Positions 1 through 36,616 of a DNA stretch of 36,616 bases are shown in pieces; the stretch's first letter is position 1, and the number at the start of each line of letters is the position of its first letter. Location of the stretch: assembly GCA_913054335.1 (NCBI GenBank), contig CAJXHL010000008.1, forward strand, positions 1 to 36,616, read 5' to 3'. The stretch is from an uncultured Gammaproteobacteria bacterium. GTDB taxonomy: Bacteria > Pseudomonadota > Gammaproteobacteria > PS1 > Pseudothioglobaceae. Position numbers and translations under genes: made by a program. The notes beneath the pieces were generated by a model that was not told the origin of the DNA, ran no database searches, and was given only the letters and a program-made list of their open reading frames with translations.

Positions 1-18
1 TGTCGCTAAAAATCTAGA

Positions 19-489
19 TTATTGATAAGCTCCAGCGGTAATAAAAACACCAAAACTCTCACACCAAACAATGGCTGCTTTGTAATCGGCTGGGTTGATA
101 TGCGCCGGCATTTCAACCACAAAATTATCAAATGTTTTCACAGCGCCCACTTGCACCATATCCGCCTCTAAGCGCAAAAAGTCAACTTTGGTTTCCACCA
201 TTTCAGGCGACAGATACAAAATATAATCAGGTCCAGGCGAAATCTGACCTTCAAAAACCACCCTCTTAGATCCCACTTTTAAAACACCATCTCCCTTATG
301 GAGAAAATCACTGTCTTTTAAATCAGGTTGAAATCTACCCTCAAACAAAACCTGCTGCTCTCCCATCGACAATGCTTTAATATCAGGCGCATCAGGCGCA
401 GTTAAAATAGGCAAAGTATAAAGACCCATAGCAAAACCAAAAATAGCTATAAACAAGTGACTAACAATTAATAACAATATTTTTTTCAC
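19..489 (-). CDS. DM13-domain membrane-anchored protein
   Basis: A 156-residue protein with one N-terminal hydrophobic segment (residues 4-28) that acts as signal peptide or membrane anchor. The rest resembles the DM13 domain: a central region with 'FEGRF' and 'GPDYILYLSP' and a C-terminal 'IVWCESFGVFITAGAY' that holds the single conserved cysteine of the family. DM13 domains have been proposed to take part in redox or electron-transfer chemistry outside the cytoplasm; the substrate here is unknown. The start is GTG. A strong GGGAGG lies almost directly against it, so the true start could be an alternative codon slightly downstream. It follows the upstream secreted protein by 17 bases on the same strand and is probably cotranscribed with it. 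Confidence 0.75.
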   Translation of the reverse strand: MKKILLLIVSHLFIAIFGFAMGLYTLPILTAPDAPDIKALSMGEQQVLFEGRFQPDLKDSDFLHKGDGVLKVGSKRVVFEGQISPGPDYILYLSPEMVETKVDFLRLEADMVQVGAVKTFDNFVVEMPAHINPADYKAAIVWCESFGVFITAGAYQ

Positions 490-506
490 ACCTCCCTTTT
501 ATTTTA

Positions 507-935
507 TTAAATTAATGTTTTTATTTTTTTTAATTTACACTGGCCACCACCCCATTCACTTGAAGGATGATTCACTGTAGTGAACGACAAATCTTCTCTA
601 CTTAACCACAACAATTTGTATTTCCACTTACCATCGTGGAAATAATTATCTTCTCCATAGTATTCATCAGCATGAATCGTCAAGTCGTAACTCCCGCCGC
701 CATTTATCGTCATTTTGGTTGTGTCAATCCTTAGGATTTGAGTCCAGAATTTTTTATCATCTTCAGAAATTAATTCTCCATCATAGTGTTCATATTGACA
801 ATCTAAGACTATGTTTTTAGCAAATGCAGTTGAAGGCAGCAAAAGTGTTGTTAATATTGTTGTTACAATTATTAATGTTATAAATGAAAAGGCATTAATG
901 AGGGTGCTACACTTTTTTACTAACTTATTTATCAT
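507..935 (-). CDS. Small secreted protein of unknown function
   Basis: The ORF track gives 168 residues, but I prefer the internal ATG at residue 27. It has a GGAA-type ribosome binding site six bases upstream and opens a clean signal peptide (MINKLVKK, a long hydrophobic core, then PSTAFA as a cleavage site). The mature part is about 100 residues, hydrophilic, rich in Tyr, Trp and Asp, with two cysteines (LDCQY near the start and GGGQCKL near the end) that could form a disulfide. I recognise no family. It sits 17 bases upstream of the DM13 gene, so a shared periplasmic role is possible, but this is inference from position only. Confidence 0.6.
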   Translation of the reverse strand: MINKLVKKCSTLINAFSFITLIIVTTILTTLLLPSTAFAKNIVLDCQYEHYDGELISEDDKKFWTQILRIDTTKMTINGGGSYDLTIHADEYYGEDNYFHDGKWKYKLLWLSREDLSFTTVNHPSSEWGGGQCKLKKIKTLI

Positions 936-1235
936 TTTATTTCCATATCGAAAAAATCCGAAATTTTTGGTTTCCGCCTTGCCATAACAACAAATACACT
1001 CATAAAACACCAAAAAACCACTAAAAACAGCTGTTTTGAGGCTTAAAATAGCTCTTTTTGGCTCACTCTACCCCTTCAAACATGCCATATTGAAAATTTT
1101 CAATATTTTGGAAATTGTTAAAATTTGTATCAAGATAAACGCTTTATAAAAAGTGTGTAAGCTAAAATTATCAAACGAAACCTTTATAAAAAACTTTCAA
1201 TTTAAGATAATTCCTGTAAATCCTCAAGCTTTTTG
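936..1235. other. Gene-free gap with two perfect palindromes
   Basis: About 300 bases separate the divergent secreted-protein gene and rsmH. The gap is very AT-rich and holds a 14-base perfect palindrome (AAAACAGCTGTTTT, 1024-1037) and a 20-base perfect palindrome (1087-1106). A TATAAA at 1145-1150 could be a -10 for rsmH, but no well-spaced -35 is visible. mraZ, which usually precedes rsmH, is absent. Confidence 0.6.
1087..1106. promoter_or_regulatory. 20-bp perfect palindrome, possible operator
   Basis: ATATTGAAAATTTTCAATAT reads the same on both strands. It lies about 130 bases upstream of rsmH and 150 bases upstream of the divergent secreted-protein gene. There is no U-tract, and the sequence is symmetric without a loop, which fits a dimeric protein site better than a terminator. 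The binding protein is unknown, and in AT-rich DNA a chance origin cannot be excluded. Confidence 0.35.
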
Positions 1236-2159
1236 ATGTCAAATAATTACCATTCTTCCGTTATGTTTTCTGAATCCATTGAGGGGCTTGGTATTAAGCC
1301 AAATGGGATTTATATAGATGCTACTTTTGGTAGGGGTGGCCACAGCAAAGGCATCCTTGATTTGCTTGGATCTGAGGGCAGAGTCATTGGCTTAGATCAA
1401 GATTTAGACGCTGTTAATTACGCAAAATCCAATTTTGATGATGCAAGGCTAACTATGTGTCACACAAGATTTGATCAACTGCAAAGCGTGCTCGAGGAGA
1501 TGGGGCTTTATGGTCAGATTGATGGCATTTTGATGGACCTTGGCGTTTCGTCTCCTCAGCTTGATAATGCCGAACGAGGCTTTAGTTTTAATAAAGATGG
1601 TGCGCTTGATATGCGCATGAATCAAACACAAAAACTGACAGCATCGAAGTGGCTGAAAGAGACGAGCGAAAAAGACATCGCCGATGCGCTTTATCAATTT
1701 GGTGAGGAAAAAAAGAGTTGGCGAATTGCCGCTGCCATTAAGAAATTTCAAGAAAATAAAGACATTGAAACAACACTTGAACTCGCTAATATTATTGCTT
1801 CTGTTGTCAGATCACACAAAAACAAACATCCAGCGACACGCTCTTTTCAGGCGATTCGAATTGTTATTAACGAAGAACTGCAACAACTTTCGAGCACGCT
1901 TGAGCAAAGTATTGGTGCTTTAAAGCAAGGCGGTCGGCTGTCAGTTATTAGTTTCCATTCGATTGAAGATAGAATCGTAAAACAATTTATTCGCAAACAC
2001 TCGCAAGCCAAAGCCCTTCCTAAAGGTTTGCCGATTATGGCGGAAACTGCAAACGACCTTCCACTTAAAAACATGGGCAAGAAAAAACCTTCTGCCGAAG
2101 AGATAAGAACAAACAAGCGCAGTCGCAGTGCAATCCTTCGCTTGGCTGAAAAATGCTGA
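1236..2159 (+). CDS. rsmH: 16S rRNA (cytosine1402-N4)-methyltransferase RsmH
   Basis: RsmH (MraW) uses S-adenosylmethionine to methylate N4 of C1402 in 16S rRNA, in the decoding centre. The 307-residue protein has the family motifs in order: an N-terminal 'HSSVMFSE', the SAM-binding 'YIDATFGRGGHS' near residue 27, 'LMDLGVSSPQLD' near 100, 'ATRSFQAIRI' near 205 and 'LSVISFHSIEDR' near 235. The track starts at a TTG at 1233; the ATG at 1236 immediately after it is the more likely start. The gene overlaps ftsL by 7 bases, the usual dcw-cluster arrangement, although mraZ is missing upstream. Confidence 0.95.
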   Translation: MSNNYHSSVMFSESIEGLGIKPNGIYIDATFGRGGHSKGILDLLGSEGRVIGLDQDLDAVNYAKSNFDDARLTMCHTRFDQLQSVLEEMGLYGQIDGILMDLGVSSPQLDNAERGFSFNKDGALDMRMNQTQKLTASKWLKETSEKDIADALYQFGEEKKSWRIAAAIKKFQENKDIETTLELANIIASVVRSHKNKHPATRSFQAIRIVINEELQQLSSTLEQSIGALKQGGRLSVISFHSIEDRIVKQFIRKHSQAKALPKGLPIMAETANDLPLKNMGKKKPSAEEIRTNKRSRSAILRLAEKC

Positions 2160-2431
2160 AATTCAATCGCAACATTTGGCTTGTTAATGGTGTTGTCATC
2201 ATTATGACTGTTGCCTTGTCGCTTTTAACCGTTTACTGGCATCATCAAATGTTCGAACTTTATGAAATTGAAATACAGGTTAAAGGAAAAAACCAAAGCT
2301 TAATGGCTCTTAATAAACAGTTATTAATGGAGCGCTCAGAATTATTCAGCGGCATGGCTGTTTATGAAAAAGCACAAAATATTTTATTGATGCACTCACC
2401 AGGTAAGGACGCCAAAGGGCTTGCCTTGTGA
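2153..2431 (+). CDS. ftsL: Cell division protein FtsL
   Basis: A 92-residue bitopic membrane protein: short cytoplasmic N-terminus, one transmembrane helix (about residues 8-28), then a periplasmic coiled-coil region with leucine-zipper character. FtsL joins FtsB and FtsQ in the divisome and helps activate FtsWI septal synthesis. Sequence identity in this family is low. The call rests on size, topology and position between rsmH and ftsI, with which it overlaps by 7 and 4 bases (ATGCTGA and GTGA junctions), implying translational coupling. Confidence 0.88.
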   Translation: MLKFNRNIWLVNGVVIIMTVALSLLTVYWHHQMFELYEIEIQVKGKNQSLMALNKQLLMERSELFSGMAVYEKAQNILLMHSPGKDAKGLAL

Positions 2432-4293
2432 AATTTACTCGAGTCCAAAATTACTGGAATAGACAGGGGCTGATTAAGTACAGTTTTTTTATCATTACTG
2501 CTATATTTGCTTATCAAGCAATTAGCATTCATTCTCAAGAGTTGGAAAATACCTCTCTACAACAAAAAGCTCTTGCAAAAGCCGAAAAAAATCTCACTCA
2601 AAAAGCCACGCGTGGGAATATCTTGGATCGAAATGGCAACATCCTTGCCATCAGCCTTATTCAGCAAAAAATCAATCTAGACCCAACACTAATTCAAGAC
2701 GAATTTATCCCCATGTTAGCAGAGGCGTTGCAAATGCCTTTTGAGGAATTTCAGAGCAAAATTGAGGAAAAACGTCAAGCAAGTTCTGGCAGAAGATACC
2801 TTATCATCAAGGAAAACCTTACGCTAACCGACCCTATTATTGCTAATCTAAAAAAACTCAAAAGACAAACACTTGAAGTTTGTCAGTCAAAAATAGTTGC
2901 GCCCTCAAAAACATTGCTAGATAGAGCAAAAACCCTTGTAGGGATACAAATTGATAGCAAGAATCAGGTTGAAGTCGTGCGTTGTAAAAATCAAAAAATA
3001 GCTGGCGTTGCCCTGCAATCTTCAACTTTTCGATACTACCCTAAAGCCGAGTCTATTTCACCGCTACTTGGTCGAACCAATAATGAGAACGTAGGCGCGT
3101 TTGGTATTGAGTCAGAATTTGATTCTTTGTTAGCCGGCTCTGATGGTCAAGCGAAAATTACCACCAATAAAAAAAGCTCAAATATTTATTACCAAGCAGA
3201 GGTTTCTCAGGTGCTGCATCAGGGTGAAGACATTCAATTAACCATTGATGCCGATATTCAATTTCATGTTTTTAACGCCATCAAAAAATCAGCAGAATTT
3301 CACTTAGCCGACTCTGCCTCAGCCATTGTTCTTTCCGCTAATGGCGAAATTTTGGCGCTTGCTAATTACCCTGCTGGCGATCCAAATGACCACCAAAGCT
3401 ACGATCCAGAGGATTACAGAAACCGCGTTTTAGCTGACAAGATTGAACCAGGCTCAACAATGAAGCCTTTCACCGTGTTGCTTGCCCTTGAAAAAGGCGT
3501 TATCACTGCTACTGAAGATGAATTAATTGATGTCAGTAAATCCATCGGCCATGTTAAAACAAACCGCGATGTAAGAAGATATGGCGATGCAATCACAGTA
3601 AAGAAAATACTAGAGAAATCACACAATTTAGGTACTGTTAATATTATGGAACGCCTTGAGGCGCAAGATGTGTACAAGGCATGGCAACTTCTGGGTTTTG
3701 GTGAATACCAAGGATTGATGCCAAGCATTGAAAACCCAGGCGTGCTTAGGCACTATAGCACTTGGGGAATTATAGATAAACGCACCATAGCCTTTGGTCA
3801 TGGCCCAATGAATACTAATCTTGCACAACTCGCAAGGGCTTATTTAGTGTTTGCCAACGAAGGCAGTTTACCAAACTTAAAATTAATAAAGGACGAAGAA
3901 GAAGTAGAGCTAAGTACACAAGTTTTCAGCGCTAAAGCAACCAATAGAATTAAAGAAATATTGGATACTGTAGCTTCGATGAAAGGCTCTGGTTACCGCT
4001 CTATCATCAACGGCTATGAGATTGGTGGAAAAACAGGCACAGCAGAAATGGTCATTGACGGGAAATATGATAAAGACATAAAACGCACATACTTTGTTGG
4101 CTTCTCACCCGTTGAAAAACCAAAATACATTATGGCTGTCCGACTGGATTATCCGAAACAATGCTTTACTTTATGGGATCCAGATTTAGGTGTACGCTGC
4201 CAAGGCTCCAATTCGGCAGCAATGACGTTCAAGGATGCAATGGAAAAAATACTGAATGCCGATGCCAGTATCCAACCTACATCAGCCAATTAG
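2428..4293 (+). CDS. ftsI: Septal peptidoglycan transpeptidase FtsI (PBP3)
   Basis: A class B penicillin-binding protein that cross-links septal peptidoglycan with FtsW. At 621 residues it is slightly longer than E. coli FtsI. An N-terminal transmembrane helix (about residues 16-32) is followed by the dimerisation-domain motif 'TRGNILDRNGNIL'. The transpeptidase domain carries the three active-site motifs: STMK with the nucleophile Ser343, SHN (SxN) at 398-400, and KTG at 535-537. The start is GTG, overlapping the ftsL stop by four bases. murE and the rest of the dcw cluster do not follow; the gene ends one base from the convergent dnaG stop, leaving no room for a terminator. Confidence 0.95.
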   Translation: MKFTRVQNYWNRQGLIKYSFFIITAIFAYQAISIHSQELENTSLQQKALAKAEKNLTQKATRGNILDRNGNILAISLIQQKINLDPTLIQDEFIPMLAEALQMPFEEFQSKIEEKRQASSGRRYLIIKENLTLTDPIIANLKKLKRQTLEVCQSKIVAPSKTLLDRAKTLVGIQIDSKNQVEVVRCKNQKIAGVALQSSTFRYYPKAESISPLLGRTNNENVGAFGIESEFDSLLAGSDGQAKITTNKKSSNIYYQAEVSQVLHQGEDIQLTIDADIQFHVFNAIKKSAEFHLADSASAIVLSANGEILALANYPAGDPNDHQSYDPEDYRNRVLADKIEPGSTMKPFTVLLALEKGVITATEDELIDVSKSIGHVKTNRDVRRYGDAITVKKILEKSHNLGTVNIMERLEAQDVYKAWQLLGFGEYQGLMPSIENPGVLRHYSTWGIIDKRTIAFGHGPMNTNLAQLARAYLVFANEGSLPNLKLIKDEEEVELSTQVFSAKATNRIKEILDTVASMKGSGYRSIINGYEIGGKTGTAEMVIDGKYDKDIKRTYFVGFSPVEKPKYIMAVRLDYPKQCFTLWDPDLGVRCQGSNSAAMTFKDAMEKILNADASIQPTSAN

Positions 4294-4294
4294 T

Positions 4295-6109
4295 CTAGCT
4301 TGATTTCGGCTTTTTTCGGTGCTGTATTTCTTCCATGATTTTCTTTTCGTCAGCACTGGTGCTGGCCGTTGAAATAGAGGCGGAAGTTAGGTTTCTTTGA
4401 TGTTGTTTTTCTGACAAGGTTAAAGCACTGAGAAACTCATCCTTTGCTTCATTCTCACTTAAACTTGGCTCCATCACGCACAGCTGTTGCAAACGAGAAT
4501 AAACTCTGGGCTTGGCCTCAAATGGCTTAATCAGCGCTTGTTGTGATATCTCGTCATCAATTTGTGCAGAGTGGACTAACTCAAGTAACACGTTTGACTT
4601 GGGCAAGTTCCGCACTCTAAGTTCTACCGTATCATCCGCCAATACTGGATAATTCAACACACAATTAATCATTTTTGACATCAGGCCTTTCATGCCGTTG
4701 TCTGGTGTTTTTTTCGCCACTGGCTCGTCATAAACCATCTCTGCCATTGGCGAAATATCAAAATTTGGTGGCGCTTGGTGCATATCTTGCATTGGCGGTT
4801 CACTGTATTTACTTTGATTGACCACCTTTTCAACATGCGATACGTCTTGACCAACCACTTGAGCAAGACCTTCAACCAACTGCTGACGATAAACAGAATA
4901 AGTAACAAGATTAATGAGTGCCGAAGCTTGTTCTAAAAATAACGTTTTGCCTTCAATGGTTTCGAATGGCACTTCGGATTTAATGTGGTCAAAGAGAAAA
5001 CTGGACAGTGTTTGTGCTTTTTCAATGCGCCGTGAAAAAGCCTTGACAGACTCACTTTGGATTAATGTATCTGGGTCTTCGCCGTCAGGCAAGAGCAGAA
5101 ACTTGATCATCAATCCTGCGGTCATTACTGGCAAGGAGATTTGCAGCGCCTTCCAAGCTGCCGCCCTGCCCGCCTTGTCACCATCAAAGCAAAAAACAAT
5201 AGTGTCGGTTGCCCTTGATAAAGTTTGTAGGTGAGCTGGTGTGGTTGCTGTCCCGAGGGTGGCGACGGTTGTGGTAATACCATGTTGATGAAGAGCGATC
5301 ACATCCATATAACCCTCTACCACCAAGATATAGTCAATTTTTCGAGAGTGTTTACGGCAATGATAGAGACCGTACAATTCCTTCGATTTAGAGAATAATG
5401 GCGTCTCTGGCGAATTTAAATATTTTGGATTGTCTTTATCTGAGAGTACACGTCCACCAAAGCCAATAACATTGCCTTTGGCATTATGAATAGGAAACAT
5501 TAAACGATCGCGAAAGCGGTCGTAATAATCACCCTCTTTATCTTTTTTTGCAACCAACATACCAAGCGTATCTAGATCGATAAGTTTTTCACTATCTGCC
5601 TTATTATGCTCATGCAGATTACTCCAACCTGGCGGCGCGTAACCGAGTTCAAATCTTTTAGCTATTGCGCCACTAATACCGCGCCCCTTAGCGTAATCAA
5701 CAGCACGCTTTTTAGCGACAGAACTTTTTAATTGTGTTTGGTAATAATCATTCACCTCACCCATCAACTCGCTGTAGCGCTTAAAGCGTGTATCAACGGG
5801 TTTAACATTTTGGTCATAAATAACAGAAACGCCAGATTCTGAGGCCACCGTTTCTACAGCCTCAACAAAGTCTAAGTGATCAAATTTCTTGATAAAATCT
5901 ATAGCGCCACCACTTTCGCCGCAGCCAAAACAATGGAAAATCTGTTTATTTGGCACCACGGTGAACGATGGTGTTTTTTCTTCATGAAAAGGGCAACAGG
6001 CTTTATAGTCTTTGCCCGCTTTTTTTAAGGGCACACGCTTATTAATTAGACCGACAATATCTACTCTATCCGACAAATCATTGATAAAATCTCTGTCAAT
6101 AAACGGCAT
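4295..6109 (-). CDS. dnaG: DNA primase DnaG
   Basis: Makes RNA primers for chromosome replication with the DnaB helicase. The 604-residue protein has the N-terminal CHC2 zinc-binding domain with Cys39, His42, Cys60 and Cys63, then the catalytic core with TOPRIM acidic motifs 'VVEGYMDV' (about residue 265) and 'FCFDGDKAGRAA' (about 310). The C-terminal third is poorly conserved, as expected for the DnaB-binding region. rpsU and rpoD, the usual neighbours in the macromolecular-synthesis operon, are absent. The gene is divergent from the acyltransferase gene with 41 bases between them, and convergent with ftsI. Confidence 0.96.
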   Translation of the reverse strand: MPFIDRDFINDLSDRVDIVGLINKRVPLKKAGKDYKACCPFHEEKTPSFTVVPNKQIFHCFGCGESGGAIDFIKKFDHLDFVEAVETVASESGVSVIYDQNVKPVDTRFKRYSELMGEVNDYYQTQLKSSVAKKRAVDYAKGRGISGAIAKRFELGYAPPGWSNLHEHNKADSEKLIDLDTLGMLVAKKDKEGDYYDRFRDRLMFPIHNAKGNVIGFGGRVLSDKDNPKYLNSPETPLFSKSKELYGLYHCRKHSRKIDYILVVEGYMDVIALHQHGITTTVATLGTATTPAHLQTLSRATDTIVFCFDGDKAGRAAAWKALQISLPVMTAGLMIKFLLLPDGEDPDTLIQSESVKAFSRRIEKAQTLSSFLFDHIKSEVPFETIEGKTLFLEQASALINLVTYSVYRQQLVEGLAQVVGQDVSHVEKVVNQSKYSEPPMQDMHQAPPNFDISPMAEMVYDEPVAKKTPDNGMKGLMSKMINCVLNYPVLADDTVELRVRNLPKSNVLLELVHSAQIDDEISQQALIKPFEAKPRVYSRLQQLCVMEPSLSENEAKDEFLSALTLSEKQHQRNLTSASISTASTSADEKKIMEEIQHRKKPKSS

Positions 6110-6150
6110 AGTCTAGGGCGCAATAACCACGTGGAAAACTCTTCATTTTA

Positions 6151-7047
6151 ATGGAATTCTTTCATCCAAAATATCTACCAACTTGGATATTAATCCTACT
6201 GATGAAAATTGGCGCCCTTGTTCCGTTCAGAATGCAAGTTTTTCTAGGCAAAAACATGGGTAAATTATTCTACCCATTGTTTTCAACCGTAAGAAAAGTT
6301 GCGACTATCAACATTCAAAAATGCTTTCCTGAGAAAAACAAAGAACAAGTATCTGCCTTAGTGAAAAAACACTTTGAGTCTATTGGTGTTAGTTTTTTTG
6401 AAACTGCAAATGCTTATTATGGCAGAGACGAAAAAATTCAAAAATTACTGACGATAGAAAGCGAACACTATCTAACAGATGCAATGAAAGATGATCGTGG
6501 TGTAATTATTCTGTGCTCGCACTTTATGCCGCTAATGCTTAGTAGTCGTGCCCTATCACTTAAACACACAATTGCCAGTATTTATCGACCACAAAACAAC
6601 CGTCTTTTTGACAAAATAATGGTTAAAGGTCTTACCAATGGTGGCGGAATAATGATTAAAAATTCCGACACCAAGGCGATGATCAAAGCAATCAAAAACG
6701 CGCTGCCCATTTGGTACGCACCTGACCAAGATTTAGGCACCAAAGGGACAGTATTTGCGCCACTATTCGGCATTCAAGCGGCAACAATTTCTGCCACATC
6801 TCGCCTTGCCAAAGGTGGCAACACCGCCGTTATCCCATACTCTTTCACTAGAACCGATGAAGGCTATAATATGTCTTTCTCTGCTCCACTTGAAAATTAC
6901 CCTAGCGGTGATTTAGTACATGACGCAAGCCAAACCAATCAAATATTAGAAGCACAAATAAGAAAAAATCCTGAACAATACCTATGGATTCACCGTCGAT
7001 TTAAAACCCGCCCAGAAGGCGAAAAAAACTTTTACGCAGATATTTAA
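6151..7047 (+). CDS. lpxL: LpxL/HtrB-family lipid A acyltransferase, variant active site
   Basis: Family members transfer a secondary acyl chain from acyl-ACP to a Kdo2-lipid A precursor at the inner membrane. The 298-residue protein has an N-terminal hydrophobic helix and the family's conserved blocks: 'IYRPQNN', 'WYAPDQDLGTKG', 'VFAPLFG' and the C-terminal 'WIHRRFKTRPEG', all close to E. coli LpxL. The catalytic HX4(D/E) motif is altered: His124 is present, but the acidic position is Met129 (HFMPLM). The frame is intact, so this is not simple decay. Either another residue substitutes or catalysis or substrate has changed. LpxL versus LpxP/LpxM cannot be settled from sequence alone. Confidence 0.82.
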   Translation: MEFFHPKYLPTWILILLMKIGALVPFRMQVFLGKNMGKLFYPLFSTVRKVATINIQKCFPEKNKEQVSALVKKHFESIGVSFFETANAYYGRDEKIQKLLTIESEHYLTDAMKDDRGVIILCSHFMPLMLSSRALSLKHTIASIYRPQNNRLFDKIMVKGLTNGGGIMIKNSDTKAMIKAIKNALPIWYAPDQDLGTKGTVFAPLFGIQAATISATSRLAKGGNTAVIPYSFTRTDEGYNMSFSAPLENYPSGDLVHDASQTNQILEAQIRKNPEQYLWIHRRFKTRPEGEKNFYADI

Positions 7048-7087
7048 TATTTTCATTCAAGCAATAGTACAATGTAGGGAATTAGCG

Positions 7088-7093
7088 TATAAT
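7088..7093 (+). promoter_or_regulatory. Consensus -10 (TATAAT) of the rpsO promoter
   Basis: A perfect TATAAT lies 37 bases upstream of the rpsO start, giving a leader of about 30 nt. The matching -35 region about 17 bases upstream is weak and not recognisable as TTGACA. Confidence 0.55.
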
Positions 7094-7129
7094 TCGCGAC
7101 TTACTTTTTGATACTAATAAGATTTAACT

Positions 7130-7390
7130 ATGTCTATCGATACACAAGCGATTATTAAAGAATACCAAAAGGACGAGAACGACACGGGTTCCGCTGATGT
7201 ACAAGTGGCATTACTAACGGCACGCATCAAGCATTTGACTGAGCACTTTAAGACGCACAATAAAGACCATCATTCAAGAAGAGGTCTACTGCGCCTTGTA
7301 TCTCAGCGTAAAAAATTATTGTCTTATATTAAAAACAATAGCATTTCTGGCTACGCCAATCTAATTTCACGTCTAGGCCTTAGAAAATAA
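7130..7390 (+). CDS. rpsO: 30S ribosomal protein S15
   Basis: An 86-residue protein with the full S15 signature, including '[25 protein letters not shown]' (seen in pieces), '[18 protein letters not shown]' and the C-terminal 'RLGLRK'. S15 binds the central domain of 16S rRNA early in 30S assembly. It is a single-gene unit with its own -10 box and an intrinsic terminator 17 bases after the stop. pnp, the common downstream neighbour, is not here. The short leader leaves little room for the pseudoknot autoregulation known in E. coli. Confidence 0.97.
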
Positions 7391-7406
7391 AGCCTTAAGA
7401 CGCGAC

Positions 7407-7435
7407 AAAAAAAGCCCCATTTTTGGGGCTTTTTT
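7407..7435 (+). terminator. Intrinsic terminator after rpsO
   Basis: An A-rich arm plus AAGCCCC, a short AT loop, GGGGCTT and a T-run form a strong GC-capped hairpin. The A- and T-runs on both sides make it potentially bidirectional. Confidence 0.9.
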
Positions 7436-7472
7436 ATCGCCTATTGCTTTAAAGGTCTCTTAAAATAGCAGT

Positions 7473-8567
7473 ATGGAACTTTCACCTACTTATCAAAAAA
7501 TATCGGACCTTGTGGAGCGAACAACGGCCCTATCCAGTCACTTGCAATTGGAAGAAAAGCAAGGCCGACTGGAAGAAGTTTTGCGTGAATTAGAAAACCC
7601 AGATATTTGGTCTAACCCAGAAGAAGCACAGGCGCTCGGTAAAGAAAAAACCCAACTCGAAAACATTTGCAATACCTTTGCAAATGCCTCTGCTATTCTG
7701 GACGATGCTAGTGAATTACTAGAAATGGCAGAGGCTGAGGATGATAACGACACAGTAGACAGTGTTGTTGCAGATTTGGTCGACGTCGAAACGGACATTG
7801 GTGCGTTAGAGTTTCAAAGAATGTTCAGGGGTGAGATGGATCAAAACTCTGCTTTTCTTGATATTCAATCAGGCTCTGGCGGCACTGAAGCGCAAGACTG
7901 GGCAGAAATGTTATTACGCATGTATTTGCGCTGGGGTGAAAAGCACCAATTCAAAGTAAAACTCATGGAAGTCTCCGCTGGAGAAGTTGCCGGCATTAAA
8001 TCGGCTACTATTCACTTCGATGGTGATTACGCCTTCGGCTGGCTCAGAAGTGAAATTGGCATTCATCGCTTAGTGAGAAAATCTCCTTATAATGCCAACG
8101 GCAAAAGACACACTTCTTTTTCCTCCGTGTTTGTTTCACCCGAAGTGGATGACAATATAGAAATCGAGATTAACCCTGCCGATTTACGCATCGATACTTA
8201 CCGAGCTTCTGGCGCCGGTGGTCAGCACGTAAACAAAACAGAATCCGCAGTACGTATCACGCACTTACCGACAAATACCGTTGTTCAGTGCCAAGATGGT
8301 CGTTCACAGCACGCCAACAAAGATCAAGCAATGAAGCAACTCAAGTCCAAACTTTATGAACTTGAAATGCAAATACGCAATAGTGAGAAACAAGACCTTG
8401 AAGACCTAAAGTCGGATATTGGCTGGGGCCATCAAATCCGCTCATACGTACTCGATCAATCGCGCATTAAAGACCTTAGAACAGGCTTTGAAACCAGCAA
8501 TACGCAAGATGTTCTTGATGGCAATCTCGATCCATTTATCGAAGCCAGCTTAAAGGCAGGACTGTAA
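7473..8567 (+). CDS. prfB: Peptide chain release factor 2, no programmed frameshift
   Basis: RF2 recognises UAA and UGA and triggers peptide release. The 364-residue protein (E. coli 365) has the catalytic GGQ at 249-251 within '[17 protein letters not shown]'. The codon-recognition tripeptide is SPY (204-206) rather than the usual SPF. The gene is a single open frame: at the position where E. coli prfB has the slippery CUU-UGA-C, the sequence reads straight through ('[11 protein letters not shown]'), so the autoregulatory +1 frameshift is absent. gor follows two bases after the stop and is probably cotranscribed. lysS, a frequent neighbour, is missing. Confidence 0.96.
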
Positions 8568-8569
8568 CA

Positions 8570-9901
8570 ATGAAAACACACTATGACATGATTGCTATTG
8601 GCGCTGGTAGTGGTGGCCTCTCTGCCGTTGAACGCGCCAGTGAATACGGCAAAAAATGCGCAATTATCGAAATGAAAACAATTGGCGGCACCTGTGTTAA
8701 TGTCGGCTGTGTTCCCAAAAAGGTGATGTGGTATGCCGCTAATACGGCTGCCACAATTAACAATGCTTCAGGTTTTGGTTTTGAGGTGGGGAGTGTTGAC
8801 TTTTCTTGGATAAAACTAAAACAAGGTAGAGACAACTACATCAGAGGCATTACCACTTGGTACGATGGTCATTTAAAATCGCTTGGTATTGATTATATTA
8901 AAGGCTTTGGTCAGTTGATAGATAACAACACTGTCAGTGTTAATGGCCAACAAATCACTGCCGACCACATCGTGCTCTCACCAGGCAGTACGCCCTTTGT
9001 GCCTAATATTGAAGGTGGCGAATTTGGCATCACTTCAAATGGTTTTTTTGAGCTTACCGATTTACCTAAAAAAGTGGCTATTGTTGGTGGTGGCTTTATT
9101 GCTGTCGAGTTAGCAGGCATGCTCAATTCTTTGGGCAGTGATGTCACACTTATTATTCGTTCAAACAACTTGCTGAATGGCTTTGACGCCATGGTTGTTG
9201 ACACACTAACCAAAGAATATCAAAAGCAAGGCATTGCTATTGTCCCCAACACAGATATTTCAAAACTCGACAGCAACGGCAATATTCACTGCAACAATGG
9301 AATACTTGAGGGTTTTGATGAAGTCATTTGGGCAATGGGTCGCTCACCAATGACGAATGATATTGGACTAGAAACTATTGGTCTAACAACCGATAGCAAG
9401 GGCTTTATCCAAACCGATAAATACCAACAAACCAATATTAAAGGAATTTATGCCATAGGCGATGCTACTGGTCGTGCAGCTTTAACCCCAGTGGCTATTG
9501 CTGCTGGCAGGCGACTTTCTGATCGTCTATTTAACGGCATGAGTGATAGGCATCTCAATTACGACAATATTCCAAGTGTTGTGTTTTCTCATCCACCTAT
9601 TGGTACAGTTGGTCTCAGCGAGAAAGAAGCTAGAGCAAAATTCAAAGATATTAAAATCTACCAATCAAGCTTTACCCCTATGGCAGATGCCCTGCTTGAA
9701 CATCAAATGCAAACAGCTCTAAAACTCATTTGCGCAGGTGATGATGAAAAAGTTATCGGCTGTCATATTATTGGAGAAGGTGCCGATGAAATGCTACAAG
9801 GTTTTGCTGTAGCAATCAAAATGGGCGCTACCAAATCACAACTTGATGATACTGTAGCTATCCATCCCACCAGTTCCGAAGAACTCGTCACTCTTAGATA
9901 A
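8570..9901 (+). CDS. gor: Glutathione-disulfide reductase
   Basis: A FAD-dependent pyridine nucleotide-disulfide oxidoreductase that reduces glutathione disulfide with NADPH. Visible elements of the 443-residue protein are the FAD site '[13 protein letters not shown]' at residue 11, the redox-active cysteine pair Cys42/Cys47 in '[13 protein letters not shown]', the second nucleotide-binding motif '[12 protein letters not shown]' near 170, 'YAIGDATG' near 295, and the C-terminal catalytic His in 'AIHPTSSEE'. The CVNVGC spacing and HPT end fit glutathione reductase better than dihydrolipoamide dehydrogenase. In the coenzyme loop (IRSNNLLN) only one of the two usual arginines is kept, so NADPH preference is likely but not proven. 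Confidence 0.9.
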
Positions 9902-9915
9902 ACTTCATCTTTTTT

Positions 9916-10003
9916 TCTAATACGATGTTGCATTCTTCTCTCACTCGGTCATATAGCTTTATCTATACTCCGTCGTTCGTTATATCGTGCGCCTTGTATT
10001 AGA
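9916..10003. repeat. Imperfect palindromic intergenic element
   Basis: An 88-base unit with outer arms TCTAATAC and GTATTAGA, and an inner TATAG/CTATA stem around a six-base loop. On the minus strand it includes 'CAAGGCGCACGATATAACG'. Its length, palindromic ends and intergenic site after gor suggest a REP/ERIC-like element, and in RNA it would fold into a long hairpin. No second copy of the whole unit is visible in this window, so repetitiveness is inferred. Confidence 0.45.
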
Positions 10004-10005
10004 GA

Positions 10006-10025
10006 AAAAATATTCGTTTATATAT
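10006..10025. repeat. 20-bp direct repeat, copy 1
   Basis: AAAAATATTCGTTTATATAT occurs here and again exactly at 10111-10130, flanking 85 bases. On the minus strand the spacer keeps a short open frame ending in a stop at 10029-10031, and it looks more coding-like than its surroundings (for example 'LGRFIEWVKEVGLC'). This could be the leftover end of a gene or mobile element. Confidence 0.6.
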
Positions 10026-10110
10026 CATTTAGCACAAGCCAACCTCCTTGACCCACTCAATAAAACGTCCTAATGTGTAGCGGGAGATTAATGCATGTTT
10101 TGTTTTAAGG

Positions 10111-10130
10111 AAAAATATTCGTTTATATAT
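10111..10130. repeat. 20-bp direct repeat, copy 2
   Basis: An exact second copy of the 20-base repeat, ending seven bases before the stop codon of the thermonuclease-like gene. Confidence 0.6.
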
Positions 10131-10136
10131 TGACTA

Positions 10137-10667
10137 TTACTTATTCATTTTTCGCCACTGTTTAGGGTTAATCGGTGGTTTGGAAAATGCCCAGAAACCT
10201 CGCTTTTCACTTCTTGCCAACCTCTCTTCTTTTAAGTAAGTTTCATTGTAAGAATAGGCCATACCCTCTAAAACCATTTGCCTGCCGATATTAATTTCAC
10301 CAACAAACAAGCGAATCAGCACTCTGTCATAGTAATCAATTCCAATTGGCTTGATAAGTAACTCATCATGAGAATTATTAAGCAAGCTTTTCAAGTATTG
10401 TGTAGACAACTCGCCACAACTAATAACTTCTCCATAATTTTTCTCACAAGGCTGATCCCATTCAGGAGTGTCAATTCCAGCAATTCTCATTCTAAGCAAT
10501 GTTCGATCATCCATTGAGTCTTGATGAGTTTTTGCAAAATCAAGAAAAAGCAAAACATCAATATTAACACTGTCGCCATCAACAATTACCAGAGGGTGTT
10601 TTAAATCACTTTGAGCGCCAACAAAACTGCAAAAGCTGAATAACAAGCATAAAACAAAAAGCTTCAT
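10137..10667 (-). CDS. Secreted thermonuclease-like (SNase-fold) nuclease
   Basis: A staphylococcal-nuclease-fold protein, probably a Ca2+-dependent nuclease in the periplasm or outside the cell. I use the internal Met at track residue 19: it opens a clear signal peptide (MKLFVLCLLFSFCSFVGA), whereas the track start overlaps the divergent hisI start codon. In this 176-residue form the catalytic set is kept: Asp32 in 'VDGDS', Arg61, Asp66 and Glu69 in 'RIAGIDTPE', and Arg115 in 'YYDRVLIRLF'. The stretch between VDGDS and the Arg motif is about 15 residues longer than in staphylococcal nuclease. Two cysteines (74 and 84) could form a disulfide. Substrate, DNA or RNA, is unknown. Confidence 0.82.
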   Translation of the reverse strand: MKLFVLCLLFSFCSFVGAQSDLKHPLVIVDGDSVNIDVLLFLDFAKTHQDSMDDRTLLRMRIAGIDTPEWDQPCEKNYGEVISCGELSTQYLKSLLNNSHDELLIKPIGIDYYDRVLIRLFVGEINIGRQMVLEGMAYSYNETYLKEERLARSEKRGFWAFSKPPINPKQWRKMNK

Positions 10668-10719
10668 TAAGTTGGAAGGGGTCGGTAAAATTGATTCATT
10701 ATAAGACAATGCACTAACC

Positions 10720-11100
10720 ATGAGCGCAATAGAGACAATTCAATTCAATGAATCAGGCATAGTGCCAGCGATTGCTCAAGATTTTAAGACTGGTGAAATC
10801 TTAATGATGGCATGGATGAATAAAGAGGCACTTAGTTTAAGCATCGAACAACGAAGAGCGGTTTATTACTCAAGATCTCGCAAAAAACTGTGGTTTAAAG
10901 GTGAGGAGTCGGGACATGTGCAAGAAATTGTCGATATTTACACAGACTGTGACCAAGACGTGATTTTGCTTAAAGTCAAACAAATAGGCGGCATTGCTTG
11001 TCACACAGGGCGTGCCAATTGCTTTTTTAATAAATTAGAGAGTGACGAGTGGGTGGGTGTTGCCGACGTCATTAAAGACCCGAGCGAAATTTATGAATAA
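10720..11100 (+). CDS. hisI: Phosphoribosyl-AMP cyclohydrolase HisI
   Basis: Catalyses the third step of histidine biosynthesis, opening the adenine ring of phosphoribosyl-AMP. The 126-residue protein matches a stand-alone HisI: 'ILMMAWMNKEAL', 'YYSRSRKKLWFKGE' and the metal-site residues in 'DCDQD' and 'CHTGRANCFF'. E. coli fuses this activity to HisE; here the two are separate genes with an 8-base overlap (ATGAATAA), so translation is likely coupled. It heads a his-tat run of five genes seen in many gammaproteobacteria. Confidence 0.96.
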   Translation: MSAIETIQFNESGIVPAIAQDFKTGEILMMAWMNKEALSLSIEQRRAVYYSRSRKKLWFKGEESGHVQEIVDIYTDCDQDVILLKVKQIGGIACHTGRANCFFNKLESDEWVGVADVIKDPSEIYE

Positions 11101-11413
11101 CATCTTATCAACATTAGAGAAAATCCTTGAACAGAGAAAATCTGCCTCCCCAGACAGCTCATACGTATCTTCTTTGTACAGCAAAGGCACTGATCAAATT
11201 CTGAAGAAAATTGCTGAAGAATCTGCTGAAGTAATAATGGCAACAAAAGAAGGGGAAACTGATAAAATCGTTTACGAAGTTGCGGATCTGTGGTTTCACA
11301 CTATGATTCTGTTGCGTCACAAAAATATTGCTTTTAGTGATATTGAAAAGGAATTAATGCGCAGATATGGTGTATCTGGCCTAACTGAAAAACTTAATCG
11401 AACGGTTAAATAA
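11093..11413 (+). CDS. hisE: Phosphoribosyl-ATP pyrophosphohydrolase HisE
   Basis: Removes pyrophosphate from phosphoribosyl-ATP in the second step of histidine synthesis. The track begins at 11042, but family length and the overlap junction point to the ATG at 11093, giving 106 residues. The all-alpha MazG-like core is visible: '[19 protein letters not shown]' with the metal-binding acidic residues, and '[16 protein letters not shown]'. It ends 14 bases before tatA. Confidence 0.95.
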
Positions 11414-11427
11414 AAGGAGAAAAATCC

Positions 11428-11643
11428 ATGGGAATGCCAGGACCACTTGAACTCATCATTATCTTAGTCATTGTTGTACTTGTTTTTGGTGGCAAACGTC
11501 TGAAGAATCTCGGGGGCGATTTGGGCGGCGCAATCAAAGGCTTTAAAAAGTCAATGAAAGATATGTCCGCTGAAGAAACAACTGAAAAGGCTGAAGACAT
11601 CATCGAAGTCAAAACTGAAAAAGAAGAAGATACTAGCAAATAG
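11428..11643 (+). CDS. tatA: Twin-arginine translocase subunit TatA
   Basis: A 71-residue protein with a single N-terminal transmembrane helix (about residues 6-22), the conserved '[21 protein letters not shown]' hinge and amphipathic helix (seen in pieces), and an acidic tail. TatA oligomers make the passage for folded proteins with twin-arginine signals. A good AAGGAG ribosome binding site lies before the ATG. Length and the FGGKRL-type hinge separate it from TatB, encoded next. The 123 bases before tatB hold an AT-rich hairpin (AAAAAAC/GTTTTTT), so some transcription may stop there or tatB may have its own promoter. Confidence 0.93.
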
Positions 11644-11766
11644 TATTATTTAGACTTTTTTGTACTCAGATCAAAGTTTTTTACTAAAACACACTTATGC
11701 AGCAAAAAACCCTCAAAAGCGTTTTTTGGAAAGCGCATTTAACGATCAATAATTCAGGACAAAATC

Positions 11767-12144
11767 ATGTTTGATTTTGGCTTTTGGGAGTTGGCAATCA
11801 TTGCTGTTATCGCCCTTGTTGTTGTCGGTCCTGACAAAATGCCTGCACTTGCTCGCAAGGCAGGCCTTTACGCCGGGAAAGCTTCAAAATTCATTAATAA
11901 AGTCAAAAAAGACATTAATGAAGAATTAAAGGCAGACGAACTAAAAGAGATTAAAGGTCAACTAACCATGACAGGTGAAGACTCTGTATTCTCTCAAGCC
12001 TTTAAGGAAACCAAAGAGGATCTTGAGGCAATCAAACGAGAGGCTAATAGCATTACTGATATGCCTGCCAATACTAAAAAAGACCCAGAAGCAGAAAAAG
12101 TCACGGGCGATAAAGAAGACACAAACCCAGAAAACAAACCTTAA
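11767..12144 (+). CDS. tatB: Twin-arginine translocase subunit TatB
   Basis: A 125-residue protein starting 'MFDFGFWELAIIAVIALVVVGPDKMP', the typical TatB N-terminus with its transmembrane helix and conserved Glu, followed by a long charged helix and an acidic, disordered tail. TatB works with TatC in recognising twin-arginine signal peptides. It lies six bases upstream of tatC. Confidence 0.93.
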   Translation: MFDFGFWELAIIAVIALVVVGPDKMPALARKAGLYAGKASKFINKVKKDINEELKADELKEIKGQLTMTGEDSVFSQAFKETKEDLEAIKREANSITDMPANTKKDPEAEKVTGDKEDTNPENKP

Positions 12145-12150
12145 TACATA

Positions 12151-12996
12151 ATGCCAGAGTCAGCGCCGCAAGAAAAAATGTCAATCATCCATCACTTGGT
12201 TGAATTAAGAAACACATTACTTCATTCCGTTCTTGCAATTACGATATTCTTTGTAGTGCTCTTCCCTTTTGCAGATAAGATCTACACATTTATCGCGGCA
12301 CCAATCTTGGCAACGATACCAGGTTCAAATCTCATCGCTATTGGTGTTATTTCACCCTTCTTAACGCCGTTAAAAATGGCATTGATCCTGGCCGTATATC
12401 TTGCAATGCCGTTTTTGTTATTCAAAATTTGGGCTTTTGTCGCCCCTGCACTCTATAAGCATGAAAAACGCTTAATCTTGCCATTGATAATCTCTTCAAC
12501 AATTCTGTTCTACACAGGGATATTGTTTTCTTTCTATATTGTTTTTCCAGTGATTTTTAGCTTCCTCTCAACGGTAGGCCCCTCCGTTGTCAACTTTACT
12601 CCAGACATTCAATACTACCTTGATTTCGTCATCAAAGTATCGTTCGCCTTTGGTGTTGCTTTCGAGGTGCCCATTGCCACAATTTTATTGATCATGTTTG
12701 GCGTAACAACGCCAGAGAAACTGAAGAAAAATCGAGCTTACATTATCATTGGTGCCTTTGTGCTCGGCATGATTCTCACTCCACCAGACATCATCTCTCA
12801 GGTGTTAATCGCAATTCCTATTTGGCTATTGTTTGAAGCTGGGTTAGTTTTTGCACCATTATTCAAAGTTCGTAAACGTGAAGACTTGCCCGAGGAAGAT
12901 GGCGAATCAAGCACGGTCGACTGGCAAGATAAAGAACATAATGCCAAGATAGATAAGCTTGAAGACGAGATGAATAAACGTGGAAAAGATAAATAA
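12151..12996 (+). CDS. tatC: Twin-arginine translocase subunit TatC
   Basis: The 281-residue polytopic membrane protein begins with the conserved cytoplasmic segment 'MSIIHHLVELRNTLL' and has six predicted transmembrane helices, with the family segments 'FKIWAFVAPALYKHEK' and 'FGVAFEVPIATILL'. TatC is the primary receptor for twin-arginine signal peptides. A charged C-terminal tail of about 45 residues is longer than in E. coli TatC. It converges with the monooxygenase gene; a hairpin lies in the 50 bases between them. Confidence 0.95.
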   Translation: MPESAPQEKMSIIHHLVELRNTLLHSVLAITIFFVVLFPFADKIYTFIAAPILATIPGSNLIAIGVISPFLTPLKMALILAVYLAMPFLLFKIWAFVAPALYKHEKRLILPLIISSTILFYTGILFSFYIVFPVIFSFLSTVGPSVVNFTPDIQYYLDFVIKVSFAFGVAFEVPIATILLIMFGVTTPEKLKKNRAYIIIGAFVLGMILTPPDIISQVLIAIPIWLLFEAGLVFAPLFKVRKREDLPEEDGESSTVDWQDKEHNAKIDKLEDEMNKRGKDK

Positions 12997-13013
12997 ATCT
13001 ACGGGCTTTTGCC

Positions 13014-13037
13014 ATAGCGCACCTTGCAATGCGCTAT
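13014..13037. terminator. Possible bidirectional hairpin between tatC and tmm
   Basis: ATAGCGCA and TGCGCTAT form an 8-bp stem around an 8-base loop, placed between two convergent genes. There is no clear T-run on either side, so it is a weak candidate for an intrinsic terminator. Confidence 0.4.
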
Positions 13038-13046
13038 AGTGAGTGA

Positions 13047-14390
13047 CTATTTAGTCAGTAAATAGGCCTCCAGTGAATCATCAAGCGCATCAAGCCACGG
13101 CGTATGGTGCGCCGGTGATTGGGTGCCAGTCATCAAAGAAGCATAGGATTTATTTCTAAACGTCATGATGTCTTCTTTCTTGTCTTTTTTCCAGCTCAAG
13201 AATGTCTGTCTCATACCTTCGATGTCAAAATTCGGGTAATCCGTTTCATCAATCAACATCTGTATGTAATCACCTTGGAATTTAATCGCATAGCCAGCAT
13301 CATCTTCAGCCACTTCAAGCTCGTGCTGCTCTTTAGTATGTCTCTGCATTTCATCAAAAGATGGTAATTCGATTTTGCCCAATATAACGTCTCTGGCATA
13401 CCAAGCTTGCGCATCAAACATATTGAAGGTATACCACTGATCCTGCATTGCAAGATACATTAGTTGTGGATTATGCTCCCAAACGACCCCTTTGTAGATG
13501 TCTAGCGGATACAAAATATTGTTGGTTTTTAAGCGTAGTGAGTCGGGCAAGAATGGGAAGTGATGCTTGTACCCCGTACAAAGAATAATCGCATCAACCT
13601 CTTTGGTGCTGCCGTCGATAAAATGCACTGTGTTGCCTTCTACTTTTACAATGCCTGGCTTTTCTTCCCAGTTATCTGGCCACTTAAAGCCCATGGGAGC
13701 AGAGCGGTAACTACTGGTAATCGATTTAGCGCCATACTTATAACATTGAGACCCAATATCCTCAGCAGAATAACTACTGCCAACAATTAACAAATCTTGG
13801 CCTTTAAATTCAAGCGCATCGCGGAAGTCATGTGCATGCAAAATTCTACCATTAAAGTGACTAAAGCCCTCATATTCAGGAACATTCGGTGTTGTGAAAT
13901 GACCCGATGCCACAATAACATAGTCAAATTCATCCGAATAAGCCCTATCTTCAGTGAGGTCGTGCACACGAACTGTGAATTTCTTAGTGTCTTCGCAAAA
14001 CGAAACATCTCGAACAGCTGTGTTAAATTTGATCTGATCTCGGACATTTGCTTTTTCAACCCGACCTTGAATGTAATCAAACAAAACTTCTCTAGGAGGA
14101 TAAGAGGCAATAGGATGATCAAAATGCTCTTCGAAATAATAATCCGCAAACTCTAAACATTCTTTTGGCCCGTTGGACCATAAATAGCGATACATGCTGC
14201 TATGAGCAATTTCACCATTCTGATCTAGGCCAGTACGCCAGCTATAATTCCATAAACCACCCCAGTTAGATTGTTTTTCAAAACAAACAACTTCAGGTAC
14301 ATCTTCGCCTTTATCTTTAGCTGATTTAAACGCTCTTAATTGCGCGAGGCCACTTGGCCCTGCACCGATGATCGCTACCTTCTTATCCAT
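13047..14390 (-). CDS. tmm: Trimethylamine monooxygenase (bacterial FMO)
   Basis: A flavin-containing monooxygenase that oxidises trimethylamine to trimethylamine N-oxide with NADPH and O2. The 447-residue protein follows the characterised Methylocella-type Tmm closely by eye: FAD site '[14 protein letters not shown]' at residue 8, '[14 protein letters not shown]', '[13 protein letters not shown]', the FMO signature FxGxxxHxxxF ('[11 protein letters not shown]'), the NADPH site '[14 protein letters not shown]', '[14 protein letters not shown]' and the C-terminal '[17 protein letters not shown]'. The agreement in length and local motifs makes Tmm more likely than a general FMO. A palindromic site lies about 80 bases upstream. 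Its position beside an ammonium module suggests use of methylated amines as nitrogen or energy source; Tdm and the downstream demethylation genes are not in the window. Confidence 0.9.
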
Positions 14391-14466
14391 ATTCTATCCC
14401 TTGTTATATACATTCTCAAAACGTTAATGTGATGCTATAAACCAAAATAAACACCCACTAATGTAA

Positions 14467-14486
14467 ATTTGTGATCACAAATGTGA
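14467..14486 (-). promoter_or_regulatory. Candidate operator with three TGTGA half-sites upstream of tmm
   Basis: A perfect 16-base palindrome (ATTTGTGATCACAAAT, 14467-14482) overlaps a third half-site, so the order is TGTGA-TCACA-AA-TGTGA. It sits about 80 bases upstream of the tmm start. CRP sites have the same half-sites with a six-base spacer, so CRP is not a good match. The regulator is unknown. Confidence 0.45.
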
Positions 14487-14559
14487 CCGATCGAAAGTAT
14501 ACCTAACTCAAAGTGTTTGTAAGCAGAGAAAATAAAATGGGGTAAATAGAATTAGGGAC

Positions 14560-15147
14560 TTATTCTAAGAGCTCGAAAGCGCTGATTATGCTATCTGCAA
14601 TATCGGCGATACGTTTATTTTTATCCATTGCCATTTTTCTGAGAGACTGATATGCCTCGTCTTCGTTGATTTTCTTATGTTTCATCAGCAAGCCTTTGGC
14701 TTTTTCAACTGCTTTGCGCTCAGCTAACTGCGAGCGTGTGGCATCCAATTCATCCTTTAATGCCTGAAACTCTCTAAAGCGAGCAATGGCAACGTCGATA
14801 ATAGGCTGTACACGATTTTCCTCTAAGCCATCGACAATATAGGCATTTACACCTGATTTAATCGCGGCGCCTGCCATTTTATCGCCAGAGCTCTCTGTAA
14901 ACATAACAATCGGTTTGGGCTTTGTCTTATTAACATCGCGGAGATTAGCAAAGACTGCCTCATCCGGTATATCAGCATTTATAATCACTACATCTGCATG
15001 AGTTATTTCATAACTACTTGCAAGGTTTTCGCTATTCTCCAGTCGACAGATCACCTCATGACCCTTGTCTTGCAATGCACGACGAAGAATGGCTGAACGG
15101 CCCATATTCTCGTCAACTAAAATAATTTTTAATGCTTCTGGATTCAT
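14560..15147 (-). CDS. NasT-like ANTAR-domain RNA-binding regulator
   Basis: The 195-residue protein has an N-terminal receiver-like domain (about 1-125), a coiled-coil linker and a C-terminal ANTAR domain ('ERKAVEKAKGLLMKHKK', then 'DEAYQSLRKMAMDKNKRIAD'). ANTAR proteins bind paired hexaloop RNA hairpins and prevent intrinsic termination. The overall pattern ('PIVMFTES', 'GVNAYIVDGL', 'VQPIIDVAIARF') is that of NasT, the nitrate/nitrogen antiterminator. The acidic pocket residue Asp12 is present, but the phospho-acceptor position is Asn57 (four before Pro61), so control by phosphorylation is unlikely. No NasS partner is adjacent. The gene lies downstream of amtB behind a terminator; its likely target is the PII-amtB leader. 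Confidence 0.85.
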   Translation of the reverse strand: MNPEALKIILVDENMGRSAILRRALQDKGHEVICRLENSENLASSYEITHADVVIINADIPDEAVFANLRDVNKTKPKPIVMFTESSGDKMAGAAIKSGVNAYIVDGLEENRVQPIIDVAIARFREFQALKDELDATRSQLAERKAVEKAKGLLMKHKKINEDEAYQSLRKMAMDKNKRIADIADSIISAFELLE

Positions 15148-15238
15148 TGTTGGATTGATTCATATTTCATAAAATGCCAGCTGTGTAATATACCCCATTC
15201 ATACTAAAAAGTCCTTAGTTTAGGGTGTTATATTTCTG

Positions 15239-15265
15239 AAAAATGGGGGTATTTCACCCCCATTT
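15239..15265 (-). terminator. Intrinsic terminator after amtB
   Basis: On the minus strand AAATGGGGGT, a five-base loop and ACCCCCATTT are followed by a T-run, 17 bases after the amtB stop. It separates amtB from the ANTAR gene, which must then have its own promoter or depend on read-through. Confidence 0.85.
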
Positions 15266-15281
15266 GACAGGCTGACTTTGA

Positions 15282-16499
15282 TTATTTTGTTACAAACTCT
15301 GGATAGGCTTCTAAACCACACTCAGTAAGGTCAACACCGTCTTCTTCCTCTTCTTCAGAGACTCGAATACCCATAGCTGCTTTGAGGCCTAGCCATAGTA
15401 ATAATGAAGTACCAAATACCCATACAAAGATGGTGCCTGCGCCAACCAACTGACCAACAAAAGAGGCACTGCTATTAGTTAAAGGTACTGCCAATAGTCC
15501 CCACAATCCAACCACACCATGAACTGAAATTGCGCCCACTGGGTCATCTATTCTTAGCTTTCGATCTAAGATAACAATTGAGAATACAACAATCAGCCCA
15601 CCAACGGCACCTATAAGTGTTGCCACTAAAGCACTAGGTGTATCAGGACCTGCAGTAATTGCAACCAATCCTGCTAAGGCACCATTAAGTGCCATTGTTA
15701 GATCCGCTTTACCAAACCAAGCTTTCGCCAACAACAGTGCTGCAATGACACCACCTGCTGCTGCTGCATTAGTATTTAAAAATACCATTGCTACTGCATC
15801 GGCACTTTCTTTGCTAGCCATTGCTAGTACTGAGCCGCCATTAAAGCCGAACCATCCCATCCAAAGAATAAACGTACCTAAGGTTGCCAAAGGTAGGTTT
15901 GCGCCAAGCATCGGCTTGGAGTTACCATCTTTGTCATACTTGCCTTTGCGTGGACCGAGTATAAGAACGCCTGCAAGTGCTGCAGCAGCTCCTGCCATAT
16001 GAACGATACCTGAACCCGCAAAATCTAAAAACCCAAAGTCATCACCCAAGCTATATATACCAAAAACGCTTGCACCACCCCAGGTCCATAAACCTTCCAT
16101 TGGATAAATAATGGTAGTAAAAATTGCAGCAAAAACGAAAAACGAAAACAACTTCATACGTTCCGCTACCGCTCCAGAGACAATCGACATTGCGGTTGCC
16201 ACAAACACTACCTGGAAGTAAAAGTCAGCTGCATTTGAATAAGTTTCGCCCTCGCCACTAATACCGTCTAGCAATAATCCACCTCCGTACATTAAATCGT
16301 ATCCATAGACCATATACATCGTACAAGCGATTGCAAATAAGCCAATATTTTTAGTTAAAATTTCAGCTGTATTCTTGCTTCGAACAAGCCCAGCTTCTAA
16401 CATAGAGAAACCTGCCGCCATCCACATCACCAAAGCACCCATCACTAAAAAGTAAAAAGTGTCAAGGGCATACTGTAATTCTAATATTTGATTTTCCAT
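15282..16499 (-). CDS. amtB: Ammonium transporter AmtB
   Basis: The 405-residue protein has about eleven transmembrane helices. The two pore histidines are present: His167 in 'DFAGSGIVHMAG' (the family signature) and His326 in 'SVHGVVGLWG', along with the 'MLEAGLVRSKN' segment. The cytoplasmic tail ('GIRVSEEEEEDGVDL...GLEAYPEF', shortened) resembles the PII-binding tail of Amt proteins. No signal peptide is apparent. It follows the PII gene by nine bases with an AAGGAG ribosome binding site, the classic glnK-amtB pair, so PII probably gates the channel. Transcription of both is likely controlled by the leader described at 16877-16948. Confidence 0.95.
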   Translation of the reverse strand: MENQILELQYALDTFYFLVMGALVMWMAAGFSMLEAGLVRSKNTAEILTKNIGLFAIACTMYMVYGYDLMYGGGLLLDGISGEGETYSNAADFYFQVVFVATAMSIVSGAVAERMKLFSFFVFAAIFTTIIYPMEGLWTWGGASVFGIYSLGDDFGFLDFAGSGIVHMAGAAAALAGVLILGPRKGKYDKDGNSKPMLGANLPLATLGTFILWMGWFGFNGGSVLAMASKESADAVAMVFLNTNAAAAGGVIAALLLAKAWFGKADLTMALNGALAGLVAITAGPDTPSALVATLIGAVGGLIVVFSIVILDRKLRIDDPVGAISVHGVVGLWGLLAVPLTNSSASFVGQLVGAGTIFVWVFGTSLLLWLGLKAAMGIRVSEEEEEDGVDLTECGLEAYPEFVTK

Positions 16500-16508
16500 A
16501 ATTACTCC

Positions 16509-16853
16509 TTAAACTGCTTCAGGGCCAGTTTCACCCGTACGAATACGGGTCACTTGCTCTAAACTTGAAACAAAAATCTTACCATCACCGATTGCACCGC
16601 CATTGACTTTGCAGCACGCAATAATCGTCTCAATGACTCGCTCAACTTGCTCGTCTGTAATGGCAATTTCCAATTTTACTTTTGGTAAAAACTCAACGAC
16701 AAACTCGGCGCCGCGATAAAGCTCTGTATGGCCTTTTTGACGACCAAATCCTTTGACTTCAGTCGCAGTGATGCCTGTGACACCAATTTCAGAAAGCCCT
16801 TCTCTGACGCTGTCCAGCCTTTTTGGCTGGATAATTACTGTTACCATTTTCAT
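16509..16853 (-). CDS. glnK: PII nitrogen regulatory protein lacking Tyr51
   Basis: A 114-residue PII signal protein that binds ATP/ADP and 2-oxoglutarate and controls AmtB. The T-loop 'GFGRQKGHTELYRGAEF' and the C-terminal 'GAIGDGKIFV' and 'RIRTGETGPEA' are all present and align without gaps to E. coli GlnB/GlnK up to the T-loop. The position equivalent to Tyr51, the uridylylation target of GlnD, is Phe (codon TTT at 16701-16703). GlnK is preferred to GlnB because of linkage to amtB. The ATG at 16853 has AGGAG six bases upstream; a second ATG two codons later is possible but less well placed. Confidence 0.94.
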   Translation of the reverse strand: MKMVTVIIQPKRLDSVREGLSEIGVTGITATEVKGFGRQKGHTELYRGAEFVVEFLPKVKLEIAITDEQVERVIETIIACCKVNGGAIGDGKIFVSSLEQVTRIRTGETGPEAV

Positions 16854-16876
16854 ATTTTTCTCCTAACAACAAAAAC

Positions 16877-16931
16877 AAAAAAAAGCCTGGTATCCACAAC
16901 ACGCAGTGGGACAACAGGCTTCAATACCAGG
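16877..16931 (-). terminator. Leader (attenuator) terminator upstream of the PII gene
   Basis: In transcript orientation CCTGGTAT pairs with ATACCAGG, followed by C and eight T residues, about 20 bases before the PII start. An alternative AGCCTG/CAGGCT pairing uses the same 3' arm. There is no upstream gene on this strand close enough to need it (ligA lies upstream, but its frame ends more than 130 bases earlier and a better promoter match lies between), so it looks like a conditional terminator controlling entry into glnK-amtB. Confidence 0.8.
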
Positions 16932-16948
16932 GATTCTCTACTTTGAGA
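16915..16948 (-). promoter_or_regulatory. Candidate ANTAR target: two AnnGnn hexaloop hairpins
   Basis: In transcript orientation, hairpin 1 is TCTC-AAAGTA-GAGA (16935-16948) and hairpin 2 is CTGGT-ATTGAA-GCCTG (16915-16930, with one mismatch and one G-U pair). Both loops have six bases with A at position 1 and G at position 4, the published ANTAR signature. Hairpin 2 shares its 5' arm with the terminator, so the two structures exclude each other. The stems are short, so this needs folding or probing, but the layout and the adjacent ANTAR gene agree. Confidence 0.6.
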
Positions 16949-16967
16949 TAGACGAAAAAAAACGCCT

Positions 16968-16994
16968 ATTTTAGCTTAAAAAAATTAAACTCAA
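16968..16994 (-). promoter_or_regulatory. Possible sigma-70 promoter of glnK-amtB
   Basis: TTGAGT (16989-16994) and TAAAAT (16968-16973) are 15 bases apart, slightly short of the optimum. Transcription from here would start close to 16960, just before hairpin 1 of the leader. Confidence 0.4.
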
Positions 16995-17065
16995 ATAAAC
17001 GCCATCGTTAAAAACAGCAACCTTCGTCGGCCACCATTAATGGTAATTGTACAGATTTATTCACA

Positions 17066-18973
17066 TCATAGTGAATTATTTTCAATTATTGACAAATAAT
17101 CTGATTCCTTTAAGATAACAACGTTCTTTTCCTTGGCTGTATTGAGCTTTGTAATGCTTACATTCTCACCAATAATCAGAAAATCAGTTTTACTGTTCAC
17201 ACTTGTTGCCACTTTAATGCCAAGAGACTTGCCTTGCTTCTGTAAATCAGCACGAGGATGACTCATCTTGCCAGTAAAAACAATCTGTTTGTTAAAAAAC
17301 GGATGATCAAAATTGGCAGAGTTACTTATTAATTGAGTTGACTCCAGTGCAAATCCGAATGCTTTCAAGACTCGGAATTCTTCTTTAATCTCTTCTAAGC
17401 CCTCAATAATAAGCTTGGCTGTTATCTCAGCAAATCCATCCATATTGACAACATCATCAACAGATAAGTCAAAGATTTCACCCAAAGGCTTATGTTTCAA
17501 CAGATTTTCACAGTTACCCATACCCAACCTTAATACACCAAAGGCGGCTAAAAAACGCCAATCCTCAATACTTTCTTGCGTCGATCTAGCCAGTTGATTC
17601 AGCAGGTTTTTTGCCGTTTTATCGCCAAAACTCATGGCCGTTAAATCGCTGTGAGACAGTTGATAAATGTCACTTACTTTGCGAATGTTATTTTCATAAA
17701 GCTTTTGTATGCTTGCCAAACCAAAGCCATCATTATTGGCTAATATTTTAAAGAAATACGCCATGCAACCAATAATTTGATCGGGACAATCATCATGATT
17801 AAGGCACATTAAAAAATCGGATTCCCATGTTAACTCACTCTGGCAACTTGGGCATGATTCAGGAATCGATACCTCTACACTCTTTAAGACTTTATTAATC
17901 TTTGGTATCACTAAGCCACTACGAGTCAATTCAACAATACTACCCTCGCCTAAGCCTTGTTCTTTAACCAGTCCATAATGATGGCCAGTAGCACGATAAA
18001 TGGTTGCGCCACTGAGTTGGGTTGGCTCTAATTCAGCCACAGGAGTGATTTTTCCTGTTCTGCCTACTTGGGCAGTTACCGACAATACACGTACTTGCGC
18101 CTTATCTTTATTCTCTTTAAAGGCGATCTGCCAACGATGGAATTTTCTATTCGAGCCCATATGAGATTTCAGTTGGACGTTGGTCAGCTCAAAAACAACC
18201 CCATCCACATCAAAATCTACACCACTTTCAAGCTCACTCACAATGCTCTGGAAATGCGCACTAAATGATTCAATATCGCCAGACCAGCTGGGTAGCTGAG
18301 AAAAGGGTACAAAAAGAGCGGCCTTATCGGCGATAGCCTGAGAAGCATATTGGTCAAGCGCTTTTTCTTTTATCAGGCTTGCCTGAAAATTTCTTGGGTA
18401 TTCAAAATGCTCGCTTAGGTGCGACTCAAAATAGCTCTTTTTAACAACAATTTCACCAGGGCCCTGTCCTCTTGCTGAATCATTGTAAACACTCAGTCCT
18501 CGTTCAAACACTCGAGAAATATCACTACCCTTATTACCATCACCCCTTGTATATAAGCGATTGCCATCATCATAACCAGCAAAGCCATCAAGCTTAGCAG
18601 TACCCTTAATTCGGATACCTTCAGACGGAAGATTAATCTCTAGAGAGGCCTTATTTACCCTATCCAGCCATTTTTGAATTTCACCCCAAGTATAAGCCTT
18701 ATCGATAGAAATCATTCTTTCCGGAAGCTTTACTTTTTCTTCGGAAAAGCCTTCATTTTCAGGCTCGGGGCGGTTGAATAAAAAGTGATCAGGCGTCCTT
18801 TTTAATAACTCAGCCAAGAAAACAAAATCGTAGTCTTGATCGCTTACTATAGGCCTACCATCGCGATAGTACTGGTTGGCAACAATGCAGAACTCAGCCA
18901 ATTCATCGTCTGATAAATCGCCCAGTAAAAGGCTTTGGTTTGCTATATTTTGAATTTTTTGATCAGTCAACAT
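17066..18973 (-). CDS. ligA: Divergent NAD+-dependent DNA ligase
   Basis: The 635-residue protein has the LigA domain order: Ia-like N-terminus with 'IVSDQDYD', the adenylation domain with nucleophile Lys127 in 'AKLDG' and 'YTRGDGNKGSD', an OB fold with 'QVGRTGKITPVAELEP', a four-Cys zinc site (CPSC...CLNHDDCP), helix-hairpin-helix repeats and a C-terminal BRCT domain ('IVFTGKMSHPRADLQ'). Several residues normally fixed in LigA differ: the Glu two before the nucleophile is Thr, the Ia His is Tyr, and the 'KFP' motif reads KEN. It may be an accessory ligase beside a standard LigA elsewhere, or a fast-evolving sole copy. It lies downstream of bamC on the same strand. Confidence 0.82.
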   Translation of the reverse strand: MLTDQKIQNIANQSLLLGDLSDDELAEFCIVANQYYRDGRPIVSDQDYDFVFLAELLKRTPDHFLFNRPEPENEGFSEEKVKLPERMISIDKAYTWGEIQKWLDRVNKASLEINLPSEGIRIKGTAKLDGFAGYDDGNRLYTRGDGNKGSDISRVFERGLSVYNDSARGQGPGEIVVKKSYFESHLSEHFEYPRNFQASLIKEKALDQYASQAIADKAALFVPFSQLPSWSGDIESFSAHFQSIVSELESGVDFDVDGVVFELTNVQLKSHMGSNRKFHRWQIAFKENKDKAQVRVLSVTAQVGRTGKITPVAELEPTQLSGATIYRATGHHYGLVKEQGLGEGSIVELTRSGLVIPKINKVLKSVEVSIPESCPSCQSELTWESDFLMCLNHDDCPDQIIGCMAYFFKILANNDGFGLASIQKLYENNIRKVSDIYQLSHSDLTAMSFGDKTAKNLLNQLARSTQESIEDWRFLAAFGVLRLGMGNCENLLKHKPLGEIFDLSVDDVVNMDGFAEITAKLIIEGLEEIKEEFRVLKAFGFALESTQLISNSANFDHPFFNKQIVFTGKMSHPRADLQKQGKSLGIKVATSVNSKTDFLIIGENVSITKLNTAKEKNVVILKESDYLSIIENNSL

Positions 18974-19012
18974 CGATTAGTTGTTGCGCTTATCTCTATT
19001 TCAACACAACAG

Positions 19013-20095
19013 CTAGAATTGATTAGAAATCTCTTTAAAGAAAATAAAACTGTAATCAATTGTTTTTTGCTCATCCTCTTCACTAAGGTCATTAAAGATA
19101 ACTTGAGAACGACCCCCTTCTAGTTGCTTGACGATAAGCTGAACTGAAATCATTTCAGCACTTATGCCTATCAATTTCGAGAAAAAACCACCTTCTTTTG
19201 TTCTAGCGAGATTGACATAGTAGCTTTTCTCGAATGCATCACTGTCCTCAATATCAATATCTAACTCATCCAGTGCCCAGCCCAAATGCGCCCAAGACTT
19301 AGCCGAATCGAATGGAAAAACAAGTGCTGCATACCCGCTCTCACTTGTATAAACCGAAACACGCAATTGATCACTCTTCGCTGTATCTTGAATCTTATTG
19401 ATAGCCTCAGATTGATCACTGCCAAGGAAAACCATCAGCCTAAGAAGCATTTCTGTTTCTAGTTCAGCATCTTTCGCACGTGATTGCCATTGGGTATTTT
19501 TATCTGCCGCCACTTCCTCGATTGAAGTTAGAGACAGATAAACCTCCGAACTGTTATCATCGTCAGTTGCTTCAATGCGAATTCTATATTTATCCGCAAT
19601 TGGTAATGCGGCTTTTGCTTTTAAGATGCCTGAAAACATCGATCTAAAAACACCAATTGACGAGTCGGGCACATCTGGGTTGCTCTCGAGAAACTCAGTT
19701 TCTATAATACCAATTGCCTCATTTTCCTTCTTGATCGTAAAACCAAACGACTTTAAGAATTTTTTAGCTAATGGCCAGATATCGCTTGGCGACTTACCAA
19801 CCAACAACCATCTACGATAAGCGTCGCGCTTAACTTCAATGTTAGTGACTTTGACTAATTGCACTTCAGCAGAATTTTCATTTAGGAGGTTGCTAGAACT
19901 AATTACAAAATCGCCTTGCGATTCAGGACTGGTTAAATCGGGCGGGATAATGAGATCTGCGATCTCGCCTGTCTCTCCTAGGTAATTGATAGTACGAGCG
20001 CCCAGTATCTCTTCTTCATCAGAGCTAGAAAATGATGAGCAGCCTGTTAAAATAAAAGCCGCCAATAAAACAATTATGCAGTTCGTGTATTTCAT
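19013..20095 (-). CDS. bamC: Outer membrane assembly lipoprotein BamC (NlpB)
   Basis: The 360-residue protein starts with a lipoprotein signal peptide ending in the lipobox LTGC, so the mature protein is anchored by a lipidated Cys. The 'LIIPPDLTSP' segment near residue 50 matches the conserved 'PPDL' stretch by which BamC contacts BamD, and two further helix-grip domains follow. BamC is an accessory subunit of the BAM complex. The start overlaps the dapA stop by four bases (ATGA), the dapA-nlpB order known from E. coli. Confidence 0.88.
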   Translation of the reverse strand: MKYTNCIIVLLAAFILTGCSSFSSSDEEEILGARTINYLGETGEIADLIIPPDLTSPESQGDFVISSSNLLNENSAEVQLVKVTNIEVKRDAYRRWLLVGKSPSDIWPLAKKFLKSFGFTIKKENEAIGIIETEFLESNPDVPDSSIGVFRSMFSGILKAKAALPIADKYRIRIEATDDDNSSEVYLSLTSIEEVAADKNTQWQSRAKDAELETEMLLRLMVFLGSDQSEAINKIQDTAKSDQLRVSVYTSESGYAALVFPFDSAKSWAHLGWALDELDIDIEDSDAFEKSYYVNLARTKEGGFFSKLIGISAEMISVQLIVKQLEGGRSQVIFNDLSEEDEQKTIDYSFIFFKEISNQF

Positions 20096-20982
20096 ATTAA
20101 ATTAAGTTTTTGTAAGTCATCTCCAAGTATAGCTTGGCACTCTTTGGACAATACGGTTAAAGGCAAGCGGATACCTTCTCCACATTTTCCCATTTTATGT
20201 AACGCCCATTTCACTGGAATTGGGTTGGACTCGAGAAACAAATGATCGTGCAATATTCCAATCTTCTGATTAAGTTCTCTTGCCTCATCAGCCTTGCCAG
20301 CCATAGCCATTAAATAAACTCTTTGCAATTCCTCGGGCACCACATTTGCTGTCACCGAAATACCGCCATGGCCACCCAACAAAATAAACTCTACCGCTGT
20401 AGCATCATCACCTGTTAACAGCAAAAAGCCCTTAGGGCAACGAGCAACCAACTCTTTAATCACTGACAAATCGCCAGTCGCGTCTTTAATGCCAATAATA
20501 TTATCAACTTCAGAGAGTCGTACAGTTGTGTCAACCGACATATCAACAGCCGTTCTACTCGGCACGTTGTACAACAATTGAGCAATATCAACGCTCTCTG
20601 CAATCAACTTGTGGTGCTGATATAGGCCCTCTTGAGTAGGTTTGTTGTAATAAGGTGTCACCAACAAACAAGCATCGGCACCAATCCTTTTAGCTTCACG
20701 AGTAAGTTCAATCGCCTCAGATGTTGAATTTGCACCTGTACCAGCAATGATTGGTATTCTTTTTGCTGCATAATTAATCGTATGCTCTACAATATGAATG
20801 TGTTCAGGCACAGCAACAGTTGCCGATTCACCCGTGGTTCCGACTGACACGATTGCTGTAGTACCTGCTTCAACATGAAAGTCGATTAAAGATTCAAGCA
20901 CAGGATAATCCACAGAGCCATCATCATGCATGGGTGTAATAATAGCAACGGTTGAGCCATAATAAGTGCGTGGACTAGACAT
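20092..20982 (-). CDS. dapA: 4-hydroxy-tetrahydrodipicolinate synthase
   Basis: Condenses pyruvate with aspartate semialdehyde in lysine and diaminopimelate synthesis. The 296-residue TIM-barrel protein has the Schiff-base Lys166 in 'IGIKDATGD', catalytic Tyr138 in 'LLYNVPSRT' and 'VGTTGESATV' near residue 47. It is translationally coupled to bamC by an ATGA overlap. A MITE-like element occupies the region upstream, so the promoter is either in the 26 bases between element and start codon or inside the element. dapE lies just beyond trmD on the same strand. Confidence 0.97.
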   Translation of the reverse strand: MSSPRTYYGSTVAIITPMHDDGSVDYPVLESLIDFHVEAGTTAIVSVGTTGESATVAVPEHIHIVEHTINYAAKRIPIIAGTGANSTSEAIELTREAKRIGADACLLVTPYYNKPTQEGLYQHHKLIAESVDIAQLLYNVPSRTAVDMSVDTTVRLSEVDNIIGIKDATGDLSVIKELVARCPKGFLLLTGDDATAVEFILLGGHGGISVTANVVPEELQRVYLMAMAGKADEARELNQKIGILHDHLFLESNPIPVKWALHKMGKCGEGIRLPLTVLSKECQAILGDDLQKLNLI

Positions 20983-21008
20983 AAATCAAATAAATAAATG
21001 GATTGAGA

Positions 21009-21301
21009 GAGATCTTTTCATAAATCATTTTAAAATTTTCTGAGTGATAAAAATGAATAAAAAATGTGTAAAAATTTAAAATGAATAGTACTAGCTACTG
21101 ATGAGAATTTTTCTGCATTTTTTAACATTTTTAGCCTCAGCCCTTTGGGATAAGAGATTTTTTACCCAAGGACAAGCTTAGGACTCCATTTTCCAGCGTT
21201 AAATTTTATCACTAGACAACAAGTAGAGTTTTTAAAATTATGCCTTGTAAAAATAAATAAAATCCAATTATCAAATCTAAAATGGTTTATACAAAAAACT
21301 C
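21009..21301. mobile_element. MITE-like element, copy A (293 bp)
   Basis: The left end GAGATCTTTTCATAAATCAT and the decayed right end (inverse: GAGTTTTTTGTATAAACCAT) are terminal inverted repeats like those of copies B and C. The interior is collinear with copy C. Flanking pentamers TGAGA/TAAGA match at four of five positions, consistent with an old 5-bp target duplication. There is no transposase; the 65-aa ORF across it is spurious. It lies between trmD and dapA. Confidence 0.8.
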
Positions 21302-21361
21302 TAAGATAATTATATACGATTGAAGGCTTAATAATCATTGAAGCGCCGGGCAAAAACAATG

Positions 21362-22036
21362 CTAATCGTCAATTAAATCAGGTCGTTTTAGTTTCGTCTT
21401 TTCGATGGATTGCTGTAGTCGCCACGCATCTATTTTAGCTTGATGGCCGCTGAGCAATACTTCAGGCACCCTCTGTCCGTCAACCACTTCGGGTCGCGTG
21501 TAGTGAGGATGATCGAGCAAACTATTAGCAAAAGAATCTTCGAGCGAGGATTCATTGCCAAGAACACCGGGTAAACGCCGACTAATAGCATCAATCAACA
21601 CCATCGCCGCCAACTCACCGCCACTGATAACATAATCACCAATAGAAATTTCCATGTCCACATCATTCTCAATCACTCTCTCATCTACGCCCTCATAGCG
21701 CCCGCATAAAAAAGTAATAGAGTCCAACTCAGACAACTCCTCAACCAATTCCTGATTGAGTTTTTTCCCTTGAGGGGATAGGTAAACCACCTTAGTGTCC
21801 GGTGAATCTTTTTTTATTGTACTCAGACAATCTCGAATGGGCTTAACCTGCATCACCATGCCTGCACCGCCACCATAGGGCTTATCATCTACATTTCTGT
21901 ATTGGTTATCGCTAAAATCTCTTAGCTGCCAAGTTTTCATCGAAACGATGGATTTTTTTATCGCCCTTGCAATAACGCCCTCATCACTAATGGCGGAAAA
22001 CATATCTGGAAAAAGAGTGATGATATTGAATTGCAC
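21362..22036 (-). CDS. trmD: tRNA (guanine37-N1)-methyltransferase TrmD
   Basis: Methylates G37 next to the anticodon, preventing +1 frameshifting. The 224-residue SPOUT protein has 'MQFNIITLFPDMF', 'DDKPYGGGAGMVM', the trefoil-knot SAM site 'LCGRYEGVDERV' and 'SIGDYVISGGELAAMVLIDA', and 'LDHPHYTRPEV'. The start is GTG. It is somewhat shorter than the E. coli enzyme at the C-terminus. The usual rpsP-rimM-trmD-rplS operon is absent: dapE is upstream and a MITE-like element follows the stop, so trmD has been separated from its ribosomal partners. Confidence 0.96.
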   Translation of the reverse strand: MQFNIITLFPDMFSAISDEGVIARAIKKSIVSMKTWQLRDFSDNQYRNVDDKPYGGGAGMVMQVKPIRDCLSTIKKDSPDTKVVYLSPQGKKLNQELVEELSELDSITFLCGRYEGVDERVIENDVDMEISIGDYVISGGELAAMVLIDAISRRLPGVLGNESSLEDSFANSLLDHPHYTRPEVVDGQRVPEVLLSGHQAKIDAWRLQQSIEKTKLKRPDLIDD

Positions 22037-22066
22037 GATGAATTTATTTGTCTATTTATCAGACAC

Positions 22067-23194
22067 TTAAGCAAGGATGTTATGTAAAACTTGGCGATAA
22101 ACAAGTGTTAAATTTTCTAAATCATCCACAGAAACACATTCATTAACCTGATGAATGGTTGCATTTAGCGGACCCAATTCCACCACCTGAGTATCCATTT
22201 GCGAAATAAAACGGCCATCAGAAGTGCCACCTGAAGTTGACAACTCCGTCTCAACGCCATTGACAGCCTTAATCGCATCAACGCAAGCATTAACCAAAGC
22301 GCCTTTTGGGGTTAAGAATGGAAAGCCAGAATGCTGCCACTCAATGTCATAATCTAGATGATGCTCATCTAAAATCTCAAGCACTCTAGTTTTGATTTTT
22401 TCGTTGGTGGTCTCCGTTGAATAACGAAAATTAAATACCACTTCAATCTCGCCCGGAATAACATTGGTTACACCAGTACCTGAGTGAATATTGGAAAATT
22501 GAAACGAGGTGGCTGGAAAATATTCATTGCCGTTATCCCATGCTTCATTACAAAGCGTATTTAACGCCGGTATAGCTAGGTGAATTGGATTATTAACCAA
22601 TTGCGGATAGGCGATATGCCCTTGCTTGCCTTTGATGGTTAACCAAGCGTTTAACGAACCCCTTCTGCCATTCTTTATCACATCACCCAAAGTATCTGTC
22701 GACGAAGGCTCACCCACTAAACAATAATCAACTTTTTGATTGTTTTTCTGTAAATATTCAACCACTTTAACCGTACCGTTAATTGCCGGTCCCTCTTCAT
22801 CAGAAGTGATTAAAAAGCCAATCGTTCCGGCGTGGTTTGGATTCTCAGTAACAAAACACTCAGTGGCAACCAGCATAGAGGCTAATGAGCCTTTCATATC
22901 CGCTGCACCCCGACCGTAAAGCATGCCGTCTATAATTGTTGGCTCAAATGGCTTTGTCTGCCACTGAGACTCTATACCAACTGGCACAACATCTGTGTGT
23001 CCTGCAAAGGCGAAAACCGGTCCAGACGAACCGCGCGTTGCCCAAAAATTCTCCACCCCACCAAAAGGCAGCAAATGGACAGTAAAGCCAATTTTCTCAA
23101 GGCGTTCAATCATCATTGATTGACAGCCTTTATCCTCAGGCGTTACCGAAGCCCTGCTGATTAAAGCCTTCGCTAATTCTATTGTTTCACTCAT
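22067..23194 (-). CDS. dapE: Succinyl-diaminopimelate desuccinylase
   Basis: Removes succinate from N-succinyl-diaminopimelate in lysine/peptidoglycan precursor synthesis. The 375-residue M20 metallopeptidase has the zinc ligands and catalytic residues in '[11 protein letters not shown]', '[13 protein letters not shown]', '[12 protein letters not shown]' and the C-terminal '[10 protein letters not shown]'. It starts five bases after the ccmI stop and precedes trmD by 30 bases, so one long transcript from ccmF to trmD is likely. The succinylase route implies dapD and dapC activity elsewhere. Confidence 0.97.
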
Positions 23195-23199
23195 ATTTG

Positions 23200-24342
23200 T
23201 TATTCTACCTGTAAATCAATCGAGCGAGTCTCAGCAAGCGAAATGGCATCGCTGATAATCTCAATATCATCCGCTTGCTTCACAGCCAAACCAGTACTTG
23301 AAATTCGAACAACAACAAGCACTTCTGTTGACTCTGAAAGTTTGACTGATAACGAGTCAGCATCACTCAAAGAGACAATGCCATTAAAGTCTTTTAGCCG
23401 GATTTTTTTAATGGCGATTGGCATTGGCGAACCCGTAAGGGCCTTGGCGTAAACCATTAAATAATCCAGTTCGGATCGCAACGCCAATATGTCTTCGGAA
23501 ATTGAGAGGTGAATGGTCAGAGTGAAATCATTCGTTGATTCGAAATTGCGCAGAGTATTAAGAGCGCCTTCAATAACAGCCTTATCTGGATGTTCAACTG
23601 GCAACAGATACAGGGCTTTTTGCCAGGATTGTTCTGCCAAAAGCAAATCGCCATCATTCGCTGCAACAATGCCCACCAAATAAAGCGCATGAACAGAATC
23701 AGGAGCAACCTCAAGCGCCTGATCAATTAATGACTGTGGCTCTCCAGCAAAATCCCCATCTTGAGTCGAAGCAACTACACTGGCATATTGCAGCAACATA
23801 TCAATATCGTTTGGAATCAGCGAATAAGCCTTTTCAAATGATGCCAAAGCCTTGTCCGTATTACCCAAATTAAACTCGGCCAAGCCCAACATTGCCCACG
23901 CCTTACCGTTTTCTGGGTTATCGTCTAGATGAGCCTTTAAAGATTCCACACTCTGCTCTAAACTTAAACTTGGCGATATCTCAATAACAGCACTAGATCC
24001 TTGCTTTGGCGCTAATTGTGCGTAGGTAAGTACAGAGACAATAGCAATAATAACACTTAGCGCAATTGCCCATTTCAGCGGATTGATTGCGACAATATCG
24101 CCAGAATCTTGGGATAGCTCACTGGCAAGCGTATAGGTGATTTCATCCTCTGCTTCTTGATATAAGGACTCACTAATCAAACCCTTTGTTACATCGTCGG
24201 CCAATTCCTGTTTTTTTTGCTTGCCAATGGCTACGTTAGAGGCATCATCACTGATGTTCACTTTTAGTGGTCGATAGAGGAAATAGGCCACAAAACCACT
24301 AGAGGCTAAAATCAATAACAAGAATTGCCATTCAAAACTCAT
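23200..24342 (-). CDS. ccmI: Cytochrome c biogenesis protein CcmI (CycH)
   Basis: CcmI chaperones apocytochrome c to the heme-ligation complex. The 380-residue protein has two transmembrane helices (about 6-24 and 88-108) with a heptad-like cytoplasmic loop between them, then a periplasmic region with TPR repeats ('[20 protein letters not shown]', '[20 protein letters not shown]') and a beta-rich C-terminal domain. The start overlaps the ccmF stop by four bases. ccmG and ccmH, normally between ccmF and ccmI, are missing here. Confidence 0.9.
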
Positions 24343-26243
24343 GATTTCACCTTTAATCGATAGCGCCTATCAAAGGCCGCAAGCAACGCACCAAGTGCAA
24401 TCATAATGCCACCCAACCAAATCCAGCGAACCATAGGCTTGTAGTAAATACGCATACTCCAATTACCATTACCAAGTGACTCGCCCAAGGCGACATACAA
24501 GTCCCGACCAAGTGATGGATCAATTGCGGCTTCAGTCATTGGCATGCCGGTTTGATAAAGACGTTTTTCGGGTGACAGCTCAATAGCGTCCTCTCCATCC
24601 ATCACGCTCACACTGCCCTTAAATCCTTGATAATTCTCAGCCATAAACTGTTCTACACCGTTCAAGGTAAAGGCATAACCGGCAACGTATTGCGTTTCTC
24701 CAATCGTCATTTTCAGATCTTTCTCGACACCCATTTGCGTAGTGACAGTCGCGCCAAGAATAAAAACACCAATGCCCAAGTGAGCAATAATCATGCCCAA
24801 AAAGGCGAGTGTTACTTTTGCTTTTGAGCGCAGCCGCTGCGTTAGCAAAAACAGTGAGTGGATGACCACCCAAGCAAATAAATAAAATGCAATTAAAACA
24901 AAAATATTGTCAGTGATAAAAAGTGGTGTCAAAACAACGATCAATGCCATACCCGCCCAATCAAAGCGAAGCATTGACCAAAGTCGAGAAAATGTATCTT
25001 TTTTCCAGCGCAAAAACGGCACCAAGGCCATTGCAATTATCCCGGGAATCATAATAGGCACAAAAACAGCATCAAAGTATGGCGCGCCAACTGATATTTT
25101 GCCTAAATTAAGCGCATCTAAAATAAGCGGATACAGCGTGCCTAAAAGTACACAAAACATTGCTGACACCAAGACAATATTATTAATCAACAGGCCTGTC
25201 TCTCGAGAAACCAGTGAAAATTGATTGCTTTTTTGAATCATCCAAGAGCGCCACGAGTAAAGCGCCAAAGAGCCACCGATAACGACAAACAAGAAGATTA
25301 AAATAAACAACCCCCTAGTTGGGTCTGTCGCAAAAGCGTGGACAGAAGTGAGCACACCTGAGCGCACTAGGAAAGTGCCAAGCAAGCTTAGGGAGAAGCC
25401 ACCAATCGCAAGCAACACCGTCCATTGTCTAAAGGCACCTCTTTTTTCGCTAACGCTAAGAGAGTGAATCAATGCTGTCGCCACCAGCCATGGCATAAAG
25501 GATGCATTCTCAACGGGATCCCAGAACCACCAACCTCCCCAGCCGAGTTCGTAGTACGCCCACCAACTACCAAGGGTAATACCAACGGTTAAAAATGCCC
25601 AAGCAACTAAAGCCCAAGGACGCGTCCAACGAAGCCAAGTGCTGTCTAACTTTCCTCGAATGAGTGCAGATAAAACAAAAGCAAAAGGCACAGCCAAACC
25701 AACATAGCCCATATACAGCATCGGTGGATGGATAGCCAGACCGACGTCTTGCAGCAAAGGATTGAGCTCTCGCCCTTCACTTGGCGTAATTGCCAGAAGC
25801 TCAAAAGGGTTTGAAGTAAAAAGCAAGAGCAACAAAAACCCAACACTAACAAAACCAAGTACAATTAGGATTTGATTGACAACCTCACTGGGCACGCGTT
25901 TTGAAAAAATGCTAACCGCCACACTCCAAATAGAGAGAATCAATACCCAAAGAAGTAGAGAGCCCTCATGAGCACCCCAAACTGCAGAAAATTTAAAAAG
26001 AGTAGGTAACTGTGTATTGGAGTTTTCAGCAACGTATTTAACAGAAAAGTCGTCCGTCAAAAACGCATTCATCAGCACTGCAAAAGAAATCAGAACCAGA
26101 AAAAATTGTCCCCAAATAAGTGGCTTAGAGAGTTGTGCTAAAACAGCTTTATTCTGGTGGATACCAATAGTAGGTACAACAACAAGTAGTATCGCAAAAA
26201 CAAGCGATAAAACCAGTGCAAAATGTCCAATTTCGATCAACAT
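24339..26243 (-). CDS. ccmF: Cytochrome c heme lyase subunit CcmF
   Basis: CcmF is the core of the heme-apocytochrome c ligation complex in system I. The 634-residue protein has about 15 transmembrane helices and the heme-handling signature 'GWGGWWFWDPVENASFMPW' near residue 230, with conserved histidines in 'WGAHEGSLLLW' and 'SVHAFATDPTRG'. Its size fits the family. It is the first gene of a ccmF-ccmI-dapE-trmD run; the ccmABCDE genes that usually precede it are not in the window, so the ccm system must be split across the genome. Confidence 0.96.
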   Translation of the reverse strand: MLIEIGHFALVLSLVFAILLVVVPTIGIHQNKAVLAQLSKPLIWGQFFLVLISFAVLMNAFLTDDFSVKYVAENSNTQLPTLFKFSAVWGAHEGSLLLWVLILSIWSVAVSIFSKRVPSEVVNQILIVLGFVSVGFLLLLLFTSNPFELLAITPSEGRELNPLLQDVGLAIHPPMLYMGYVGLAVPFAFVLSALIRGKLDSTWLRWTRPWALVAWAFLTVGITLGSWWAYYELGWGGWWFWDPVENASFMPWLVATALIHSLSVSEKRGAFRQWTVLLAIGGFSLSLLGTFLVRSGVLTSVHAFATDPTRGLFILIFLFVVIGGSLALYSWRSWMIQKSNQFSLVSRETGLLINNIVLVSAMFCVLLGTLYPLILDALNLGKISVGAPYFDAVFVPIMIPGIIAMALVPFLRWKKDTFSRLWSMLRFDWAGMALIVVLTPLFITDNIFVLIAFYLFAWVVIHSLFLLTQRLRSKAKVTLAFLGMIIAHLGIGVFILGATVTTQMGVEKDLKMTIGETQYVAGYAFTLNGVEQFMAENYQGFKGSVSVMDGEDAIELSPEKRLYQTGMPMTEAAIDPSLGRDLYVALGESLGNGNWSMRIYYKPMVRWIWLGGIMIALGALLAAFDRRYRLKVKS

Positions 26244-26415
26244 ATCTTATTGTCAAATAAAACCAGTATTTTATCTAATCCACTACGATTAATGACAATA
26301 TCACAGGGCTGTTGAGCAACGTTACTAACGCAATATAAACGCCAAATGTTAGTTAATAGCTTTGTTTGAAGCCGAATGTGAAAATTGAATTGCCCAAATG
26401 AGCTCTGTGCCATAG

Positions 26416-26460
26416 CTAGGTCATTGCTATGAAAAATCAATGTATTCATTGGTGACCTAG
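26416..26460. repeat. Nested inverted repeats 3' of tRNA-Leu
   Basis: CTAGGTCA and TGACCTAG are perfect 8-bp arms 29 bases apart. Between them, on the minus strand, CAATG-AATA-CATTG is followed by ATTTTT, which could be a weak terminator for the tRNA transcript. A CATAGC/GCTATG hairpin overlaps one arm. The rest of the ccmF-tRNA gap shows nothing clear. Confidence 0.4.
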
Positions 26461-26470
26461 ATGCATTTGA

Positions 26471-26555
26471 TGGTGCGGAAGGAGAGACTCGAACTCTCAC
26501 GTCTTGCGACACTGGAACCTAAATCCAGCGTGTCTACCAATTCCACCACTCCCGC
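26471..26555 (-). tRNA. tRNA-Leu (anticodon UAG)
   Basis: The minus strand folds as a class II tRNA: acceptor GCGGGAG pairs with CTTCCGC, the anticodon arm is CTGGA-TTTAGGT-TCCAG with anticodon TAG, there is a long variable arm (TGTCGCAAGACGT), a GTTCGAGTC T-loop, and the CCA end is encoded. It reads CUN leucine codons. It lies upstream of ccmF in the same direction. Confidence 0.95.
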
Positions 26556-26601
26556 GAAGAATGCAAATTATACCCAAAAAAATATCAGTTTTTTTCTAAT
26601 A

Positions 26602-26706
26602 GAGACCTTTTCATAAATAATCTTAATTTTTCTGAGTGGTAAAAATATGCCTTATAAAATAAAAAAAATCCACTATCAAATCTAAGATTATTTATGAAAA
26701 GGTCTC
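26602..26706. mobile_element. MITE-like element, copy B (105 bp, internally deleted)
   Basis: It has near-perfect terminal inverted repeats of about 24 bases starting GAGACCTTTTCATAAATAAT. The left-end block (ending TCTGAGTGGTAAAAAT) joins directly to the right-end block (ATGCCTTATAAAA...), so it is an internal deletion of the longer form seen in copies A and C. Flanking pentamers TAATA/TAACA match at four of five positions. It lies between tRNA-Leu and cysG. Confidence 0.85.
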
Positions 26707-26724
26707 TAACACAAAGAGAAAAAA

Positions 26725-28104
26725 CTAAGGATTCATCCAATTGAGCTTTTCGTGTAGTTTTACCACCTCGCCCACAATCAGTAAACTGGGTGCGCCAACT
26801 TTCTCTTTCCTGATCAGTTGAGGCAGTTCGACAAGTGTCGAGATATAGATTTTCTGCTCTGGCAAGGTGCCTTTTTCGATCAGTGCAATTGGCATATCTT
26901 TTCTCATACCGTGCTCAATCAGTCTTTCAGAAAGATTTTTTGCGCCACTCAGTGCCATATAAAAAACAATGGTTTGTTGCTCAGCAACAAACTCACCCCA
27001 AGGCAAGTCGCAAGTGCCGTCTTTTAGATGCGCAGTCACAAACCGGCAGGACTGAGAATAATCTCTGTGGGTTAGCGGAATGCCCGAATAGGTCGAGCAG
27101 CCAGAAGCAGCAGTGATGCCAGGCACCACCTGAAATGGGATGCCGTGTTCCGACAAGGTTTCAATCTCTTCACCGCCACGGCCAAAAATAAATGGGTCGC
27201 CACCCTTTAAACGGCAAACTCGTTTTCCAGATTTTGCTAACTTCACCAACTGCTCATTAATATCGCTTTGTCGGGAGGATTTACTACCAGCTTTTTTACC
27301 AACATAGACCAGCTCAGCATCACGCCTAACAAGCTCCATCACCGACTTTGACACAAGACGATCATATAACACAACGTCAGCTTGCTGCATCAATCGAAGC
27401 GCCTTAAAAGTAAGTAGGTCTGGATCACCAGGGCCTGCACCCACTAAATAAACTTCTCCTAATTTTTGAATCTTGGCATTCGCTAATTGCTGCTCTAAAT
27501 CAGCTTTGGCTTCCTTGATGCGACCGCTAAATACTTTTTCAGCAATATTGCCAGACAAAACCGACTCCCAAAATACTCGTCTGTCCTTAATATGAGAGAA
27601 TTGACGTTTCACTTGATCTCGATACTCTCCTGCAATCTCGGCGAGACGACCATAAGCACTAGGAATAATTGTCTCTAGCTTTGCTCTAATTATTCTCGCT
27701 AAAACGGGGGCTCTTCCGCCAGACGAAATCGCAATCAATAGCGGCGACCTGTCAACAATCGAAGGCATAATAAAACTTGAAAGTTCAGGCGCGTCAACGA
27801 CATTTACCGGGATATTGGCGGCAAACGCCAATCGAGAGACTTCTGCATTGAGTTTTTTATCGTCCGTTGCCGAAATAAGTAGGGCCTGATTTTGAATATC
27901 GGCCGCTGCAAAAGTTTTTTTGGTCAAAGTCAGCGTATCATCAACAGAGCGCTCAAGTAAGGTCTGGCAAAAACTTGGTGCTACACACTCTACGAGAGCG
28001 CCAGACTTTAAAAGTAAATTGATTTTCCTAAGGGCAATATCTCCACCACCAACAACCAAACATTGCTTTTGCGAGATTTTGAAAAAAATTGGAAGATAGT
28101 CCAT
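26725..28104 (-). CDS. cysG: Siroheme synthase CysG
   Basis: A trifunctional enzyme that converts uroporphyrinogen III to siroheme, the cofactor of sulfite and nitrite reductases. The 459-residue protein has the N-terminal NAD-binding dehydrogenase/ferrochelatase module ('VVGGGDIALRKINLLL', 'ISSGGRAPVLARIIR', about 1-150) and the C-terminal uroporphyrinogen methyltransferase module ('YLVGAGPGDPDLLTFKALR', 'RLKGGDPFIFGRGGEE', about 215-455). This full-length fusion matches E. coli CysG in size. It lies downstream of hda on the same strand, with a 60-base gap that carries a MITE-end remnant. Neighbouring sulfur or nitrogen genes do not show which reductase it serves. Confidence 0.96.
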   Translation of the reverse strand: MDYLPIFFKISQKQCLVVGGGDIALRKINLLLKSGALVECVAPSFCQTLLERSVDDTLTLTKKTFAAADIQNQALLISATDDKKLNAEVSRLAFAANIPVNVVDAPELSSFIMPSIVDRSPLLIAISSGGRAPVLARIIRAKLETIIPSAYGRLAEIAGEYRDQVKRQFSHIKDRRVFWESVLSGNIAEKVFSGRIKEAKADLEQQLANAKIQKLGEVYLVGAGPGDPDLLTFKALRLMQQADVVLYDRLVSKSVMELVRRDAELVYVGKKAGSKSSRQSDINEQLVKLAKSGKRVCRLKGGDPFIFGRGGEEIETLSEHGIPFQVVPGITAASGCSTYSGIPLTHRDYSQSCRFVTAHLKDGTCDLPWGEFVAEQQTIVFYMALSGAKNLSERLIEHGMRKDMPIALIEKGTLPEQKIYISTLVELPQLIRKEKVGAPSLLIVGEVVKLHEKLNWMNP

Positions 28105-28134
28105 TTGCCTGGCCTTTGAAAGCTTTATTATAGT

Positions 28135-28154
28135 GAGGCCTTTGCATAATTATG
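28135..28154. repeat. Solo remnant of a MITE terminal repeat
   Basis: GAGGCCTTTGCATAATTATG matches the terminal repeat of copy C (inverse right end GAGACCTTTGCATAAATCAT) closely over the first 15-16 bases, but no opposite end is present nearby. It lies between hda and cysG and may be all that is left of an excised or decayed element; chance similarity is possible. Confidence 0.4.
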
Positions 28155-28164
28155 AATTAACACG

Positions 28165-28833
28165 CTAAATGTCCAGTATTTTCTTTGCCAGTGGAATGCT
28201 AATACCTTGCTTGGCTTGCATTGATGCCTCATCCAGGCGGTCAATTGCCCCAAGCAACATGTTTATATCACGAGAATAATGTTTGAATAAATACGAGTAG
28301 ACTTTTTCATCAATATTCATATTTCTCTCACTCATCTGATTGTGCAGCGCTTCTTTCGTTTGCCCGTCATTAAGCGCTTCAAGCTGAAAAACAGCCGCTA
28401 AATTCAAACGTGTTTTTACGTCTTTCATCATATTTAATTCACCTGGTACTGAAGAACCACTGACAACAATATTGACATTCGATTGTCGAGCGCGGTTATA
28501 TAAATCAAACAATAAATGCTGTTGTGCCTCGCCAATAAAATCAATATTATCAATACTTAGCCAATCCAAATCGGCAACTATTTCAACCAGATAATCTGGA
28601 ATTTCATCTTCGCAATCAATAAATACTGCTTTTTTGCTTTGCTCAATTGCACTGAATACAACAGCTTGCAAAAGGTGTGTTTTTCCACAGCCAGTCGTGC
28701 CATATACATAAATTTCAGCGGCTTCATCAGCAGTAAAAAGTCTTCCAATTAGGCTTTGTATTTGCTCATTAGCAACAAAATTTTCTAGAGACATTTGAAC
28801 ATTCAAAGAGATTGGTAGCCCAAGTTGGTTCAT
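28165..28833 (-). CDS. hda: DnaA regulatory inactivator Hda
   Basis: Hda binds the DNA-loaded sliding clamp and stimulates ATP hydrolysis by DnaA, preventing over-initiation. The 222-residue AAA+ protein has the clamp-binding motif 'QLGLPISL' at residues 3-10, Walker A 'GTTGCGKT' at 45-52, Walker B 'WLSIDNIDF' near 95 and sensor/Arg-finger regions ('SGSSVPGEL', 'DVKTRLNLAAVF'). It lacks the DNA-binding domain IV of DnaA, which confirms Hda. The start overlaps the pgsA stop by four bases; this pairing suggests coupled translation. Confidence 0.94.
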   Translation of the reverse strand: MNQLGLPISLNVQMSLENFVANEQIQSLIGRLFTADEAAEIYVYGTTGCGKTHLLQAVVFSAIEQSKKAVFIDCEDEIPDYLVEIVADLDWLSIDNIDFIGEAQQHLLFDLYNRARQSNVNIVVSGSSVPGELNMMKDVKTRLNLAAVFQLEALNDGQTKEALHNQMSERNMNIDEKVYSYLFKHYSRDINMLLGAIDRLDEASMQAKQGISIPLAKKILDI

Positions 28834-29378
28834 TTCTTTGTCTCTTGCAACACGAATTGCCTAATCCAAAGCCACATATAGTCTGCACCACTGAGTGAGG
28901 TCGAAGTGGCAACAACAATAAATGCAATTTCAAACCACTCTACAAGGCCTTCTTGCAGTTGTGCCAAGACCAAAAACAACACCAAAATAATTTGCAATAC
29001 TGTGTTTAATTTGCTAATCCAAGTTGGTTGCAAACGTTCGTTTTCACTCTCCTCTTGACCAAGAAAATAACCCACGGTCGCTGCCACAATAATAAGATCT
29101 CTAAAGAAAATGAGTAATAATAGCCAAAAAGGCAGTATAGCAATCCAATACAAAGTGATAAAAGTACAAGTCAGTAGAATCTTGTCCGCCATCGGATCGA
29201 GGATCGAACCGAGCCTTGATTGCAAGGAGAATTGCTTGGCGAGCCAGCCGTCAAGTGCATCGGTAACGCCGGCGGAAAAAAACAACACGATAACCCAAAA
29301 ATATTGCTCTTTTAATAGCGCTATAACAATCGGAACTGTTAAAATAATGCGCAATATTGAGAGCGCATTAGGAAGCAT
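28830..29378 (-). CDS. pgsA: CDP-diacylglycerol-glycerol-3-phosphate 3-phosphatidyltransferase
   Basis: Makes phosphatidylglycerol phosphate, the committed step to phosphatidylglycerol and cardiolipin. The CDP-alcohol phosphotransferase motif D-x2-D-G-x2-A-x9-G-x3-D-x3-D reads 'DALDGWLAK...GSILDPMAD', with all acidic residues present; the usual Arg after Ala is Lys. There are several transmembrane helices. The track start at 29426 leaves only 21 bases to the divergent purM start. I prefer the Met at track residue 17, which gives 182 residues, the E. coli length, and an N-terminus 'MLPNALSILRIILTVP' typical of the family. The Met at residue 13 is also possible, and no start has a clear ribosome binding site. 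Confidence 0.9.
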   Translation of the reverse strand: MLPNALSILRIILTVPIVIALLKEQYFWVIVLFFSAGVTDALDGWLAKQFSLQSRLGSILDPMADKILLTCTFITLYWIAILPFWLLLLIFFRDLIIVAATVGYFLGQEESENERLQPTWISKLNTVLQIILVLFLVLAQLQEGLVEWFEIAFIVVATSTSLSGADYMWLWIRQFVLQETKK

Positions 29379-29447
29379 TGAAAAACCCATAAATATGTTG
29401 ACTTCTAATCGTTTATCACTAGCCATTAATTATACGGAAAAACCAAG

Positions 29448-30449
29448 ATGTCATCATTGACTTACAAGGACGCTGGTGTTGATATTACCAAAGGTAATGA
29501 CCTCATAGAACAAATCAAACCCATTGCTAAATCCACTATCCGCCCTGGCGTTTTAGCTGGATTGGGCGGCTTTGGCGCAATGTTTGAAATCCCGCTTGAT
29601 AAATACAAAAATCCGGTATTAATTTCAGGCACCGATGGCGTTGGCACCAAATTAAAGGTGGCGGAAATGCTCAATAAACACGATACAATTGGCATCGATT
29701 TAGTAGCAATGTGCGTAAACGACCTTATTGTTCAAGGCGCAGAGCCGTTATTTTTTCTTGATTACTACGCTACAGGCTCTCTTAATACCAATATTGCCAC
29801 TGCGGTCATTTCAGGAATTGGCGAAGGTTGTATCCAATCCGGCTGTGCTTTGATTGGCGGCGAAACCGCCGAAATGCCAGGCATGTACCAAGGCGAAGAA
29901 TATGACTTAGCAGGTTTTTGTGTTGGTATTGTTGAGAAAAGTAACATTATTGATGGCTCAAAAGTCTCAGTTGGCGACCACATTATCGCCTTAGCGTCAT
30001 CTGGCCCACATTCCAACGGTTATTCATTGATTCGCAAAGTTCTTGAAAGGGCCGAACCTAGTGAAAAGCAGCTGAATGACCTGATTGAGCCAACAAAAAT
30101 CTATGTTAAATCAATCCTTTCTATAATTGAAAATCACACTGTACACGCTATTTCTCATATTACCGGTGGTGGTCTTTTAGAAAACATACCAAGAGTGCTA
30201 CCAGAAGATTTAGGCGCAAAGCTTGATGTAAATTCTTGGCAAATGCCAGAAATATTTCAGTGGCTTCAAGCTCAAGGAAATATCGAGTCCAGTGAAATGC
30301 ATAGAGTGTTAAATTGTGGTGTTGGCATGGTGGTAATTGTGCCTAAAGATACGAGTGTGGACGTCATTAACAATCTCATAGATCTAGGCGAAACTGCTTG
30401 GCTAATTGGCGAAGTAATTAAGTCAACTGGCGAGCAAGTTATAATCTGA
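29448..30449 (+). CDS. purM: Phosphoribosylformylglycinamidine cyclo-ligase
   Basis: AIR synthetase, the fifth step of purine biosynthesis. The 333-residue protein has the PurM-family nucleotide and metal motifs: '[14 protein letters not shown]', '[25 protein letters not shown]' (seen in pieces), '[12 protein letters not shown]', '[14 protein letters not shown]' and '[17 protein letters not shown]'. The TGA stop straddles the left end of MITE-like copy C: its T comes from the flank and GA from the element. Without the element and one duplicated pentamer the frame would end in TAA at the same codon, three bases before the purN ATG. Confidence 0.97.
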
Positions 30450-30716
30450 GGCCATTGCATAAACCATTTTAAAATTTGCTGAGTGATAATAATGAATAAA
30501 AAGAGTGTAATAATTTAAAATCAATAGCACAGCTATTGATGAGAATTTTTCTGCATTTTTTAACATTATTAGCCTCAACCCTTTGGGATAGGGGATTTTT
30601 ACCATTTCCCAGCGTTAAATTTCATCACTGGACAACAAGTAGAGTTTCAAAAATTATGCCTTGTAAAATACAAAAAATCCTACTATCAAATCTAAAATGA
30701 TTTATGCAAAGGTCTC
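30448..30716. mobile_element. MITE-like element, copy C (269 bp), splitting purM-purN
   Basis: Terminal inverted repeats begin GAGGCCATTGCATAAACCAT on the left and (inverse) GAGACCTTTGCATAAATCAT on the right. The element is flanked by a perfect 5-bp direct repeat AATCT (30443-30447 and 30717-30721), the clearest target duplication of the three copies and so perhaps the youngest insertion. The interior is collinear with copy A and contains a perfect CAATAGC/GCTATTG hairpin. No transposase is encoded. Confidence 0.88.
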
Positions 30717-30726
30717 AATCTAAACG

Positions 30727-31335
30727 ATGAATGGTGTTGTTCTCATCTCGGGTGGTGGTTCCAATTTACAGTCCATCATCGATAATGCGGATGAGATTGA
30801 CCTCTCAATACAATGTGTTATCAGCAACAAACCTAGTGCTTACGGGCTAAAGAGAGCCGCTCAAGCCAACATCCAAAACTGTATCATAGATCACCAACTA
30901 TTTGACTCAAGACAGGATTTCGATGTGGCGCTTATGAGTGCGATTGACGAATACCAACCTGAAATTGTTATTCTTGCTGGGTTTATGAGGATTCTGTCCG
31001 ATAAATTCATCAACAAATATCAAGGTAAAGTGCTTAACATTCACCCTTCACTACTACCAAAATATCCCGGATTAAATACCCATCAGAAAGCCATTGATGC
31101 AAACGATTCTGTGCACGGTGCTAGTGTGCATTTTGTCACCAAAATGCTAGACGGAGGCCCTGTCATTGCACAAAAGCAGGTTGAAATTAATACAGGAGAC
31201 AGCGCTAAAACCCTTGCAGAAAGAGTTTTAAGGCAGGAGCATGTATTATTCCCTAAAGTAATTCACTGGTATACTCGGGGAAGACTAAAGCTTCTGAATG
31301 ATACAACTGCAACACTGGATGGGCAAGTAATATGA
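30727..31335 (+). CDS. purN: Phosphoribosylglycinamide formyltransferase
   Basis: Transfers a formyl group from 10-formyl-tetrahydrofolate to GAR, the third step of purine synthesis. The 202-residue protein keeps the catalytic triad Asn104 and His106 ('LNIHPSLLPKYPG') and Asp142 ('MLDGGPVIAQ'), and the substrate loop 'VLISGGGSNLQSII' at its N-terminus. The start follows the right end of the MITE-like copy C by ten bases, so the original purMN operon now has a 277-base interruption. It overlaps the DUF3108 gene by four bases (ATGA). Confidence 0.96.
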   Translation: MNGVVLISGGGSNLQSIIDNADEIDLSIQCVISNKPSAYGLKRAAQANIQNCIIDHQLFDSRQDFDVALMSAIDEYQPEIVILAGFMRILSDKFINKYQGKVLNIHPSLLPKYPGLNTHQKAIDANDSVHGASVHFVTKMLDGGPVIAQKQVEINTGDSAKTLAERVLRQEHVLFPKVIHWYTRGRLKLLNDTTATLDGQVI

Positions 31336-32030
31336 AAAAAATACTCATCCTATGTCTAGGGTTGTTCTATTCACTTAGCTCAAATGCACTTAGCTCTTAT
31401 GAGGCCAACTATGATTTTTATGCAAGCTTGGGCATAGGCAGCATCAAGGTTGGCAATGCCGACTTTAAACTTGAAGCTGATGACCATCGATATATTTACA
31501 CTAACAATGCCTCAGTTAGCCCCCTTTGGCGCACAATATACGATTATTCTAGAACTGAAAAGAGTTCGGGCATAGTGGTCAATGGACAACTCATTAGCAA
31601 CAACTACGGACTTACGGAAACTAAGGACGACTCTGTTAAAAAAAATATTGAAATAAATATCTTTGCAGACCAAAGTTTTTCAATGGTTGGTGGGGTCAAA
31701 TATTTGAAGACTGGCCCAGGTAAAGTTGTTGATGAGCTCAACCTATACCTTGTTCTGTCTCAAGATATAAGTAAACAGCCATTGCAAAAAGTTTTTACCT
31801 ATCAGGTCGCTGATGGTGAGGGAATCAAGCTTCAAAGCTTTAGCGTCATGGGCAGCGAGATTGTGGAAATCGATAGCAAAAAACTACAAACAATAAAAAT
31901 TGAATGTCCTGAATTACATCTGACGCTTAACTTATCTGAGAAGTACGATTATCTACCCGTTTTAATTAAGAAATCTAATGGCAAAAGTCGCTACTACTTG
32001 ACCTTAACAAGCTACAAGAAAATACACTAA
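31332..32030 (+). CDS. DUF3108 periplasmic protein
   Basis: A 232-residue protein with a signal peptide ([19 protein letters not shown]) and a beta-rich mature part. The '[21 protein letters not shown]' opening (seen in pieces), the 'YSRTEKSSG' segment and the C-terminal '[22 protein letters not shown]' are typical of DUF3108 proteins, which often follow purN in gammaproteobacteria. The function is unknown; an envelope role is likely from the signal peptide. It overlaps the purN stop by four bases and its own stop overlaps the convergent uvrA stop by four bases, so no terminator fits between them. Confidence 0.85.
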
Positions 32031-34843
32031 AGATGCTGTTTAAGATATTTTGCAGTGAAAGACCTTTCTGAGAGGCAAATATCTTCAGGCGTCCCAACAG
32101 CAATAATCTCACCGCCTTTGTCTCCGCCCTCAGGCCCAAGATCAACTACCCAGTCCGCTGTTTTTATCACATCTAGGTTATGCTCGATAATGACGATCGT
32201 GTTATTTCTATCCCTAAGTCGCATAATAACGCTAAGCAGTTGATTGATATCGTGAAAATGTAGACCTGTTGTAGGCTCATCCAAAATATAAAGCGTTTTA
32301 CCTGTATCTACTTTTGAGAGCTCTTTTGACAATTTCACACGTTGCGCCTCACCACCCGATAAAGTTGTCGCATTTTGACCTAAAGTGATGTAAGTTAAAC
32401 CAACATCCACCAGTGTTTGTAATTTCTGTGAAATTTTCGGAATTGCATGGAAAAAATCCAACGCATCCTCAACAGTCATTTCTAACACTTCTGCAATACT
32501 CTTGCCTTTGTACGTAATCTCTAATGTCTCACGGTTGTAACGATGGCCAGTGCAGACATCGCAAGATACATAAATATCTGGTAAAAAATGCATTTCAACT
32601 TTGATTAATCCATCGCCTTTACAAGCTTCACAGCGCCCACCCTGAACATTAAAGCTAAAACGACCCGCCTTATAGCCCCTTGATCGCGACTCTAGAGTTT
32701 GGGCGAACAAATCTCTAATTAGAGTGAATGCACCAGTATAAGTTGCAGGATTAGACCTAGGTGTTCTACCAATAGGGCTTTGGTCAATACTAACTACTTT
32801 ATCAAATAGGTTCATGCCCTCAATACGCTCATAAGGTGCGACTTCAACCTGGGCCCTATTAAGAATTTTAGATGCCAGTAAATACAAAGTATTATTAATC
32901 AAAGTAGATTTTCCAGAGCCAGAAACGCCAGTAATACAGGTCAGCACACCAACTGGTATTTCCAAATCAACGGTTTTTAAATTATTACCACTTGCGCCAA
33001 AGATGCGAAGCCACTGCTCTGCATTTTTTCTTATTTTTGGCGTTTGTATCATTTGACGGCCACTAAGATAATCACCAGTTAATGAATTCGTGTTTGCAAT
33101 CACTTCCTCAGGACTGCCACAAGCAATAATTTCACCGCCGTGTACGCCTGCACCTGGACCTATATCAATGACATAGTCTGCTTGTCTAATCGCATCTTCA
33201 TCATGCTCTACAACAATTACCGTATTACCCAAATCTCTCAAATAGATCAGAGTATTAAGCAGTTTCTGATTGTCACGTTGATGAAGGCCGATCGACGGTT
33301 CATCTAATACATACAACACCCCCACCAGTCCAGCACCAATCTGTGAGGCAAGTCGTATTCTTTGCGCCTCACCTCCAGAAAGAGTATTGGCTTTTCGCTC
33401 TAAAGATAGATAATCCAAGCCAACATTAATTAAAAAGTGTAGGCGTTGAATAATTTCTTTCAGAATCTTACTGGCAATCTCTCCTCGCTTGCCTTCGAGT
33501 GTCAATGTATCGAAAAACTCAAATGCTTGTCCGATAGATAACTTGGTAATGTTGGACAAATTCCGATCGCGAATGAATACATTTCTTGCAGCTGTATTGA
33601 GGCGGTCACCATTACATGTGGCGCAAGGCTTGCTAACAACATATCTCGATAACTCCTCTCTAACTGTTCGAATTTCACTTTCGGCGTAGCGTCTAATCAT
33701 TCTAGGAATAATCCCTTCAAAAGGTTTTTTCTTATTTGACCAGCCTTTTCTGCCCTTAATTTTTGAGAAATCCATTTCATCGTCGCCACTACCAAAAAGA
33801 ACAATAAGCTGATGCTCTGGTGATAATTCATTGAATGGTTTATCAATCGAAAAACCATAGTGAAGACCTACTATAGAAAGCATCTGATAAAAGTATGCAT
33901 TATGTTTACTCCAACCATAAATCGCACCATCCTCCAAGCTAAGCTCTGGATTAGCGACAACTTTCTCCTCATCAAAAACCTCTTTAACGCCGAGACCTGC
34001 GCAGTCTTCACAAGCGCCCACAGGGTTGTTAAAAGAAAACAATCTGGGTTCTAACTCATTCAAGGAATAACCACAGTGCGCACAGGCAAATTTAGATGAA
34101 AAAGTCATTTCATTCCAGTCAACATCGGCCTCCATTGGGCCAACTTTAGCAATGCCAGCACTCATATTCACTGCCGTTTCAAGAGATTCAGATAGCCGTG
34201 AAGAAATATCATTTCTAACTTTTAATCGATCAACAACAATCTCTATAGTGTGAAATTTAGCACCATCCAAGTCACTAAGCTCTTCCAAATAGAGAATTTC
34301 TCCATCTACTCTCGCCCTCAAAAAGCCTTGATGGGATAATTCATTCAATAACTTTTTATGACTGCCTTTGCGGTTTTGCACAATGGGTGCAAGGATGAGT
34401 ATTTTCTCACCCTCAGGCAATTCAAGAATACTGTCGACCATTTGTGAAATGGTCTGAGACTGAAGAGGGGTTTGATGCTCTGGACATTTTGGATTTCCAA
34501 CTCTGGCGTACAATAATCTCAGATAATCATAAATCTCGGTGATTGTTCCAACTGTCGATCTAGGGTTATGAGAGGTAGCCTTTTGCTCAATTGAAATTGC
34601 CGGCGACAAACCCTCAATATGATCAACATCTGGTTTTTCCATCAAGGACAAGAACTGCCTAGCATAAGCCGACAAGGATTCAACATATCGCCTTTGACCT
34701 TCAGCATAAATAGTGTCAAAGGCCAATGAAGACTTACCCGATCCTGACAAACCGGTAATGACAACCAACTTATTCCTAGGAAGAGTGACATCTATGTTCT
34801 TTAAATTGTGAACTCTAGCGCCGCGAATACTGATCATATCCAT
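32027..34843 (-). CDS. uvrA: Excinuclease ABC subunit UvrA
   Basis: The damage-recognition ATPase of nucleotide excision repair. The 938-residue protein (E. coli 940) has two ABC modules: Walker A '[14 protein letters not shown]' near residue 31 and '[14 protein letters not shown]' near 640, with signatures '[13 protein letters not shown]' and '[13 protein letters not shown]'. Zinc-binding cysteine clusters lie at 'CAHCGY...CEDCAGLG', and 'CEACKGDG...[10 protein letters not shown]'. The 89 bases between it and divergent pyrH show no CTGT-N8-ACAG LexA box, so SOS control is not evident. Confidence 0.97.
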
Positions 34844-34932
34844 AATAACAAGCTGATTTATTGAGGGACAAAGGGTTTATTATACGCACGCCTTGTGTAA
34901 AATCACTATTTTGTAACGAATCCGTTGAGTAA

Positions 34933-35655
34933 ATGGCCACATACCGTCGAATTTTGCTTAAGCTAAGCGGCGAAGCCTTGGCGAGTGAAAACAATAACAT
35001 TGATCCACTAACCCTAGACAAAGTGGTTTCTATCGTACGCTCAGCACTTGATTTAGGCGTAGAAGTTGCCATTGTGATCGGTGGCGGTAATATCTTTCGT
35101 GGAGCAAGCCTTGCCCAAGCTGGAATGAACCGCGTCACAGGCGATCATATTGGCATGTTGGCAACAGTAATGAATGCATTGGCAATTGCTGACGCCTTTG
35201 AAAGGCAACAAATACCCTCAAAAGTTATGTCAGGCTTCCCTATTGGCGGTGGTGTATGCGACCCTGTTGATCACAAAAAAGCCAAGGAAGCACTGTCTCA
35301 AGGCAAAGTGGTTATCTTCTCAGCAGGCACTGGCAGTCCTTGTTTTACAACAGACACAGGCGCAGCACTCAGGGCAATTGAAGTAGACGCTGATGTTGTT
35401 TTTAAAGCCACTAAAGTAGATGGTATATATTGTAGTGACCCTGTTAAAAATCCAAACGCGACAAAATATAATGCTCTCAGTTTTAATGAGGCAATTGAAA
35501 AAAACTTAGCGGTAATGGATACGGCTGCATTTGCGCTTTGCCGCGAACACAATATTAATATTTGCGTTTTCTCTATGCTGGACGACGTCAATACTTTATC
35601 AAATATTTTAAATGGACGCTCAATTGGCACAATTGTGAGTCAAAACGGAGACTGA
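34933..35655 (+). CDS. pyrH: UMP kinase PyrH
   Basis: Phosphorylates UMP to UDP. The 240-residue amino-acid-kinase-fold protein has '[12 protein letters not shown]' at residue 5, the nucleotide loop '[14 protein letters not shown]' near 55, '[19 protein letters not shown]' near 138 and '[13 protein letters not shown]' near 160. It is followed three bases later by frr, the conserved pyrH-frr pair, but rpsB-tsf are absent upstream, where divergent uvrA lies. Confidence 0.97.
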
Positions 35656-35657
35656 AC

Positions 35658-36215
35658 ATGATTAATGAAATTCATAACGATGCAGACGATCGCATGAAAA
35701 AATCCTTTGCAGCACTAGAATCTAATTTTAGTAAAATTCGCGCAGGACGTGCACACCCCTCTTTATTAGAGCAAATCCAGGTTGAGTATTACGGCTCAAT
35801 GGTTCCCATCTCTCAGGTTTCAAACATCACTGCTGAGGACGCTAGAACCATTAAAGTCTCCCCTTGGGAAAAAGACATGGTAGCACCAATTGAAAAGGCA
35901 ATTATGAGTTCTGATCTAGGCCTAAACCCAACAACTATGGGGCTAATTATGCGAATTCCATTACCAGCATTGACAGAAGAGCGACGTAAGGAGTTAGTAC
36001 GTGTCGTTCGTGACGAGGCCGAACATGCAAAAATTGCCATTAGAAATATTCGTAGAGATGCAATTTCCGACTACCGTGAACTTTTGAAAGAAAAAGAAAT
36101 ATCAGAAGATGAATCGCATCGCGCTGAAGATAATACTCAAAAAATTACCGATTTACATATTACAGAAATTGAAAAGGCTCTCCATGACAAAGAAAATTCA
36201 TTATTAGAAATTTAA
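35658..36215 (+). CDS. frr: Ribosome recycling factor
   Basis: Splits post-termination ribosomes with EF-G. The track begins at 35562 inside pyrH; the ATG at 35658 has GGAG upstream and gives 185 residues, the E. coli length. Conserved segments are '[25 protein letters not shown]' (seen in pieces), '[14 protein letters not shown]', '[15 protein letters not shown]' and '[19 protein letters not shown]'. uppS and cdsA, which usually follow, are replaced by a strong terminator. Confidence 0.97.
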
Positions 36216-36232
36216 CCGCTTTATCAGCCAAT

Positions 36233-36258
36233 AAAAAACCCGCTTACGCGGGTTTTTT
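36233..36258. terminator. Bidirectional intrinsic terminator
   Basis: AAAAAACCCGC-TTAC-GCGGGTTTTTT is an 11-bp perfect stem with A/T runs on both sides. It serves frr on the plus strand and the convergent alanine-rich gene on the minus strand. Confidence 0.93.
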
Positions 36259-36282
36259 ATTGACACTATCTACAATCTAATC

Positions 36283-36616
36283 TTAACTACCAGTTGGTTC
36301 TTGACAAGAAAAGAACGAGTCCCATCTTCTAGGTGAGAAATCTGTGCCGTTTGAGACTTGTGGACCTACATTGTACAAATTACCCGCCGCAATCGCTGCT
36401 TTGAATTTAGCAATATTAGCATCGGACAAATTCAACCTAGCTTTACAAGAATGGTAGGCTTCAAAAGTAGCAAGCTCTGCAGCCAGTTTGGCTGCCAATT
36501 CTGCAGCTTGTTGTTTATCTAATTCAAGCGCTGCAGCCAGTTTGGCTGCCAATTCTGCGAGAGCTTTTCTTGCTTCGAAGGCAGCAAGATTTTTAGCGGC
36601 TAAGGCACGTTCTGCA
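36283..36616 (-). CDS. Partial alanine-rich repeat protein of unknown function (C-terminal end)
   Basis: The track starts at a TTG at 36552, but the frame stays open to the window edge, so this is the C-terminal 110 residues of a longer protein. The visible N-terminal part is alanine/leucine/lysine-rich and predicted helical, with an 18-residue period built on 'AELAAKLAA'. The underlying DNA has a 28-base exact repeat (36477-36504 and 36531-36558, 54 bases apart). The last 55 residues are not repetitive and hold two cysteines ('YHSCKARLNLS' and 'FFSCQEPTGS'). I recognise no family. A coiled-coil or surface protein with a small C-terminal domain is possible. It ends 24 bases from a terminator. 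Confidence 0.65.
   Translation of the reverse strand, partial: AERALAAKNLAAFEARKALAELAAKLAAALELDKQQAAELAAKLAAELATFEAYHSCKARLNLSDANIAKFKAAIAAGNLYNVGPQVSNGTDFSPRRWDSFFSCQEPTGS
36477..36558. repeat. 28-bp exact direct repeat, 54-bp period
   Basis: Two identical 28-base copies (36477-36504, 36531-36558) begin CTGCAGCCAGTTTGGCTGCC. The 54-base spacing equals 18 codons, so copies can be gained or lost in frame. More diverged copies may continue beyond the window edge. Confidence 0.85.

Follow-up and report, generated by a model that had tools for sequence, protein, structure and literature searches.

How do marine bacteria that seem to lack the usual nitrogen regulators control their ammonium uptake? 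In enteric bacteria the glnK-amtB operon is under NtrB-NtrC/sigma-54 control. The locus studied here lies in a stretch of 36,616 nucleotides (the window) from the 1.7 Mb genome of an uncultured gammaproteobacterium, whose family, here called Thioglobaceae, includes Thioglobus, SUP05, Pseudothioglobus, Ruthia, Vesicomyosocius and the Bathymodiolus symbionts. RpoN was not found in the window genome nor in 12 of the 16 relatives tested, and neither the window genome nor any of these relatives has an NtrC that scored over the cut-off; therefore, these genomes largely lack the classical means of controlling glnK-amtB. The analysis presented below makes us quite confident that the leader of glnK-amtB attenuates transcription in two steps, under the control of a NasT-like ANTAR protein that is encoded just downstream.

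Layout of the locus and of the glnK-amtB leader

The genes are arranged on the minus strand in the order ligA, glnK, amtB, a gene for a receiver and ANTAR protein, and a trimethylamine monooxygenase gene. The 3' end of ligA is at 17066, and this gene shares its strand with glnK (16509-16853; Pfam PF00543, 8e-30), which is the first gene after the attenuator and is followed by an ammonium transporter gene of the marine subtype, amtB (15282-16499; TIGR03644, 9e-186). A strong hairpin with a U-run lies 3' of amtB (15239-15265, minus strand; AAATGGGGGTGAAATACCCCCATTTTT) and is probably the operon terminator, so that the ANTAR gene (14560-15147, minus strand; PF00072 and PF03861, the latter at 6e-19) is probably transcribed separately, from its own promoter. 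This gene, placed downstream of amtB already by a sequence-only reading of the locus, encodes the pair of domains typical of NasT, a receiver-like domain (here a pseudo-receiver) and an ANTAR domain. Directly 3' of it, the trimethylamine monooxygenase gene (13047-14390) occupies the same position in the two closest relatives (L032 and L033) and in no other examined locus. In some genera (L062, L069 and L063) a protein of the PF09694 (Gcw_chp) type, with a signal-peptide-like start, is encoded between amtB and the ANTAR gene; the Pfam assignment was run on the L062 copy only.

The leader itself (minus strand, 17038-16854) contains two consecutive ANTAR-type units, each composed of two hairpins and a terminator. 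In unit 1, the P1' hairpin (17013-17038) has the form AATGGTGGCC-GACGAA-GGTTGCTGTT, with 10 pairs including G-U and its loop at 17028-17023, and it is followed by P2' (16998-17009; AAC-GATGGC-GTT), the 3' arm of which is the beginning of terminator 1 (T1, 16955-17001; stem CGTTTATTT...AAATAGGCG, -12.3 kcal/mol, then U8). Unit 2 consists of P1 (16935-16948; TCTC-AAAGTA-GAGA), P2 (16917-16928; GGT-ATTGAA-GCC) and terminator 2 (T2, 16877-16922; GAAGCCTG...CAGGCTTT, stem -18.7 kcal/mol, then a U-run), all on the minus strand. T2 ends about 23 nt upstream of the glnK ATG (16853), with a ribosome-binding site in between. Both P2 hairpins are mutually exclusive with their terminators, as P2' (17009-16998) overlaps T1 (17001-16955) and P2 (16928-16917) overlaps T2 (16922-16877). 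As P2 alone folds at -2.1 kcal/mol, T2 would win over it when no protein is bound. An alternative helix of the window, CCTGGTAT with ATACCAGG, was discounted, as it was not seen in the relatives.

The sequence-only reading had proposed a single ANTAR-controlled attenuator before glnK-amtB, and its elements were recovered in unit 2: the terminator just before the P-II start, the first hairpin exactly as described, two loops that fit the AnnGnn signature, and a second hairpin whose 3' arm is the 5' arm of the terminator. Two points had to be revised. The second hairpin had been drawn as CTGGT-ATTGAA-GCCTG, of which the core holds while the outer U-U is unpaired, leaving a stem of 3 bp, and the attenuator is preceded by another complete unit, made up of P1', P2' and T1 (17038-16955).

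Upstream of both units lies a putative sigma-70-type promoter (17046-17075, minus strand; -35 TTCACT at 17075-17070, -10 TACAAT at 17051-17046), with the predicted transcription start near 17039-17038. A simple sigma-70 scan of the window promoter gave a score not above that of shuffles; the case for the -10 box rests on its constant position in the relatives, where a -10-like box is found 39-43 nt 5' of the P2' loop in most leaders; from this position, transcription should begin right at P1'.

All four loops of the window leader have G at position 4 (G4). Both unit 2 loops also have A at position 1 (A1), while both unit 1 loops have G there. The short stems had been named as the weak point of the sequence-only reading, and rightly so: two AnnGnn hairpins are found in the window leader against a shuffle mean of 0.85, and at least two appear in 21% of shuffles. 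Because this chance test is not significant, the hairpins of the single sequence were not used as proof, and it is the conservation in relatives, rather than the window sequence alone, that makes the case for ANTAR hairpins.

Conservation and covariation in relatives

For this comparison, 43 distinct glnK leaders from Thioglobaceae relatives were used. The hexaloop G4 is near-invariant despite the divergence of the surrounding sequence. In P2', which in the relatives has the form AAC-ANNGNC-GTT, G4 is present in 42 of 42 leaders and A1 in 40 of 42, the two exceptions with G1 being the window genome and its close relative. In P2, A1 is found in 41 of 43 leaders and G4 in 40 of 43. The three P2 loops without G4 are those of L054 and of two Vesicomyosocius leaders (L112 and L114), which come from clam symbionts that have lost amtB and show a decayed P2 loop in unit 2. 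The P1' loop has A2 and G4 invariant over 40 leaders, and reads AAAGNY in most relatives outside the genus of the window, where it is GACGAA; thus, position 1 of the unit 1 loops is A in most relatives and G in the window. According to Ramesh (2012, PMC3369931), changes at position 1 of the loop reduce EutV binding. In the EutV structure of 2022, G4 makes the only base-specific contact and A1 is uncontacted (PMC8934654), and the conservation of G4 over A1 described here, including the G1 of the window unit 1, fits this structure.

The stems also covary. P1' is 90% paired over 40 distinct sequences, with 48 double-change cells against 19.3 in shuffles and a covariation of 0.612 against 0.221, all slid controls being lower. 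T2 is 100% paired in 37 leaders, with 25 double-change cells against 5.7 and a covariation of 0.423 against 0.189 in shuffles. T1 is 99.3% paired in 34 leaders, with double changes in the upper stem and moderate covariation. In P2, with stems of 3-4 bp, and in P2', the inner three positions are well paired and show few double changes. As for P1 of unit 2, a hairpin with an AnnGnn hexaloop is found in 14 of 14 leaders examined from the genus of the window; outside this genus the hexaloop appears in some leaders only, and a pentaloop fold is better in many genera. The sequence-only reading had proposed to look in related leaders for the loops, the terminator and stem covariation; G4, mostly A1 and the terminator are kept across the family, and covariation is present, which supports the interpretation as an ANTAR attenuator at the sequence level.

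The ANTAR protein and its targets

NasT-type proteins antiterminate nitrate and nitrite assimilation operons, and nirA-type genes are known targets. The NasT-like gene of the window is the sole ANTAR gene found in its genome, and 47 of the 49 good genomes available for the family carry a homologue. The RNA-contact residues of EutV are Arg142, Lys143, Lys149, Glu160, Tyr164, Arg168 and Met172 (PMC8934654). The window protein is identical to EutV at the main contact residues listed there, and the corresponding R144, K145, K151, E162, Y166, R170 and M174 are conserved in essentially all of 60 homologues. In these same 60 homologues the position of the phospho-acceptor Asp is, without exception, Asn (Asn57). 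A NasS-type, NrtA-like protein (PF13379) was found in none of 16 genomes, the window genome among them; the control matched in 12 of 14.

Covariance models built from the glnK leaders (R1 from unit 1, R2 from unit 2) were used to search 23 genomes from the family; matches at the training glnK leaders are expected by construction, and matches elsewhere are not. Outside the training set, R1 and R2 detected a tandem element with the four-hairpin layout before nirB (nitrite reductase large subunit) in several genera, and in L200, a member of the genus of the window, the element stands before an operon of a nitrate transporter and nirB. Furthermore, R1 found just one ANTAR unit, complete with terminator, before serC-serA, which encode phosphoserine aminotransferase and phosphoglycerate dehydrogenase, in the genus of the window (L194:3071-3150, and among L214-L224). 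This unit is present at 9 of the 11 closest serC loci; at the other two (L219 and L223) the -10 box is directly followed by a short leader, and no ANTAR match was obtained from their genomes either, both of which are incomplete. Evidently, as judged from these leaders, the same ANTAR protein also serves nirB and serC-serA in the relatives. In the window genome the glnK leader is the only site of the element found. A search for SerC found none there and NirB had no match over the cut-off, so that a second target could not be shown in this genome; two pattern matches elsewhere in it had no motif layout and were treated as chance. Among 369 Gammaproteobacteria sampled, R2 at E 0.01 had no match outside Thioglobaceae (about 365 genomes).

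Protein and RNA co-occur across 83 genomes (Fisher p 2e-5, a value inflated by missing sequence, as completeness confounds the comparison). G001, which is 98% complete and has no ANTAR gene, gave no R1 or R2 match. In G059, a 99%-complete, fragmented assembly, strong RNA matches were found at two loci and the ANTAR gene was not found, probably because of an assembly gap.

Ammonium uptake as a target of the attenuator, suggested by the sequence-only reading, is supported by these data. The further idea of a self-contained Amt/P-II switch does not hold in the sense of a closed ANTAR/Amt pair, given the nirB and serC-serA leaders of the relatives and three genomes (G006, G008 and G024) in which glnK-amtB has moved away from the ANTAR gene and retains the whole leader. 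G006 also contains an ANTAR leader of the glnK type (L195, G006:C14:25932-25775) behind which only a piece of glnK, broken off after 11 codons, is left, apparently a fossil from the relocation of glnK-amtB. In several clam symbionts (L112 and L114 of Vesicomyosocius, L066 and L067) amtB is lost or broken, and glnK and the ANTAR gene remain.

Mechanism, alternatives and relation to known systems

The mechanism that we propose would begin with transcription from an ordinary sigma-70-type promoter. When no active ANTAR protein is available, the polymerase would meet T1 and then T2, and glnK would rarely be reached. Active ANTAR protein would bind P1' and then P2', and later P1 and P2, and each bound P2 would withhold the 5' arm of its terminator, allowing read-through of T1 and T2 and the expression of glnK-amtB. 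Ammonium uptake is thus probably switched on by the passage of the polymerase through two terminators, as far as can be judged from the sequence. The input would be the nitrogen or metabolic status, sensed without NasS, and a leader with two successive terminators would be expected to leak less and to respond more sharply.

Some of the observations count against this mechanism, namely the P2 stems of 3-4 bp with little covariation of their own, the P1 of unit 2 that is often better as a pentaloop outside the genus of the window, the G1 in both unit 1 loops of the window, and the regulator receiver without a phospho-acceptor. One alternative takes the hairpins for ordinary terminators that serve ligA, the gene upstream, with hexaloops that arose by chance. 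The end of ligA at 17066 on the same strand and the chance test described above would agree with this, but a conserved -10 box, at a constant distance from P2', separates ligA from the first hairpin, the leader stays with relocated glnK-amtB and also precedes nirB and serC, and a near-invariant G4 amid diverging sequence is not what chance loops would give; we consider this explanation extremely unlikely. It is also very unlikely that the leader is an attenuator of another class (a riboswitch, a leader peptide or the target of another protein) with incidental AnnGnn loops. Both terminators do fold well on their own and the link between leader and ANTAR protein is drawn from sequence, yet Rfam gave no relevant match for the leader at the gathering threshold or even at E 10, four hairpins with a P2 overlapping each terminator are the ANTAR layout of PMC3369931, and the element precedes nirB, which belongs to the classical target class of NasT.

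Finally, a former ANTAR leader could have become a relic, or be constitutively read through, in the window genome after its nitrate-assimilation targets had gone. The failure to find NasS, or NirB over the cut-off, and the G that replaces A as the first base in both loops of unit 1 point in this direction. However, the window has kept both terminators and G4 in each of the four loops, and the ANTAR domain is still conserved, whereas the leaders that resemble true relics (L112, L114 and L195) are decayed, which makes this reading highly improbable.

ANTAR RNAs before P-II and ammonium-transporter genes have been reported in other bacteria, and several attenuators per transcription unit have also been described (Ramesh 2012, PMC3369931). 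As in the EutV-eut system of Enterococcus faecalis (PMC3369931, PMC8934654), there are two short hexaloop hairpins with a conserved G4 and a P2 that overlaps an intrinsic terminator, but here two complete units stand in series in one glnK-amtB leader throughout a family of marine sulfur oxidisers, and EutV has a phospho-acceptor (Asp54) that this regulator lacks. The NasS-NasT systems of Paracoccus (PMC3795266) and Bradyrhizobium (PMC6759348) share with it a receiver-like and ANTAR regulator and, in relatives of the window genome, the presence of the element at nirB and nitrate-transporter operons; they differ in the NasS partner, not found here in the genomes tested, and in that glnK-amtB is here a target throughout the family and, in the window genome, the sole target found. 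In Bradyrhizobium, nasT mutants showed lowered glnK2 (mildly) or glnB (PMC6759348). With NtrB-NtrC/sigma-54 of enteric bacteria only the target operon is shared, as the promoter here is sigma-70-like and control is apparently exerted at termination. No literature joining ANTAR domains with Thioglobus was found. As far as our tools show, and within the scope of our searches, three features appear to be new: the tandem leader conserved in Thioglobaceae, serC-serA as a target, and a NasT that has neither NasS nor a phospho-acceptor and is mostly without sigma-54.

Thioglobaceae (SUP05/Thioglobus and the symbionts of mussels and clams) occur widely in the sea, and the elements described here would provide a concrete and testable switch for the control of ammonium uptake without NtrC and sigma-54, with a defined RNA, a protein and a list of targets. 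We tentatively put forward, as a rather doubtful possibility, that a NasT freed from NasS and from the phospho-acceptor became a general antiterminator for nitrogen and amino-group genes (glnK-amtB, nirB and serC-serA), replacing the role of NtrC in a lineage largely devoid of sigma-54. This raises the question of what NasT senses without NasS and with a receiver that is not phosphorylatable in the usual way. A CBS-domain (nucleotide-sensing) protein, or another new partner, may supply its input. A gene for a protein of about 148 amino acids with two CBS domains, a candidate sensory partner judged by its position, was not seen at the ANTAR locus in the genus of the window; in many relatives (L112:5555-5983, L065:6880-7323 and similar loci) its 3' end lies a short distance 5' of the ANTAR gene, and it is kept beside this gene even where amtB has been lost.
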